Positions 1 to 64,000 of a stretch of 64,000 nucleotides of DNA are shown piece after piece (position 1 is the stretch's first letter; each line of letters starts with the position of its first letter). Made by a program: the position numbers and the translations under genes. The notes under the pieces were generated by a model. It saw nothing but the letters and a program-made list of their open reading frames with translations. It had not been told where the DNA came from and did no database searches. Source of the stretch: Bacteroidetes bacterium CG2_30_33_31 (lineage in GTDB: Bacteria > Bacteroidota > Bacteroidia > Bacteroidales > UBA1556); the NCBI GenBank assembly GCA_001872625.1, contig MNXP01000031.1:1-64000 (forward strand). Reading direction: 5' to 3'.

Positions 1-3
1 ATC

Positions 4-170
4 AATCTTTCATCAATCTTTCATCAATCTGGAAACCAATCTTTCATCAATCTGAAAACCAATCTTTCATCAATCTGGAAACCAATCTTTCATCAATCTT
101 TCATCAATCTGGAAACCAATCTTTCATCAATCTTTCATCAATCTGGAAACCAATCTGGAAACCAATCTTT
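4..170. repeat. Mosaic tandem repeat of 11- and 12-bp units
   Basis: Two related units alternate: A = AATCTTTCATC (11 bp, eight copies) and B = AATCTGGAAACC (12 bp, six copies, one with a G-to-A change). The order is A A B A B A B A A B A A B B, followed by a partial A. The array begins before the window edge, so its full length is unknown. It ends two bases before the stop codon of the leftward DUF721 gene. Because units of 11 and 12 bp are mixed, no single reading frame runs through it. The period is close to one DNA helical turn. There are no spacers, so it is not a CRISPR array. Confidence 0.95.
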
Positions 171-171
171 T

Positions 172-504
172 TCATAGGATAATAATCTCATCAATAGATT
201 TGTCAGTCAGTTTTGCATTTATTTGATTCATTACTTTAGTTCGTGCATAAACCATCTCTTGTTTTAATGCGGAGGAAGAAAATTGAAGATATAATTTCCC
301 TTTTTTCACTGTTAGCTTTTCTGTCAATTTTGCTATCTGAATCCCAACAATTTCTTCATAAATGGCTACAATCTGAATCTCTGTAAACTTGTCGGCAAGC
401 AAACCTTTGGATGTGATTTGAGAAAGCACCTCCCCCACTGATTGTTCATTATAATGACGCGAAAAATCGCCCCAACTTTTTGATTTATTATTTCCCTCAG
501 ACAT
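172..504 (-). CDS. DUF721 (DciA-like) protein
   Basis: A 110-residue protein of the DUF721 family. Members in other bacteria (DciA) help load the replicative helicase, and in Actinobacteria the family also sits next to recF. The sequence shows the usual small fold: an N-terminal helix, then the segment IVAIYEEIVGIQIAKLTEKL, then strands ending in IDEIIIL. It follows recF with an 8-bp overlap, so the two are translated from one transcript. Its stop codon abuts the mosaic repeat. The family call is good; a helicase-loading role here is inferred from the family and the recF neighbour. Confidence 0.8.
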   Translation of the reverse strand: MSEGNNKSKSWGDFSRHYNEQSVGEVLSQITSKGLLADKFTEIQIVAIYEEIVGIQIAKLTEKLTVKKGKLYLQFSSSALKQEMVYARTKVMNQINAKLTDKSIDEIIIL

Positions 505-1603
505 TGATTATCTTTGCGTTATCTATTTCGAAAATTTTAATCTCAACATCAATTCCTTCAAAAACTTTTTCAATTCTGCTCCTGTTTGTGTCAGTGATAA
601 AAATCTGTCCAAACTCATTGCGGCTAACCAATTTCATCATTTGTTGAATTCTTATGAAATCAAGTTTATCGAAAATATCATCGAGCAATAACAAGGGTTT
701 GAAACCTTTTTTTAATTTTGTATATTCAAACTGTGAAAGCTTAAGAGCCACCAAAAATGACTTCTGTTGCCCTTGGGAGCCATATTTTTTCAATGTAAAA
801 TTATCCAAAGTAAATATTAAGTCGTCGCGATGAATGCCAACATTGGAATAACGCATCATAATGTCTTTGTTTCTATTTTCTTTGAGCAAGCTCAGAAAAT
901 CACCTTCAGAGAGATGCGAGAGATATTCGATACCCGCTTTTTCATTTTCGAGAGAAATAAAACCATAATAATTTCTTATCATTGGTATAAAATCGATAAG
1001 AAATTGTTTTCGTTTAGCATAAATTTCATTGCCAAGAAAGGCAAATTTTTCATCCCATATATCTAATTGGCTGATTTCAGTATTTTTATTTTCAGAGAGT
1101 ATTTTCAAAAATGCATTTCGCTGAAGCAAAACTTTGTTGTAGCTCAAGAGTATGTCAAGATAGGTTTTATCAAATTGCGAAATCACACTGTCGATATATT
1201 TCCTTCGATCTTCGCTGCCGCCAAAAATCATATTTATGTCCATTGGGCTAATTATCACCAGAGGAAAAGCACCAATATGATCAGCCATTCGGCTATATTC
1301 CTTCTTGTTAAGTCTAAATCTTTTTCTCTCATTTTGCTGCACTGCGCAGTTTACAGTATCCACTGTGTCGAGAGAATTGTTATAAGTTCCATTAATCATA
1401 AAATACTTACTTCCATGATTAATATTTTGATTATCAATAGAATTGAAATAACTTTTGGTAAATGAGAGATAATAAATTGCATCAAGCACATTGGTTTTTC
1501 CAGCACCATTATTACCAGTAAATATATTTACTTTCTTCGAGAATTCAAATTCCTCTTCCAGATAATTTTTGAAATAATTAAGACTTAATTTATTGATTTG
1601 CAT
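497..1603 (-). CDS. recF: DNA replication/repair protein RecF
   Basis: An SMC-like ATPase that binds gapped DNA and helps load RecA. The Walker A motif GNNGAGKT is at residues 30-37, a signature-like segment (GSQGQQKSFLVALKLSQ) is in the C-terminal third, and a Walker B-type LLLLDDIFDKLD follows. At 368 residues it is full length. I chose the ATG at 1603 (MQINKLSLNYFKNY) because a TATATTTG promoter box lies at 1629-1636; a longer frame starting at 1639 would begin upstream of that box and adds residues unlike RecF. It is first in a two-gene unit with the DUF721 gene. Confidence 0.93.
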   Translation of the reverse strand: MQINKLSLNYFKNYLEEEFEFSKKVNIFTGNNGAGKTNVLDAIYYLSFTKSYFNSIDNQNINHGSKYFMINGTYNNSLDTVDTVNCAVQQNERKRFRLNKKEYSRMADHIGAFPLVIISPMDINMIFGGSEDRRKYIDSVISQFDKTYLDILLSYNKVLLQRNAFLKILSENKNTEISQLDIWDEKFAFLGNEIYAKRKQFLIDFIPMIRNYYGFISLENEKAGIEYLSHLSEGDFLSLLKENRNKDIMMRYSNVGIHRDDLIFTLDNFTLKKYGSQGQQKSFLVALKLSQFEYTKLKKGFKPLLLLDDIFDKLDFIRIQQMMKLVSRNEFGQIFITDTNRSRIEKVFEGIDVEIKIFEIDNAKIINV

Positions 1604-1628
1604 TTTAAAATTGATGCTTGTAATTGTG

Positions 1629-1636
1629 CAAATATA
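1629..1636 (-). promoter_or_regulatory. Promoter -7 box of recF
   Basis: TATATTTG on the minus strand matches the Bacteroidota TAnnTTTG box, 25 bases before the chosen recF start. Confidence 0.5.
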
Positions 1637-1712
1637 CAAATATTATAGCCCGTTTGGTTTTCAAAAATAAATGAATTGCATGGCGATAGAAAGCTTATGC
1701 AATTCATTGGAA

Positions 1713-3974
1713 CTATTTAAGAATGAAGTCTCTGTGAGATTTCAGTAGATTAATGGTATGAAAAGTAAAATTTTTGGCTTCATGAATAATGCTAAAAAAC
1801 AATATTGAAGCTTTGGTGCTTGCTTCGTCATTTTTGATGCGTCGGATTTGCAACTTACGCATGTTAGAAATTTGTGCTGCAATATTTTCTGAAAGCAAAA
1901 TAGCTTCTTCAACTCTATTGTAAGCGGAGTTTGAAATGATTTCATTAACCATATTTATCAGAGAGCTCAAGTTTATTTTTAGATTTCTAAGCTCCTGAAT
2001 TTGTTCAGTGGAGAACCCTTTATGTTTATTGTCGAAATGCTCAACTGCTGGCACCGAGATATATTCAAGGCTATGAGCCATTTCGCGCAAGAAATCGAGA
2101 ACTTGTATATAATAATGACCAGATTCAACAGAGTCTTCACGCATTTTGGATACTGTTTTATGCATGTTTTTCTTGAGTTTTTTTGCTTCTTTATTTATCT
2201 CAAAAACTTTTTTATTAAATCTCTTAAGTTGCTTTGTATCTTCAACAAACATACTATTAAACACCCCTTTTAATGCTTTATCAAATTCTGCTAATGAGCT
2301 GCTTATTTCAATTTTACAACTTTCAACGACACCAAGATTTACAACATTTTCCTCTTTTACATTAGAACTTTCAATTTCTTCTTCTTTTTTATTATGAATT
2401 TTATTTGTTCTAAACACCACTAAGAGCAAAATAGCGAACATTACAATTATACCAAATATACCAGTAAAATATAAAAATGTTGCAATAATAAATGCACTTG
2501 TCATTGCTATTATGGCAGTAAAAAACCATCCTAAAATAACAGTAAGCACACCCGTAATACGAAATACAGCTGATTCTCTTCCCCAAGCTCTATCTGATAA
2601 TGAGGTTCCCATGGCAACCATAAAAGTTACATAAGTTGTAGAAAGTGGGAGTTTATTTGAGGTAGCATAAGAAATTAATATTGCAGATAAAATCAAATTT
2701 ACGGAGGCTCTCAGCATATCGAAAGCAGGGGCATCATTGCCGAGGGCTTTCATTTCCTTCTTATAATTCTTTTGGTCGAATTGCTTACTAATAAATTTTG
2801 TAAATTTTTTAGGAAGAACTTTATCAAAAAACTCTGATGCGCCAACGGTTTGTTTTATTATTGCTCTTGCAATTGGCGAAGATCCAAATTTTTCTTCTCC
2901 CTCATCCTGACGGGCAAGATCTACAGAAGTTTTCACTACACTTCTCGCTTTTTTGGAAAGCCATAAAGTCATAACCATAATGATACCGGAAATAACGAGT
3001 AAATATATCGGAGTAGCTACCTTGCCGCTGAGCCCAACCATCATAAATTGATGATCGTTTAAGGGAGTACCAATTTGATGAATAAACTCTTTAAAAGACT
3101 CAAAACCAGCTAATGGAACTCCTATAAAATTTACCAAATCGTTTCCAGCAAATGCCATTGCTAAAGCAAAAGTACCTGCAAGCACTATAATTTTTAGAAT
3201 ATCTATCTTGAATATCCACCTGAGTATTTGAATAAAAACTGTCCAACTGAGCATGCTATATAGCAAGATATAATTAGATTGTGTAGTAATCCAATTTTTT
3301 AGCATTTCGCCATCAGGCATTATGAAATCAGCATAAATTGAATCTTTTACACCTTTAATAAGCATAAAATATGTGATTGAAGTAATGGCTATTCCACCGA
3401 AGATTGAACCTAAATAATTTAGCTTTTTAACATAATCAAATGAGAATATCAGGCGAACGAAATATTGAACGAGAGCTCCTGCAATAAATGCTACTACTAC
3501 TGAAAGTAATATTGCCGAAATTATTGCTAAGGCTTTTGAAGTATTAATATATTCAGCGATAGTATGAGCATCAACTTGAGTGTAAATCTTAATGACGGAA
3601 ATCGCTAATGCTGCACCTAACAAATCAAATACAATTGATACTGTAGTAGATGTAGGCAATCCGAAGGTATTAAACAAATCTAACATAATAATATCAGTGA
3701 GCATTACTGCCAAAAAAATTATCATTATCTCGCTAAAACTAAAATATTGAGGATGAAATATTCCATTTCGAGCTACTTCCATCATACCGCTCGAAAAGGT
3801 TGCCCCAATCAAAACTCCAATGGCTGCAATGGAAAGAATTACATTATAAGATCCATATTTTGAACCTATTGCCGAACTAAGAAAATTTACAGCATCGTTT
3901 GCCACTCCAACAACTAAATCGGAAATCGCAAGCGAAAACAATAAGATAATAATTAAAAGGTAATAATAATTCAT
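1713..3974 (-). CDS. PiT-family inorganic phosphate transporter with C-terminal PhoU-like domain
   Basis: A 753-residue inner-membrane protein. The N-terminal two thirds hold many hydrophobic helices and the two PHO4/PiT repeats: GVANDAVNFLSSAIGSKYG near residue 23 and FAGNDLVNFIGVPLAG near residue 275, each with the family's GxxND core. From about residue 545 the protein becomes soluble, helical and charged, and resembles PhoU/DUF47 proteins, which associate with Pit transporters. The fusion of transporter and PhoU-like partner is seen in other Bacteroidota. It stands alone, with its own promoter and a Pho-box-like repeat upstream, which fits control by phosphate. Confidence 0.88.
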   Translation of the reverse strand: MNYYYLLIIILLFSLAISDLVVGVANDAVNFLSSAIGSKYGSYNVILSIAAIGVLIGATFSSGMMEVARNGIFHPQYFSFSEIMIIFLAVMLTDIIMLDLFNTFGLPTSTTVSIVFDLLGAALAISVIKIYTQVDAHTIAEYINTSKALAIISAILLSVVVAFIAGALVQYFVRLIFSFDYVKKLNYLGSIFGGIAITSITYFMLIKGVKDSIYADFIMPDGEMLKNWITTQSNYILLYSMLSWTVFIQILRWIFKIDILKIIVLAGTFALAMAFAGNDLVNFIGVPLAGFESFKEFIHQIGTPLNDHQFMMVGLSGKVATPIYLLVISGIIMVMTLWLSKKARSVVKTSVDLARQDEGEEKFGSSPIARAIIKQTVGASEFFDKVLPKKFTKFISKQFDQKNYKKEMKALGNDAPAFDMLRASVNLILSAILISYATSNKLPLSTTYVTFMVAMGTSLSDRAWGRESAVFRITGVLTVILGWFFTAIIAMTSAFIIATFLYFTGIFGIIVMFAILLLVVFRTNKIHNKKEEEIESSNVKEENVVNLGVVESCKIEISSSLAEFDKALKGVFNSMFVEDTKQLKRFNKKVFEINKEAKKLKKNMHKTVSKMREDSVESGHYYIQVLDFLREMAHSLEYISVPAVEHFDNKHKGFSTEQIQELRNLKINLSSLINMVNEIISNSAYNRVEEAILLSENIAAQISNMRKLQIRRIKNDEASTKASILFFSIIHEAKNFTFHTINLLKSHRDFILK

Positions 3975-4022
3975 ATCTGTGTTATGTTAATTTATAGTTA
4001 ATTTATAGTTAAATTATTGCGG

Positions 4023-4030
4023 CAAAGTTA
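4023..4030 (-). promoter_or_regulatory. Promoter -7 box of the phosphate transporter
   Basis: TAACTTTG on the minus strand, 48 bases before the start codon. No clear TTTG -33 box is present; the direct repeat at 4050-4067 lies there instead, as expected for an activator-dependent promoter. Confidence 0.5.
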
Positions 4031-4049
4031 AATATCTAATGCTTATTAA

Positions 4050-4067
4050 TGTTAAGCTAATGTTAAG
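4050..4067 (-). promoter_or_regulatory. Pho-box-like direct repeat
   Basis: Two perfect copies of CTTAACA (minus strand) start 11 bp apart, with a weaker third copy toward the gene. An 11-bp period of TTAACA-like half sites is the layout of PhoB/PhoP boxes in other phyla. It sits directly upstream of the -7 box of a phosphate transporter gene. The regulator itself is not in the window. Confidence 0.45.
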
Positions 4068-4382
4068 ATATGAATTATTTTTTTAACAAATAAACCTCAA
4101 TGAGAGGGCGAATTTATCAATATTAGTTGAAAAAAAATATTGAGATTTATTATCCATTGCAATATTTTATTTTATGAAATTCAAGAGAATTTGAAATTTG
4201 CTATAAAATAATAGCTGTTTACTTTAAAAACAGATTGCAGAATCTATCTATAAAAAATTTTGTCCCCTTTTCTGCGAATAATTACGCGTTCACTTAGCTC
4301 AACTTCCCATTAACTTGTTAGTTATTTACTTTTAAGCCATCTTTAGATACTTTTATGCAATAAATCAATTAAATAAATAACC

Positions 4383-5153
4383 ATGAAAACATTATTTCTT
4401 CTAATTATCGCAAGCTTTTTAATAACTACAACTTCAATCCTCCATGCTCAAAACTTTGGGAGCATCAGTGGAATTGTTATCAATAATAACGATTCAATGC
4501 CTTTGCCAGAGGCTCATGTGATGATTAAAACCGAGCAGAGAAGCTTCGGTTCTATAAGCGATGCTAATGGCTCTTTCAAATTAAAACCAATAGAACCAGG
4601 TATTTACACTGTGATTATTAGTTATGTCGGTCATGATTCTGTTACTATTTCGGGCATAATAGTGGTTGCAAATTCCAATACCGATTTGAAAAAAATTATA
4701 ATTTATGATGAGCAAATTACAGGTGTAGAAATTGTTTACCATCGCGATTTAATTGATCCAACTGGTGGTACAGTATTAAAATTTGATGCAAAAGGCTTAG
4801 AAAAATTGCCGATAAAAGGAAATATCACAATGGTGCTTAAAATGATATCAACAGATTTCTATGTTAATGAGCGCAGCCAAGAAGTATATTTTCGTGGAAG
4901 CAGGGCAGGCACAACAGCCTATTACCTTGATGGCATGCGCGTTGAAAATATAACTCTTCCTGGCATGGGCGTTGGAAGCATGCAAGTTTATGCTGGAAGC
5001 GTGCCAGCTCAATATGGCGATTTTACTGGAGGTGTGGTGGTTGTAGAAAGCAAAAGTTATAACGATAGCAAAGAAGAAAAAAAAGCCCTCTTAAGATATT
5101 TGAATGAGACCGAGGCTCCAAAAATTATGGCGGCAAAAAAAATTACTAATTAA
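4383..5153 (+). CDS. Secreted CarboxypepD_reg plus TonB-plug protein without a barrel
   Basis: A 256-residue protein. A signal peptide ends at about residue 22 (ILHAQ), followed by a CarboxypepD_reg domain (about 26-110, GSISGIVINNN through GIYTVIISYVGHDSV). A TonB-receptor plug domain follows (about 125-230), with YFRGSRAGTTAYYLDGMRVE and PAQYGDFTGGVVVVESKS. In a normal receptor a barrel of 500 or more residues would follow; here the protein ends in a charged tail and a clean TAA. The next gene begins 32 bases later, so this is not an obvious frameshift. Stand-alone plug proteins are known to cap the SprA translocon of the T9SS; that role is a hypothesis here. Confidence 0.75.
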   Translation: MKTLFLLIIASFLITTTSILHAQNFGSISGIVINNNDSMPLPEAHVMIKTEQRSFGSISDANGSFKLKPIEPGIYTVIISYVGHDSVTISGIIVVANSNTDLKKIIIYDEQITGVEIVYHRDLIDPTGGTVLKFDAKGLEKLPIKGNITMVLKMISTDFYVNERSQEVYFRGSRAGTTAYYLDGMRVENITLPGMGVGSMQVYAGSVPAQYGDFTGGVVVVESKSYNDSKEEKKALLRYLNETEAPKIMAAKKITN

Positions 5154-5185
5154 GTCTATAAAGCATTATATCAATACTTTAACCG

Positions 5186-6430
5186 ATGAGAAATTTAGCA
5201 CACATATCAATTATTTTTTGCTTATGCTTGTTTTTAACTCATGATATTTACTCCCAACAAACAATTTCTGGAAATATTTTGGCTGTTGAGGACTCCATGC
5301 CAATTATTGGAGCTCACATTCTATTAAAAGGTGCAGTGGTTGGAACATCAAATTCTCCCGATGGTTCATTTATCTTTACAACAAATTCGTTTCCAGTCAA
5401 TATTACTTTTAGCCACGTCTCTTTTCAAAATAAGGATATTGAGATAAAAAAACCAAGCTCAAATTTAACAATTCAGCTTTCAAAAAAAATCAATACTCTG
5501 CCTGACGTAAATGTTAACTCTGTGCCACAAAGGAATATCATCAAGGGGAAAAAAATTTATGTGATTGATTACGGATTTGAAGGAGATTCAATTTTGCTTT
5601 TAGCATATAAAAACCTTAATGAAATCAAGGCATCACTAATATTGATTAATTCCGATGGTGATACTTTAAGTTCAGCTAAACTCGATGATTTTGACTATAT
5701 TTACGCTGATTGCTTTCAAAACAATCATTTGATTAGCAGTAGATTTGCTTCCCAGATTTTTGTTGACGACCATAATATTAGGCTACTTTACAAGATAAAA
5801 AAAGATAGCTTTTTAAATATTTTTAATTCCATTGAAGCTTATAAAAATAGCAAATTTTATATTCATAAGAATTCAGCATCGAATCAAATTGTAAAAAAAT
5901 ATATTTTCGATAGTAAGGATAGCACATTTAAAATTTTTAGAAATTTTACCGATGAGGCAGGGCTTGAGCGACTTAGCGATAAAAGCAGACTTCAATCGAT
6001 GGATGGATACACTTCGGCAGATGCCAGATTTGAAGAGATGTGTTTTTATAATAAAAAAATTCTTCCTTTGATGATTGTCGGCGATAGCATCATAATATTC
6101 AATACTTTAGAAAATTTAATTGAAATTTATAGCTGTTCTGGAAATTTGCTATCGTCAAAAAAAATGTCTTTTCATCAATCGCGTTTTTGGGATAAGAATT
6201 TCATTCAAGATAAAATTACAGGCAAGATTTTTACACAATTTACAAAGTTAGGAATTACATCTCTATGCGAAATAAATCTTAAAAATGGTGAATTAGAAAG
6301 AGAGATAAAGATTCCACAAATGAATTTTGTTCAGAAAATTAGTGTACACAACAACAGAATTTATTTTTTATATAATGACAATGAGAATCATTTATACAAA
6401 CAGATATTCGCTATGAATTACGAAATATAA
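5186..6430 (+). CDS. Secreted CarboxypepD_reg protein with propeller-like C-terminus
   Basis: A 414-residue protein. A signal peptide ends near residue 24 (THDIYSQ). One CarboxypepD_reg domain (about 26-110) has the pattern ISGNILAVEDSMPIIGAHI and ends in the family's LPDVNV segment. The remaining 300 residues form repeated short beta-rich stretches such as KIYVIDYGFEGDSILLLAY and NRIYFLYNDNENHLYKQIF, which look like blades of a beta-propeller. I know of no specific function. It lies 32 bases after the plug-only protein on the same strand, so the two are probably co-transcribed and may work together in the periplasm or at the outer membrane. Confidence 0.6.
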   Translation: MRNLAHISIIFCLCLFLTHDIYSQQTISGNILAVEDSMPIIGAHILLKGAVVGTSNSPDGSFIFTTNSFPVNITFSHVSFQNKDIEIKKPSSNLTIQLSKKINTLPDVNVNSVPQRNIIKGKKIYVIDYGFEGDSILLLAYKNLNEIKASLILINSDGDTLSSAKLDDFDYIYADCFQNNHLISSRFASQIFVDDHNIRLLYKIKKDSFLNIFNSIEAYKNSKFYIHKNSASNQIVKKYIFDSKDSTFKIFRNFTDEAGLERLSDKSRLQSMDGYTSADARFEEMCFYNKKILPLMIVGDSIIIFNTLENLIEIYSCSGNLLSSKKMSFHQSRFWDKNFIQDKITGKIFTQFTKLGITSLCEINLKNGELEREIKIPQMNFVQKISVHNNRIYFLYNDNENHLYKQIFAMNYEI

Positions 6431-6448
6431 TTTGAGGAAAAATTGTTT

Positions 6449-6835
6449 TTACTTTAGCAATCTTTTTTTAAGATTGTCAATAAGAAGCTGCTCTTCAGGA
6501 ACAATTCCTTCATAAGCATTGGCAACAGCTTCCATAGCTTTTAGAGTTGTAAGTTTCATTTTTTTTGTGAAATCCTTTTCATTTTCGCCATAAAACAGCA
6601 AGAAAGAATTGAATGCTTCATGCATATCAGTATTTTTATCAATCAAGGCTTCAAATTCAAATTCAGTATAATAAGAATCAACTTCTTCGCCTCTTTCAAA
6701 GAGATTATCATCAGATATTTCTTCTACCACAATTTTGTATATCTGATATAATTCCTCGTCCTGAACTTCACCATCGGCTTTGGCTACAGCGTATAATAAC
6801 TTTCCTAACTCTGTATAATATTCTTTATATTCCAT
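6449..6835 (-). CDS. TerB-like protein
   Basis: A 128-residue helical acidic protein. Its opening, LGKLLYAVAKADGEVQDEEL, carries the TerB/DnaJ-associated pattern of an alpha-helix followed by a DG.V...E metal-binding-like turn. A second, similar helical stretch follows (KLTTLKAMEAVANAYEGIV). TerB-family proteins occur in tellurite-resistance and stress operons but also, as here, alone. No partner ter genes are nearby, so no specific role can be given. It converges with the preceding gene and has a good promoter box 25 bases upstream. Confidence 0.6.
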   Translation of the reverse strand: MEYKEYYTELGKLLYAVAKADGEVQDEELYQIYKIVVEEISDDNLFERGEEVDSYYTEFEFEALIDKNTDMHEAFNSFLLFYGENEKDFTKKMKLTTLKAMEAVANAYEGIVPEEQLLIDNLKKRLLK

Positions 6836-6860
6836 AGCTTATAATTTAATGATTGTGGCT

Positions 6861-6868
6861 CAAAAGTA
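6861..6868 (-). promoter_or_regulatory. Promoter -7 box of the TerB-like gene
   Basis: TACTTTTG on the minus strand, 25 bases before the start codon. Confidence 0.45.
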
Positions 6869-6986
6869 CTAATAATATCGATTGAGTAATAAATATTAAA
6901 AAATAGTTGACCCAAATAAGGCCAACTATTTAAAACCATTAACAAATTAATAAACCTCTACAATTTATAAAAACCAAATTAACTAA

Positions 6987-7895
6987 TTAGAAGCCTGGGA
7001 AAGCTGTAGCATCTTGTCCCATAGCCATCATATTTCTAATATCTTGATCAGTAATTGTTTGAACAGGCATCATACCAGCATCAGTACAACCAGCGGCAAT
7101 ATGTTCGCGGTCTAAAGGCATTCCCCAAACAGCTTTATGTTGAATTTCGTGTGGGTCACCTCTAAACATGTTTCCTAAATAAATTCCCTTGCAGTAAATA
7201 TTTAATTTAGTTCCATTAGCACCATGACAAGATGCACAAACGGCATCATATTTTGCTTTTCCAGCAACAGGATCGCCACCTTTACCAATATTTTTAAAGG
7301 TCTTGGTTCCAGTTGGATAAACGCCAGTAGTATTCATATCATAAAAATCATTCACATGATGAGCGGTAACTTTAATAAATTTCACTAAATCCCATGCTTC
7401 GGCATCTGAAATAATATTTGAATAATCTGGCATTGTACCGTTGTAAGAAGTTGCAGTTCTTTTTGTTCTTCCACCAGCGTTTTTAACAGCATCAAAAATT
7501 TCTCTGATGTTATGTTTTTTTCCGTAAGCATATAAATCATTACTTGCAGCAACTGGATAACTTGCTGTTGGCATTTTATTAATTAAAACACCATTTTTAC
7601 CAAGTAAATCCCAACCATGACAAGATTTGCAACGATAAAAGTCGCCATGTTTTGTTAATGATGTATCGGTTGATGCAACTTGATTTAATACATGATCATA
7701 AAGTCTTGCACCAACAACTCCATCAGCTGCGTCAAAAGCTGCTTGGTCAGCGGCGGTTACTAAAACAGCATCTTTTCCATCATTACCATTTAAACCATTA
7801 ATACCATTGGTGCCATTAACACCATCTTTAGCGCAAGAGGAAAAGAATAAAGTTCCTGCGACCATAATAATTGAGAATAATTGAAATTTCTTCAT
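6987..7895 (-). CDS. Dihaem cytochrome c lipoprotein with collagen-like linker
   Basis: A 302-residue exported lipoprotein. The signal peptide ends at the lipobox cysteine C21 (FFSSC). It is followed by a run of Gly-X-Y-like triplets (DGVNGTNGINGLNGNDGKD, about 24-42), a short collagen-like spacer. Two haem-binding motifs follow, CKSCH at 89-93 and CASCH at 220-224, each in its own cytochrome c domain. Candidate distal ligands are the Met of TMPDYSN (155) and that of AGMMPVQT (275-276). It is likely an electron carrier anchored in a membrane; no oxidase or reductase gene adjoins it, so its partner is unknown. Confidence 0.85.
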   Translation of the reverse strand: MKKFQLFSIIMVAGTLFFSSCAKDGVNGTNGINGLNGNDGKDAVLVTAADQAAFDAADGVVGARLYDHVLNQVASTDTSLTKHGDFYRCKSCHGWDLLGKNGVLINKMPTASYPVAASNDLYAYGKKHNIREIFDAVKNAGGRTKRTATSYNGTMPDYSNIISDAEAWDLVKFIKVTAHHVNDFYDMNTTGVYPTGTKTFKNIGKGGDPVAGKAKYDAVCASCHGANGTKLNIYCKGIYLGNMFRGDPHEIQHKAVWGMPLDREHIAAGCTDAGMMPVQTITDQDIRNMMAMGQDATAFPGF

Positions 7896-7971
7896 AATAA
7901 ATTAATTTTAAAATTTAGTTAAACGATTGTGTTAAATTTAATTTAGCCTTTTATTTGGTTAAATTCTTTGG

Positions 7972-8001
7972 CAAAATTAGATATTGTAAGTTAGCCCACA
8001 A
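7972..8001 (-). promoter_or_regulatory. Promoter of the dihaem cytochrome gene
   Basis: Minus strand ATTG (7999-8001 plus the next base), 19 bases, then TAATTTTG (7972-7979). The leader before the start codon is longer than usual, about 76 bases. Confidence 0.45.
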
Positions 8002-8091
8002 TACCGCTTAATACTTAAAACATAATGGAAATGGAAAAATAACTTGAACTACGTAGTTTTGTTGGAAGGCTATAATTACTGAGAAAAAAAC

Positions 8092-9531
8092 TTAAATTAT
8101 GCCGTTTAGGGCGGCATATTTTACTAATGATATCACACTTTTGGTATGCAATTTTAGCATAATATTTTTCCTATGAGTTTCTACGGTTCTCACACTGATA
8201 AACAATTTTTCTGCTATTTCTTGATTGCCTTTTTCTTCGGCAATTAATTTCATTATTTCTTTTTCTCTTTTTGTAAGCGGAATTTCATTATTGGTTTTAA
8301 TATTTTGAAATTCATTTTCAATAATTGATGGTTTATTTTCATCGTCATAATCAACCTCATTTTTATTCTGAATTTGACTAAAATTAGCAATATAAATCAT
8401 TCCCTTTGGAGATCCATCAATGTTATATATTATTGAGCCTGAAAATAATACCGGGATTTTATTTCCATCCTTAGAATAGTAAATATTATAAATATTATTT
8501 AGATGTTTTAATCTCATTAAATCTTTAATAATGTTGTTCTTAGAATATGCATTTGAGTCAATCCTCTCGCCTAAAACTTCTTTAAAATTTTTACCAACTA
8601 TATCCTCTTTTGTACAAACTAATAGATTGAGAGTTGCTTTGTTGACCACGGAAATAATATTTTCATTATCGGTAATTATTAGAGAATCATCCATTCTATC
8701 AAGAATATTATCAAAATAATCGCGTGATACCGTTGTACTTTCTAAAACGCTAATCATATTATTAAACGAATCAACAAGGTTACCAATTTCATCTTTCGAA
8801 GTAATCTCTGTATTTAGTTTTCCTTTCCCTAAAGAAATATTTTTAGTCGTATTCACCAGACTATTTAACGGGGTAACAATATCGTTTAAAAGCAGATAGC
8901 TAAATGTCAGCATTAATATTGCAGCCATTAATCCAGTCAAGATTACCAATAATTTTCCCAACGAATTGGTGTTCCTATCCTCTTCTATGTAGTTTTTCAT
9001 TTCCATTTCTGTTTCCTTGGAAATATCCTTCAACTCAAACATGGCAGAATTTGAAATTAAAGTTAGGTCATCCATAATAAATTGTCTGGTCAAATTATCT
9101 TTTGAGATATCCAGTTTAAATAACTTATGGGCTAATGAATTCACTCTATCAAAGTCTTTTTCGAAATTTGCTAAGCGATTTTTGTTATGATTTCGTGAAA
9201 TAATTCTTTTGTTTTCGGCTATTTTTAGTTTTGTTTGAGTAAATTTCTTCCTAAAGTTTACCATTTCAGATTTTTCTCCACTAATTATAAAACTTTTTAA
9301 GGCAGAAATCATCTCTTGAAATGATATTTGCAATTCTTGAACTACATTTACTTCTGTGTATTCAACTTCCATTTTACTGGCAGTTTTGGAGAGATTACTA
9401 ATACTTATAATGCTTGTTAAAACAATAATAAATAACAAAAAAACTATAAATATTTTGCCAACAAATAATTTCTTTCGGATAGATATAGAGTTGGAATAAG
9501 CTCTAAATTTAGAAAAAAAATTAATCGTCAT
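8092..9531 (-). CDS. Membrane-bound HAMP-PAS-LuxR transcriptional regulator
   Basis: A 479-residue protein. Domain order: transmembrane helix (about 25-45), a 145-residue helical sensor region outside the cytoplasm, a second helix (193-215), HAMP (about 213-265, [11 protein letters not shown] and [13 protein letters not shown]), PAS (about 275-388, with [18 protein letters not shown]), and a LuxR-type HTH at the C-terminus (417-479, [20 protein letters not shown], then [15 protein letters not shown]). It has no kinase or receiver domain, so signal input and DNA binding are in one membrane-tethered chain. No target gene is obvious; it stands between the cytochrome gene and ribBA. Confidence 0.8.
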
Positions 9532-9560
9532 AAGTTAGTTTATTAGATTTGTTGGGGATT

Positions 9561-9568
9561 CAAAATTA
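9561..9568 (-). promoter_or_regulatory. Promoter -7 box of the HAMP-PAS-LuxR gene
   Basis: TAATTTTG on the minus strand, 29 bases before the start codon. Confidence 0.45.
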
Positions 9569-9620
9569 CAATAAAAATATAAACTACTAATATTTGATTT
9601 TGAAAATCAAATCTTACAAA

Positions 9621-10844
9621 TTATAGAGAATTATCATCAAGATGAAGAGTATGCCCCATTCTTGTTTGTTTAGTTTTCAGATAGTTATAGTTATGTTTTC
9701 CAGGTTTAATTTCAATAGGAAGAACTTCTACGATTTCGATTCCGTAACCCGCCAAACCAATTTTTTTTGAAGGATTGTTAGTGAGCAATCTGATTTTAGC
9801 AGCGCCAAGACTTCTTAAAATTTGAGCTCCAATGCCATAATCGCGTTCATCGTCCTTAAATCCAAGTTGTAAATTTGCTTCAACAGTGTCGGCACCTTGC
9901 TCTTGAAGGTGATAAGCTTTAAGTTTATTGAGCAATCCAATACCTCTCCCCTCCTGATTCATATAGAGAACAATACCTTTTCCTTCTTTTTCAATAATTT
10001 CCATTGATTTATGCAGTTGTGCGCCACAATCACATTTGCAAGAACCAAAAATATCGCCAGTAAGACATGATGAATGAACTCTAACTATCACTGGTTCATA
10101 ACTTTCCCATTCACCTTTCACCAATGCAAGTTGAGGTTTTCCATCGCTAATTTGCTTGAAAGCATGGAGTTTAAAATTGCCATATTGAGTTGGCAAATTT
10201 ACAACCTCTTCCTTAGAAATCAGGCTTTCATTTTTTATTCTGTAGGCAATCAGGTCTTTAATAGAAGCAATTTTCAAATTGAATCTGTCGGCGATTTTAA
10301 AAAGTTGTGGCAAACGAGCCATGGTTCCATCTTCATTCATCACCTCCACCAAAGTTCCTATTGGGCTATGGCCAGCAAGACGAGCAAAATCTATAGATGC
10401 TTCTGTATGACCAGAGCGCCGAATAACTCCATTTTTTTTGGCTTTCAGAGGGAAAATATGTCCAGGCCGTCCGAGGTCGGAAGGTTTTGTATTTTCATTG
10501 GCAAGAGCAAGAATAGTCATCGCTCTATCGGAGGCTGAAATACCAGTGGTGCAGCCATTTCCAAGCAAATCAACAGAAACAGTAAACTGTGTTTCGTTGG
10601 TAGAGGTGTTTTGAGAAACCATTAAATCTAAATTAAGAGCTTCGGCACGTTCCTCTGTGATTGCAGTGCAAATCAATCCTCTACCATGTGTGGCCATAAA
10701 ATTAACTTTCTCAGGAGTAATAGTATCCGCCGCGCAAATGAAGTCACCTTCATTTTCTCTATCCTCATCATCAACCACAATAATAATCTTTCCCTGCCTT
10801 ATTTCTTCAACAGCATCTTCAATTGAATCAAGCTTTCTTTCCAT
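9621..10844 (-). CDS. ribBA: Bifunctional riboflavin enzyme RibBA
   Basis: A 407-residue fusion. The N-terminal half is 3,4-dihydroxy-2-butanone-4-phosphate synthase (RibB; acidic motif [11 protein letters not shown] near residue 28), and the C-terminal half is GTP cyclohydrolase II (RibA; zinc cysteines in [15 protein letters not shown] and the motif [16 protein letters not shown]). Together they make both precursors of riboflavin from ribulose-5-phosphate and GTP. I chose the ATG at 10844 ([19 protein letters not shown]): a TACCTTTG promoter box lies 25 bases upstream, while the longer frame from 11030 would run into pabA and adds non-homologous sequence. Confidence 0.95.
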
Positions 10845-10869
10845 TTTGCTTCTTAAATATTTGAGGCGG

Positions 10870-10877
10870 CAAAGGTA
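10870..10877 (-). promoter_or_regulatory. Promoter -7 box of ribBA
   Basis: TACCTTTG on the minus strand, in the gap between pabA and ribBA and 25 bases before the ribBA start. It suggests ribBA can be transcribed independently of pabA. Confidence 0.5.
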
Positions 10878-10893
10878 TAATTTTTTCGACTTA

Positions 10894-11463
10894 TCAGACT
10901 CTTTCAACCCAATTTCTGATGATAGTTTTTCCAAATTCGGTAAGAACAGATTCTGGATGAAATTGCAATCCAATAACATCATATTTTTTGTGCTTAATAG
11001 CTTGAATTTCACCAAATATATCATCGGCAATTATTTCAATATCAGTAGGTAAACTGTTATAATCAGCTACAAAAGAATGATATCTGCCAGTATTTATTTT
11101 CCCAGGTAATCCGTCGAAAATATAAGATTTCTTGGGGTAAATATTAGTTTCCACTGATTTACCATGCAATACCTGAGCAAGATTTTTCAATTCACCGCCA
11201 AAAGCCTGAAATATTGCTTGATGGCCAAGACAAATTCCTAAAATTCTTTTTGTCATATAATATTGACATATCACTTCCAAAGTTTTTCCAGCATTTTGAG
11301 GTAATCCTGGCCCTGGCGATAAAATGATTGCATCGAAATTATCTACAAAACCCAAATCAAATAAATTATTTCTTACAACTTGCACATCTTCATTGAATTG
11401 CTGAACGTAATGAAATAGATTATAGGTAAATGAATCATAATTGTCGATAATTAGAATTTTCAT
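10894..11463 (-). CDS. pabA: Glutamine amidotransferase subunit PabA/TrpG
   Basis: A 189-residue class I glutamine amidotransferase that supplies ammonia to a chorismate-using synthase (4-amino-4-deoxychorismate for folate, or anthranilate for tryptophan). The triad is visible: nucleophile C78 in GICLGHQA, H169 and E171 in LQFHPES. The N-terminus ([16 protein letters not shown]) and the oxyanion-loop region LSPGPGLP are typical. No TrpE/PabB or other trp gene is adjacent, so the choice between folate and tryptophan, or both, is open. Its promoter box is 19 bases upstream, and it diverges from the TPR lipoprotein gene. Confidence 0.88.
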
Positions 11464-11482
11464 GAGCTTTGCAAATATTCAG

Positions 11483-11490
11483 CAAAAGTA
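11483..11490 (-). promoter_or_regulatory. Promoter -7 box of pabA
   Basis: TACTTTTG on the minus strand, 19 bases before the start codon. Confidence 0.45.
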
Positions 11491-11533
11491 TAAAATCAAT
11501 GCATTCAAAGGAGGCATAATAAAAAAATCAATC

Positions 11534-11541
11534 TATCTTTG
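11534..11541 (+). promoter_or_regulatory. Promoter -7 box of the TPR lipoprotein gene
   Basis: TATCTTTG, 25 bases before the start codon, back to back with the pabA promoter. Confidence 0.45.
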
Positions 11542-11566
11542 GCAACTCAAATAAGTATTCATTAAC

Positions 11567-11983
11567 ATGAAAAATTTTATTAAAATTTTTGCCGTAATTC
11601 TAACACTTTCAATAGTAACAGTAGGCTGTGTGGACAAAAAAGAAGAGTATAGAACATTAATAAATAAAGGTGTAAAGGAACTTTACAAATCAAATTATGA
11701 TGTTGCAAACCAGCTATTTGAAGAAGCTCTACAACTTGATTCGAATAATTCAGAAGCATATTTTTACTTGTGCCAAGGGAAATTTGGATTAGCCGACTAT
11801 AAATCTGCATTAACCTATTCAACCAAGGCAATAGATAAAAACCCAAAATTTGGAGAAGCTTATAAAAGTAGAGCACAAATAAATTTTATTCTTAATAACT
11901 TTGAAGCTTCCTGCGCTGACTATAAAAAAGCTATGCAATTTGGCATTAAAAATTTAGATAATTATCTGAATTACTGCGATTAA
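11567..11983 (+). CDS. TPR-repeat lipoprotein
   Basis: A 138-residue lipoprotein. The signal peptide ends at a lipobox with C21 (VTVGC). About three tetratricopeptide repeats follow: LYKSNYDVANQLFEEALQLD, YKSALTYSTKAIDKNPKFGE, and NNFEASCADYKKAMQFG. Such small TPR lipoproteins act as protein-binding scaffolds at the envelope; no specific partner is evident. It stands alone, with a promoter box at 11534. Confidence 0.75.
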   Translation: MKNFIKIFAVILTLSIVTVGCVDKKEEYRTLINKGVKELYKSNYDVANQLFEEALQLDSNNSEAYFYLCQGKFGLADYKSALTYSTKAIDKNPKFGEAYKSRAQINFILNNFEASCADYKKAMQFGIKNLDNYLNYCD

Positions 11984-12091
11984 ATATTAAAATATTCTTC
12001 TCTTAACATTATTATATAAACTATCAAATGGAGAGTCTTCTGCAAAAAATTCTTCTTAAATCTTAAATCTAATTTGTAGCATTATAATTTA

Positions 12092-12099
12092 TATTTTTG
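12092..12099 (+). promoter_or_regulatory. Promoter -7 box of the PKD/type B sorting gene
   Basis: TATTTTTG, 22 bases before the start codon. A TTTG at 12073-12076 is only 15 bases upstream, rather close for the -33 box. Confidence 0.4.
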
Positions 12100-12121
12100 A
12101 CAATAATTTCTAAATAGGCAA

Positions 12122-13912
12122 ATGTTAAAACAATTCTCGATAGCAATTCTATTTTCTATATCTTTTTGCTTAAATCTAAATGGGCAATGCGATGTAAGAA
12201 TTCATCTTGCCTCGAATAGCATCTGCCTTGGAGATACTATAATTATGGAGGCCAAAGGTGGTTGTGGAATAGCATTATTTGTCGATTTTAATGACTCAAG
12301 TCTTGGTAACTTACAATCAAACAACACTCAATATATTGGCAAAGCCTGCTCCGAATCGCCTGACAGCTCCAAATATCTGTGGATGGGAACAGTAGCAGGA
12401 CAAAGTTTAATTTACACCCAACTCCTTAATGTTGCCAGCGCAGGTTATTCAATTTGTTTTGATATGAAATATGGCGAAGATGGGAGTTCCATTCCATGCG
12501 ATGGACCATCAACTTTATTGGAAGCAGTTCATCTTCAATATTCAATAAACGCAGGAGTTTCTTGGACAGATTTGCAATTTTGGAATCCCAATGGAGGTCA
12601 TGATGCCAATCTTATTAACTGGCAAAACTATTGCGTAAATATTCCTCTTGCCGCGCAAACCACATCCACAATATTTCGTTGGGTACAGCTATCTACAAAC
12701 CCTGCCAACAGTTCTTGTTGGGGAATCGACAATATTTTAATCCAAAAATATGCACCAACAATTTATCATTGGTCAACTGGATACTATGGAAGCATTCATC
12801 CACCTTTAGCTCCTATAAATACTACAACGTATTATGTTACAGCAACTTCATCGAGCTATACTTCGATAGATAGTGTAAAAGTGAGTGTTTTGCCGAGGCC
12901 TACTGGTGATTTCACAATCTCCAAACCCACATGCAAGAATGATACAATAAATTTTATTTACACTGGCAATGGCGATTCTACAGCAAGCTTTCAATGGAGC
13001 TATAAACAAGCCTCTCAATCCTTTGGAGTTAACAATAAAAATTCCTCTGCAATATGGAATAACTCTGGTCAATATTGGGTTTCGCTAAAAGTTACTACAG
13101 GGGGTTGCACATCATTTCCGAGTCAAAAAAATCTTTTAGTTGCACCACTTATTAGCTTTTATATAAGCACATCTTCAGGCTGTGTGCCTTTAGAGGTAAG
13201 TTACACTGGAAATGTAGAGCCCGCAAATTCGAAGTATTTTTGGAATTTTACCGATGGCACTTCCGACACAAGCGCAAATCCAGTCCATATATTTCAAAAA
13301 GCTGGCGATTATGGTTTGTCATTAATAGCTATAACCGACAGCGGCTGTGTTGATACTCTAAGCTTTGCTTTATTAACGAAAGTTTATCCTTTGCCAATAG
13401 TAGATTTCACCCACACTCCAGAAATAATTCCTTGGTCAAATCCTATAGGGAATTTTCTTGATAAATCAACCAATGCTAATTCATTTTCTTGGAGTTTTGG
13501 AGACCCGAATTCTGCCAGCAATTATTCAAATAGTCAAAACCCAATGCATGATTTTTCTGCAAAGGGTTTATATGAAATTTGGCTAATGGCAACATCAGCG
13601 CATGGATGTATTGATTCATTAATGAAAATTGTTCGAGTTGCAGATGACAGTTTCTTTGTGCCAAATGTTATCACCCCAAATAATGATGGAATAAATGATG
13701 CTTTTACAATTTCAAATTTGGAAAGTCTAAAATATTGTAAAATAAAAATTTATAACCGTTGGGGGCAGCTAATTTATCATAGTAATGATTATAAAAATGA
13801 TTGGAAAGCGTGGGATATTCCCGATGGAGTTTACTATTATTATCTTAATTATGAATCATGGTTTGGGCAAAAAGAAGTAAAGGGGTTTTTTCATGTTTTA
13901 AGAAAATATTGA
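12122..13912 (+). CDS. Secreted PKD-domain protein with T9SS type B sorting domain
   Basis: A 596-residue surface or secreted protein. A signal peptide ends near residue 22 (NLNGQ). The N-terminal 220 residues are beta-rich and cysteine-containing. PKD-like domains follow at about 350-500 (FWNFTDGTSDTSANPVHIFQ, SWSFGDPNSASNYSNSQNPM). The last 85 residues are the gliding-motility-type C-terminal domain, VPNVITPNNDGINDAFTI through IYNRWGQLIYHS, used as the type B signal by the type IX secretion system. It likely acts as an adhesin or matrix protein; the ligand cannot be told. It ends 13 bases from the converging trmD gene. Confidence 0.88.
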   Translation: MLKQFSIAILFSISFCLNLNGQCDVRIHLASNSICLGDTIIMEAKGGCGIALFVDFNDSSLGNLQSNNTQYIGKACSESPDSSKYLWMGTVAGQSLIYTQLLNVASAGYSICFDMKYGEDGSSIPCDGPSTLLEAVHLQYSINAGVSWTDLQFWNPNGGHDANLINWQNYCVNIPLAAQTTSTIFRWVQLSTNPANSSCWGIDNILIQKYAPTIYHWSTGYYGSIHPPLAPINTTTYYVTATSSSYTSIDSVKVSVLPRPTGDFTISKPTCKNDTINFIYTGNGDSTASFQWSYKQASQSFGVNNKNSSAIWNNSGQYWVSLKVTTGGCTSFPSQKNLLVAPLISFYISTSSGCVPLEVSYTGNVEPANSKYFWNFTDGTSDTSANPVHIFQKAGDYGLSLIAITDSGCVDTLSFALLTKVYPLPIVDFTHTPEIIPWSNPIGNFLDKSTNANSFSWSFGDPNSASNYSNSQNPMHDFSAKGLYEIWLMATSAHGCIDSLMKIVRVADDSFFVPNVITPNNDGINDAFTISNLESLKYCKIKIYNRWGQLIYHSNDYKNDWKAWDIPDGVYYYYLNYESWFGQKEVKGFFHVLRKY

Positions 13913-13925
13913 TTAAATAGCTTTA

Positions 13926-14600
13926 TCAATCCTCCATTTCGGGTCTTCTTTCTTTAGTGCGCAATTTCGATTGTTCCAATTTCCACTCTGCAATGAGCTT
14001 ATCGTTACCTGAGAGCAGTATTTCTGGGACTTTCCATCCGTTGAAATCGACAGGGCGAGTATAAGCAGGTGGTGCCACAAGACCATCTTGAAAGGAATCT
14101 GAAAGAGCGGACATTTCATCGCCAAGCACACCAGGGATAAGACGTGCCACAGCATCAACGAAAACCGCTGCTGCAAGCTCTCCACCGCTAAGTACATAAT
14201 TTCCTATAGAAAATTCTTTGGTAATATAATGCTGCCGAATTCTTTCGTCAATGCCTTTATAATGCCCACATAAAATTATTATATTTCCCAAAGTTGAATA
14301 TGAATTAATGAGCTGTTGATCAAGCAATTCACCATCAGGACTTGTGTAAAATATCTCATCATAATTCCTGTGAGCTTTAAGAAAATCTATGCACTTTGCA
14401 ATGGGCTCAATCTTCATTAGCATTCCTCCTCCACCACTAAAAGGATAATCATCTACGCGCTTGTGCTTATCATCGGAAAAATCCCTTAAATTATGTAATT
14501 GAATTTCAACTTTTCCTTTATCCACAGCCCTGCTAATAATAGAATTATTAAATATTCCGTCGAACATTTGTGGAAAAATTGTGATGATATCAATTCTCAT
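13926..14600 (-). CDS. trmD: tRNA (guanine-N1)-methyltransferase TrmD
   Basis: A 224-residue SPOUT enzyme that methylates G37 of tRNAs with SAM, which prevents frameshifting. The start [13 protein letters not shown], the loop [12 protein letters not shown] (51-62), GHYKGIDER (112-120) and the knot motif [12 protein letters not shown] (135-146) are all present, and the length is normal. It is the last gene of a leftward run with the thiamine-binding, NUDIX and rny genes; the gap to the thiamine-binding gene is 27 bases and holds no promoter box. Confidence 0.95.
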
Positions 14601-14627
14601 ATATGTTTTTGTAATTAATATAATAAG

Positions 14628-14939
14628 TTAATGGTTTATTTGCCCAATTTTGTCTTCGATAGATTTAATTTTCTGAGTCATTCTATGGTTTTTCCCTTTT
14701 CTAATGTCCATTGTAATAACCGAATAAACCCTTTTGCAGTCTTCTTCAAGAATCTTATAAGATTTATTAATTATATCTAAGGCTTGATCCAGATTGTCGG
14801 TTTCGATGGAAGTTCCCATTGAATCCAACTTATAAACGACTCCCGATTCATCAATCATTTTCAGAATTTTGGCAACATAGAAGCTTGCACTTTCTCCTTT
14901 GTCTGTTGGGAACATTGCAAAATTTATTAAAACTGACAT
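14628..14939 (-). CDS. MTH1187/YqgV-family thiamine-binding protein
   Basis: A 103-residue protein of the DUF77/MTH1187 family, small ferredoxin-like folds that bind thiamine. Typical segments are MSVLINFAMFPTDKGES at the start, YKLDSMGTSIETDNLDQAL in the middle, and the C-terminal VITMDIRKGKNHRM. The cellular role of the family is not settled; no thiamine biosynthesis or transport gene lies nearby. A promoter box (TAACTTTG) lies 26 bases upstream, inside the gap to the NUDIX gene, so it may be transcribed on its own or with that gene. Confidence 0.75.
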   Translation of the reverse strand: MSVLINFAMFPTDKGESASFYVAKILKMIDESGVVYKLDSMGTSIETDNLDQALDIINKSYKILEEDCKRVYSVITMDIRKGKNHRMTQKIKSIEDKIGQINH

Positions 14940-14965
14940 GTTTTTGCTCTTTTAATTAATTGCCG

Positions 14966-14973
14966 CAAAGTTA
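14966..14973 (-). promoter_or_regulatory. Promoter -7 box of the thiamine-binding gene
   Basis: TAACTTTG on the minus strand, 26 bases before the start codon. Confidence 0.4.
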
Positions 14974-14989
14974 TTTGATTTTGTCTATT

Positions 14990-15418
14990 TTATATTCTAA
15001 TTTTTAAAATAGCTTCCATAATAATTTTTGAATGGTCAAAAGCTAAATTTGGAAGATCTTCAAAATCGAACCAGTTAGATTCCGAAGCGTCGTCATTTGC
15101 CGTTGGCAAATAATCATTTGAATTATTAATAATCCCAATAAAAGTTACAGTTAGAGTGCGGTGGCGTGGGTCGCGATTTATATCGCCAAAAGTCTTAAAC
15201 TGTTTTAAGTCTATATTTTTTATCCCAGTTTCCTCAAAAAGTTCTCTGGCAACAGCGGATTCAAGAGTTTCATCTATATTCAAAAATCCACCCGGCAAAG
15301 CCCAAAGCCCTTCGAAAGGTGGATTTTTTCTTTTTATAAGTAATACCTTTTTGTCGGTCGAAAATACTAATGCATCAACAGTTACAGCTGGTCTTGGGTA
15401 TTTATAACAGAAGCTCAT
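14990..15418 (-). CDS. NUDIX hydrolase
   Basis: A 142-residue NUDIX hydrolase. The box GX5EX7REUXEEXGU is complete at residues 44-66: G44, E50, R58-E59, E62-E63, G65. The preceding FEGLWALPGGF is typical of ADP-ribose or (d)NTP diphosphatases, but the substrate cannot be told. Its start codon overlaps the rny stop codon in the sequence TAATG, so the two are translationally coupled. A house-cleaning role next to an RNA decay enzyme is plausible but not shown. Confidence 0.85.
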   Translation of the reverse strand: MSFCYKYPRPAVTVDALVFSTDKKVLLIKRKNPPFEGLWALPGGFLNIDETLESAVARELFEETGIKNIDLKQFKTFGDINRDPRHRTLTVTFIGIINNSNDYLPTANDDASESNWFDFEDLPNLAFDHSKIIMEAILKIRI

Positions 15419-16959
15419 TATTTCGCATAAGAAATAGATCTGGTTTCACGAATTACAGTAATTTTAATTTGGCCTGGATAAGTCATTTCTTCCTGAATTT
15501 GCTTAGATAATTCAAAGGAAATATTGTTGGCTTCTTCGTCGCTGATTTTATCGGCACCAACAATTACCCTGAGTTCTCTTCCAGCCTGAATAGCATAAGT
15601 TTTCATAACACCAGGAAACGACAAAGCTCTATTTTCTAAGTCTTTAAGTCTATTGATATAAGCCTCAACTACTTCGCGTCTTGCCCCAGGGCGAGCACCA
15701 GAAATAGCATCACAAACTTGCACAATTGGAGAAATAAGGGTTGTCATTTCAATTTCATCATGGTGAGAGCCAATGGCGTTGCAAACTTCTGGTTTCTCTT
15801 TAAATTTTTCTGCTATTTTCATACCGTGCAAAGCATGAGGTAGTTCTGGTTCATTATCTGGCACTTTACCAATATCATGAAGTAATCCTGCACGTTTGGC
15901 GAGTTTTGGATCAAGACCTAATTCCGCAGCCATTGTGGCACAAAGGTTAGCCACTTCCCTCGAATGTTGCAAAAGGTTCTGCCCATAAGATGAACGATAT
16001 TTCATTTTACCTACATATCTCAAAAGTTCATGATGCATACCATGAATTCCTAAATCAATAGCTGTGCGCTTGCCGATTTCCATAATCTCTTCTTCAATTT
16101 GCTTATGGGTTTTAGCTACAACTTCTTCGATGCGAGCAGGATGAATACGACCATCGCTAACAAGTTTATGTAAAGATAAACGAGCAATTTCGCGACGTAC
16201 AGGATCGAAACCAGAGAGAATAATTGCCTCAGGAGTATCATCAACAATAATTTCGATACCAGTGGCGGCTTCTAAAGCTCTAATGTTTCTACCTTCTCTA
16301 CCTATGATTCTTCCTTTGATATCATCATTTTCAATGTTGAAAACAGAAACAGCATTTTCTATGGCGGTTTCGGTGGCAGTGCGTTGAATTGCCTCAATAA
16401 CAATTTTTTTAGCAGCGAGATTAGCAGTAATCTTAGCCTCTTCCACCATTTCATTAATATAAACCATGGCATCAGTTTTTGCTTCTGCTTTTATAGCGTC
16501 AATAAGTTCAGCTTTTGCTGCTTCTGCTGATAAACCTGAGATTGCCTCAAGCTGGTCAACTTGTTTTTGATGCGATTTTTCGAGTTCCTTTTCTTGCTGT
16601 ATAAGGTGAAGGCGTTTACCTTCGAGAGCTTCTTTACTTTCATCAATTTCCTGAAGCATTTTTCTAATTTCTTCATTACGATTATTAAGGTGAGCTTCTC
16701 TTTGAGTAAGTCTATTCTCCAATTTTTGAAGCCCCATCTTTCTCTGGTTTACGTAGTTATCATGTTCAGAGCGAAGCTTTATAAAATTTTCTTTGGCTTC
16801 GAGCATATTATTTTTCTTTGCCACTTCGCCTTCAGATTTAGCTGCTTCAATAATTTTCTGACTTTTTGCCTGAATTGATTTTTTTATCACCGTTGATGTT
16901 ACGACAATTCCAGCGCCAACGCCAACTATACCTATTAAAACTATATAAAAAATTTCCAT
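15418..16959 (-). CDS. rny: Ribonuclease Y
   Basis: A 513-residue membrane-anchored endoribonuclease that starts mRNA decay. In order: N-terminal transmembrane helix (about 3-25, [15 protein letters not shown]), a long charged coiled coil (about 35-180), a KH domain ([19 protein letters not shown]), and an HD phosphohydrolase domain with the metal motif LLHDIGK. The length and order match the family. The gene follows zapA and the 6S-like RNA on the same strand. I found no promoter box directly before it, so it may be transcribed through the RNA gene or from an unrecognised promoter. Confidence 0.95.
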
Positions 16960-16989
16960 AATTAAATTTTGTTTTGAAAATTACCGAAT

Positions 16990-17184
16990 AAAAAACCCGC
17001 ATATTTTGATTGGAGCACGATAAACCCCAATATGACACGTTTAGGGCTGCCAAAGTCTTCAAACGTCCACCGACCGGTAAGAACCGATACCACAGGGGTT
17101 GAGGCCTGTTTTATGACTTTATGAGCTTATCCCTAATTAGAATTCTGTTGAGCTTATCTACTAATATTCAAAATGATGCGGGTC
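16990..17184 (-). ncRNA. ssrS: 6S-like RNA (SsrS candidate)
   Basis: An approximately 195-nt non-coding segment that folds as a rod. The closing helix pairs 17168-17182 with 16996-17009 (14 pairs, one bulged base) and is followed by six U, a built-in terminator. Inside, nested helices pair 17150-17158 with 17019-17027 (9 pairs), 17131-17136 with 17041-17046, and 17115-17120 with 17052-17057, then small apical hairpins. Between the second and third helices is a symmetric open bubble of about 13 bases on each side, the hallmark of 6S RNA, which mimics an open promoter. The position after zapA also matches ssrS in E. coli. The fold was drawn by hand. Confidence 0.65.
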
Positions 17185-17252
17185 AGTAATTATTTTAACT
17201 CTCATAAAAAAGTCAAGTTAAAATAATTAATTATTCAAAGAACGTAAATGAC

Positions 17253-17528
17253 TTATAAAATACTATCTATTACTTTTAATTCACTCAATATGTCGTCTTT
17301 CTGGCTACTATTCATAGTTTCTTTCGATAACAATTTTGTAGTAACCTCAAGTCCAACCATTGCCAACAAATCCTGATTATCTTTAAAAGAATAACTTTCA
17401 GCAAATGTTTTAATTTTATCATTAATATCGGCGGAGGCCTTTCTTATTAGCTCCTCTTCAGTTTCATTTTCTACCGTCAAACGATAGCTTCTGCCTGCAA
17501 TATTTACTGATATTACCAATGAACTCAA
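17253..17528 (-). CDS. zapA: Cell division protein ZapA
   Basis: A 91-residue protein of the ZapA family, which binds and bundles FtsZ at the division site. The start VISVNIAGRSYRLTVENETE and the following helix (LIRKASADINDKIKTFAES), then DNQDLLAMVGLEVTTKL, are typical. It lies 6 bases after a coiled-coil gene and just before the 6S-like RNA and rny on the same strand. Confidence 0.88.
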   Translation of the reverse strand: MSSLVISVNIAGRSYRLTVENETEEELIRKASADINDKIKTFAESYSFKDNQDLLAMVGLEVTTKLLSKETMNSSQKDDILSELKVIDSIL

Positions 17529-17534
17529 TATAAT

Positions 17535-17819
17535 TTATTTTAATAGCATTATACAATTGTCAATTTCACGCACCAATTCAGTAATCTTCTGTTTAGAACC
17601 TTTATTACTTTCATCTCCATCGACAGATTTTGCAATCTTCAATATTTCAAAGCTATGCTTTACTCCATCAATTTCAACATCTTTCGATTTGTTCAAATTC
17701 TTCAATTTTTCAATCTCAGATTTCAAACTCAAATTTTCGGCTTTCAACACTTGGAAATCTTTTGCAGATTTCTCTGCTTTCTGCTTAATTGATTTTAAAA
17801 TTGACCTTATTTCTTCCAT
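17535..17819 (-). CDS. Coiled-coil protein next to zapA
   Basis: A 94-residue, strongly charged helical protein with a coiled coil across about residues 5-55 (heptads in IKQKAEKSAKDFQVLKAENL and LKSEIEKLKNLNKSK). By position it may be a division partner of ZapA in the way ZapB is in E. coli, but I see no sequence signature that proves this. I chose the ATG at 17819 (MEEIRSILKSIKQK): the promoter box TATATTTG lies 24 bases upstream, and a longer frame from 17864 would begin upstream of that box. Confidence 0.65.
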   Translation of the reverse strand: MEEIRSILKSIKQKAEKSAKDFQVLKAENLSLKSEIEKLKNLNKSKDVEIDGVKHSFEILKIAKSVDGDESNKGSKQKITELVREIDNCIMLLK

Positions 17820-17843
17820 GTAATAAATCGAAAATTCAATGCA

Positions 17844-17851
17844 CAAATATA
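17844..17851 (-). promoter_or_regulatory. Promoter -7 box of the coiled-coil/zapA unit
   Basis: TATATTTG on the minus strand, 24 bases before the chosen start. Confidence 0.5.
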
Positions 17852-18051
17852 AAGCATTTAACAAGCAGATATTAATTTTTTTTCAGTTTTTTCTTATTTT
17901 ACTATTTTTTAATCCTATTTAGAATTTAAATTTTGATGCTAAAACCAATAAAGTAATGAATAATACCTTAAAAAAAATTCCTAATTCTAATTGCAAAGGC
18001 AGTATGTTTTAAATCACAAAAGAGTAGATTAAATGTCTGAAAAAAAATTCC

Positions 18052-18059
18052 TACTTTTG
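18052..18059 (+). promoter_or_regulatory. Promoter -7 box of the M43 protease/mqnE unit
   Basis: TACTTTTG, 22 bases before the start codon. No clear -33 TTTG. Confidence 0.45.
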
Positions 18060-18081
18060 CGAATTCAAAATCAAGTTTTTC

Positions 18082-19335
18082 ATGAAAATAATTCGATTTT
18101 TTTATACAATTCTTTTTTTTGCTCTTTGCTTAAATGGCAACAGTCAAACTCATGCAAATCGCTGTGGAACTGTAGAATATACTAATTATAAAATTAGCAA
18201 AAATCCTTCATTACGCCAAACAATGGATTCTATAGAAGCCTTTACCACCAATTTTGTGAAAGTTAATAAGAATTTTCAAAGCAAAACTACTATCTACATT
18301 CCAGTTGTAGTCCATGTTTTATATAATCTCCCATCGCAGAATATTTCTACAGCCCAAATTGTATCTCAGATTGATGTTTTGAATGAAGATTACCGACGAT
18401 TGAACGCTGATACATTAAGCACGCCAGCTTTTTTCAAAAATTTAGCTGCCGACTGCCAAATAGAATTTTGCTTTGCCAAGCAGGATCCACAAGGCAATTT
18501 CACCAATGGTATTACCAGAACTCAAACAACAAAAACAGTTTTTGACATGGCATTAGATGATGCAAAATTCACTTCCCAAGGTGGTCATGATATTTGGAAC
18601 AGAGATAAATATCTGAATTTATGGGTTGTTCCATCCATTAAAGATGGCACAACAACAGATATTTTAGGATATTCACAATTTCCTGGAGATGCAGCCTCCA
18701 CAGATGGTGTGGTGATTCAGTATAGAAATTTTGGACGTATTGGCAATTTAGATCCCTATTATAATTTGGGTAGAACTGCCACACATGAAGTTGGACATTG
18801 GCTAAATCTTTATCATATTTGGGGTGATGATGGCTCCGGTTGCTGGGGATCCGATTATGTTGATGATACTCCTAATCAAGCTGATGAAAACTACGGATGC
18901 CCTCAATATCCTGCTCCTTCTTGCAGCAATACTTCAGATATGTACTCCAATTATATGGATTATAGCGATGATAGTTGTATGAACATATTTTCAATTGGTC
19001 AAAAAACAAGAATGATGGCAACTTTGACGGGAACAAGAAATTCTTTATTAAGTTCTGCTGGCTGCCTAACCAATGGAATTGAAAATTATGAAACTGAATT
19101 GGGTCTAAAAATATATCCCAATCCAGCAAATAATTTAATTACGGTAAGTTTATTTACTTCAAATGCTTTTACTATTAGCATTTTCAGTATGCTTGGTGAG
19201 AAAGTTTTGAGCAAAAAAATTGCTGATAAAAAAGAAATTAATATAGATTGCTCGGATTTTAGCCAAGGAATCTATTTTGTGGAAATCGAAACCGCACTAA
19301 GTCATATTTATAAAAAATTACAGATAATAAAATAA
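18082..19335 (+). CDS. Secreted M43-type zinc metalloprotease with T9SS type A sorting domain
   Basis: A 417-residue secreted protein. Signal peptide to about residue 22 (LNGNSQ); a pappalysin-like (M43) domain with zinc motif HEVGHWLNLYH at 235-245; the metzincin Met-turn region NYMDYSDDSCMNIFS follows about 55 residues later. The C-terminal 80 residues are a type A sorting domain (LKIYPNPANNLITVSL to GIYFVEIE). The usual M43 motif is HExxHxxGxxH; here the glycine is asparagine (N242), while the three zinc His and catalytic Glu remain. It is probably an active protease, but the substitution leaves some doubt. mqnE begins 4 bases after its stop. Confidence 0.85.
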   Translation: MKIIRFFYTILFFALCLNGNSQTHANRCGTVEYTNYKISKNPSLRQTMDSIEAFTTNFVKVNKNFQSKTTIYIPVVVHVLYNLPSQNISTAQIVSQIDVLNEDYRRLNADTLSTPAFFKNLAADCQIEFCFAKQDPQGNFTNGITRTQTTKTVFDMALDDAKFTSQGGHDIWNRDKYLNLWVVPSIKDGTTTDILGYSQFPGDAASTDGVVIQYRNFGRIGNLDPYYNLGRTATHEVGHWLNLYHIWGDDGSGCWGSDYVDDTPNQADENYGCPQYPAPSCSNTSDMYSNYMDYSDDSCMNIFSIGQKTRMMATLTGTRNSLLSSAGCLTNGIENYETELGLKIYPNPANNLITVSLFTSNAFTISIFSMLGEKVLSKKIADKKEINIDCSDFSQGIYFVEIETALSHIYKKLQIIK

Positions 19336-19339
19336 ACAA

Positions 19340-20440
19340 ATGTTTTTAAATACATATATTTCCGACAATGAACTAAAGAGCATAAGTAAGAAAGTGCTTA
19401 ACAACCAAAGAATTAATCTCGAAGAAGGTATATATCTTTATGATAATGCCGATTTAGCAACTCTCGGTTATCTATCAAATTTTGTAAGAGAAAGCAAAAA
19501 CGGGAACAATACTTATTTCAACAAAAATCTTCATATTGAGCCTACAAACACATGCGTATATAGTTGTAAATTTTGCTCATATTACAAGAAAAAAGATGAA
19601 GAAGGTTGGGAATATTCGCAAGATGAAATGTTGGAGATGGTTAAGAATGCGGGTGAGGAAATAACTGAAGTTCATATTGTTGGCGGTGTACATCCTACTT
19701 GGGATGTTCATTTTTATGGTGAACTTTTTCAAAAAATCAAACAAATTCGCCCCAACATTCATATAAAAGCGTTCACTGCTGTGGAGATTAGCTATATTAG
19801 CAAGCGCTCTAAGATGTCTATAAAAGAAGGCTTGCAAACCTTAAAAAATTACGGTTTAAATTCTATTCCAGGCGGAGGTGCTGAAATTTTTGATGAAGAG
19901 ATAAGGAAACAAATCTGCGGGCAAAAAGACACTGCAGCTCAATGGCTTTCAGTTCATCAAACGGCTCATGAGCTGGGAATACCTTCCAACGCTACAAATA
20001 TTTACGGTCATATTGAAAACACTTTTCATAAAGTAGAACATTTGAATAGATTGCGTGAGCTACAAGACAAAACTGGTGGCTTTAATGTTTTCATTCCACT
20101 GAAATTTAAAAATAAAAACAACGAGCTCTCATATCTCAACGAAGTATCAATAATCGAAGATGTTAAAATGTATGCTATTTCCAGAATTTATTTAGATAAT
20201 TTCCCTCATATTAAAGCTTATTGGCCAATGATTGGAAAAGATATTTCTCAATTGCTCCTATCTTTTGGAGTAGATGATTTTGATGGAACAATTAACGATA
20301 CCACCAAAATTTATTCTCGCGCAGGAGCTGATGAACAGTCGCCAAGCATGAGTACCGATGAAATGATTAGGCTTATAAAAGATGCTGGCAGAAAACCAAT
20401 TGAGAGAGATTCTATTTATAATATTATCAAAGAATATTAA
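19340..20440 (+). CDS. mqnE: Aminofutalosine synthase MqnE
   Basis: A 366-residue radical SAM enzyme of the futalosine route to menaquinone; it joins an adenosyl radical to 3-[(1-carboxyvinyl)oxy]benzoate. The cluster cysteines are C72, C76 and C79 (CVYSCKFC). Also typical are VHIVGGVHPTWDV, the segment SIPGGGAEIFDEEIRKQICG and GGFNVFIPLKF. The related enzyme MqnC shares the fold, but these segments fit MqnE better. No other mqn gene is in the window. It starts 4 bases after the M43 protease gene and so probably shares its transcript, an odd pairing. Confidence 0.85.
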   Translation: MFLNTYISDNELKSISKKVLNNQRINLEEGIYLYDNADLATLGYLSNFVRESKNGNNTYFNKNLHIEPTNTCVYSCKFCSYYKKKDEEGWEYSQDEMLEMVKNAGEEITEVHIVGGVHPTWDVHFYGELFQKIKQIRPNIHIKAFTAVEISYISKRSKMSIKEGLQTLKNYGLNSIPGGGAEIFDEEIRKQICGQKDTAAQWLSVHQTAHELGIPSNATNIYGHIENTFHKVEHLNRLRELQDKTGGFNVFIPLKFKNKNNELSYLNEVSIIEDVKMYAISRIYLDNFPHIKAYWPMIGKDISQLLLSFGVDDFDGTINDTTKIYSRAGADEQSPSMSTDEMIRLIKDAGRKPIERDSIYNIIKEY

Positions 20441-20467
20441 CTAATATTTTATCTAGCCTAATTTCTA

Positions 20468-20483
20468 AGTTGAAAAATCAACT
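20468..20483 (+). terminator. Weak hairpin after mqnE
   Basis: AGTTGA, loop AAAA, TCAACT, then ATTTTAA. A six-pair stem with few T residues; only a possible terminator. Confidence 0.3.
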
Positions 20484-20629
20484 ATTTTAACTAATTTAAT
20501 ATGTAAAGCTATAGTAATTAAACAAATAGCCTAATATCTATCATAATTATAAAATAAATTTTAAAAGCATTATAAAAAGATATAATTTTATCCATATTAT
20601 TTTGATTGACACTTAATTATGCAAAATTT

Positions 20630-21280
20630 ATGACAGGTTCTAATCTAAGAAAATTGTTGATTTGTGACAGTCAGTTGCTATTTGCCAACAATCTAAAAAG
20701 ATTATTGGAGATACAACCTCAGATAAAGATTACCGAAATAATAGATTCTGGAGCTAACATAATTTCAAAAGTATTTACACAAATTCCTGATGTGTTGATT
20801 ATGAATTCATGCGACACAACAAGAAATGACTTATACCTTCTCCCCGAAATTCGAAATAAATATCCTGAGCTTATTATTATTATTTTGGCAGATTTTCATG
20901 CAGAAAGTACAATAATTATGGCAAGAAAAAATGGTGCTAATGCGTTTTTGAGCATTGATGCTTCTACTTTTGAACTTCATCATACAATTTTCGATTTAAG
21001 CCCATTAGATTTCTACCTTGGAAAAAAAATAAAAATTACCAAAGAAATTTCTTCAAATAATAATAAAGCTGATAAGTTTGATAAATTTGCATTGATTACT
21101 AACAGAGAGAAAGAAGTTATTAAGAAAATTGCATTAGGCAAATCTGGTATCCAAATAGCTAATGACATGAATATTAGTCCTGCTACAGTGCATACACACA
21201 GAAAAAATATCTTTAAAAAACTTCAAATAAATAAAATTTCCGAGCTAATAAGAGATGCTTACGACCATCAAATTATTTAA
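20630..21280 (+). CDS. Orphan LuxR-family regulator with degenerate receiver domain
   Basis: A 216-residue protein built like a NarL/FixJ response regulator: receiver-like domain (about 7-125) and LuxR HTH (about 151-216, LITNREKEVIKKIALG, ISPATVHTHRKNIFKKLQ). Key receiver residues are changed: the phospho-acceptor Asp is N59 (VLIMNS), the conserved Thr/Ser is A87, and the conserved Lys is I109 (FLSIDAS); only one acidic residue remains in LLICDSQ. It is therefore unlikely to be controlled by normal phosphorylation. No kinase is adjacent. I prefer ATG at 20630 to the TTG at 20606, which would add eight residues. Confidence 0.8.
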   Translation: MTGSNLRKLLICDSQLLFANNLKRLLEIQPQIKITEIIDSGANIISKVFTQIPDVLIMNSCDTTRNDLYLLPEIRNKYPELIIIILADFHAESTIIMARKNGANAFLSIDASTFELHHTIFDLSPLDFYLGKKIKITKEISSNNNKADKFDKFALITNREKEVIKKIALGKSGIQIANDMNISPATVHTHRKNIFKKLQINKISELIRDAYDHQII

Positions 21281-21395
21281 AAATCTTCAAAATACTTATC
21301 CTCAGCTCTATTATAATCAGCAAAATAAAGTGAAAATTCTTGGCTAAATTTTGAAAATTATCTGCTTAAAAATCATTTAAAAATTTACTAAAGAA

Positions 21396-21430
21396 GGAAG
21401 CCCCATTCGCCAAAGGCGAATGGGGCTTCC
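21396..21430. terminator. Strong bidirectional hairpin terminator
   Basis: A perfect 16-bp stem, GGAAGCCCCATTCGCC and its complement around loop AAA, between the converging LuxR-type gene and the giant surface-protein gene. It is the most GC-rich stretch nearby. T-rich sequence follows on both strands, so it can serve both genes. Confidence 0.85.
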
Positions 21431-21448
21431 AATTTAATTTGAATCAGC

Positions 21449-24400
21449 TTATTTGTTAATTACCATCTGTTTACTTAAACGATAACCATCAAATTCAATG
21501 CTGTAATAATAAATGCCTGAGGCAAGTTTTGAAGCATCAATTTTAACTTGATGTATGCCTGCATTATTCTTTTCATTCAAATCTATCACCGATTCGCCAA
21601 TGTGATTAATCATCTTGAAATGTACATTACCTCCACTTGGAATTTCATATTGAATTGTAGTTATTCCATTGGCTGGGTTTGGCATATTCTGCCATAGTCG
21701 CATTCCATTTGCCAACTCTTCAACTAATCCATCAGCCAAAATTGACTTACAAGACTTGTCGTTTGTACTATTCATATCACTTAACAGAAGTGTTTTAGCA
21801 CACAATTGATAAGTACCAACAGGTGAAGAATATGGAGTAGCAAAGGTGAAATCAACACTGTCATTAATTTGAAGAGCAGTTCCAGTCCAAGTTTCCATAA
21901 CTGCAGGTGAAGTATTTACCTGATATTGAACAGCAACACTACTCAAAGGTGTAGTTCCATGGTTGAAAATTCTAACTTTCACATAATTAGGTTGGAACAA
22001 TGGTGCTGTATCATTAGGAGCAAGTATTTTTGACACTCCTGCATCGAGTGGTGGTGGTGTAACTAAGACATTCTTACAACTTTGGTCATTTAAGTTATAC
22101 ACATCGCCAGATATTTGAGTGTAAACACACAGATTGTAGGCTGTTGCTGGTGCTGTGAATGTAGTATTAAATGTTAGATGTGCTGTATCACCAGGTAATA
22201 TTCCATTATTGGCAATATTAAATGTTTGACTTACTGGTGTGCCAGAATTAACTTTATACTTCATTGGAACTGTAAATAATGTATCATAACCAAAGTTCTG
22301 GACAATAGCTTTGACAATGACAGGATTTCCAATTATCGAAGATGCTGCGGGCTCAATAATTCCAGCAACTCCACCGTCATATTGAATTTGAGGCAGCGCT
22401 ATAGAGAAATCATCCACTAACCAACCTTCATCATTTCCAGAGGCATTACTCATAAAATGGAATCGGAATTGAATTGGAGTTGTAAGAGTTGTCAACAAAC
22501 TTGTTAAGTCGTAAGTAGATTGCACCCACCCTGTTTGCTGTCCACTGAAGAAATGATTGCCACCAACATTACTAGTATACCAATTAGTTGCGTAAGGATC
22601 GCCAATATATCCAAGTAATATCCATGTTAAACCACCATCCGTACTATATTGTACATTTCCACCATCACTTGAGGAAATCTTATACTTATGCCAGAATTTT
22701 AATGTAGCATTTGTTACATTGGTCATATTGAAGAAGGCGCTGTACAAATTAGCATCAGCAGCATCTGGATAGTTAGATGCGAGTTTTGTCATCCAAGCAT
22801 TTGGTGCGCTATGAGCAGAATTCAAGCTAACTTGTGCTGGCATACCGTGTTGCCATACATTTCCATCTTCTGCCCAATAATTAATTGGACCATCAAAATT
22901 GTCGTTGTATGTCAAATTCAATAATGGCATTCCTGTAAAGCTTGAATATAGAGTGTCGTTGGTATTGTCCAAATCAGGAGTATATGCTGTAAATACTTTT
23001 AATGGAAGATTACCTGCCTGAACAGTAAATGGAGTTGTAAAAGTATAGTTCATAGAGCCCCCAACAGGAATAACTCCTGTCCAAGCAACAATTACTGGGC
23101 TATTATTGCCATATTTATATCCAATATTCATGCTTGTAATAGAATCAGTACCAAAATTTCTTATTACTGCTTCTACCACTTTAGTGGTTGTAACTGCTGC
23201 ATAAGTGATACTTGGTTGAACTAATGCATAAACTGATGCATCATATTGAAGTGGGCTGAATTCATCAGAGCCAATACTTGGGTTTGTAGAACTTCTAATA
23301 TCGCCATCAATATCGATAGAAATGTTATCAAATGGTTTTCCTCCGACGGCCACAGCTGGATTGGTAGCATGCAAATCATTTGGAGAATAATAACCTGGAT
23401 CCATACTAATTGAGTTGCTATCCATGCTGCTTGCAACTTGTATTGCGGCTAAATTGGCAACAGAGCCATTCCAATAACCGAAAGTGGTGCCTGTTTCATA
23501 ATAATTGTTGTGGTCAGAATAAACCAGTGAACTGCCAGAATAGTAGATGGTATAAGCATTAAGTGAGGTGACAAAATTATTATTAACACTTCTGTTATTT
23601 TCGCCTTGGTAAATGTATGCCGCTCTTGAATAATTACTTCCCGAAGAAATATTTACGCTATTGAAGCTTATATCCTGATATTTGGAATAATAAATATATA
23701 GTCCATACGATGCTCCAGTACCTGAGCTTATACTTACATTATTATTGAAAATTCTTCCATGTTGTGCATAAGTTCCTGAACAATAATAAACTCTCAATCC
23801 ATAAGAATAATTATTTGGATGCAATTTGAAATTATTGTTTGAAATCTCTAAATATTTATTACAATTATAGAAGTATGTTGGATAATAAGCATAAGTACCA
23901 GTACCTTCCATTACGAGATTATTTCTGAACATCAATGAATCTTGATAAGTAATATAACAACCATAGTAATAAAAATCCTTGATGGTATTATGACTAAATA
24001 TTGTTGCTTTATCATAATTTGCTGTTGAAACACCAGCCCAATAGATTGCATAATAGCCTCCAGAAATTTCATTATAAGAAAACTCATTGAAATTATCGCT
24101 GCTACCTGTGGAATAAATAGCTCTAATAGAAGAAGATGCATACATTGGGACTTTAATAATATTGCCAATAAATTTATTATGGTTTGCACTATTATTCATT
24201 AAAATTGCATATCCATTAGTAGCTCCGGTAGATTGAATAGTCATATTTTTAAAAGTAACATAATCAGCACCATTAAGATAAAGAACAGAAGTTATTGTTC
24301 CTGCTGGTGTATAATTCAAACTTACCAATGTACTATCACCTGAAACAGATTTAAATGTTACAGTTGAAGTATCGGAAGCTCCATAGATTGAACCTATTTC

Positions 24401-27400
24401 AATGTGCTCAGTATAGTTTCCATTATTTACCAAGAATACCACGTGACTATCAACTCCGCAATAATTTAATGCAGAAACTGCAGATGCAAAATCAGGGAAG
24501 TCGGCAGTTGCACCACCAAGTGTATAAGTACCATGAAGTTGGCCAGTACAACCAATCAATGTAACCTTCAAAGTGTCATTATAATGCAATTGGTCAGGGT
24601 GGTTATTTGGATTTGATGTCCACAATTTCAGAGTATTAGCTCCCGATAAGAAGTTGTAAGAGCCAATATTTAATGAGTCAACTGAGTTTCCAGATAAAAG
24701 TGAGCCAGTCCATGAATAAGGAGTTTGAGACGTACCATTTACATTCCAACCAATACTTACGCTTGTAAGGGTATCAGCACCATAGTTACGCCATGATATG
24801 TAAACATTATTAGACCCTACAGTTACAGGAGAAGTTGGAGATTTTAAATAAGTAACCCCAGCATCCCACATTGGTGGAGTATATTCATCTGCACCAATAT
24901 CAGGAGTTGTTAAACTTCTTGACTCGCCGTCGATATCATAAGGAACATCGAGTAATGGATATGCAGCATTATTCAAATCAATATTTGAAGTATGTAGATC
25001 TGCTTGTCCAAAGAATGTTGGATTTACTGATTTTGAATGAGAATCTTTGCTGCTGGCTAATTTATGAGCAGCGAGATTTGCTCTTGTTCCATTCCAATAA
25101 GTAAGATTTGCTCCTGTTGTATAAAAATCATTATAGTCGGAGTTTGAAATAGTGGCTGATGAGCCAAAATATGCAACGTAACCGCCAACGCTATTTGAGA
25201 AAATGTTATTTACAAGAGCTTCTCCATAAGTATTTGAAGTAGTATTACTCTGATATAAAGCAAAGCTCGATGCCGAACCACCAGTGATAGAAATACTGTT
25301 ATTATAGACCTTTATATTATTTGAATAAACCATATAAAGTCCATAATTCGAACCAGAGCCATTAGTCATCGCAATAAAGTTATTGGCCAAAATCCCTGGC
25401 TGAGTGTTTGAGGTTATGTAAGCATAATAATTTGCATAATACATCCTAATACCATAACTGGAAGACCCTGCATTTATAATAATTCTATTTTTACTAAAGT
25501 TGAAGGCATTAAAGTTATAATATGAATAGATACCATAATTATATGAGTAAGTTCCATCATGAACATAATTGCCAATTACTTGTACAGAATCTTGGTAATA
25601 GACCATGATGCCGTAATAATAGAATCCGGAAATATCATTTCCTTCAATTATATTTGCACGTGCCAAACTTGCTGTTCCAACGCCGTAAACATACATTCCA
25701 TAATAACCACCCTGCAGTATATTATTTTTGATAGTATTAAATTCGTTCACAGTACCACCATAAATAACAACAGGGCGAGCATAGGAAGATGAGTTAACAC
25801 TACATATAATTCGACAGTTCTCAACAGCATTATGTTTTGCTCCACCAGTCATTTCAACACCATAAGCATAGGAAGAGCCAGTTGCTTTAATAGTCATTTT
25901 CTGGAAGGTATAATAACTTGAGCCATTAAACTTAAGAGTTGATGCGTCGGCACTTGATGAACCAGAATATTCAATTACAACATCAGTGCTATCACCTGTT
26001 GCAGAGCGGAAAGTAATTGTATTGCCAGTATCCATACCAGCAATAGGCAAAAGTTCAACTTTTCCAATATATGTTCCACTATCTACCAAGAAAGTAACAT
26101 GTCCACAAATACCAGCAGTATTAACTGCATTTAATGCACCTTGGAAAGATTGATAGTCTTTAGTTGTATCACCAATTGTGTAAACCCCATTCATACAAGC
26201 AGTAAAAGTACTTTTGATGGTGTCATTTAGATTGACAGCTTGAGTACCTCCATTAGCTCCAGTAACATAGAATTCTAAATTGTGTAAGCCGCCGTTAAAT
26301 GTGCTTGTATAGACTGTGATTGGTGCAGAAATACTTCCGAAAGGAAGACTTCCTGTCCAATTGTAGTTTGCAATAACGCTTCCATCGAGTTTATAAGTTA
26401 TGGTTGTACTTGTCAGTGTATCAGTACCAAAATTCTTAATACTCACTTGAACTGGAGTTGCAGTATTAGATGTAACAGCTCCCACAGGACTTACAACAGC
26501 ATACATTGCTGCATCTTTTAGAGGTGGAGGACTAACATTAACAATTACAGCAACTTTTGGACTTGGACAGCCTGTATTTTGAACAACTAACTTCATATTT
26601 GGGCGTCTTGTATATGTAGTTCCAGTAGCGTAAGGGCAAACTCCACCGCCATCAGAATGATAGTTTACAGTACTTGCAAATGATGTTGATGTCTGATTTA
26701 CAATAGCATTTAAACTATATGACGAGCCAGCATTATAATTATCAAAACAAATCTCAATAAGCAAATTACTGGTACCATTCCAATTGAAAGGTGTGTTAAA
26801 ATGATGAGTATTCCAGCCACTTACTGTTTGATAACTGGGAACATTATAAACTTGGGTAAGGCCAGTTTGGAATGTTGAAGATACAGCTGTCATATTTGTA
26901 TTCATCATCTTAATTGTAAGATTCTGATGGTTATAACCTAAGCTGGTAGCAGCGTTTGGAGTAACTACATCAAAGGCAAGAGATTGAATTTTTCCTGGAG
27001 GAATACCTGCTGCTTGTAATTCAGCTGCTGTTATTAAATATTGCTCTTTACTTCCAGTATACCATTGCCCATAAGGAGATGGATAAGTAGTATTTGCAAC
27101 GGTAACTGTACCAGTACCCACTGCTGCAGCACCTGAAGCTCCTGCAAGGGCAGCTACATAAAATGTATCAGTTTGATAAAGTGGGCCAACAACTAATGGT
27201 GATCCACCAGCAAATGCCACTGTAGAAGTATCATAATTATACCATAAAACAGTATCAGGAGATAAAGCTGTCAATGTTCCATTTCCTCCATAAGTTACTG
27301 CCACAGGGGTATTGGTTGTTGGTACTAATGGTGTATAAAGTGATAATACAGAATCTCTCTTCAAGGTATCATTTGGATGATATGGATCTGATGCAAGTGT

Positions 27401-30400
27401 TATGGCTGCCGTAATCTTAAACATAGTATCTGTAATTGCAAATAAATTGGCAGGAGTAGTAAATGTATATTGTATGGTAGCCATTGAATTTATTGAAGCA
27501 GTAACATTTTCAGGTGTTATCCATGCATTATTATTTATTTTATATCGTGCTGTAACACCAGTTGAAATTGTTCCAGTGCCTTGATTGTAAACAGAAATCG
27601 TAATAGCTTCAGTAGAATCCAGTCCGCATCCTTCATTAACAGTAATTGCTGATATTCCTAAATCACCAAGAGGCATATTTGAAATTGATACATGTGAAGA
27701 ATCTTTAGCACTGTAGCAACCATTAGAACTTAATGCGGCAACATAGAATGTTTTTGGTCCAAACAAATGTGGAGTAACAAAACTTGAACCTAATCCAAGC
27801 GGTGTGGTAGAACCTATTGAATTGTACCAAAATATTGTATTAGATGATGTTGCTGTTAGAGTTGCTGTATTTGAATAAGTGGTGGTTGTGTTAGATGTTA
27901 CTGGTGAAGGAGGAATCACACCATTAAAAATATTCACTTTCACAGTGTCATTAAATCCTAATGGATCTTGAGGTAGTTCGCCCCAAACCCAAAGATGAAA
28001 TGTAGAGTCAACACTTGATGTTAAATTGACTTGAGTTGCAAAAGTGTAAACTAAGGTATCACCATGAGTTAAAATATTTGTTGCAGCACCACTTGTAGCA
28101 GTAGCTCCATGATTAATTGAATACTTCAATACTAAATTTCCATGAATTGTGTCAGTACCAGTATTAATTACTTTGACTTTCACTGTAACATTTGTCAAAC
28201 CACAACCTGGTGAAGTAGGCTCTACAACAGAAAATACAGTGATGTCTTGAGCGGGTGGATTAAATTCATCTGCTCCCATATCTGGAGTCAAAGTGTCTCT
28301 CAAATCCAAATCCACGTCATAAGGCACTGATGCTAAAACAACTCCCATATCATTGACTGGGCTTGTTATCATGTGAAGATTACTATTAGTCATAAAACTT
28401 GGATTTACACTTATTGAATGTGCATCTTTACTATTAGCAGTTTTTAAAGCTGCAAGATTTGCCCTGTTACCATTCCAATAAGCCAAAACTGTACCTGTGG
28501 TATAAAAGCAATTATAATCTGAAGTGATAACTGCTGAAGGAGTGCCAATATAATATGCATAATTATTTCCGCTGAAAATATTATTCTTAATATTAAGGCT
28601 ACTTCCACTGCTTTGGTATAACCCGCGTGAAGAAGTTCCACCACCTATAATATTTATACTGTTGGAATAAATATCAATGAAATTATTATTGTAGCAATAT
28701 AAACCATAATTTGTTGATGTTGTATTTGATACAATGCTTATCATATTGTTAGCAATCAATCCTCTTGCAGAGACTGAGGCAGAATTATAATAGGAATAAA
28801 GTCCATAAGCATAATTTACAGGAGTTAATTTAATTTTATTGCCAACAATTTTTATGTTTCCGCCATTGTAATAAGAATAAATTCCCCTTGGATATTGCGA
28901 TGCAACATTATTAATAATCTCATTGCCATTTATTACTGCAGAGTCTTGGTAATAAGACATAATTCCATAATAATAAAAACCGTTAAAAATATTGTCTTCA
29001 ATTACATTTCCCACACCTTTAGAGATAGCAGATGAACCATAAGAATATGCTCCATAATAACCATTTTTAATATAGTTATTTGAGAAAGTATTATATTTAA
29101 TGCTTGCATCTGAATAATAGATGCCGGCATAAGTGCTACTTGTAGAAACTGGCAAATCAATTACGCAATTCTTCAGGAAATTATGATTTGCTCCATTAAA
29201 TAATTCAATACCACGCCCTGAAGAAGTTCCTGTTGCTTTTAAAGTTAAGCTTTTAACTGTAACATAAGAAACATTTTTTAGAGATACAACTGCAGGTTGT
29301 GCAGCAGTGGAAGCATAATTTAATATCACACTTGTGCTATCGCCATTGGTTGATTTAAAAGTAATTGTGTTTACCGATGAATTGCCTAAAATTGCATTTA
29401 AAACAATTTGTTCATTGTAGGTTCCAGGATTTATATTAAATACCACTGGACCGCAAATTCCATTATTATTAAGTAAGGAAGTTGCTGCTGAAATCGTCGG
29501 AAAATCTGCTGTTGAACCTCCAATTGTATAAGTTCCAGCTGGTAATGAGGTATGGAAACCACTTATATTTGTGCTATCATTTGCCGATTGCAAATCAGTC
29601 ACTCCATTAGGGTTTGTTGTCCAGAAATCTAAATTATAAAATGTGCTTGCACTAAATACATAAGTTCCTATAATTTTGTTTCCAGTTTGACCTGGCAATA
29701 AAGTACCAGTATAACTTGCAGGCGTTTGTACAACCCCGTTAATACTCCAATTTACTGTGGCTGAAAACAAAGTATCTGTTCCAAAGTTTTTCACTTTTAC
29801 TGTAATAATGGAGGTATCTCCAGGACAAGCAGTAATTGGGGAAACCATTGCTGAAACTCCAGCATCATTAGCCAAAAGCAAAAACTCATCAGCACCAATA
29901 CAAGGAATACTGTCTCTTAAATCGCCGTCGATATCAGTTGTGATAACAGAATCAGAATGGCCTTTTTGAAAGATTCCGATAGCTCCTGCATGCAAATCTG
30001 TTTGCGATGTAAATTGAGGGTCTGTTGATACTGAATTTCCTTCCATACCAGTTGCAGATTGAAGGCCAGCAAGGTTGGTAATATTTGCTGAAGCATAAGC
30101 TAAATAAGTTCCATCGGTAAGAAAATCATTATAATTCGATGAAGATATACTTGACGGATATCCATAATATGCAGCATATCCACCACTTCCTTTAGCTGAG
30201 AAAATATTGTTTTTGAAATATTGATTTGAAACTGTTGTTGTTCCATACTGATATAGTGCTCGGCTCGAGGTTGAACCTTCAGAAATTGAAATTGTATTAT
30301 ACATAACATAAATTCTACTGGCATAATATACATACATACCATAATTAGTACCTGTTCCTGTAGAAATACTAATCATGTTATTTGTGCAATATCCAGGTGC

Positions 30401-33187
30401 TGTGGTTGAATTATTATAATTTGAAAAATAATTAAAAAGTCCATAAGCATAACTACTTGGAGTAAAAATAATTTTATTTTTAGAAATGTTAAATCCATTG
30501 TAATTGTAGTAGCCATAGATACCATAGCAATAATTATAAGCATTATCATGAAGATAATTGCCAATAATTTGAACTGAATCTTGATAATAAGCCATCATTC
30601 CATAAATATAAAATCCGCTAATATCATTATTGGAAATCACATTATATTTTGCCCAAGAGATGGAACTTGTACCATAAATATATAATCCATAATATCCACC
30701 AACAATTTTACAATTATTAACTGTGTTAAAATCATTGGAAGCACCTCCATAAATTACAATTGGCCTGCAATAAGATGAATTAATAACATCGGAAATTATT
30801 TTACAGCCATCAACAGTATTGTGTGAAGAGCCGTTCGTCATTTCCACACCATAACCATAAGTTGCGCCAGTGGCACGAATTGTTAAGTTTTTAAGAGTAA
30901 TATAACTTGCATTATTATATCTTACAACATAATTATTGGTAGTACTTGTAGCTGCATATTGCAAAATTACATCATCTGCATTTGCAGTAGATGATTGAAA
31001 AGTTAATGTTGTACTATCAGAAACTCCTTGCACAGCATTGAATAAAAGGTGCATATTATAAGTACCTGGTACAATATTTATTACCGTAGTTCCGCAAATT
31101 CCAACACTATCTAAAACCGTCTGAAGTGAAGCAAATGTTGGAAAATCTGAGTTTGGACTTCCTAAGGTGAATGCACCCGATAAGCAAACATATACAAAGC
31201 TGCTAGTAGTATCATTTTGGTTTGCCCAATCAAGGCTATCATTTGGCATTGAAGTCCATGCTTTAATTCTATAAACTCCTGATCCAAAAGTATAATTGGC
31301 TACAGTTACTAATTGTGAAGAATCATTTGGTAATGCACCTAACCAGTTATAAACAGGATAAACAGAATCATTAATTGAGTAATATATTTTACATTTTGTC
31401 AATGAATCTACTCCGGTATTTTTAAGATTAACTTTTATTGGATAAGAAACACCTTGATTTACTGAACCACTCGGTAGTGCATAAGTAAGACCAGCATCAT
31501 TATGAGGAATTCCAGAAATATTAACAGTAACTTTTTTCATGGCACTTGGGCAGGCACCTGCTGTGGCAGAGCCTCCACCAGCGTGGTAATAAATCCTACC
31601 ATTAAATAATCTGGGTGAAAATGTCCCAGCCCATGGATATGCTATACCAGCTCCCACAGTTAAGGTCATATTAGCATCTGTATAAGTTACTATTGAAGTG
31701 CCTGTAGTATAGTTTACACTTCCAGAAGTAAGAGTTACATATATTCCATAAGTTTGACCAGCAGGTATAACCAAATTACCTACTGCCAATTTTGCTTTAT
31801 TGCCTACACCGGATCCTGTTGAAACCACAGAATGTGATCCTAATAAAGTCCATGCAGAGGATGTTGCTTCCGAACCAACATAAGTTCCTAACTTATAATA
31901 AACCATACCTGTATAGGTTCCTGCAGCTTGTGGACTAATTAAAAAGCTATCCAAAGTTACAGTATTTATCGCTGTTACATTGAACATATTTCCACTTTGT
32001 CCATTCCCTCCAGTCCAGAGAGTAGAAATACTATCTGCTACTCCACCTGCACCTGCTTGGCAATAGTAAACAGCAGTATCATACAATACTGGCGTTTGGA
32101 AATATTGACCATATTGAATTTGATTTTGCCCTAATGGATCTGAATACCATATTATTGTATCTGAATGAATTGCATGTAGCAGCGTGCTTGTAGCATAAGG
32201 AATAGTGGGGTCACTTATTACAGGTGAAACTAATGGAACCCTCGAAGTAACAGAGTCATCTGTAATAGTATCATTAGCATGATTGGGGTCACCAACAAGA
32301 CTTACCCAAACCTTTAATTTATAATTCGTATCTGCTGTTGTAGCTAAATTTACTGTATTAGTAAAAGTATATGTAATTGTATCATAAGGAATTATTGTAT
32401 TAGGAACAGTTTCCGTAACTGTTGCCAAACCATCTCTTTTAAAAGATGCTGTTAAACCTCCTGAGATGTTTGCCGAACCATTATTAGCAATTTTTACCTG
32501 AACAACTTCATTACCCAAACCGCAACCCGATGCTAATGCATAAGGCATAAAATAACTTGCAGCACTTGCCTCCTGATTTGATGGCTTCCAAACTTCAATA
32601 TTATCTAATAACCAACCATAATTGCCAGCAGCACCTGTAGAGTTAGCATCTACAATCTTAAAACGCACTTTTACTTGAGCTGCATTTGACACATAGGATG
32701 AGATGTTAAACTTTTCGTGCTTCCACCAGCTTGCCGTAGGTATCGCATTATTATTGGCTGGCTGCCAATCTGCATAAGATGTAGAATTGAACTTATTTCC
32801 AATATTTATATATTGCCCAGCTCCAAGATATCCTGTTGTAAGTTGTGTCCATGTAACTCCATTGTTATTTGACACCTCTATTATACCAGCATCAAAAAAC
32901 TCCATCTTTGCTATCTGGTCGAACTCCAAATATACAACCTGACTCCCTGTAGTGTTAAATGCTGGGGAGGTTAGATAGGTTGTGTCAGCCAATCCTACTT
33001 TTGCAGAGTCAGCCTTTAATCCAGTGGCATGTAGTTGCGTTGTGACTGCCCAATTGTTGTTATTCTTTTCAGAAGTTGAGGTGAATACATTAGTAGCACC
33101 TTCAAATCCTTCCTGAAGCAAATATGTCTGTGATTGAGCTACATAGCTCATAAAAAACATTGCTGATAAGAGTAATAGTTTTCTCAT
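21449..33187 (-). CDS. Giant T9SS surface protein with four parallel beta-helix modules
   Basis: An uninterrupted 3,912-residue protein. A signal peptide (MRKLLLLSAMFFMSYVAQS) is followed by a jelly-roll domain (about 20-200), then Ig/CARDB-like domains. Four copies of a right-handed beta-helix module of about 430 residues lie at roughly 669-1101, 1214-1641, 2331-2768 and 2882-3310. Each opens with G-Y-T-x-G-x-x-x-x-DF and ends in D-x-R-x-x-x-x-x-x-G-A-D-E. A second jelly-roll (about 3410-3600), two CARDB-like domains and a type A sorting domain (last 85 residues, LWQNMPNPANGITTIQYE) complete it. Modules are rich in Tyr, Asn, Ser and Gly. Carbohydrate binding or adhesion is likely; no catalytic residues were identified. 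Confidence 0.9.
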   Translation of the reverse strand: MRKLLLLSAMFFMSYVAQSQTYLLQEGFEGATNVFTSTSEKNNNNWAVTTQLHATGLKADSAKVGLADTTYLTSPAFNTTGSQVVYLEFDQIAKMEFFDAGIIEVSNNNGVTWTQLTTGYLGAGQYINIGNKFNSTSYADWQPANNNAIPTASWWKHEKFNISSYVSNAAQVKVRFKIVDANSTGAAGNYGWLLDNIEVWKPSNQEASAASYFMPYALASGCGLGNEVVQVKIANNGSANISGGLTASFKRDGLATVTETVPNTIIPYDTITYTFTNTVNLATTADTNYKLKVWVSLVGDPNHANDTITDDSVTSRVPLVSPVISDPTIPYATSTLLHAIHSDTIIWYSDPLGQNQIQYGQYFQTPVLYDTAVYYCQAGAGGVADSISTLWTGGNGQSGNMFNVTAINTVTLDSFLISPQAAGTYTGMVYYKLGTYVGSEATSSAWTLLGSHSVVSTGSGVGNKAKLAVGNLVIPAGQTYGIYVTLTSGSVNYTTGTSIVTYTDANMTLTVGAGIAYPWAGTFSPRLFNGRIYYHAGGGSATAGACPSAMKKVTVNISGIPHNDAGLTYALPSGSVNQGVSYPIKVNLKNTGVDSLTKCKIYYSINDSVYPVYNWLGALPNDSSQLVTVANYTFGSGVYRIKAWTSMPNDSLDWANQNDTTSSFVYVCLSGAFTLGSPNSDFPTFASLQTVLDSVGICGTTVINIVPGTYNMHLLFNAVQGVSDSTTLTFQSSTANADDVILQYAATSTTNNYVVRYNNASYITLKNLTIRATGATYGYGVEMTNGSSHNTVDGCKIISDVINSSYCRPIVIYGGASNDFNTVNNCKIVGGYYGLYIYGTSSISWAKYNVISNNDISGFYIYGMMAYYQDSVQIIGNYLHDNAYNYCYGIYGYYNYNGFNISKNKIIFTPSSYAYGLFNYFSNYNNSTTAPGYCTNNMISISTGTGTNYGMYVYYASRIYVMYNTISISEGSTSSRALYQYGTTTVSNQYFKNNIFSAKGSGGYAAYYGYPSSISSSNYNDFLTDGTYLAYASANITNLAGLQSATGMEGNSVSTDPQFTSQTDLHAGAIGIFQKGHSDSVITTDIDGDLRDSIPCIGADEFLLLANDAGVSAMVSPITACPGDTSIITVKVKNFGTDTLFSATVNWSINGVVQTPASYTGTLLPGQTGNKIIGTYVFSASTFYNLDFWTTNPNGVTDLQSANDSTNISGFHTSLPAGTYTIGGSTADFPTISAATSLLNNNGICGPVVFNINPGTYNEQIVLNAILGNSSVNTITFKSTNGDSTSVILNYASTAAQPAVVSLKNVSYVTVKSLTLKATGTSSGRGIELFNGANHNFLKNCVIDLPVSTSSTYAGIYYSDASIKYNTFSNNYIKNGYYGAYSYGSSAISKGVGNVIEDNIFNGFYYYGIMSYYQDSAVINGNEIINNVASQYPRGIYSYYNGGNIKIVGNKIKLTPVNYAYGLYSYYNSASVSARGLIANNMISIVSNTTSTNYGLYCYNNNFIDIYSNSINIIGGGTSSRGLYQSSGSSLNIKNNIFSGNNYAYYIGTPSAVITSDYNCFYTTGTVLAYWNGNRANLAALKTANSKDAHSISVNPSFMTNSNLHMITSPVNDMGVVLASVPYDVDLDLRDTLTPDMGADEFNPPAQDITVFSVVEPTSPGCGLTNVTVKVKVINTGTDTIHGNLVLKYSINHGATATSGAATNILTHGDTLVYTFATQVNLTSSVDSTFHLWVWGELPQDPLGFNDTVKVNIFNGVIPPSPVTSNTTTTYSNTATLTATSSNTIFWYNSIGSTTPLGLGSSFVTPHLFGPKTFYVAALSSNGCYSAKDSSHVSISNMPLGDLGISAITVNEGCGLDSTEAITISVYNQGTGTISTGVTARYKINNNAWITPENVTASINSMATIQYTFTTPANLFAITDTMFKITAAITLASDPYHPNDTLKRDSVLSLYTPLVPTTNTPVAVTYGGNGTLTALSPDTVLWYNYDTSTVAFAGGSPLVVGPLYQTDTFYVAALAGASGAAAVGTGTVTVANTTYPSPYGQWYTGSKEQYLITAAELQAAGIPPGKIQSLAFDVVTPNAATSLGYNHQNLTIKMMNTNMTAVSSTFQTGLTQVYNVPSYQTVSGWNTHHFNTPFNWNGTSNLLIEICFDNYNAGSSYSLNAIVNQTSTSFASTVNYHSDGGGVCPYATGTTYTRRPNMKLVVQNTGCPSPKVAVIVNVSPPPLKDAAMYAVVSPVGAVTSNTATPVQVSIKNFGTDTLTSTTITYKLDGSVIANYNWTGSLPFGSISAPITVYTSTFNGGLHNLEFYVTGANGGTQAVNLNDTIKSTFTACMNGVYTIGDTTKDYQSFQGALNAVNTAGICGHVTFLVDSGTYIGKVELLPIAGMDTGNTITFRSATGDSTDVVIEYSGSSSADASTLKFNGSSYYTFQKMTIKATGSSYAYGVEMTGGAKHNAVENCRIICSVNSSSYARPVVIYGGTVNEFNTIKNNILQGGYYGMYVYGVGTASLARANIIEGNDISGFYYYGIMVYYQDSVQVIGNYVHDGTYSYNYGIYSYYNFNAFNFSKNRIIINAGSSSYGIRMYYANYYAYITSNTQPGILANNFIAMTNGSGSNYGLYMVYSNNIKVYNNSISITGGSASSFALYQSNTTSNTYGEALVNNIFSNSVGGYVAYFGSSATISNSDYNDFYTTGANLTYWNGTRANLAAHKLASSKDSHSKSVNPTFFGQADLHTSNIDLNNAAYPLLDVPYDIDGESRSLTTPDIGADEYTPPMWDAGVTYLKSPTSPVTVGSNNVYISWRNYGADTLTSVSIGWNVNGTSQTPYSWTGSLLSGNSVDSLNIGSYNFLSGANTLKLWTSNPNNHPDQLHYNDTLKVTLIGCTGQLHGTYTLGGATADFPDFASAVSALNYCGVDSHVVFLVNNGNYTEHIEIGSIYGASDTSTVTFKSVSGDSTLVSLNYTPAGTITSVLYLNGADYVTFKNMTIQSTGATNGYAILMNNSANHNKFIGNIIKVPMYASSSIRAIYSTGSSDNFNEFSYNEISGGYYAIYWAGVSTANYDKATIFSHNTIKDFYYYGCYITYQDSLMFRNNLVMEGTGTYAYYPTYFYNCNKYLEISNNNFKLHPNNYSYGLRVYYCSGTYAQHGRIFNNNVSISSGTGASYGLYIYYSKYQDISFNSVNISSGSNYSRAAYIYQGENNRSVNNNFVTSLNAYTIYYSGSSLVYSDHNNYYETGTTFGYWNGSVANLAAIQVASSMDSNSISMDPGYYSPNDLHATNPAVAVGGKPFDNISIDIDGDIRSSTNPSIGSDEFSPLQYDASVYALVQPSITYAAVTTTKVVEAVIRNFGTDSITSMNIGYKYGNNSPVIVAWTGVIPVGGSMNYTFTTPFTVQAGNLPLKVFTAYTPDLDNTNDTLYSSFTGMPLLNLTYNDNFDGPINYWAEDGNVWQHGMPAQVSLNSAHSAPNAWMTKLASNYPDAADANLYSAFFNMTNVTNATLKFWHKYKISSSDGGNVQYSTDGGLTWILLGYIGDPYATNWYTSNVGGNHFFSGQQTGWVQSTYDLTSLLTTLTTPIQFRFHFMSNASGNDEGWLVDDFSIALPQIQYDGGVAGIIEPAASSIIGNPVIVKAIVQNFGYDTLFTVPMKYKVNSGTPVSQTFNIANNGILPGDTAHLTFNTTFTAPATAYNLCVYTQISGDVYNLNDQSCKNVLVTPPPLDAGVSKILAPNDTAPLFQPNYVKVRIFNHGTTPLSSVAVQYQVNTSPAVMETWTGTALQINDSVDFTFATPYSSPVGTYQLCAKTLLLSDMNSTNDKSCKSILADGLVEELANGMRLWQNMPNPANGITTIQYEIPSGGNVHFKMINHIGESVIDLNEKNNAGIHQVKIDASKLASGIYYYSIEFDGYRLSKQMVINK
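23258..24540 (-). repeat. Beta-helix module 4 of the giant protein
   Basis: Runs from GTYTLGGATADFPDFASAV to SSTNPSIGSDEF; about 428 residues. The order of segments (opening signature, NHNKF/NEFS turns, YYYGCYITYQDS, IDGDIR) matches the other modules. The copies have diverged, so this is an old duplication, not a recent one. Limits are approximate. Confidence 0.85.
24882..26195 (-). repeat. Beta-helix module 3 of the giant protein
   Basis: Runs from GVYTIGDTTKDYQSFQGAL to TTPDIGADEY; about 438 residues. The middle contains FYYYGIMVYYQDSVQVIGNY, nearly the same as in module 1 (FYIYGMMAYYQDSVQIIGNY). Confidence 0.85.
28264..29545 (-). repeat. Beta-helix module 2 of the giant protein
   Basis: Runs from GTYTIGGSTADFPTISAAT to LTPDMGADEF; about 427 residues. 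Contains FYYYGIMSYYQDSAVINGNE. The linker to module 1 is short (about 110 residues); the linker to module 3 is long (about 690 residues) and carries Ig-like domains. Confidence 0.85.
29884..31180 (-). repeat. Beta-helix module 1 of the giant protein
   Basis: Runs from GAFTLGSPNSDFPTFASLQ to SIPCIGADEF; about 432 residues. Opening and closing signatures match modules 2-4. Confidence 0.85.
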
Positions 33188-33232
33188 TTTGTTGTTGATT
33201 TGGTTATTTGATTTTAAGTAATTTCAAGTTTT

Positions 33233-33240
33233 CAAATTTA
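33233..33240 (-). promoter_or_regulatory. Promoter -7 box of the giant surface-protein gene
   Basis: TAAATTTG on the minus strand, 45 bases before the start codon. No -33 TTTG at the right distance, which may mean activator control. Confidence 0.4.
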
Positions 33241-33556
33241 CTAATAAAACTCATAAAAAAAGATATTTATACTTTAATAATAAAATATTTACTTATTGTT
33301 GCATTCTTAACTTATGAATCAATTTATACAAATAATTTAACTTATTATCTTAATAATAAAATCTAAAGTTTAAAGGTTTAAATTTAAATTAACCTATCTT
33401 ATAAATTATTTGTGCTTATTGTCAAATTTGGTCGCTTAATAGACGCAAAAAACTTGTAAAGTCTTAGTTGATTATAAAAATAAATTCATTTTAATAAAAT
33501 ATTTCTATCCATGAAAGCTCTTATAAATGTTGTTTAAAATCAAAAAAAAATAAATA

Positions 33557-33591
33557 TTGAACTAATGAGCCTCAAAATTTCAGTACATTTG
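33557..33591 (+). promoter_or_regulatory. Promoter of rel
   Basis: TTG (33557-33559), 24 bases, then TACATTTG (33584-33591), 23 bases before the start codon. Confidence 0.5.
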
Positions 33592-33614
33592 CCTATGTTT
33601 TGATTTAAATAATT

Positions 33615-35840
33615 ATGTGGAAAAGCGATAACGAAGAAGAGAATAAAATAATCATAAATAAGTATAGGCAGATATTAAGGCATAGCAATGTTGAAGATCC
33701 TGAAAAGCGTAAGCAAATCAGGAAAGCTTTCACTTTTGCGCTCGAAGCACATAAAGAAATGCGCAGAAGAAGTGGTGAGCCCTACATTCTTCATCCTCTT
33801 GAAGTTGCTTTAATAACAACAAAAGAAATTGGGCTTCAATCTACTTCAATTATTGCAGCATTACTCCATGATGTGGTTGAAGACACTGATTACAATCTCC
33901 AAGATATAAAACATATTTTTGGTGAAAAGGTATCCAAAATCATTGATGGATTAACAAAAATTTCAGGCATTTATGATCAGACCAGCACCGCACAGGCAGA
34001 AACTATCAGGAAAATACTTTTAACTCTTTCGGAAGATGTAAGAGTCATTTTAATAAAACTCGCCGACCGTTTACACAATATGCGCACTTTGGATTCGATG
34101 CCACTGGAAAAGCAAATGAAAATTTCTAGCGAAACAGAATATATCTATGCACCTCTTGCTCATCGACTCGGATTAAATGCTATAAAAATAGAGCTCGAAG
34201 ATTTGGTGTTAAAGTACAAACATCCAGAAGCTTATGCCATGATTGGGCAAAAAATTGAAGGCTCAGAAGAAGAAAGAAAAAAAATAATAGCGAAATTTAT
34301 TGCGCCTTTCAGAAAAAAACTTAACGAAAGTTTTGAAAATTACAATATCATTTATCGCACAAAATCACGCGCTTCCATCTGGAAAAAAATGCAAGATAAA
34401 GGAGTTAGTTTTGAGGATATTTTTGACCTATTTGCCGTTAGAATAATTATTGACAGCAAACCAGAAGAAGAAAAATCTGACTGTTGGCATGCGTATTCAA
34501 TAGTTACAGATTTTTATGTTCCAAAACAAGATAGATTTCGTGATTGGATTTCGATGCCAAAAGCCAACGGTTATGAGTCGTTACATACCACGGTGATGAG
34601 CAAAGATGGACATTGGATTGAAGTTCAAATACGTACCGTAAGAATGGATAATATTGCTGAAAAAGGCTATGCAGCACATTTTAAATATAAAGAAAAAGGG
34701 CAATCAGACAAAGGCATCGATGAATGGCTAATAAGAATTAGAGAGTTAATTCAAAAACCTAATGCCGACACTCTCGATTTCCTTGATGAATTTAAGCTAA
34801 ACTTATATTCTCACGAAATTTATACCTTCACACCATCAGGTGAAATGCGCACGCTTCCTAGAGGTTCATCGGTTTTGGATTTTGCTTATAGCATACATAG
34901 TGAAGTTGGAAATAAAGCAATCGGTGGCAAAGTAAATAATCAATTGGCATCACTTAATAAAATCCTAGAAACTGGCGACCAAGTTGAAATCTTAACTTCT
35001 GCTCGTCAGGTTCCATCTGATGATTGGAATAATTGGGTAGTTACGGCACGTGCTAAAACCCAGATTCTCGCTGCTTTAAAAGAGGAAAAAAGAAAATATA
35101 TTAATGATGGCAAGAAAAAATTGTCTGAGTTTCTACTAAAACTGAAAAAGGAAATGAGCCCCGAAAATGTTAGTGCAATTGTAAAGCATTTGAATATTAA
35201 TGGCCGCTTGGATTTCTATTATCAGCTTGCAAAAGGGAAAGTAACTTTTGAAGATGTTGAATCTTATTTCAAGTACCTCGACAGCCTAAACACCAGCTGG
35301 GTAAGCAAATTAAATATCTTTTCTTGGAAAAATAAAAACACAGATAATCTCTCTGATATTATACGTGAAAAAATGGCCGAAAACCCAGAAAATTTTTTAT
35401 TAGGCAAAAATTTAAATGACCTAAATTATATAATTGCTCCTTGTTGCAATCCAATTCCTGGCGACGACGTTATTGGATTTGTAAAAGACAACAAATCTAT
35501 TCTTATTCATACCACAAGTTGCAATATTGCCACTAAACTTATGACTACCTACGGAAAAGGTATTGTGAAAGCAAAATGGAGGGAAAAAGGTCAAGTGGAG
35601 TTTCTTACTGGCGTGCGTTTCGAAGGTATCGATAAAGTTGGCCTGGTAGCCGAAATAACCAACGTTCTTGCTTCAAATATGAATGTCAACATACGAAATA
35701 TTATGGTTGAAGCCAGCGATGGAATTTTCTTTGGACAAGCTATGCTTTATGTTCATGATGCAGCCCATGTTGACAAAATCCTAACCGAATTACGAAAAAT
35801 TCAAAGCTTAAAAAAAATTTCCAGAATAACTGGCAAATAA
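33615..35840 (+). CDS. rel: Bifunctional (p)ppGpp synthetase/hydrolase (RelA/SpoT)
   Basis: A 741-residue long-form stringent-response enzyme. The HD hydrolase domain is intact (LHP at 59-61, HD at 85-86, ED at 89-90, LADRLHNMRTL). The synthetase domain follows (about 235-345, with SRASIWKKMQDKG and MPKANGYESLHTTVM), then TGS (about 395-455, YTFTPSGEMRTLPRGSSVLD) and a C-terminal ACT domain (about 665-741). Both active sites look complete, so it can make and break (p)ppGpp. It is transcribed alone. Confidence 0.93.
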   Translation: MWKSDNEEENKIIINKYRQILRHSNVEDPEKRKQIRKAFTFALEAHKEMRRRSGEPYILHPLEVALITTKEIGLQSTSIIAALLHDVVEDTDYNLQDIKHIFGEKVSKIIDGLTKISGIYDQTSTAQAETIRKILLTLSEDVRVILIKLADRLHNMRTLDSMPLEKQMKISSETEYIYAPLAHRLGLNAIKIELEDLVLKYKHPEAYAMIGQKIEGSEEERKKIIAKFIAPFRKKLNESFENYNIIYRTKSRASIWKKMQDKGVSFEDIFDLFAVRIIIDSKPEEEKSDCWHAYSIVTDFYVPKQDRFRDWISMPKANGYESLHTTVMSKDGHWIEVQIRTVRMDNIAEKGYAAHFKYKEKGQSDKGIDEWLIRIRELIQKPNADTLDFLDEFKLNLYSHEIYTFTPSGEMRTLPRGSSVLDFAYSIHSEVGNKAIGGKVNNQLASLNKILETGDQVEILTSARQVPSDDWNNWVVTARAKTQILAALKEEKRKYINDGKKKLSEFLLKLKKEMSPENVSAIVKHLNINGRLDFYYQLAKGKVTFEDVESYFKYLDSLNTSWVSKLNIFSWKNKNTDNLSDIIREKMAENPENFLLGKNLNDLNYIIAPCCNPIPGDDVIGFVKDNKSILIHTTSCNIATKLMTTYGKGIVKAKWREKGQVEFLTGVRFEGIDKVGLVAEITNVLASNMNVNIRNIMVEASDGIFFGQAMLYVHDAAHVDKILTELRKIQSLKKISRITGK

Positions 35841-35846
35841 CAAATC

Positions 35847-35866
35847 TTATTAACAATTGTTAATAA
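35847..35866. repeat. Perfect 20-bp palindrome
   Basis: TTATTAACAATTGTTAATAA, starting 7 bases after the rel stop codon. It has no loop and no T-run, so it is not a standard terminator; it could bind a dimeric protein or form a weak stem in the mRNA. Confidence 0.6.
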
Positions 35867-36439
35867 AGCCTGTTGAAAGACGGTTAATATAAAACCCTGA
35901 AAATCTATTGACAAAATTTGCTTTTGCTATTATTTTTGTGACATCAATGACGTAAAATTACTGAAAGCACTGTAGGAAGCGATGAAACCTAACTCGGAAG
36001 GGATGCTGGACGAGACAATGGACATTAATCGAAATTTGCTGAAATAGACATTAGGTTGCCAAATGAAAGCAAATTTATCATGAAAACTTAAAACAAGAAT
36101 TAATTTTCTTGCCAAATCATAAAGCGAATAACAATATGATTACATAAGTTGAATTGGTCGGAATCCGTAAATCGTTCTTTGAATATTGAAAGATTCCTAT
36201 GTTGTTACCCTTTTGGGATAAATGCAACATATTTCTCCTTGAAATTATTTTGGAAAGAAGTCTTGCAAAAGATGAAGCTGCCAATAAGGGTAGAAAAAAC
36301 AAAAACATTTGCAGCTCAATTCTTGGGATAACTCCTAAGAATTAGTTTTCATTCGATAACAAATTTGATAAAACAAAGCTGTTCGGAAAGTTCTTCAAAA
36401 TCATTGATATGGCAGAAAATACGGTCATCTGCCCAAAAG
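35867..36439. other. Unexplained region, possibly a decayed gene
   Basis: About 570 bases with no ORF longer than about 63 codons in any frame. The base composition is less extreme than that of nearby intergenic DNA, and short open stretches (for example the + strand at 36149-36331) read as plausible protein but match nothing I know. A strong terminator facing right closes it at 36440-36469, too far from rel to be its natural end. This fits a former gene broken by frameshifts and stops, or an untranslated RNA. Confidence 0.4.
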
Positions 36440-36469
36440 AAGGTCGTTTCAATTTATTGAAACGACCTT
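36440..36469 (+). terminator. Rho-independent terminator
   Basis: A 14-bp stem (AAGGTCGTTTCAAT and its complement) with a two-base loop, followed on the + strand by CTTTCTTTTTTT-like sequence. The stop codon of the leftward DUF255 gene lies in it, and a shorter T-run follows on the minus strand, so it may serve both directions. Confidence 0.8.
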
Positions 36470-38568
36470 TCTTTTTTTATCTCCTTTGTGGCATCTTTTG
36501 CATCTTCGGTTGGCAATATGCAAACTTTATTTTTGCATATATAAATTAAAGTTTTACCCTGCTTAAGCCTATCTTTCAATAAAGGTAAATTTTCATGAAT
36601 GCCTCCTACAAAAACTGAATTTGGTAAATAATTTTTCTGCATTTCTTTTGCTATAAAAGAATAATTTTTTCCCAAAATGGCAACCTCTATCTGCGTATTA
36701 GTCATTAAACCAAGCAATTGAGCCCACGAAGCATAATAAGGTCCACCAGCCTCAACTTGCTCATAAACTTGATTAAGCATAATCTCACTCATACTTTTAA
36801 AATTTCCCTTTTCCGTTATAATTGACAATTTATAAAGCACATTTGCCATTACCGAATTCGATGAAGGAATCACATTATCAGAAATTTCCATCTTTCTTGC
36901 TACAATAGTTTTCGAAAGATTTGAGGTATAAAAAAACATTCCGCTTCTATCATCTCTAAAATGCTCGACAGCATAATTTGTCAGTTTTTCGGAAATATTT
37001 AAATATTTAATGTCGAAAGTTGTTTGGTACAAACTTATCATGGCATCTGCCATCATGGCGTAATCATCTAAAAATCCATCAATTGAGGCATGTTTATTTT
37101 TATAATTTCTAAATATCTTACCTTCTTTATCAATCATTTTTTGTATATAAAAATCGGCATTACGCTTAGCTATCTCCAAATATTCTTTATTGCCTAAAGC
37201 TTGGAATGCATCCACGAAAGCCTTGAGCATAAGCGCATTCCACGAACTTAAGACTTTATCATCTGTGGAAGGCCTGATTCTCTTGCTCCTTTCATCAAAT
37301 ATTTTCATATTTGCTTGGTTAATAAGCTCATTAACAGCATCAACTTCAACAGAATATTTGGCTGCTAAGTCTTCATAACTTTTGTACAAAAACAATATAT
37401 TTTGGCCATTTTCCCAATTGCCATTTTTTTGAATATTAAAATAGTCGCAAACTATTAAAGCTGTCTTTTTATCGAAAAGTTTATCTATTTCAGCTTTTGT
37501 CCATACATAATATTTCCCTTCTTTTTTCTCACTATCGGCGTTAAGTGAAGAAAAAAAACCGCCTTCTTTTTCGGTCAATTCCCTTAAAACAAAAGCCAAA
37601 GTATGCTCAACAATTCTTTTATAATCAGGGTTTGCAGATACTTTATAAGCATTTGAATATAAACTTACCAGCTGCGCATTGTCGTAAAGCATCTTTTCAA
37701 AATGAGGAGCAAACCAGCGTTCGTCGGTGGAATAGCGAGCAAAACCGCCACCAATTTGGTCATAAATTCCGCCTTTAGCCATATTTATTAAAGTAAGATT
37801 TACAAAATCTAAAGCTTTTATATCGCCAGTAAAATAGTAATATTGAAGCAGATATTCCCACCCTATGGGCAATGGGAACTTAGGAGCATTCTTGCTTCCT
37901 CCATATTTTAAGTCAACAATTTTTTGCCATTGATTAATACTCCGTATATAATCATTTTTTTCAAATAGCACATTTTTGGAGGAAGGAACAGAAATTATTT
38001 CTTGCGATTTAATTCCATTTGTTATCAATTCTGCTTGTTTTAAAACCTTATTAAAATCATCTTTATAAAGGTGCCAAATTTGTGAGAGCAACTGAATCCA
38101 TTGCATTTTATTAAAATAAGTGCCGGCATAAAATGGACGTCCATCAGGAAGTGCAAAAGCATTGAGTGGCCAACCGCCATTACCATTAATAAGCTGAGCA
38201 GCATTCATATAAATCTGGTCGAGATCTGGCCTTTCTTCGCGGTCAACTTTTATACAAACAAAATGCGTATTCATTATTTCGGCTACAGCAGAATCCATAA
38301 ATGATTCATCAGCCATCACATGGCACCAATGACAAGCTGCATATCCGATACTAATTATTATTGGTTTGTTTTCATTTTTTGCCAGCTCCAAAGCCGCTTC
38401 ACCCCATTCGTGCCAATGAACTGGATTATTTGCATGTTCCAATAAATATGGACTTGAGGAAAGATTTAGAGTGTTTTTATTTGCAATACTTTCTTCATTA
38501 TTTTGGCATGAAGAATTTACAGCTGTTGCAATTACAGTAATTATCATCAAAAATATTTTAATCTTCAA
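36454..38568 (-). CDS. DUF255 thioredoxin-like lipoprotein (YyaL/SSP411 family)
   Basis: A 704-residue protein. A lipobox with C21 (VNSSC) suggests export as a lipoprotein. A thioredoxin-like DUF255 domain (about 35-180) opens with [19 protein letters not shown] and has the motif CHWCH, with C79 and C82. The C-terminal 500 residues form an alpha/alpha six-barrel as in N-acylglucosamine epimerases and cellulases ([38 protein letters not shown]). The family is widespread but its function is not established. It is transcribed alone, ending inside the terminator at 36440. Confidence 0.85.
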
Positions 38569-38739
38569 AATTTTAGATACTAAAGAGCTAAAATAAAAGT
38601 ATTTTTAATCTAAAATATTCGATATGATAACTATCAGGATGAATTTAAATATATTGAAATTTACCAAAATAAAAATCTTGATAAATTTATAAACAATTAG
38701 CTTTCAATACTTTTATAAAATAATTAACTCTTTCAGTTA

Positions 38740-39579
38740 TTATTTTTCGTTTAAAATAATGTATCCAGAATTATTTTTTGTGGGTGTGAGTTTTTGATTA
38801 TTTGGCTTATAGCGCCAAAACCTTGTAGGATATTCTTCTATTTTTTGTAAAAGTCGGTTTTCTATATAGGAATTTGCCACAAAATCAATGATATCAAGTG
38901 AAATTTTTATTGAAGAATTGGCAAAAAAATCCTCAAACAGATTAGTGTCGAATGGAATTAAATTATATCGGTAATTCACCTCTCCAGTAATTTCATTTTG
39001 ATAAAAATAACCATCAATCTGATCGCTTGAGTAGTATTGCGAGAAAACTAATTTCGGTGGCAAAGTACTGTCATTAACCACTGAAACTCTAACCCAAGCA
39101 TTTAATGCTAAAGCATTGAGAGAAAAACTTTGTTTGTACTCTTTTTCATCTGGCATTTGCTCTTTGGCATAAAAATATTTCCAATATTCCTCAAGCTCCA
39201 ACTGGCTAAAATCTATAATAAAAGCCGGATTTTTTGTTTGCAAAAAACTTGTCAAATCATCATTTTCATAAACGATAAAACCATATTCTGCATAAAGTTT
39301 TATAATAGAATTATGGAATTTTTTTTGAACAATAGTATCATTAATATATTTAAGGAAATCACTGCTATCAATGGCTTGCCAATATTTTTCTTCTTCATTT
39401 AGATTATTTGCAAAGCTGTATGGCTTGGAATTAGTTTTTATAATTTCATCAGGGAAAAGCACTAAAATTGAGCTTTTATTAATTCTCTTTCCAGCCTCCA
39501 CAGCCAAATTACGTTCTATGGTGCATGATTTAAAAATCAGGGCTAAAAGCAAGAATATTAATAATTTATAATTATTCAT
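38740..39579 (-). CDS. Putative lipoprotein of unknown function
   Basis: A 279-residue protein with a lipobox cysteine C19 (ALIFKSC). The rest is a mixed alpha/beta domain (SSILVLFPDEIIKT, FIIDFSQLELEEYWKYF, LALNAWVRVSVVND). I do not recognise a family. It begins 15 bases after the punA stop codon, so it is the third gene of the lpxK-punA unit; with lpxK as neighbour, an envelope role is likely but unspecific. Confidence 0.65.
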   Translation of the reverse strand: MNNYKLLIFLLLALIFKSCTIERNLAVEAGKRINKSSILVLFPDEIIKTNSKPYSFANNLNEEEKYWQAIDSSDFLKYINDTIVQKKFHNSIIKLYAEYGFIVYENDDLTSFLQTKNPAFIIDFSQLELEEYWKYFYAKEQMPDEKEYKQSFSLNALALNAWVRVSVVNDSTLPPKLVFSQYYSSDQIDGYFYQNEITGEVNYRYNLIPFDTNLFEDFFANSSIKISLDIIDFVANSYIENRLLQKIEEYPTRFWRYKPNNQKLTPTKNNSGYIILNEK

Positions 39580-39594
39580 TGCGCATAATTCTTC

Positions 39595-40407
39595 TTACAG
39601 CAACTCAATAATTCCAGTAATAATAGTTGTAAGTTTTGGTTCAGCTGCCATGGCGGCTTCCAAAACTTCCTGATGGCTAACTTTGATTACCTGACCAGCA
39701 ATTCCAAGATCGGTAATTATAGAAACGGCGAAACATTTCATTCCAGCATGATGAGCTACAATAGCTTCTGGCACAGTGGACATACCAACAGCATCGCCGC
39801 CAATAATGCGAAAATAGCGATATTCTGCTGGAGTTTCAAAAGTTGGTCCTGTTGTTCCAACATACACGCCTTCTTTAACGGAAATTTCACTTTTTAAGGC
39901 CACTACTTTGGCAATGGAAATAATTTTTTTGCTGTAAACTTCACTCATATCAGGGAAGCGAGCGCCTAATCTTTCATCATTTTTTCCTAAGAGTGGGTTT
40001 TGTGGAAATAGGCTAATATGGTCATTGATAAGCATAATATCTCCAATTTTGAAATTGGGATTCATTCCACCAGCAGCATTTGAAAGAATAACAGTTTCGA
40101 TGCCAAGGGATTTTAAAACTCTAATAGGCAAGCTAACTTCATTCATAGTATATCCTTCATAAAAATGCAATCTCCCTTGCATGGCAATTATTTCTTTTCC
40201 TCCCAATTTTCCAAAAATCAACATGCCTTTATGCCCTTTTACAGTTGAAACTGGAAAATTTGGAATGTCCTTATAAGATATAACCTTTTCTACTGAAATA
40301 TGGTTTGCCAAATTTCCTAATCCTGAGCCTAAAACAATACCAATTTTAGCATTACTATGGTGTTGTTTAAGTATATAATTAACTGTTTCTTGTATTTTCT
40401 CGTACAT
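39595..40407 (-). CDS. punA: Purine nucleoside phosphorylase
   Basis: A 270-residue enzyme of the trimeric PNP family that splits inosine, guanosine and related nucleosides with phosphate. The phosphate-binding IGIVLGSGLGNLA (about 22-34), the substrate-binding ILSNAAGGMNPNFKIGDIML, and VGTTGPTFETPAEYR are all present. Its first 29 bases overlap the end of lpxK, so translation is probably coupled. The pairing of purine salvage with LPS synthesis is not functionally obvious. Confidence 0.92.
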   Translation of the reverse strand: MYEKIQETVNYILKQHHSNAKIGIVLGSGLGNLANHISVEKVISYKDIPNFPVSTVKGHKGMLIFGKLGGKEIIAMQGRLHFYEGYTMNEVSLPIRVLKSLGIETVILSNAAGGMNPNFKIGDIMLINDHISLFPQNPLLGKNDERLGARFPDMSEVYSKKIISIAKVVALKSEISVKEGVYVGTTGPTFETPAEYRYFRIIGGDAVGMSTVPEAIVAHHAGMKCFAVSIITDLGIAGQVIKVSHQEVLEAAMAAEPKLTTIITGIIELL

Positions 40408-41434
40408 ATTCCATTATTAAATTTTCAAAATACTCCTTTTCATAATCATCAAAATGTGCTCTTATTGGCAACACTTTAACCTTAAAACTCAACTTCTTCT
40501 TTAAGAAAAATTCCTTAAATCGTGTTGCATCTTTGGCTGTTGTTAGCACTTGAATTTCAAGGGGGGCAAAGCTATGAATTTTTTTTTCAATCGCATCAAT
40601 ATTTGATGAGCTAAATCTATGATGATCTCTAAAGCTCATTTTACCAACAACATTAAACTTCTTTTCCGAATATTCTTCAAAAGGTTTTGGCTTAGCAATC
40701 GCAGAAACTGTTATAAATCTCTCATTTATAATGGCCGATTCTTTATCCTTGGTTTCAAAAAGATTAAACATTTCGCCATATTGCAATTTAGAAAATACAA
40801 TTTGCGAACAATAAGCTGATAATTGATTTCTTATTTCATTTTTTCGATGTATATCAATGGTATCAGGACATTTTGTTACCACAATTAAGTGTGCTCTTTT
40901 AGCTCCTTTTTTTGATTCACGCAAGTGTCCTAAAGGCAACATTTTGTCATTCACAAAAAGCGAATTATAATCAGTAAGTAAAAGATTTAATCCAGCTTTT
41001 ATTGCCCGGTGCTGGAAAGCGTCATCAAGAATTATTAGCTCAGTTTCGGGATATTGAAACAATATTTTGGTGATAGCCTCCACCCTATTTTCACCCACAA
41101 AGACACTTACTTTTTCTTGAAATGTATTTTTCATTTGTAAAGGCTCATCACCCGACTCAGAAGCTAAATCGTTAATTGCGACTTCACGAAAACCTTTGGA
41201 TTTACGTCCATAACCTCTACTCAAAATGGCAATATTGTAGTTATCTTGCAGTAATTCAGCAATATATTCCACTTGTGGAGTTTTACCATTACCTCCTACA
41301 GAAATATTTCCAACATTAATTATTGGAATATCAAATTCAGAATATCGAAATATTTTAAAATCATAAAGCTTATTGCGAAATGCAATTATTAAGCTGTATA
41401 TCAAAGAAATGGGATATAAAAGAATTGATATCAA
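40379..41434 (-). CDS. lpxK: Tetraacyldisaccharide 4'-kinase LpxK
   Basis: A 351-residue inner-membrane kinase that phosphorylates the lipid A precursor at the 4' position. A membrane-associated N-terminus (ILLYPISLIYSLIIAF) precedes the P-loop-like GNISVGGNGKT (42-52); ILSRGYGRKSKGF and LDDAFQHRAIK are the other family motifs. Its 3' end overlaps punA by 29 bases, an unusually long overlap. First gene of the unit, with promoter box TATTTTTG 22 bases upstream. Confidence 0.92.
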   Translation of the reverse strand: MISILLYPISLIYSLIIAFRNKLYDFKIFRYSEFDIPIINVGNISVGGNGKTPQVEYIAELLQDNYNIAILSRGYGRKSKGFREVAINDLASESGDEPLQMKNTFQEKVSVFVGENRVEAITKILFQYPETELIILDDAFQHRAIKAGLNLLLTDYNSLFVNDKMLPLGHLRESKKGAKRAHLIVVTKCPDTIDIHRKNEIRNQLSAYCSQIVFSKLQYGEMFNLFETKDKESAIINERFITVSAIAKPKPFEEYSEKKFNVVGKMSFRDHHRFSSSNIDAIEKKIHSFAPLEIQVLTTAKDATRFKEFFLKKKLSFKVKVLPIRAHFDDYEKEYFENLIMEYVRENTRNS

Positions 41435-41456
41435 TGTCAGAAGTTTGAATTATTCG

Positions 41457-41464
41457 CAAAAATA
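41457..41464 (-). promoter_or_regulatory. Promoter -7 box of lpxK
   Basis: TATTTTTG on the minus strand, 22 bases before the start codon. Confidence 0.45.
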
Positions 41465-41594
41465 TGAATTATTCGCTTTAAGAATAAAAAATGATTGTCC
41501 AATCAAAAATGAATATTATAAGATGTAATTTAAAAAACTCATTAAATCTTTGTTTTTTTAAAATCATATTTATAAAATCATTATCAATTTTTCA

Positions 41595-41602
41595 TATTTT
41601 TG
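41595..41602 (+). promoter_or_regulatory. Promoter -7 box of xseA
   Basis: TATTTTTG, 19 bases before the start codon. Confidence 0.45.
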
Positions 41603-41621
41603 GGCATTATAAAATAATCCG

Positions 41622-42995
41622 ATGCCCGAAAACTTTTATTCATTAAGTCAAATAACTGAGCACTTGCAAAAGTTGCTCAAGAAAACCTATTCAAATGAAT
41701 ACTGGATAAAAGCTGAGATAGCAAAATTAAATTATTATCCCAAAAGCGGTCATTGTTATCCCGATTTAGTGGAGAAAAATGATGAAGGAATAAAGGCTCA
41801 GATAAGAGGCATTATTTGGAATTCCACCTTATTAAATATTCAATCTAAATTTTTGGAAGCCACTGGAAGCGAATTGAGCGATGGTATGGAAATACTTTTT
41901 AAAGCCAGTCTGGATTATAATCCCGTGCATGGTTTATCATTACATATCAGCGATATAGATGCAAATTATTCACTTGGAAAAATGGCTGCGGAGAAGTTAA
42001 AAAGCATTCAAAGATTAAAAAACGAAGACTTTTTCTTCTTAAACAAAGCACTTAAATTTCCAATGCTGCCAAAGCGAATAGCAATTATTTCGGTTGAGAC
42101 AAGCAAAGGCTTTCATGATTTTAAAAATATTATTGATAATAATAGCCGAGGCTATAAATTTTATTATTTGCTATTTCCAGCGATATTGCAGGGCGATGTA
42201 GCTGTGGATTCAATAATTAAGCAACTTGCAAGAATAGAGAAAGTTAAAGACTATTTTGATATTGTAGCCATAATTCGTGGGGGTGGTGGTGATGTTGGAT
42301 TAAGTTGCTACAACGATTATAATTTAGCCAAAGCAGTTTCTACTTTCCCACTTCCGATTGTAAGTGGTATTGGGCATTCTACTAATGAAACCGTTGTAGA
42401 AATGGTTTCCAATTTGAACACCATTACTCCGACTGACTTGGCATATTTACTTCAACAGAAATTTGATAATATAGCCGTAAGGCTGGATGAAATTGGGAGA
42501 AAAGTGGTAAATAATTCTGCTGAATATTTTGCAATAAATAATAGCTTTATTAAAAGCCTTGCACTTAGATTAAAAATCCAACAGAAAAATTTTATTGATA
42601 ATAATATGCTTAAATTGAACAATTTAAAATATGATTTATCAAAATATTCGAGGAAATTTATTCCTATGAAATTAGAGGCTATTCAAGATCTAATTATAAT
42701 AATTGAGACGGCACACCGAAGAAAAATATCCATAGAAAAAGATATAATTCAAAGAAAAGAAAGAGAATTAATTGAAGATAAGTCGAACTTCCTAATAAAA
42801 GAGGCAAACAAGATTCGTCATTTGGAAAAAGTCATCAAAATTTTAGATCCCATAAATATTTTGCGAAAAGGATTTAGCATATCAAGGATAAATGGCAAGG
42901 CATTAAAATCTTCCGATAAGATTGAAGTTGGCAACATATTAGAAACTGAATTATCTGAAGGTAAATTAGAAAGTAAAATACACAAAATAAAATAG
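41622..42995 (+). CDS. xseA: Exodeoxyribonuclease VII large subunit
   Basis: A 457-residue subunit of the nuclease that degrades single-stranded DNA. An N-terminal OB-fold (about 5-105, EYWIKAEIAKLNYYPKSGHC) is followed by the catalytic domain with RIAIISVETSKGFHDF, IIRGGGGDVGLSCYNDY and PIVSGIGHSTNET, then a long helical region typical of the subunit. xseB starts 2 bases after its stop codon. Confidence 0.93.
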   Translation: MPENFYSLSQITEHLQKLLKKTYSNEYWIKAEIAKLNYYPKSGHCYPDLVEKNDEGIKAQIRGIIWNSTLLNIQSKFLEATGSELSDGMEILFKASLDYNPVHGLSLHISDIDANYSLGKMAAEKLKSIQRLKNEDFFFLNKALKFPMLPKRIAIISVETSKGFHDFKNIIDNNSRGYKFYYLLFPAILQGDVAVDSIIKQLARIEKVKDYFDIVAIIRGGGGDVGLSCYNDYNLAKAVSTFPLPIVSGIGHSTNETVVEMVSNLNTITPTDLAYLLQQKFDNIAVRLDEIGRKVVNNSAEYFAINNSFIKSLALRLKIQQKNFIDNNMLKLNNLKYDLSKYSRKFIPMKLEAIQDLIIIIETAHRRKISIEKDIIQRKERELIEDKSNFLIKEANKIRHLEKVIKILDPINILRKGFSISRINGKALKSSDKIEVGNILETELSEGKLESKIHKIK

Positions 42996-42997
42996 TT

Positions 42998-43195
42998 ATG
43001 AGCAAAGAAAGAAGTTATGAAGAAGCTATTAAGGAGCTTGAGGAGATTGTAGAAAATATTGAAGAAGGTGAAATTGGCATTGATGAACTTGCCTCCAAAA
43101 TCAAGAAAGCATCTACTCTCTTGAAATTTTGTAAAGATAAACTACGCAATACCGAACAAGATGTAGAAGAAATTTTAAAAGAGCTTGGGAAATGA
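42998..43195 (+). CDS. xseB: Exodeoxyribonuclease VII small subunit
   Basis: A 65-residue helical protein. The motif YEEAIKELEEIVENIEEGEI and the following helical hairpin are characteristic. It is directly coupled to xseA. After it, about 170 bases before the pepP stop codon hold only a weak inverted repeat at 43286-43304. Confidence 0.9.
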   Translation: MSKERSYEEAIKELEEIVENIEEGEIGIDELASKIKKASTLLKFCKDKLRNTEQDVEEILKELGK

Positions 43196-43364
43196 TTTTT
43201 TAATATACACTCCTTATTTGTATAGTGCAAATCGTTAAGTAGTTTTGAGGGTTTGCAGGTTTGGGTGTCTGGGGTGAAGATTCATGATTTTTGCACCAAA
43301 AATCGATGAAATGTTTTTCATACACTTCACAAAATTGCAAATCGCTAATAGTAAATTAAAAATG

Positions 43365-44651
43365 TTATCTCCTCATAGCTGCCTCAATTTCAGCTATTTC
43401 TACTGGATAATCGGCCATTAAATCGATAGGAACATCATCAACAACAATATCGGTTTCAATTCTAATTCCAATTTTTTCCTCTGGAATATAAATTCCAGGC
43501 TCACAGGTGAGAACCATACCTTTCTCAAAAACAGTTTGCTTACTTCCCACATCATGAACATCGAGACCAATAAAATGCGAAGTGCCATGCATATAATATT
43601 TGAAATATGGAGGATGCTCGCCAGTATGATTCTTAATTTCTTCCTCACTCAACAGACCAAGTTGAAGCAATTTTTCTTGCATCCATTCTCCAACTTTAAT
43701 ATTAATAATATCAATGGTATTACCTGGAATATAAAGTTTTAATGCATTTTTAAAGACATATAGAACTGCTTCATAACAATCTTTCTGCCGTTGTGAAAAT
43801 TTCCCATTAACAGGAATAGTTCTCGAACAATCGGCAGCATAATTTCCATATTCGGCGCCAAAATCCATCAAAAGCAATTGACCATCAGACAACATTTTAT
43901 CATTATCGCAATAGTGCAATATACAAGCATTTTCGCCAGCAGCAATAATAGGCGAATAGGAATGACCAGAAGCTCCACTACGCAAAAATTCATAAGTAAT
44001 ATCAGCCTCTACTTCATATTCCTTCATGCCAGGCTTAAGCTTTTTTAAAACTCTTAGATAAGCATTTTTGGTTATTGCCACAGCTTTCCGCATCATTTCA
44101 AGCTCTTCTGCTGACTTAATAATTCTCAATTTTTCCATCACTGGAAAAAGTCGTAAAAAATTCAATTTAGGATATTCTTTCATAAGCTCATTCGACTTGC
44201 GCAAGTTAGCATAAGGAACTTCCGTTTCAAACTTTGCATATTCATTCTGCCAAATGTAAACATTCTTAATTTTATCCAAAGAATCTATCAAATGATGGTC
44301 GAAATCATCAATCCAAAAAACTTCTTTTATTCCAGAAATATTATAAGCATCCTCGGCATGAAGTTTCTTTCCAAACCAAATTTCTTGAGTTTTATCAGTT
44401 TTTTTTATAAAAAGTTTGCAGGAAAATACTGAGCCATCAGCATTCTTATACATCAGTAATGCCGAGTTCTCTTGGTCAATTCCTGTCAAATAAAAGAAAT
44501 CGGAATTCTGTCGGAATGGGAAATATTGGTCTCCATTACGTGGATATTCATCAGCCGAAAAAAGTATAACTAGTGAATTATTAGCCATTTGAGCTAATAA
44601 TTTTTCTCTATTTTTATTAAATAAAGATGATGAATAATTGATGTATTTCAT
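43365..44651 (-). CDS. pepP: Xaa-Pro aminopeptidase (M24B)
   Basis: A 428-residue aminopeptidase P that removes N-terminal residues before proline. The N-terminal domain (ANNSLVILFSADEYPRNGDQ, FRQNSDFFYLTGI) is typical of PepP. The metal site of the pita-bread domain is complete: two Asp in LLLMDFGAEYGNYAADCSR, the His of HGTSHFIGLDVHD, and Glu in LTCEPGIYI and GIRIETDIVV. It stands alone, divergent from sdhCAB. Confidence 0.93.
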   Translation of the reverse strand: MKYINYSSSLFNKNREKLLAQMANNSLVILFSADEYPRNGDQYFPFRQNSDFFYLTGIDQENSALLMYKNADGSVFSCKLFIKKTDKTQEIWFGKKLHAEDAYNISGIKEVFWIDDFDHHLIDSLDKIKNVYIWQNEYAKFETEVPYANLRKSNELMKEYPKLNFLRLFPVMEKLRIIKSAEELEMMRKAVAITKNAYLRVLKKLKPGMKEYEVEADITYEFLRSGASGHSYSPIIAAGENACILHYCDNDKMLSDGQLLLMDFGAEYGNYAADCSRTIPVNGKFSQRQKDCYEAVLYVFKNALKLYIPGNTIDIINIKVGEWMQEKLLQLGLLSEEEIKNHTGEHPPYFKYYMHGTSHFIGLDVHDVGSKQTVFEKGMVLTCEPGIYIPEEKIGIRIETDIVVDDVPIDLMADYPVEIAEIEAAMRR

Positions 44652-44678
44652 GATAAAATATTAAAATATTCTGGGTTT

Positions 44679-44711
44679 CAAATATATGTAATTGAAATTA
44701 AAAGCAACAAA
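44679..44711 (-). promoter_or_regulatory. Promoter of pepP
   Basis: Minus strand TTTG (44708-44711), 21 bases, TATATTTG (44679-44686), 27 bases before the start codon. Both boxes are perfect. Confidence 0.6.
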
Positions 44712-44747
44712 ATAAATACTAATTTAGATTTTATATAAATTACTACT

Positions 44748-44781
44748 TTTGATAATATCACAATTAAAAAATTTACCTTTG
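44748..44781 (+). promoter_or_regulatory. Promoter of sdhCAB with long leader
   Basis: TTTG (44748-44751), 22 bases, TACCTTTG (44774-44781). The leader is about 160 bases, far longer than for other genes here, and contains three TTCGG pentamers (44836, 44861, 44903). This may hold a control site, but I see no known riboswitch. Confidence 0.6.
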
Positions 44782-44947
44782 CAAAATAGAAACATACAGA
44801 AGCACTTAAATTTAATTTAGAAGACAAATAAAAATTTCGGTCCTTCAGCATGATATCAAATTCGGAAATGCAGATATTAAATCAACCAAAGGGTAACATA
44901 CATTCGGACATTTTTTTAACAAATTATTTTAATATATCTAACAAATT

Positions 44948-45616
44948 ATGAGTAATTCAATTGTTCATTACGCATCGATTACAAAGAAAATTACAATGTC
45001 CATAATTGGGCTATTTCTTGCAATTTTTTTGCTAATCCACCTATCGATTAATCTATTGTTGCTTAGTAGCGATGGTGGAAAATCATTTGCTGCTGCGGCA
45101 GATTTCATGGGAACGAATATCTTTATTCAAATTTTTGAAAAAGTTTTGTTTCTCGCATTTATTCTACACATCCTTCTTGGTATATTTCTTTGGTGGTATA
45201 ACCAAAGTGCCAGACCAATTAAGTATGTAAAACCTAATGTTTCAACAACTTCCTCAGGTTCCAAGTTTATGATTCATACTGGTGTGATAGTGTTTATCTT
45301 TCTAATTTTACACTTTCTCAATTTTTACCTTGTAAAAATTGGAGTTGTAAACGTACCTGAAGGTGCAGCTAGCCAGCACGATTTCTATACAATGGCACAG
45401 ATGCTTTTTGGAAATGTTTTTTATTCAGTGGTTTACATCATTTCTTTCATAGCTCTTGGCATACATTTGAACCATGCAATTCAATCAGGATTTCAATCAT
45501 TGGGCTTAGAACACAGCAAATACACTAATTTTATTAAGGGATTGAGCACGGTTTATGCAATTTTAATTGTTATAGGTTTTAGCATAATTCCAATCTATTT
45601 TTTAATTGCTGCATAG
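44948..45616 (+). CDS. sdhC: Succinate dehydrogenase cytochrome b subunit
   Basis: A 222-residue inner-membrane protein with five transmembrane helices (about 17-38, 66-86, 110-132, 155-178, 193-220). It belongs to the single-subunit cytochrome b type found in Bacteroidota and Epsilonproteobacteria. His residues within or beside the helices (for example HLSINLLL, FILHILLG, LHFLNFYLV, LGIHLNHAI) are candidate haem ligands. First gene of sdhCAB; it moves electrons between the iron-sulfur subunit and menaquinone. Confidence 0.92.
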   Translation: MSNSIVHYASITKKITMSIIGLFLAIFLLIHLSINLLLLSSDGGKSFAAAADFMGTNIFIQIFEKVLFLAFILHILLGIFLWWYNQSARPIKYVKPNVSTTSSGSKFMIHTGVIVFIFLILHFLNFYLVKIGVVNVPEGAASQHDFYTMAQMLFGNVFYSVVYIISFIALGIHLNHAIQSGFQSLGLEHSKYTNFIKGLSTVYAILIVIGFSIIPIYFLIAA

Positions 45617-45645
45617 CTTATTATAAAAATTAAATATTAATAATA

Positions 45646-47583
45646 ATGACAAAATTAAATTCAAAAGTTCCTGAAGGCCCTTTAGCCCAAAAGTGGACAA
45701 AATACATAGAAGAGCAAAAGCTCGTAAACCCATCAAACAAGCGAAAATTAGATATCATCGTAGTAGGAACAGGCTTAGCCGGAGGAAGTGCAGCAGCATC
45801 TTTTGGCGAAGCTGGATATAATGTAAAATCTTTCTGTTATCAAGATTCGCCACGCCGCGCACATTCCATTGCTGCACAAGGTGGAATCAATGCAGCAAAA
45901 AATTACCCTAACGATGGAGATAGTATTTACAGGTTATTTTATGATACAATAAAAGGAGGCGACTATAGATCACGTGAAGCAAATGTTTATAGATTAGCTA
46001 CCGTATCAAACAATATAATAGATCAATGTGTTGCTCAAGGCGTTCCTTTTGCTCGCGAATACGGCGGATTGCTATCCACACGTTCTTTTGGAGGAGCACA
46101 GGTTTCGCGTACTTTTTATGCACGTGGGCAAACTGGTCAACAACTTCTTCTTGGTGCATATTCAGCACTTAGCCGTCAAATAAAAGCAGGTACAGTTAAA
46201 ATGTACACCCGACGCGATGTACTTGATATTGTGGTTATTGACGGAAGAGCAAGAGGAATTATTGTAAGAAACTTGGTTACTGGAGAAATTGAAAGACATA
46301 GTGCTCACGCTGTTGTACTTGCCACTGGTGGTTATGCTAACGCCTTCTTCCTTTCAACAAATGCAATGGGTTCAAATGTTACTCCTGCCTGGAGCGCATA
46401 CAAAAAGGGAGCTTTCTTTGCTAATCCTTGTTATATGCAAATTCATCCAACATGTATTCCTGTTCATGGTGATTTTCAATCCAAATTGACACTTATGAGC
46501 GAAAGCTTGCGTAATGATGGAAGAATCTGGGTTCCTAAAAATATTGAAGATGCTGAAAAAGTTCGTAAAGGGCAACTAAAAGCAAACGACATAAAAGAAG
46601 ATGACCGCGATTACTATTTGGAACGTCGTTATCCAGCATTTGGAAACTTAGTCCCTCGTGATGTTGCTTCGCGTGCCGCAAAAGAACGATGCGATGCAGG
46701 TTATGGCGTGGGAACTGGCTTTGCAGTATTTTTAGACTTCAAAGATCCTATAAAACGTTTAGGAAAAGATGTTATTGAAGCACGTTATGGCAATCTATTT
46801 CAGATGTATGAAAAAATTGTTGACGACAATCCTTATGAAACACCTATGATGATTTATCCTGCCTCCCATTATGTTATGGGCGGTTTGTGGGTCGATTACG
46901 AATTGATGTCCACTATTCAAGGAATGTACGTTTTGGGAGAAGCAAATTTCTCAGACCATGGAGCAAATCGCCTTGGCGCTTCCGCTTTGATGCAAGGTCT
47001 TGCCGATGGTTACTTCGTCATTCCAAACACCATTGCAAATTATCTTGCCGACCAAATTCATGTTCCAAGATTTACTGGAAAAGAAATAGAGTTTGATGAA
47101 GCTCAAAATGCAGTTCAAGCTCGCCTTGATAAATTAATGAATATTAAAGGATCACAATCTGTGGACGAATTTCATAAGAAATTAGGGAAAATAATGTGGA
47201 ATTATGTAGGCATGGCTCGCACAGCCGAAAGCCTAAAAATTGCATTAGAAGAAATCCCTAAACTTCGTGCAGAATTTTGGAAAGATGTTAAGGTAACTGG
47301 TAATCAACAAGAATACAATCCAGAACTCGAAAAAGCCAACCGCGTTGTCGACTTTCTTGAGTTAGGTGAGCTTATTGCTCGCGATGCTTTACATCGTGAG
47401 GAATCATGTGGAGGTCATTTTCGTGAAGAACATCAAACAGAAAATGGCGAAGCCAAGCGTAATGATGCAGATTTTATGTATGTAGGCGCATGGGAATATA
47501 AAGGTGAGGATAACCCACCAGAACTTCACAAAGAGCCACTGATTTATGAGAATATTGAAGTAAAAATTAGAAATTATAAATAG
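45646..47583 (+). CDS. sdhA: Succinate dehydrogenase/fumarate reductase flavoprotein subunit
   Basis: A 645-residue catalytic subunit. The FAD-binding fold is [18 protein letters not shown] (near residues 42-59), and the His for covalent FAD attachment lies in [13 protein letters not shown]. Active-site segments [14 protein letters not shown] and [19 protein letters not shown] are present. It converts succinate and fumarate in the TCA cycle; the cytochrome b type and the menaquinone pathway here leave the physiological direction open. It starts 29 bases after sdhC. Confidence 0.95.
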
Positions 47584-47594
47584 GAGAATACACA

Positions 47595-48350
47595 ATGGAT
47601 TTAACACTTAAAATATGGCGTCAAGCTAACGCCCAAGCCAAAGGAAAAATGGTTGATTATAAAGTTTCCAACATATCTCCTGATAGTTCTTTCTTCGAGA
47701 TGTTAGATATTTTGAATCAACAAATTATAGAAAAAGGTGATGACCCTGTAGCTTTTGACCACGACTGTCGCGAAGGCATTTGTGGAACCTGTAGCTTATA
47801 TATAAATGGTCGTCCTCACGGACCAGAAAGCGGAATCACAACTTGTCAATTGCACATGCGTCGTTTTAAAGATGGCGACACAATATTTGTAGAACCTTGG
47901 AGAGCTAAAGCATTTCCTATCATCAAAGATTTGATAGTAAATCGTGGTGCTTTTGACGAGATTATTCAAGCTGGTGGATATGTGTCTATAGGCACTGGAG
48001 GAACTCCCGATGCTAACGCAATTCCAATTCCTAAGTACGATTCAGATAAAGCTATGGATGCTGCTGCTTGCATTGGATGTGGAGCTTGTGTTGCCACTTG
48101 CAAAAATGCTTCTGCTATGCTATTTGTTGCTGCAAAAGTTTCCCAATTTGCGTATCTTCCTCAAGGAAAAGTTGAAGCAAAACGTCGCGTTCAAGCAATG
48201 GTAGCTAAAATGGATGAATTAGGATTTGGCAACTGCTCTAATACCTACGCTTGTGAACAAGAGTGTCCTAAAGAAATATCTGTTTCTAACATTGCCAAGA
48301 TGAATAGAGAGTTTTTAAGCGCAAAACTTTGTGGACAAACACAGGAATAA
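47595..48350 (+). CDS. sdhB: Succinate dehydrogenase iron-sulfur subunit
   Basis: A 251-residue subunit with ligands for three clusters: [2Fe-2S] in [15 protein letters not shown], [4Fe-4S] in [13 protein letters not shown], and the third in [14 protein letters not shown]. It carries electrons from the flavoprotein to the cytochrome b subunit. It starts 11 bases after sdhA and is followed by a strong terminator. Confidence 0.95.
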
Positions 48351-48401
48351 TTGTTTGAACATGAGTTTAGTTAAACCTTAATTTTATCGTAACTAAAATA
48401 A

Positions 48402-48434
48402 AATGCCCTCTCAGAGATTTTCTGAGAGGGCATT
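48402..48434. terminator. Terminator of the sdhCAB operon
   Basis: A 14-bp stem (AATGCCCTCTCAGA and its complement) with loop GATTT, then T-rich sequence. It lies 52 bases after sdhB. Confidence 0.85.
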
Positions 48435-48517
48435 AATTTTTATAATTAACTAAAATATGCTGATGTTACTTGCAAAACTATAATTTGATTAACTCTTGCA
48501 ATGCCTCTAATAAAATA

Positions 48518-49333
48518 TTATTTAATAATTATATTAAGCTCAGCACCAGCAATATCAGTGTCGCTACCATAATCTACTACGCCAAGAATATTATATTTTC
48601 CCTTTTTAATATCGGCTGGAAGATAAAACCTTATTTCTCTTTCTCCACCAGGCAAAACAGTAAAGCCTTTAACTTTTATATTTGTTTTTTCACCGTTAGC
48701 AGTATTAATTACATCGAGATATGGAGCGCAATCAATTATTGTTTCCCCAGTATTGGCAACTTCCATTTTTAAGCTTACGGCCGAGTCTGATGCAAGTGTA
48801 TCGCGATAAAATTTTATTACTGAAGCTTCTTTATAAACCACACTTGGAGGAGTTTGAAAAATATGAATTACAAATTGAAAAGATTGAATAATTCTCATAC
48901 CCACCACGTCGCTACCTTTTTCACCGCCGCCAACATTTTCTTGAGTAAGTTTCACTATGCCAACCGCCCAACGAGCTTTATTTGCCTCAGGAGTATTTGG
49001 CAATTGCAAGAGAATTTCGATATCTTTAGTCTCGCCAGGAGCAATTTCAAAAAACGAAGGTGAAGCTGAAAGCCACTTTGAACAGCCGCGTTCATTGCTC
49101 TCTCCTTCTTTCATAACTTCAGTTTTACCCTTATTTCCTGGAGCATTAAAATCTGCAAAATCCACTTTAAAAGTCTGCAATTTGTCGCCATTATTTGTAA
49201 CTTTTATTGCTTGGCTTTTATAACCTCCAGGTGCAACTTTATAATATAAGCGTGAAGGGGAAACCGATGCCGATTGTGCTGATAATTCGACAATAAAAAT
49301 TGTCAATATAATTGATAATAATGTTTTAATCAT
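48518..49333 (-). CDS. Exported Ig-like (PapD-type or WxL-type) protein
   Basis: A 271-residue exported protein. A signal peptide ends near residue 20 (FIVELSAQ). Two Ig-like beta domains follow: the first (SVSPSRLYYKVAPGGYKSQA, IKVTNNGDKLQTFKVDFADF) resembles the N-domain of periplasmic pilus chaperones and WxL/DUF916 proteins. The second carries VLPGGEREIRFYLPADIKKG. I cannot name a partner; no pilus gene is near. I chose ATG at 49333 because both promoter boxes (49373-49403) lie upstream of it, whereas the longer frame starts inside the -33 box. Confidence 0.7.
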   Translation of the reverse strand: MIKTLLSIILTIFIVELSAQSASVSPSRLYYKVAPGGYKSQAIKVTNNGDKLQTFKVDFADFNAPGNKGKTEVMKEGESNERGCSKWLSASPSFFEIAPGETKDIEILLQLPNTPEANKARWAVGIVKLTQENVGGGEKGSDVVGMRIIQSFQFVIHIFQTPPSVVYKEASVIKFYRDTLASDSAVSLKMEVANTGETIIDCAPYLDVINTANGEKTNIKVKGFTVLPGGEREIRFYLPADIKKGKYNILGVVDYGSDTDIAGAELNIIIK

Positions 49334-49372
49334 AATACATTTTGAGTTGTTGTCAATCAATAAATTACTAAG

Positions 49373-49403
49373 CAAATGTATTTTTTTCTGTTGGCAAGCC
49401 AAA
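49373..49403 (-). promoter_or_regulatory. Promoter of the Ig-like exported protein
   Basis: Minus strand TTTG (49400-49403), 19 bases, TACATTTG (49373-49380). Confidence 0.6.
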
Positions 49404-49457
49404 ATCTGTTATCAAAAGTTATACACTTGTCTTTGTTAATCTTAAAGCTTTATTCAG

Positions 49458-50015
49458 TTATGTAAAAATCAGTTTCTTTTTGGCAATAATAAACACTGAA
49501 ATTAAGTTAAATAGAAAACTGATAAGAGTAATAGGTGGCAAATAGCCGACCCAATTTGAATAATTTATCCACGATGAAAATCCTAACAACAGATTATGCA
49601 TCATCACGAAAAACAAGAATACTAAGAGCTTATATTTCAGCGAAATGTCGATAAGTCTCTTGTATATAAAGCTTATCCAAAATGTAGCAGCCAAAATTCC
49701 AGAAAGCAAAAATAATAGTCCAAATACAGTAAACTGAAGCTTATCGATATAGAGTTTATCAAAATGTTCGGGATTGAGCAGGAAAATGCTGACAGAAATA
49801 TGCAATGCAATAAAAACATTGAGAAAGATATTAGCATGTTTGAGATCTCTCGAGATTTTGAAAAATAAAATGCTCACAGCACTCAAAGCAAATGCTTTGT
49901 TGGTAACATAAAGCATCATGAAATCAAAACGAATTTTGCTAAAGATAATATAACGCAAATAACTGTATATTAATGCTAAAGCAAAAATAATAAAGATTTT
50001 ATAATAGGGTTTCAT
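49458..50015 (-). CDS. Membrane protein of unknown function
   Basis: A 185-residue protein with five or six transmembrane helices covering most of its length (IFIIFALALIYSYLRYIIF, AFALSAVSILFF, LNVFIALHISVSIFLL, FTVFGLLFLLSGILAATF, LLVFLFFVMMHNLLLGF, LISFLFNLISVFIIA). I do not recognise the family. A His in the third and fifth helices could bind haem, as in ferric-reductase-like domains, but the signal is weak. Confidence 0.6.
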   Translation of the reverse strand: MKPYYKIFIIFALALIYSYLRYIIFSKIRFDFMMLYVTNKAFALSAVSILFFKISRDLKHANIFLNVFIALHISVSIFLLNPEHFDKLYIDKLQFTVFGLLFLLSGILAATFWISFIYKRLIDISLKYKLLVFLFFVMMHNLLLGFSSWINYSNWVGYLPPITLISFLFNLISVFIIAKKKLIFT

Positions 50016-50040
50016 TATGATTTCTAAATTTAAAACACTT

Positions 50041-50048
50041 CAAAATTA
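50041..50048 (-). promoter_or_regulatory. Promoter -7 box of the membrane protein gene
   Basis: TAATTTTG on the minus strand, 25 bases before the start codon. Confidence 0.45.
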
Positions 50049-50190
50049 AATTTGTCATTAATTCTAAGCCCTCACTTTTGAAGAATTTGAAAAGGAATAT
50101 TAAACAAAATTATTTATCTATGAAGTAATATATTCAAAAACTCAAAATCCTCAGCAAAAGTAGCTAAATTAAAATACGTATAATTAGGTA

Positions 50191-50220
50191 TTGTAAAACT
50201 TTATTAAATCTCTAAATTTG
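50191..50220 (+). promoter_or_regulatory. Promoter of the small exported protein gene
   Basis: TTG (50191-50193), 19 bases, TAAATTTG (50213-50220), 50 bases before the start codon. Confidence 0.5.
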
Positions 50221-50270
50221 CTAAATATTAAATTATAAAATTATTTTCAAAACCTATTAAAACAAATCAC

Positions 50271-50690
50271 ATGAAAAAAACATTGTTATTTATTATAGCA
50301 ATTTTAAGTTTTGTCATAGCAGAAGCTCAGCTTCATATCTCAACAGATACAAGAAAAGATGCATATTGGAATGCCACCAACGAAGAATGGGTAATTACCT
50401 CGACTAACACAGAAGAATTGACTTTTTTTAATTTCAACAAAGCGATGACACTTTTCAAACATGTTACACCATCTATGACATCTGCTTATATTATTGACAA
50501 AGTTACCAATGCCGATGATGATAAAAAGATGTATGAATTTGATATCACCAGCGATGTAGGAAACAAGTATCACATGTATATCGACGAAGCAAATATGATG
50601 ATTTACATTACTTACACTGATAGCGATGATGTCTTGCATGCTGTAATTCATATAATTAAAAAGATTTGGAACGATTCTGATAGCGAGTAA
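50271..50690 (+). CDS. Small exported protein of unknown function
   Basis: A 139-residue protein with a signal peptide (MKKTLLFIIAILSFVIAEAQ). The mature part is acidic, beta-rich, and rich in Asp and Tyr (KYHMYIDEANMMIYITYTDS). No family recognised. It has its own promoter and a strong terminator, so it is a real single-gene unit. Confidence 0.65.
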   Translation: MKKTLLFIIAILSFVIAEAQLHISTDTRKDAYWNATNEEWVITSTNTEELTFFNFNKAMTLFKHVTPSMTSAYIIDKVTNADDDKKMYEFDITSDVGNKYHMYIDEANMMIYITYTDSDDVLHAVIHIIKKIWNDSDSE

Positions 50691-50756
50691 AAAGATTAAG
50701 TCTTGCCAAAAAATCGAATACGTAATTAAATGAAGATTCTTTAATTTTAGCTCTTC

Positions 50757-50794
50757 GAATGAGCAAAATGAAAGAAATTTCACTTTGCTCATTC
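50757..50794 (+). terminator. Rho-independent terminator
   Basis: An 11-bp stem (GAATGAGCAAA with its complement), one mismatch, five more pairs, loop GAAA, followed by ATTTATTTTTTTT. Serves the small exported protein gene. Confidence 0.85.
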
Positions 50795-50926
50795 ATTTAT
50801 TTTTTTTCGTTTAAATCTTTATTTATCAGAAATATAAGAAAATAAATCGCCATTTATTGAGTTAATTTCAAGCAATTAATTTTAACAAATCTGCTGTTAT
50901 TTACTTACTCAAAAAATCAAATCCTT

Positions 50927-51793
50927 ATGAAAACTATTAGATTAATATTGATGATTTTGATTTTAAGCTTTGGTTTATTTTCATTTGGCTTTGGAAAATC
51001 AAAAACCACATTTAAAGAAGCTTTAAGAGATAAAAAAATTGAAATTAAAATATCATCAAATGGCTCATATTCTGGCAAATGCATCAATATTGAATTGAAG
51101 AATTTGTCCAGAAATAAGTTAAATTTAGAGATGATTTCTGGGACACTTTTTGTCCCTGATGATTCAAATGAGCAGACTTTAGTAACGCCAAATCATCTGC
51201 TAATAGCTATAAATCGCAATGAAGTAAAACTTATAAAAATTGCAGCATTTTGCACCGAAGCCAATGATAAATGCCCTTCAAAAAACTCGAAATTTACCCT
51301 TTCTGAAATCCAAAATTTCAAATTATTGAATCTATTTCAGTTATTAGATTCTCTGAAAAATATTGACAATCAAAATATTCAACAAGCAATTTGGTGTATA
51401 ACAGATAATCAAAGTGTTTCAAATATTTATTGTGCTGATGCCTATAAATCTATAGCTTTGAGAAAATATTTGTGCTCTGTTACTGGGCAAAATGAAACTT
51501 GGTATAATACTAAAAGCGAGGTTTCGATTGATAAATACAATCATATTGTAAGAACAACAAAAGAAATAAATGGCATAATAGAATTTATAAGTTCTGAAGC
51601 TGTTGAACTGCAAGGATTTGTAAAAGATAGTTTAGGGAATATTGTTTATAAAAATCCGAATAAAACTTTGTGCCCTGCAGGCAAAATAAAATTAGAATTT
51701 AATGTGAAAGTTGCCGATTGGAAAGAGGGTAAATATGATTTGGTTTACACCAATAATGGCAAAGAGTTGATAAGTAAATCATTTTCATTTTAA
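50927..51793 (+). CDS. Exported protein of unknown function
   Basis: A 288-residue protein with a signal peptide (about 1-23, LFSFGFG). The first domain (IEIKISSNGSYSGKCINIEL, NLEMISGTLFVPDDSNEQTL) is beta-rich and resembles proteins that describe the effect of conserved GTxxxP segments; the middle, LKNIDNQNIQQAIWCITDN, is helical; and a C-terminal Ig-like domain ends in GKYDLVYTNNGKEL. It has six cysteines, which may form disulfides after export. I cannot name the family. No perfect promoter box was found. Confidence 0.6.
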   Translation: MKTIRLILMILILSFGLFSFGFGKSKTTFKEALRDKKIEIKISSNGSYSGKCINIELKNLSRNKLNLEMISGTLFVPDDSNEQTLVTPNHLLIAINRNEVKLIKIAAFCTEANDKCPSKNSKFTLSEIQNFKLLNLFQLLDSLKNIDNQNIQQAIWCITDNQSVSNIYCADAYKSIALRKYLCSVTGQNETWYNTKSEVSIDKYNHIVRTTKEINGIIEFISSEAVELQGFVKDSLGNIVYKNPNKTLCPAGKIKLEFNVKVADWKEGKYDLVYTNNGKELISKSFSF

Positions 51794-51844
51794 TTTATAT
51801 CAAGCTAATGCAATAATTATTAGATGTATTTAACAAATATCCAA

Positions 51845-51873
51845 TTGTAGAAGAAATATTATGACTAATTTTG
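51845..51873 (+). promoter_or_regulatory. Promoter of the small cysteine-rich protein gene
   Basis: TTG (51845-51847), 18 bases, TAATTTTG (51866-51873), 24 bases before ATG 51898. An upstream TTG codon at 51871 lies in this box and so is unlikely to be a start. Confidence 0.5.
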
Positions 51874-51897
51874 CGAGCAGAAATTAATTTAATAATT

Positions 51898-52146
51898 ATG
51901 AAATTATTCCTTTTAGTGATAGGATTATTAGGTTTCGCTTTTGCAGCAATCGGCATTAAAATGTTCTTGATAAAAGGTGGAATGTTTGTAAAATCATGCA
52001 GTAGCGTTGATGCTGGCACTGGAAAAAGAATTGGTTGCACTTGTGGCGACAAATCTTCCGACGAAAGATGCGAAAATTATGAAGCTCATCATGGCAATGG
52101 CGAAACTGCAAGAAAAATTGCAACTCTCACGCTTAAAGTGAAATAA
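51898..52146 (+). CDS. Small membrane protein with NqrM-like cysteine cluster
   Basis: An 82-residue protein: one N-terminal transmembrane helix (MKLFLLVIGLLGFAFAAIG), then a short soluble part with four cysteines, C-S-S-V-D, C-T-C-G and R-C-E-N. This helix-plus-cysteine layout recalls NqrM (DUF539), which delivers iron to the sodium-pumping NADH:quinone reductase, but the spacing differs and no nqr or apbE gene is in the window. It is best called a small metal-binding-like membrane protein. Confidence 0.55.
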   Translation: MKLFLLVIGLLGFAFAAIGIKMFLIKGGMFVKSCSSVDAGTGKRIGCTCGDKSSDERCENYEAHHGNGETARKIATLTLKVK

Positions 52147-52259
52147 ACTTTTTTACCAAAATCATTTACAAGATTAGTTAAAAAAAATCTTATAAAGTCG
52201 TTGGTTAATAATGAAATAAATATTAACAAAGAATTTAAAATTTTTATATCAAAATGACT

Positions 52260-52267
52260 TACCTTTG
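52260..52267 (+). promoter_or_regulatory. Promoter -7 box of the 611-residue protein gene
   Basis: TACCTTTG, 77 bases before the start codon. Confidence 0.4.
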
Positions 52268-52344
52268 CTCTTTTAATCAATTGTTCTTTAACCCCCAAGA
52301 GAATTTCAGATTAGAATTCTGAACTTTTAGAGTTTAATAAATTT

Positions 52345-54180
52345 ATGACAAAAACACATACATTTCATATTCCCGTAATGGGAATAGGATTTACGATAGA
52401 CACACCACTTAAAGTTTCACATTTAGGCATTAACTCAGTAATATCCTTAGTAGATGATATTCTGCTTGAGAAAATGAGAAAAATGTATAGCGAAAAATTT
52501 CAAATTCCTTATAAAGAAATCTCTAATAAAATTGATGATTTCAGAGCTAAAAGAGTTACTGAATATCTTAATTTTTTGAACGATTTAGTAGATAAAAAAA
52601 TTGATGAATTAAAATCTTGTGCAAGCGAAAAATCACAAGAAATAAAAGATTATTTTAATAGGCTTCCTGAAAGTTCAAAAGTAAAACAGGAATTTATCAA
52701 TCTATCTCAAAAATATTTCAATATAGAAGATTTTAAATCTTGGATAAAAGACAATATGTATAAAGGAAGCATTGACGTTAATATAATGACTAAAGTTGAT
52801 AAAGCTAACTACCTAAATGGCGAAAAGCTTCCTGTAGAATTCAACGATGCACATGCAGCATTAAGAGGTTTTGCATTGAGCAATTTGGAATCTTCAATTG
52901 TTCTTTCGGCAGGGTTAAATCCAAGACTTTATAATTATATTGAAAAGTTTGACGATTTTTTCCCGACGACAGATGGATTTCTTAAGAAGAAAATTATTCT
53001 TAAAGTTAGCGATTATCGCTCAGCTATAATTCAAGGTAAATATTTGGCAAAGAAAGGTTTATGGGTTTCTGAATATAGAATTGAGTCAGGACTAAACTGT
53101 GGTGGGCATGCTTTTGCATCTGATGGTTTTCTTTTAGGCCCAGTTTTAGAAGAGTTTAAAGAAAATAAAGCTATTCTATTAGAAACTATTAATGAAATTT
53201 ACATACAAGCTCTAATTGCAAAAGAAAAATTAGTTCCAAGTCATATTTTACCTATCAAAATTACTGCTCAAGGTGGCGTTGGCACAAATGAAGAACATGA
53301 GTTTTTACTTGAGAAATATGGTCTCGATTCTATCGGTTGGGGAACACCTTTTTTATTAGTTCCTGAAGCTACGACAGTTGATGAGGCTACCATGCAACAA
53401 CTTATGGATGCCAAAGAAGAAGATTTATATTTAAGTAATATCTCCCCTTTAGGAGTGCCCTTTAACAGTTTAAGAGGAAATACAAAAGATGAAGAAAAGT
53501 TTTCGCTTATAGAAAAAGGGAAACCAGGAAGCTTATGTCCAAAAAAATATGTAGCATTGAACCATGAACATACTGAAAAAGGCTTATGCACAGCTTCTTA
53601 CCGCTACCAACGATTGAAGATAAATGAACTTAAAGATGAAAATTTAGACAAAAAAGATTATGATTTTAGATATGAAAAAATTGTCGAAAAATCTTGTGTC
53701 TGTGTTGGTTTGGGTACTTCTGCATTGATTGCTAATAACATAGAAACCAGCGAAGAAGGTCCTGGCGTTTCTATTTGCCCTGGTCCAAATATGGCTTACT
53801 ACTCCAAAAAAGTGAGCATAAATGAAATGGTTGGTCATATTTATGGACGTACAAATATTATTTCAAGGCAAGATAGACCAAATATTTTCATCAAAGAACT
53901 CAGTTTATATATTGATTATCTGAAAAATAAAATTGATGAATCATCATTTTCTTTTTCGCCCAAGCAATTTGGTTATCTGTCGAATTTCTCTAACAATCTT
54001 ATAGAAGGCATTAACTATTATCAAAAGATGTTCGAAGAATTAAAAGATAATTTTCAAGATAAAAAATCACAGATATTATTTGAATTAAGTTCCAGTAACA
54101 AGGTTATCAACCAGCTTAAGATTGAAATCTCAAATCTATCTCTCGTAGGAAAATACAAGGACATTAAGGTAAAAGCATAA
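52345..54180 (+). CDS. Large conserved-looking protein with cysteine motifs, unknown function
   Basis: A 611-residue soluble protein with no signal peptide. Cysteines fall in striking motifs: GLNCGGHAFASDG (C252), GSLCPKKY (C398), KGLCTASYR (C415), EKSCVCVGLG (C451, C453) and VSICPGPNM (C478), the last five within 81 residues, as for iron-sulfur or metal ligands. ITAQGGVGTNEEHEFLLEKY and DSIGWGTPFLLVPEATTVDE read like loops of a TIM-barrel flavin enzyme such as glutamate synthase or nitronate monooxygenase, and the start FHIPVMGIGFTIDTPLKVSH agrees. I could not assign a family. A helical region lies at about 40-140 and at the C-terminus. It converges with icmF. Confidence 0.6.
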   Translation: MTKTHTFHIPVMGIGFTIDTPLKVSHLGINSVISLVDDILLEKMRKMYSEKFQIPYKEISNKIDDFRAKRVTEYLNFLNDLVDKKIDELKSCASEKSQEIKDYFNRLPESSKVKQEFINLSQKYFNIEDFKSWIKDNMYKGSIDVNIMTKVDKANYLNGEKLPVEFNDAHAALRGFALSNLESSIVLSAGLNPRLYNYIEKFDDFFPTTDGFLKKKIILKVSDYRSAIIQGKYLAKKGLWVSEYRIESGLNCGGHAFASDGFLLGPVLEEFKENKAILLETINEIYIQALIAKEKLVPSHILPIKITAQGGVGTNEEHEFLLEKYGLDSIGWGTPFLLVPEATTVDEATMQQLMDAKEEDLYLSNISPLGVPFNSLRGNTKDEEKFSLIEKGKPGSLCPKKYVALNHEHTEKGLCTASYRYQRLKINELKDENLDKKDYDFRYEKIVEKSCVCVGLGTSALIANNIETSEEGPGVSICPGPNMAYYSKKVSINEMVGHIYGRTNIISRQDRPNIFIKELSLYIDYLKNKIDESSFSFSPKQFGYLSNFSNNLIEGINYYQKMFEELKDNFQDKKSQILFELSSSNKVINQLKIEISNLSLVGKYKDIKVKA

Positions 54181-54211
54181 GCATCTTTAAGGCTTTACAA
54201 TATTAATTTCC

Positions 54212-57200
54212 TTACATATTTCTTCTATACTGTCCGCCTACTCCAAATAATGCATCAGTTATTTGTCCAATTGTGCAATATTTTGTAGCCTCCATAAGAA
54301 CTTCAAATACATTTTTATTGTTGGTGGCAGTAGATTTCAAAGCCTCAATCCACACAGCAGATTCTTCGGCAAAGCCTATTTTATTTCTCTCGATGGTTTT
54401 AATCTGTCTTTCCTTTTCATCAATAGTTGCTCTGATAACTTCTCCTGGGATAGTAGTTGGAGAGCCCTTGGTAGATAAAAAAGTATTAACACCCATAATT
54501 GGTAGTTTGCCGCTATGTTTCAGAGTCTCATAATAGAGAGATTCCTCTTGAATTTTTCCACGCTGATAATTTGTTTCCATAGCTCCTAAAACTCCGCCCC
54601 TTTCAGAAATTCTATCAAATTCAATCAACACAGCCTCTTCCACAAGTTCGGTAAGTTCTTCAATTATAAAAGAGCCTTGGTTAGGGTTTTGATTTTTTGC
54701 CAAGCCCAATTCATGATTTATTATCATTTGAATTGCTATCGCCCTGCGAACAGATTCCTCCGTTGGAGTTGTAATTGCCTCATCATAAGCATTGGTATGC
54801 AATGAATTACAGTTATCATATATTGCATAAAGAGCTTGAAGAGTTGTGCGGATATCGTTAAAATCAATCTCTTGAGCATGCAAGGAGCGCCCAGAAGTTT
54901 GAATATGATATTTGAGTTTCTGTGAGCGATCGTTGCCACCATATTTCAGTTTCATGGCTTTTGCCCAAATAAGTCGAGCTACTCTGCCAATTACAGAAAA
55001 CTCAGCATCGATACCGTTAGAGAAGAAAAAAGATAAATTTGGTGCAAAATCATCTATATTCATACCACGAGAAAGATAATATTCCACGTATGTAAATCCG
55101 TTAGAAAGAGTAAAAGCCAATTGGGATATTGGATTAGCACCAGCCTCGGCAATATGATAACCCGAAATTGAAACCGAATAAAAATTTCTAACGCCGTTGT
55201 CAATAAAATACTGCTGAATATCTCCCATCAATTTAAGAGAAAAATCTGTTGAGAAAATGCAAGTATTTTGTGCTTGATCTTCCTTCAAAATATCTGCTTG
55301 AACAGTTCCTCTGACAACCGAAATAGTTCTTGCTTTAATTTTTTCGTAAGTATCTTTTGGGAGAACTTGATCTCCAGTAACTCCCAGAAGCATAAGACCT
55401 AAAGCATTATTTCCTTCGGGCAATTTTCCATAATAAGTTGGCTTGCTTATACCTCTTTTCTTGTAAATTGCATCAATTTTTTTTTCAATTTCCGACTGAA
55501 GACCTTTTTCAATAATATATTTCTCACATTGTTGGTCGATGGCGGTATTCATATAATAGCCTACAAGATGAGGAGCTGGACCATTTATTGTCATGGAAAC
55601 TGATGTAGATGGGCTACATAAATCGAATCCAGAATATAGCCGTTTAGCATCATCGAGGCAGCAAATTGATACACCAGAATTTCCAATCTTTCCATAAATA
55701 TCTGGTCTTCTATCAGGGTCATTTCCATAAAGAGTTACCGAATCGAAAGCAGTAGAAAGTCTTTTGGCAGGAAGTCCAAGAGAGACATAATGAAAGCGAC
55801 GGTTTGTCCTTTCAGGGCCGCCTTCACCAGCAAACATTCGGGTAGGGTCTTCTCCTTCGCGTTTAAAGGGGAAAACACCAGCAGCAAAAGGAAATTCACC
55901 AGGAACATTCTCTTTTAAATTCCATTTCAAAATATCTCCCCAGCCTTTATATTTTGGCATAGAAACCTTTGGAATCATAAGGTGAGAAAGAGATTCGGTG
56001 TGAGTTTCAACTTTCAATTCCTTATCTCTTACCTCAAAACTATAATAAGGCTCTTTATACTTTTTACAGCGCTCTGTCCAATTTTCTATTATTTTAATAC
56101 ATTGTCTATCAATCTTTTCTTCCTGATTAGATTTCATCTTTTCTAAGAATAATTTATCCTCAGATTCAATTTTTTTCGCATTCTCAATAACTTGATTTAT
56201 CGACTGTAACTTCTGAATTTCATTGGCTTGCTTATCAGCCCAAGAGTTATAATTTCTAATTTGCTCACTAATTTCGGAGAGGTATCCTATTCTTTGAGGA
56301 GGAATAATGTGAATTTTTTCTGACAATTCAGCGGTTTGGGCAAGATTAGAAAAGAATTTTCCATCGGTTTTTTCAGAAATAATTTTCATAAGATTGCGAT
56401 AGAATTCATTCACGCCAGGGTCGTTGAATTGTGATGCAATAGTTCCATACACTGGCATATTATCATACTCTTCATTCCAGCGATCATGATTCCTTTGGAA
56501 TTGTTTTTTTACGTCGCGAAGCGCATCCAATGCTCCTCTTTTATCAAACTTATTAAGAGCAATAATATCAGCAAAATCGAGCATATCAATTTTCTCAAGC
56601 TGAGTGGCAGCACCATAATCAGGAGTCATTACATAGGCTGAGATATCGCTATGGTTGGTAATTTCGGTGTCGCTTTGACCAATGCCAGAGGTCTCCAAAA
56701 TTATCAAATCATAAGCTGCCACTTTCATAACATCCACAGCATCTTGCACAAAAGCCGATACTGATAAATTCGATTGTCGTGTGGCCAAAGAGCGCATAAA
56801 TACCGCTTTATTATTTATGGCATTCATCCTTATTCTGTCGCCGAGCAATGCTCCGCCAGTTTTTCTTTTCGAAGGATCTACAGAAATTATTGCAATACTT
56901 TTGTCTGGAAAATCATTGGTAAATCGTCGAATTATTTCGTCCTCCAAGCTTGATTTTCCGGCACCACCAGTGCCGGTAATTCCAAGGACTGGAGTTTTAC
57001 ATGATTTTGCAATTTTATTAATATCTGACTTGAGAATTTGAGTCTCTTCAGGAAAATTTTCAAAAGCAGAAATAGCTCTTGCAAGCGAGTTAATATCCTT
57101 ATTTTTTATGTCTTCAATTTTAATATTTGGATTTTTCCCTGTAGGAAAATCGCAACTTTTTACCAAGTCATTTATCATTCCTTGCAAACCCATTGTTCTG

Positions 57201-57580
57201 CCATCATCGGGAGAATAAATTCTGGTAATTCCATAATTATGAAGTTGTTCAACCTCATCAGGCAATATAACTCCTCCGCCACCGCCAAAAATTTTGATTT
57301 GCGGATTACCACTTTCTTGAAGCAAATCGTACATATATTCAAAAAACTCTATGTGCCCGCCTTGGTATGAAGTAAGTGCAATACCTTGCACATCTTCTTG
57401 TATAGCACAATCGACAATCTCTTGTACCGAACGATTGTGCCCAAGGTGAATAACCTCAGCACCAGTAGATTGAATGATTCGACGCATAACATTTATCGCA
57501 GCATCATGACCGTCGAAAAGACTGGCAGCAGTAACAATTCTTACATGATTTTCGGGTTTATATCGATCTTTATTTATCAT
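54212..57580 (-). CDS. icmF: Fused isobutyryl-CoA mutase IcmF
   Basis: A 1,122-residue adenosylcobalamin enzyme that interconverts isobutyryl- and butyryl-CoA, with related activities. Domains in order: B12-binding (1-140, H25 in [10 protein letters not shown] as the cobalt ligand), a MeaI-type G-protein chaperone (about 195-420, Walker A GTGGAGKS at 203-210, NKFDKRG), a linker, and the mutase barrel (about 560-1100). The segments [17 protein letters not shown] and [16 protein letters not shown] are those of IcmF rather than methylmalonyl-CoA mutase. Full length. No acyl-CoA genes adjoin it. Its promoter could not be fixed; CAAAATAA at 57619 is one base off on the minus strand. Confidence 0.92.
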
Positions 57581-57692
57581 TTTACTATAATTTCGTTTGA
57601 TATCTAAATTTAATTTTGCAAAATAATTGCTAATAAATTGAGTGCAAAGTAAGTAAAAAAAGGGCTATTTTTTATATAAATGATTCCAAAAT

Positions 57693-58304
57693 TTAGCCAT
57701 TAGCTTTCCAATTTTCCAACTGAGTTTTCAAAGTATCAATATCTAAGCAATAATTTGCCTCCCAAAGTGAAGTTACAAACTCGCTGTGAGCTCTTCCAAG
57801 TCGATAATCAGGTTCCCTTTTGGGATGCTTTAAATACTTGCTAATTAACGAAATATCTTCACTCACATTTAAAATTGCATGGTAAAATACTGAGACAGTG
57901 TTTCTAAAAATTGCAGAGCCAAGTATTTTTTTATCGCCTATGGAAATATCAGAAATACCTTTGCTATTTATGTTTTTAACACCATTATTTCTTAAAATAC
58001 TTATTAATATATTATTTGGCTTCATGAAGTACTGTTGAGGCGAAATTCCCTTTTCTACATGCATAAGCATAGAAATGACCAGCATATTAGGACTTAAAAT
58101 AACGGTTTCTCCGCCTGTGGGACGCTTTTGAACTTCTACATAATCTTCTGAAACTAATTTAGTTATAAGCGAATCTTCAGCCTTATTAGCACGGCCAAGA
58201 ATAATATATGTTTTGTCGGGTCTCCAAACTTCCAGTTTTTCATATCTCATAGAGTTTAACAAATCTATATCTGGCAGCTGATAAACTTTCTCTTCAATTT
58301 TCAT
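57693..58304 (-). CDS. Lipoate-protein ligase/octanoyltransferase-like protein
   Basis: A 203-residue protein of the biotin/lipoate ligase fold. Visible motifs are RPTGGETVIL (about 82-91), corresponding to the RRxSGGGxV loop, and the lysine of GDKKILGSAIF, corresponding to the catalytic Lys. It lacks the C-terminal domain of LplA, so it may be a small ligase needing a partner, or a transferase. The first 25 residues fit the fold (LLNSMRYEKLEVWRPDKTYI). No lipA or lipoyl-domain gene is adjacent. Confidence 0.75.
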   Translation of the reverse strand: MKIEEKVYQLPDIDLLNSMRYEKLEVWRPDKTYIILGRANKAEDSLITKLVSEDYVEVQKRPTGGETVILSPNMLVISMLMHVEKGISPQQYFMKPNNILISILRNNGVKNINSKGISDISIGDKKILGSAIFRNTVSVFYHAILNVSEDISLISKYLKHPKREPDYRLGRAHSEFVTSLWEANYCLDIDTLKTQLENWKANG

Positions 58305-58323
58305 AAAATGATTTGATAATTTG

Positions 58324-58331
58324 CAAATATA
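58324..58331 (-). promoter_or_regulatory. Promoter -7 box of the lipoate ligase-like gene
   Basis: TATATTTG on the minus strand, 19 bases before the start codon. Confidence 0.45.
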
Positions 58332-58434
58332 CTAATAAACCCTTACTGGGGTAGATGTCTTTTAATCAACGCGATTTATAAAAAATTCAATCAAGAATTA
58401 AATATTCTTAGGCAATATTTAAACTATTTTTGCA

Positions 58435-58442
58435 GAATATAA
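58435..58442 (+). promoter_or_regulatory. Promoter -7 box of the DUF502 gene
   Basis: TATTTTTG, 19 bases before the start codon. Confidence 0.45.
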
Positions 58443-58461
58443 TTAATGATATTTTTAAAAC

Positions 58462-59055
58462 ATGAAAAAGCCATTTTTCAAATCTGCATGGCGGATTTTC
58501 TTTAAATATTTCAGCCAAGGGCTTCTATATCTTTTACCTATTGGGGTTACAGTTTTTATACTCTTAGCAGTATTTCAAAAACTTGACTCTCTTATTGAAT
58601 TTAAAACACCTGGATTAGGAATTTTAACATTGGTGTTATTCATAACATTTACTGGCATTTTGGGCTCTCTACTTATTTCTTCACCAATTTTTACCTATGT
58701 AACCAAGCTCATTGAAAAAACCCCAGTCGTTAAAATAATTTACAATTCTATCAAAGATTTACTTTCAGTATTTGTTGGCAGCAAAAAGAAATTCACTGAA
58801 CCAGTGATTGTTAAGCTTTCCGAAAATTTTGATTTAGAGCAAATTGGTTTTATAACTCAAACAGATTTAACTGATTTAGGAATAGAAAAAGATAAAGTCT
58901 CTGTTTATATTCCTTATTCTTTTAGCTTTATGGGCACTATTTATATTGTGCCCTCAAAAAATGTAAAAATAATAAAAGCGAGCCCTCAAGATGCTCTTAA
59001 GTTTATTGTTTCTGGCGGTTTTTCAAATAAATATGAAGCCGAAGAAAAAGAGTAA
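58462..59055 (+). CDS. DUF502 membrane protein
   Basis: A 197-residue inner-membrane protein with two transmembrane helices (about 18-40 and 50-72), a conserved short segment after them (PVVKIIYNSIKDLLSVF), and a beta-rich C-terminal domain (GFITQTDLTDLGIEKDKVSV, VYIPYSFSFMGTIYIVP). This layout is the DUF502 family, of unknown function. It is transcribed alone. Confidence 0.8.
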   Translation: MKKPFFKSAWRIFFKYFSQGLLYLLPIGVTVFILLAVFQKLDSLIEFKTPGLGILTLVLFITFTGILGSLLISSPIFTYVTKLIEKTPVVKIIYNSIKDLLSVFVGSKKKFTEPVIVKLSENFDLEQIGFITQTDLTDLGIEKDKVSVYIPYSFSFMGTIYIVPSKNVKIIKASPQDALKFIVSGGFSNKYEAEEKE

Positions 59056-59196
59056 TTTATATAATATTTTCTCACAATTTAAAAACATTTTGGGAATAAT
59101 ATTTTGATATTTAAAATATTAAGTTGCATTGAAATCTATTATAAATAGCTATTAATGGGAATATTAATGCTTTAGAATTATTAATCTTCAAAATTA

Positions 59197-60333
59197 TCAA
59201 AACATCAATTCTAAGACTTCTGTTCGCATGGTATCATTAAATTTATGAACCATGCCATCGACTTTATTTTTGATAAAATATTTTTCAATAGTTTCAAAAT
59301 CACTTTTTGGAATGCCCCAGTCGCCAATTCGTATTGGGCAATCAAAAGCCAGAAATAATTTTTCAAATTCGCTAATTGTTTCATCTACAGTATCCACCAT
59401 AAATATTTCTTTGCCTAATTTTATGATTTTATCAGCAAGAGCCACTGAATGAATTTTCATCCAAGCGGGGTAAGCAATGGTTAGGGATGCGCCGTGGGGC
59501 ATGTCATAAAGTAGCGATAAAATATGACCAAGAGAATGCACACCCCAATCGGCGTACTTTTTCCCATTACTCATAGTTCCGTTTAAGGCAATTGTTCCAG
59601 CATACATTATGCGCGCTCGCAAGTCATAGTTATTCAATTCGTTGAGCAAAGGTTTACCAGCCTGAATTACTTCCTTGATATTAGCGATTACAAAATTATC
59701 GCTTAAAGGAGAATACCCATCGCCAAAATAGGCTTCAAGGCTATGAGCTATCATATCTGCCATACCATAAGCTGTATATTTTGCTGAAACTGTATATGTT
59801 AGCATTGGGTCGAGAAATGATTCCTTTGGAAAACTTAAAGGTGGGTTTCCCCAGCCAATTTTTTCCATAGTTTTTTTATTCTGAACAACAGCAAAAGCAT
59901 TCATTTCTGAACCTGTGGCAGCTAATGTTAAAATAGCAAATAATGGTTTACTGTTTTCGACAGCAATTTTATTTGTCATTATATCCCATGCATCGCCATC
60001 GTAATAAATAGCTGAAGCTATAACTTTGGCAGAATCTATTACGCTTCCACCACCGACAGCAATTATCAAATCGACTTGATTTTGGCGAGCAATTTTAGCC
60101 GCAGCATTCACATCCTCAATTATTGGATTCGACTTTATTCCTTGGTATTCAACCACTTCAAAATCTTTCAAAAGATTGATAATCTTTTCGTATAAGCCAG
60201 ATTTTTTTATAGAATCTTTCCCATAAATCAATAAAATTCTGTTGCCATATTGCGCTGCAGAGGCTGGCAAATTCTCTAATACGTTTTTTCCAAAATGCAG
60301 CTTTACAGGATTGTAAATTGTGAAATTTTCCAT
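59197..60333 (-). CDS. Iron-containing alcohol dehydrogenase (YqhD/BDH type)
   Basis: A 378-residue group III alcohol dehydrogenase. The NAD(P)-binding AVGGGSVIDSAKVIA lies at about 92-106. Metal ligands are D193, H197 (MADMIAHSLEAYF), H266 and H280 (GVHSLGHIL, DMPHGASL). The spacing agrees with the NADPH-dependent YqhD/butanol dehydrogenase group, which reduces aldehydes, so detoxification or fermentation is likely. It stands alone; no promoter box with a perfect match was found. Confidence 0.9.
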   Translation of the reverse strand: MENFTIYNPVKLHFGKNVLENLPASAAQYGNRILLIYGKDSIKKSGLYEKIINLLKDFEVVEYQGIKSNPIIEDVNAAAKIARQNQVDLIIAVGGGSVIDSAKVIASAIYYDGDAWDIMTNKIAVENSKPLFAILTLAATGSEMNAFAVVQNKKTMEKIGWGNPPLSFPKESFLDPMLTYTVSAKYTAYGMADMIAHSLEAYFGDGYSPLSDNFVIANIKEVIQAGKPLLNELNNYDLRARIMYAGTIALNGTMSNGKKYADWGVHSLGHILSLLYDMPHGASLTIAYPAWMKIHSVALADKIIKLGKEIFMVDTVDETISEFEKLFLAFDCPIRIGDWGIPKSDFETIEKYFIKNKVDGMVHKFNDTMRTEVLELMF

Positions 60334-60412
60334 TTATATAAGTTTTTGAGTTTTATTTTTCTGTGAATTAATTTGAAGGTTGATATTTCGATAAATTTTA
60401 AGAAATTGGCGA

Positions 60413-61870
60413 TTAAAACTTGATAAATTTATGCACGAGTTCGTAAGATTTTGATTTCATCTTAAGAATATATATTCCTGGTTTTAAGTCGTTAACAGAT
60501 ATTTTATTGTCAATATTAGAATAATAATTGGACTTTATAATTTTCCCTTCTTGGCTAAAGATTTCAATTTGAAATTCTTCATCGATTGATTTACCGAATT
60601 GAATATTCAAAAAATCATGAGCAGGATTAGGAAAAATCTTAAGAGCAATAGATTTTATATTTAATTCTGTATTTGAAGAAACAAGTATAAATCTTGTGGC
60701 TGTATCAAAAGCCATAGAATAATCAGTCTGAAGTACAATAATTCCTGTCATAGAAACGCCAAAATTATAGGTTGTACCAACAATTAGATAGGTTGAATCT
60801 AAGATATTGAAAGTAATTGTTCGTGCGTAATCATCTAAGAGCCAACCAGCAATATTCCCATTCATCATCCAGCCATCATGAGAAAATTGCGCGATAAATA
60901 TCCCTTGCAATCCTGAAGAATATTTTGTTGACATACCAGCAATATTATAAATTCCAGAGCTCTCGGCATTAATATTTGCGAAATATGAATCGTCGCCCTG
61001 CTGCATATCTCTGTACCACAATACATTGCCATTTTTATCAAATTTTACTAAAAGTGGCTCGCGCCAAGAATTTGTGCTATCAATATGAAAGCCAGTTGCC
61101 GTAAAAGTTGTATCAGGATTTAGAGCAACTGACAAAAGAGAACCTTTCAAATAAGGAGTTAAACTTTTAATCCATAGCAAATTACCAAGGCTGTCGAGGC
61201 ATTTTATAAAAGAAGTATCAATAGAATTATTATTGCCAATTTTATTTCCCACCACAATAATTTTTTTCTCTTGACTAATTATCAAATCTCGATTATCTTG
61301 CTCATTTATGGAGCCAGCAAAAGAAGTCCAAAGTGAATCGCCATGGCTATTTAAAGCCATAACAAAGGAGTTATAAAAGCCAGCATTTGGCCCATTAAAA
61401 GTCTTTCCACAAATTAATATTGTAGAATCGTTTTGAAAAAAAATGGAATTCGAAAAATCCCAGTCGGAACCGCCATAAGATTTATCGAAAATTGGCACAC
61501 CAGAATTTGTTAGAGCCAAAACAAAAATATTTACACTCGACTGGCTGTTAGAAGTTGTTGAACCAGTGATATATATCTCATCTTTAGAGTTTATAATTGC
61601 TTTAGTAGCATTCTCATTGCCGCTGCCACCATAAGTTTTCTGCCATAAAAAATCAGCGTTAGAATCTAAAGCAATAACCCAAATATCGGATCCACCATTT
61701 CCATAACTTGAAGTATTTCCAATAATTCTATAAGCCTTTTCGGAGGTGCGGAAAGCAGCAATTCCTTCATCATAACTTGGTCCATTGAGAATTAATTTGA
61801 AGGTGTTTTGCGAAAATGAATATTGCAAAAGGAAGATAAAAAATATTGATATCAAAAAGGCTTTTATCAT
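60413..61870 (-). CDS. Secreted beta-propeller protein with T9SS type A sorting domain
   Basis: A 485-residue protein. A signal peptide ends near residue 20 (LLQYSFSQ). Six or so repeats follow, of the kind GSDIWVIALDSNADFLWQKT, then YGGSGNENATKAII, KDEIYITGST: the delta-60/SBBP propeller pattern with alternating 'tyr-gly-gly-ser' and 'val-ala-leu' strands. The C-terminal 85 residues are a type A sorting domain (LKIFPNPAHDFLNIQFG to GIYILKMKS). Its start overlaps the kdsA stop codon in the sequence ATGA, so it is translated from the kdsA message, an unusual arrangement. Confidence 0.8.
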   Translation of the reverse strand: MIKAFLISIFFIFLLQYSFSQNTFKLILNGPSYDEGIAAFRTSEKAYRIIGNTSSYGNGGSDIWVIALDSNADFLWQKTYGGSGNENATKAIINSKDEIYITGSTTSNSQSSVNIFVLALTNSGVPIFDKSYGGSDWDFSNSIFFQNDSTILICGKTFNGPNAGFYNSFVMALNSHGDSLWTSFAGSINEQDNRDLIISQEKKIIVVGNKIGNNNSIDTSFIKCLDSLGNLLWIKSLTPYLKGSLLSVALNPDTTFTATGFHIDSTNSWREPLLVKFDKNGNVLWYRDMQQGDDSYFANINAESSGIYNIAGMSTKYSSGLQGIFIAQFSHDGWMMNGNIAGWLLDDYARTITFNILDSTYLIVGTTYNFGVSMTGIIVLQTDYSMAFDTATRFILVSSNTELNIKSIALKIFPNPAHDFLNIQFGKSIDEEFQIEIFSQEGKIIKSNYYSNIDNKISVNDLKPGIYILKMKSKSYELVHKFIKF

Positions 61871-62682
61871 AAGATGGCTTTACGAATTTTTATAAGTTTT
61901 ACAAGCAAATCTTCCATCAAATCGAGTCTTAGCATATTGGCGCCATCGGAAAGAGCAATTTCTGGTTTGGGATGAGTTTCCATAAATAGTCCATCAACTC
62001 CAACTGCAACGGCTGCTTTTGCAATGGTAGAAATCATCTCAGGCATTCCCCCAGTAACACCCTTATCCTGATTAGGTTGCTGCAGCGAATGAGTACAATC
62101 CAAAACAACAGGAGCACCAATTTTTTTCATCAACGGAATTCCCCTATAATCGACTATAAGATCGCGGTAGCCAAACATTGTTCCTCTATCGGTAAGCAAA
62201 ACCTTTTCATTGCCTTCATTTCTAACCTTGTGAACTGCGTACATCATTGACTCTGGAGACATAAATTGACCTTTTTTTATATTCACCACTTTGCCAGTTT
62301 TGGCAGCAGCAACAAGAAGGTCTGTTTGGCGGCACAAAAACGCTGGAATCTGAAGCATATCAACATATTTGGCCGCTGAATAGGCTTCACTTTCGGTGTG
62401 AATATCCGTAACTGTTGGAATTTCATACTCTTTGCCAATCTTTTGAATTATCTTTAGTGCCTTTACATCGCCTATGCCACAGAACGAATCTTGCTTGCTC
62501 CTATTGGCTTTGCGATAAGAGGCTTTAAAGATTAATGGAATCTTTAGCCTATCAGCAATCTCAACTAATTTCTCTGCAATCTCAAATGGATTGTTTTCAT
62601 TTTCGATAACACATGGGCCAGCAATAAGAAAGAAATTGCCTGAGTCGATATGTTTTAGCTTGGGTAAATATTTGTGAATCAT
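61867..62682 (-). CDS. kdsA: 3-deoxy-8-phosphooctulonate synthase KdsA
   Basis: A 271-residue TIM-barrel enzyme that condenses phosphoenolpyruvate with arabinose-5-phosphate to make KDO-8-phosphate for the LPS core. Typical segments are LIAGPCVIEN, FKASYRKANRSK, LLTDRGTMFGYRDLIVD, and LDCTHSLQQPN. It is the middle gene of a three-gene unit: 3 bases after the outer-membrane gene and overlapping the propeller gene by 4. Confidence 0.95.
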   Translation of the reverse strand: MIHKYLPKLKHIDSGNFFLIAGPCVIENENNPFEIAEKLVEIADRLKIPLIFKASYRKANRSKQDSFCGIGDVKALKIIQKIGKEYEIPTVTDIHTESEAYSAAKYVDMLQIPAFLCRQTDLLVAAAKTGKVVNIKKGQFMSPESMMYAVHKVRNEGNEKVLLTDRGTMFGYRDLIVDYRGIPLMKKIGAPVVLDCTHSLQQPNQDKGVTGGMPEMISTIAKAAVAVGVDGLFMETHPKPEIALSDGANMLRLDLMEDLLVKLIKIRKAIL

Positions 62683-62685
62683 AGT

Positions 62686-63945
62686 TTATAATTGAAATGT
62701 AAAGGTAATGAATCCTCCAAAACCAGAAAAATTATTTTGTAAAATATATCCACTTAAATATTTTGTGCCAAAATAAATAATGCCATAATTTTTAATATTG
62801 TATTTTAAATCAATGCCAACATTAAAAGCTGAATAGCCTCCATAAGAGATATTTGGCGATATTTGGTAGATATTTTTTATAAAGAAATTTGATTGTAAAA
62901 TAAACAACGACCGAAAGCTACTAAAGAGTTGATATTGGAATGTTGCCTGCAATTCAAATTTATCTTTAACTACAAATTTTGAGACTTCAAATTCCATCTT
63001 GCAGGGTGTAAAAGTATGAAATTTTGTGTTGAAACTTCTTGATGATAAATACTCATTAAAAGTATCTATGGCAGTTACATTCATCAATGGATCAGGCATT
63101 TTAAAAATATTTGTTACTTCAATTCCTTGCCAAATGATTGGCTCTTTTTGAATAAACTCGTGAGATTTTTTTGTCCAAGAAATAAATCCAAAATTTGAGA
63201 TTTTAGCAGTAATTTTGAAAAGTTGTGGATTTTCATAAGCATAAAAAACATCTATTCCCACTCCATAGCCATTAATTGAACTTATTGAGATTTTGGAAGT
63301 ATCAAGATATTTATAGCCAAGATTTCCATCAAAAGAAATGCTGTCGCCAATGGCAGAAGTGAATAATGATGAATTGCGAAAATCTGCTTTATCAAAATTA
63401 TTTCCAAGATTTAAGTCTACATTAAATCCATATTTTGAAAATTTATTTTTAGAAATTTTATTCAATCCAGCTTTAATTTGATAATAATTTAAGTTATAAT
63501 AATTTGCTGATGAGAGATCTACAGTTTTACCAGCGTAAGATGAGTTTCCAATAAAAAATAAATTGAACAAATCTTTTCCAAAATTTAATTCCATAAGATT
63601 ATGCCATTCGAAAGAACTTTGAAAGCCTATTCCTTTCAAGCCATTAAAATCACGATTTTCTTGCTTATATGAGATTGCAAAGTCAGTAGAATATCCAAAA
63701 ATATTTGATGATTTTAGCCGTCCTTGATTTGCCGAGATTAATGATTTATCTATCTTACCACCGCTTAAAATATTGAATATCATCTTATTTGAAATAGAAT
63801 TACTCGCAGCGTATATGTTAAAGTTAAGTTGGTAAAATTGGTTGTAAGATTTGCCCCCAATCACAATTTTACCAATCTCTTGAGCCACTGATGCCATAGA
63901 GCAAAGTGTAAAGAAACCTAACAACAGAGCTATTTTAATATTCAT
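62686..63945 (-). CDS. Putative outer-membrane beta-barrel protein
   Basis: A 419-residue exported protein. A signal peptide ends near residue 21 (SMASVAQ). The rest is made of alternating amphipathic strands (FNIYAASNSISNKMIFNIL, ELQATFQYQLFSSF) with a final aromatic strand ending in GFITFTFQL, as in outer-membrane barrels. It resembles the Bacteroidota DUF5723-type barrels, but I hold that loosely. I chose ATG at 63945 (MNIKIALLLGFFTL), which has a strong GGAGG ribosome site 7 bases upstream, unusual for this phylum. First in the unit with kdsA. Confidence 0.65.
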   Translation of the reverse strand: MNIKIALLLGFFTLCSMASVAQEIGKIVIGGKSYNQFYQLNFNIYAASNSISNKMIFNILSGGKIDKSLISANQGRLKSSNIFGYSTDFAISYKQENRDFNGLKGIGFQSSFEWHNLMELNFGKDLFNLFFIGNSSYAGKTVDLSSANYYNLNYYQIKAGLNKISKNKFSKYGFNVDLNLGNNFDKADFRNSSLFTSAIGDSISFDGNLGYKYLDTSKISISSINGYGVGIDVFYAYENPQLFKITAKISNFGFISWTKKSHEFIQKEPIIWQGIEVTNIFKMPDPLMNVTAIDTFNEYLSSRSFNTKFHTFTPCKMEFEVSKFVVKDKFELQATFQYQLFSSFRSLFILQSNFFIKNIYQISPNISYGGYSAFNVGIDLKYNIKNYGIIYFGTKYLSGYILQNNFSGFGGFITFTFQL

Positions 63946-64000
63946 AATTAGCCTCCACAATTAGCTTAATATCAATATTATAATTTTGATAAAGCAGATA
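63946..64000 (-). other. Right window edge, possible end of another gene
   Basis: Two minus-strand frames are open from the edge, ending at 63935 and 63961. Either may be the C-terminus of a further gene of this unit; the sequence is too short to decide. Confidence 0.25.

Follow-up and report, generated by a model that had tools for sequence, protein, structure and literature searches.

A 3,912-residue predicted T9SS surface protein with four beta-helix modules and two variable domain slots in an uncultured Bacteroidota genome

The locus and the layout of the giant protein

The window, a 64,000-nt stretch of DNA, carries at positions 21449-33187 of its minus strand an open reading frame of 3,912 codons without an internal stop, encoding a protein of 3,912 aa with a mass of 421 kDa and a pI of 5.2. 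The initial annotation had assigned one gene of 3,912 residues to this interval; the frame is indeed open throughout, and the strand, which had been left unstated, is the minus strand. The chain begins with a predicted signal peptide, and the residue after the predicted cleavage site is Gln20. A passage in PMC5837995 describes Gln directly after signal peptide cleavage as the Bacteroidetes Q-rule, and the agreement of Gln20 with this rule supports the signal peptide call. At the other end, the C-terminal sorting domain (CTD, PF18962) scores 38.3 bits against a cut-off of 27. Signal peptide and type A CTD together support the earlier description of the protein as T9SS cargo.

The hairpin beyond the stop codon sits between the giant gene and a convergent LuxR-type gene and is probably a bidirectional terminator common to both. 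A promoter scan performed no better than chance, and Rfam and tRNA scans of the whole window gave no matches. The neighbours of the giant gene, as scanned, are mostly housekeeping genes, with relA/spoT adjoining, and no polysaccharide utilisation locus was recognised among them. Further away, positions 54212-57580 encode a single chain of 1,122 aa that joins B12-binding, MeaB-type GTPase and methylmalonyl-CoA mutase domains (a fused mutase), and positions 12122-13912 encode a PKD protein with a Reelin-type jelly-roll and a type B (CHU_C) sorting domain.

In the full protein, Pfam recognises, besides the sorting domain, Beta_helix (3.8e-17, six stretches), Ig_7 (1.6e-12, three stretches), CARDB (3.3e-9) and Reelin_subrepeat-B (9.4e-8, two stretches); an NCBIfam search with the whole protein gave no matches. 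The first half of the chain reads signal peptide, jelly-roll, CARDB1, Ig1, J2, CARDB2, M1, CARDB3, M2, CARDB4, Ig2, CARDB5 and Ig3, and the second half J3, CARDB6, M3, CARDB7, M4, CARDB8, jelly-roll, CARDB9, CARDB10 and CTD (Table 1). The ten CARDB-like linkers are 15-37% identical to one another by self-alignment; two stretches exceed the Pfam CARDB threshold on their own, and the other linkers come from a profile built on the giant protein, which also matches linkers at equivalent sites of independent proteins. The initial annotation had proposed jelly-rolls close to the two termini and several Ig-like domains, and both are recovered here, as two MAM/Reelin-type domains and as three Ig_7 plus about ten CARDB-like domains. 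Searched alone, the N-terminal jelly-roll reaches 7e-4, below the cut-off, and it is 48-56% conserved in orthologues.

Table 1. Features of the giant gene and its downstream flank, in window coordinates
Feature	Residues	Position	Strand	Basis or remark
Signal peptide	1-19	33131..33187	-	Hydrophobic MRKLLLLSAMFFMSYVAQS, followed by Q; read from sequence
N-terminal jelly-roll (Reelin-subrepeat-B/MAM-like)	20-205	32573..33130	-	One of two Reelin_subrepeat-B stretches
CARDB-like 1 and Ig_7 1	206-395	32003..32572	-	Pfam, self-alignment, linker profile
Slot A variable domain J2	396-559	31511..32002	-	Without convincing Pfam family
CARDB-like 2		31184..31510	-	Self-alignment, linker profile
Beta-helix module M1	669-1104	29876..31183	-	Self-alignment, module profile, tree
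CARDB-like 3		29543..29875	-	Self-alignment
Beta-helix module M2	1216-1644	28256..29542	-	Pfam, self-alignment; AF2 pLDDT 97.2; Foldseek
CARDB-like 4, Ig_7 2, CARDB-like 5	1645-1952	27332..28255	-	Pfam, self-alignment, linker profile
Ig_7 3	1953-2030	27098..27331	-	Own profile weak; third of three Pfam Ig_7 stretches
Slot B variable domain J3	2031-2220	26528..27097	-	Jelly-roll-like beta-sandwich, AF2 pLDDT 85.9
CARDB-like 6	2221-2331	26195..26527	-	Best Pfam CARDB stretch 2234-2277
Beta-helix module M3	2332-2771	24875..26194	-	Self-alignment, module profile, tree
CARDB-like 7		24539..24874	-	Self-alignment
Beta-helix module M4, most divergent	2884-3312	23252..24538	-	Self-alignment, module profile, tree
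CARDB-like 8		22940..23251	-	Self-alignment
C-terminal jelly-roll	3417-3600	22388..22939	-	InhA-like MAM 9.3e-8, Reelin subrepeat B 3.9e-6, both above cut-off
CARDB-like 9 and 10	3601-3826	21710..22387	-	Self-alignment, linker profile
Type A T9SS sorting domain (Por_Secre_tail)	3827-3912	21452..21709	-	Pfam 1.7e-9, above cut-off
Perfect 16-pair GC-rich hairpin		21396..21430		Immediately beyond the giant gene stop codon

Orthologues, age of the repeats and the variable slots

Relatives of the modules were found with the module profile in 20 of the 41 genomes searched, among them each of the other ten species in the genus. Most of the relatives that carry names are MAGs of Bacteroidales or other Bacteroidota, and the isolate names of several point to lakes and a cave. 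Full-length orthologues occur in three other species of the genus (3,914, 3,859 and 3,874 aa); they share the 2+2 order of modules, with 40-46% overall identity. As for the giant gene, relA/spoT adjoins the orthologue in two of the three; the genes on the opposite side, rsgA-like and recJ-like as judged by eye, differ.

In a position-wise comparison of the modules of the four proteins, the actual order exceeds every other of the 13,824 possible arrangements in summed identity, with a same-position identity of 43.0% versus a null mean of 39.1%; the mean within a protein is 38.7%. The tree groups M1 (100/95) and M4 (99/94) by position, M2 likewise in three of the four species (100/95), and joins the window's M3 to that of the G007 orthologue (100/97). 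Position-matched modules across species indicate that the duplications predate these species and that the order was kept while the sequence drifted, in line with the earlier proposal of a maintained, long repeated scaffold.

The genome is a MAG of 76 contigs, and repeats in short-read assemblies can collapse; frameshifts or a collapse or expansion of the repeats had been named as grounds for withdrawing the initial annotation. The modules, however, differ at over half of their residues, and their DNA matches at just 65-75% over part of the length, which is too far for collapse. Moreover, three other assemblies hold intact full-length orthologues of equal length and order, which argue strongly against such an error, and we regard an artefact of repeat number or reading frame as extremely improbable. 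Because full-length orthologues and position-matched modules recur in other species, the repeats are, as judged by sequence comparison, old and not a product of assembly. A separate case is a 1,868-aa Zixibacteria protein (L075:5053-10284) with four head-to-tail modules, which cluster together in the tree and hence expanded independently.

The rods formed by the modules are constant between orthologues, and two slots between rods carry differing domains. Slot A holds J2 in the window, an LTD domain in the G007 orthologue (1.3e-9) and a MAM domain in those of G004 (2.7e-22) and G003, the latter MAM being 48% identical to that of G004; where MAM is present, Ig+MAM stands in place of J2. Slot B holds J3 in the window, G004 and G003 (63% and 45% identical), and an unrelated domain, common to a Lake Pavin relative, in the otherwise closest orthologue, G007. 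By eye, this G007 domain resembled discoidin/F5-F8; as Pfam gave only Ig_7 there and a PDB search nothing, we treat it as an unassigned domain. J3 itself matched no Pfam family, and a PDB sequence search with it gave nothing significant; in Foldseek, its modelled beta-sandwich weakly resembles the lectin-like domain of Cwp84 and the carbohydrate-binding module of FjoAcXE (E 0.005-0.03). The pattern suggests that the two slots carry exchangeable domains on conserved rods.

Fold, conservation and tyrosine content of the modules

The four beta-helix modules annotated initially are all recovered, each of 429-440 aa and 38-46% identical to the others by self-alignment. They also retain, as had been claimed, common start and end signatures (G.[YF]T[IL]G ... 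D.D...R....P..G[AS]DE[FY]) despite this divergence. The initial annotation had pointed to structure prediction as a check, and the AlphaFold2 model of M2, based on 51 alignment rows, reaches a pTM of 0.94 at the pLDDT given in Table 1, with an N-terminal helical cap followed by successive coils of strands. According to this model, the module is likely a right-handed beta-helix, and profile match and modelled fold agree on membership of the right-handed parallel beta-helix family (PF13229). Nearly all Foldseek matches of the model are right-handed beta-helices, led by GH136 lacto-N-biosidase (5.6e-9, TM 0.56) and followed by pectin methylesterase, PL6, rhamnogalacturonan lyase and PL9; the pneumococcal adhesin PfbA (PDB 3zpp) appears lower down (E 2.4e-3). 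A search of the module profile against PDB sequences gave nothing significant.

Tyrosine makes up 15-17% of the coil cores versus 5% of the rest of the giant protein, and 2-9% of other beta-helices of the same genome. Tyrosine is also common in canonical beta-helix repeats. The coil strands follow the pattern Y-G-[IL]-Y-x-Y, in which the positions alternating with inward Ile/Leu are expected to point outward. Aromatic residues account for 79% at twelve inferred outward positions versus 4% at twelve inward positions in the giant protein, 60% versus 11% in 93 nearer relatives and 45% versus 13% in 72 distant ones, percentages that are descriptive and not a test, since the outward positions were chosen after viewing the sequences. 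Strand alternation thus hints at tyrosines facing outward from the rods.

The Foldseek ranking speaks for reading one or more modules as active carbohydrate-degrading enzymes (polysaccharide lyase or GH136-like glycosidase) and the other domains as CBMs, which would make the protein a giant multi-catalytic enzyme. CBM-like sandwiches often accompany enzymes, and Asp200, within YQDS, is invariant in M1-M4; over 169 modules, however, this position is acidic in just 49%. The top conserved positions of the 169 modules are an asparagine ladder (N156, 184, 207, 235, 265/266, 294, 320/321 and 344, 89-100% conserved), glycines, tyrosines and the C-terminal cap (D409 100%, R415 99%, G423 100%, E426 97%). 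The cap holds the sole near-invariant charged residues; no conserved acid pair or Lys/Arg was found in the coils across the 169 modules, and no coil Lys/Arg is invariant even across M1-M4. As to pectate lyase-like families, a comparison likewise suggested at the outset, the fold of M2 matches PL6, PL9 and GH136 at 10-15% identity, and none of 51 modules matched a Pfam profile of a polysaccharide lyase, GH136 or pectin methylesterase family. Pfam gave generic beta-helix families only, and no CAZyme family was consistently recognised in Pfam or NCBIfam over these 51 modules. In NCBIfam, two of the 51 match PRK10531 (acyl-CoA thioesterase-like) at 3e-5 and three match choice-of-anchor Q (NF041518) at 0.01 (best 2.4e-5; M2 without match), the C-terminal motif of the modules resembling the DIGA.E motif of choice-of-anchor Q proteins. 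Intact lyase sites, which would have spoken for an enzyme, are not a conserved feature of the 169 modules. Since no conserved active site was found, we reject enzymes as the main reading and consider it quite unlikely, also in view of the mostly housekeeping neighbourhood; the conservation pattern goes against an intact lyase site, and one module may still have its own.

The tyrosines lend themselves to another explanation, a secreted or surface structural protein of a sheath or matrix, in which rods pack side by side via their ladders without specific ligands. Such packing would fit the continuous outward aromatic stripes and the many paralogues in the genome, and passages in PMC10727499 and PMC9247515 discuss tyrosine ladders for fibre-forming beta-solenoid ice nucleation proteins. 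In contrast, the 50-60% divergence between species and the swapped slots point to changing ligands or antigens and not to a lattice that stays the same, and the N-terminal helical cap and C-cap close each rod. We hold this explanation to be unlikely.

Export, proposed function and related surface proteins

The genome encodes 96 CTD matches, about 89 of them above the cut-off, and 16 module matches, including the four of the giant gene. Six C25 peptidases, a PorU-type one among them, three PorP/SprF and GldM exceed their cut-offs, and SprA/Sov is represented by a weak match only (20 bits versus a cut-off of 200); a search with SprA_N gave no match, in the controls as well. The giant protein would be exported by Sec and the T9SS, followed by removal of the CTD by PorU, and the 409-kDa remainder would be attached to a surface glycolipid or released.

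With moderate confidence, we favour a giant, non-enzymatic fibre tethered to the surface, whose conserved rods would present exchangeable binding domains and which would serve to adhere or to bind polysaccharide. Signal peptide and CTD, the T9SS genes, three 2+2 orthologues, position-matched modules, the confident beta-helix model, the lack of conserved catalytic residues in the coils of 169 modules, the aromatic residues at inferred outward positions, slot swaps and the weak lectin/CBM likeness of J3 support this reading; against it stand the enzymes among the best M2 fold matches, at their low identity, the sub-threshold SprA/Sov match and the frequency of tyrosine in canonical beta-helix repeats. 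The role as adhesin, polysaccharide binder or fibre is suggested by domain content. Four right-handed beta-helix rods (~13 coils, ~6 nm each), arranged 2+2 with CARDB/Ig linkers, would provide the fixed frame, whose contour length we estimate at ~0.1 micrometre. Specific binding would fall to the jelly-rolls near both ends and to slot A, following the N-terminal jelly-roll, and slot B, between the rod pairs. Two outward tyrosine ladders per rod may add contact with polysaccharide or neighbouring fibres, and as a whole the protein would serve to attach its cell to particles, to glycans or to other cells. A more specific version, still tentative and on balance doubtful, is that the modules form a distinct, unnamed rod family widespread in Bacteroidota, with two functional outward Tyr ladders (polysaccharide binding or rod zipping) and a 2+2 chassis with two swap slots.

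Giant beta-helix adhesins as a general idea are not new, because methanogens and Apilactobacillus are known to have surface proteins with giant or repeated beta-helices, and SprB is a known giant T9SS adhesin. SprB is a type B cargo. This gliding adhesin of Flavobacterium johnsoniae (6,497 aa) is, as predicted for the present protein, a giant surface protein that a member of the Bacteroidota exports by the T9SS (PMC9870892, PMC10202324). Type B cargo (PF13585) requires PorP/SprF, with which its genes usually cluster (PMC10202324), whereas the giant protein has a type A CTD (PF18962), no PorP/SprF gene nearby (the three matches of the genome are on contigs C8 and C9, whereas the window belongs to C4) and beta-helix rods as its main repeats. 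Adhesin-like proteins of Methanobrevibacter and Methanosphaera combine one to seven right-handed beta-helix domains with Big-type domains, at >40 per genome (PMC11532034); these surface proteins share the fold, but they are archaeal, with other anchoring domains and without a T9SS CTD. Giant1-5 of Apilactobacillus kunkeei are extracellular proteins of 3,000-8,000 aa diversified by recombination, and Giant1-4 have predicted beta-solenoids like those binding glycans (PMC12863079); they differ in their Gram-positive host, N-terminal solenoid and clustered genes. PfbA of Streptococcus pneumoniae is a surface protein and adhesin, but a far smaller chain of 421 residues at 11% identity and TM 0.35. 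The GH136 proteins LnbX/BsaX/TnX, the best fold match, are enzymes at 13-15% identity, whereas the module coils lack a conserved carboxylate pair over 169 modules.

No paper joining T9SS, beta-helix and CARDB was found in the literature. The locus offers an orthologue-backed case of giant T9SS surface protein evolution, in which an old rod frame keeps its order while two slots change, and its tyrosine-rich beta-helix face is a candidate surface for binding or assembly, open to testing, in uncultured Bacteroidota; we single out this face and the exchange of slot domains as worth a test.

Other giant ORFs of the same 2.87-Mb genome, 2,110-4,727 aa long, also encode T9SS or module-bearing proteins (contigs C45, C47, C48, C24 and C56; L053-L057), several of which bear the same rods in other arrangements. 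A Lake Pavin MAG (L076, L078, L081) encodes several giant proteins with 2+2 or 3+2 modules, of which two lie on adjacent stretches of a single contig.
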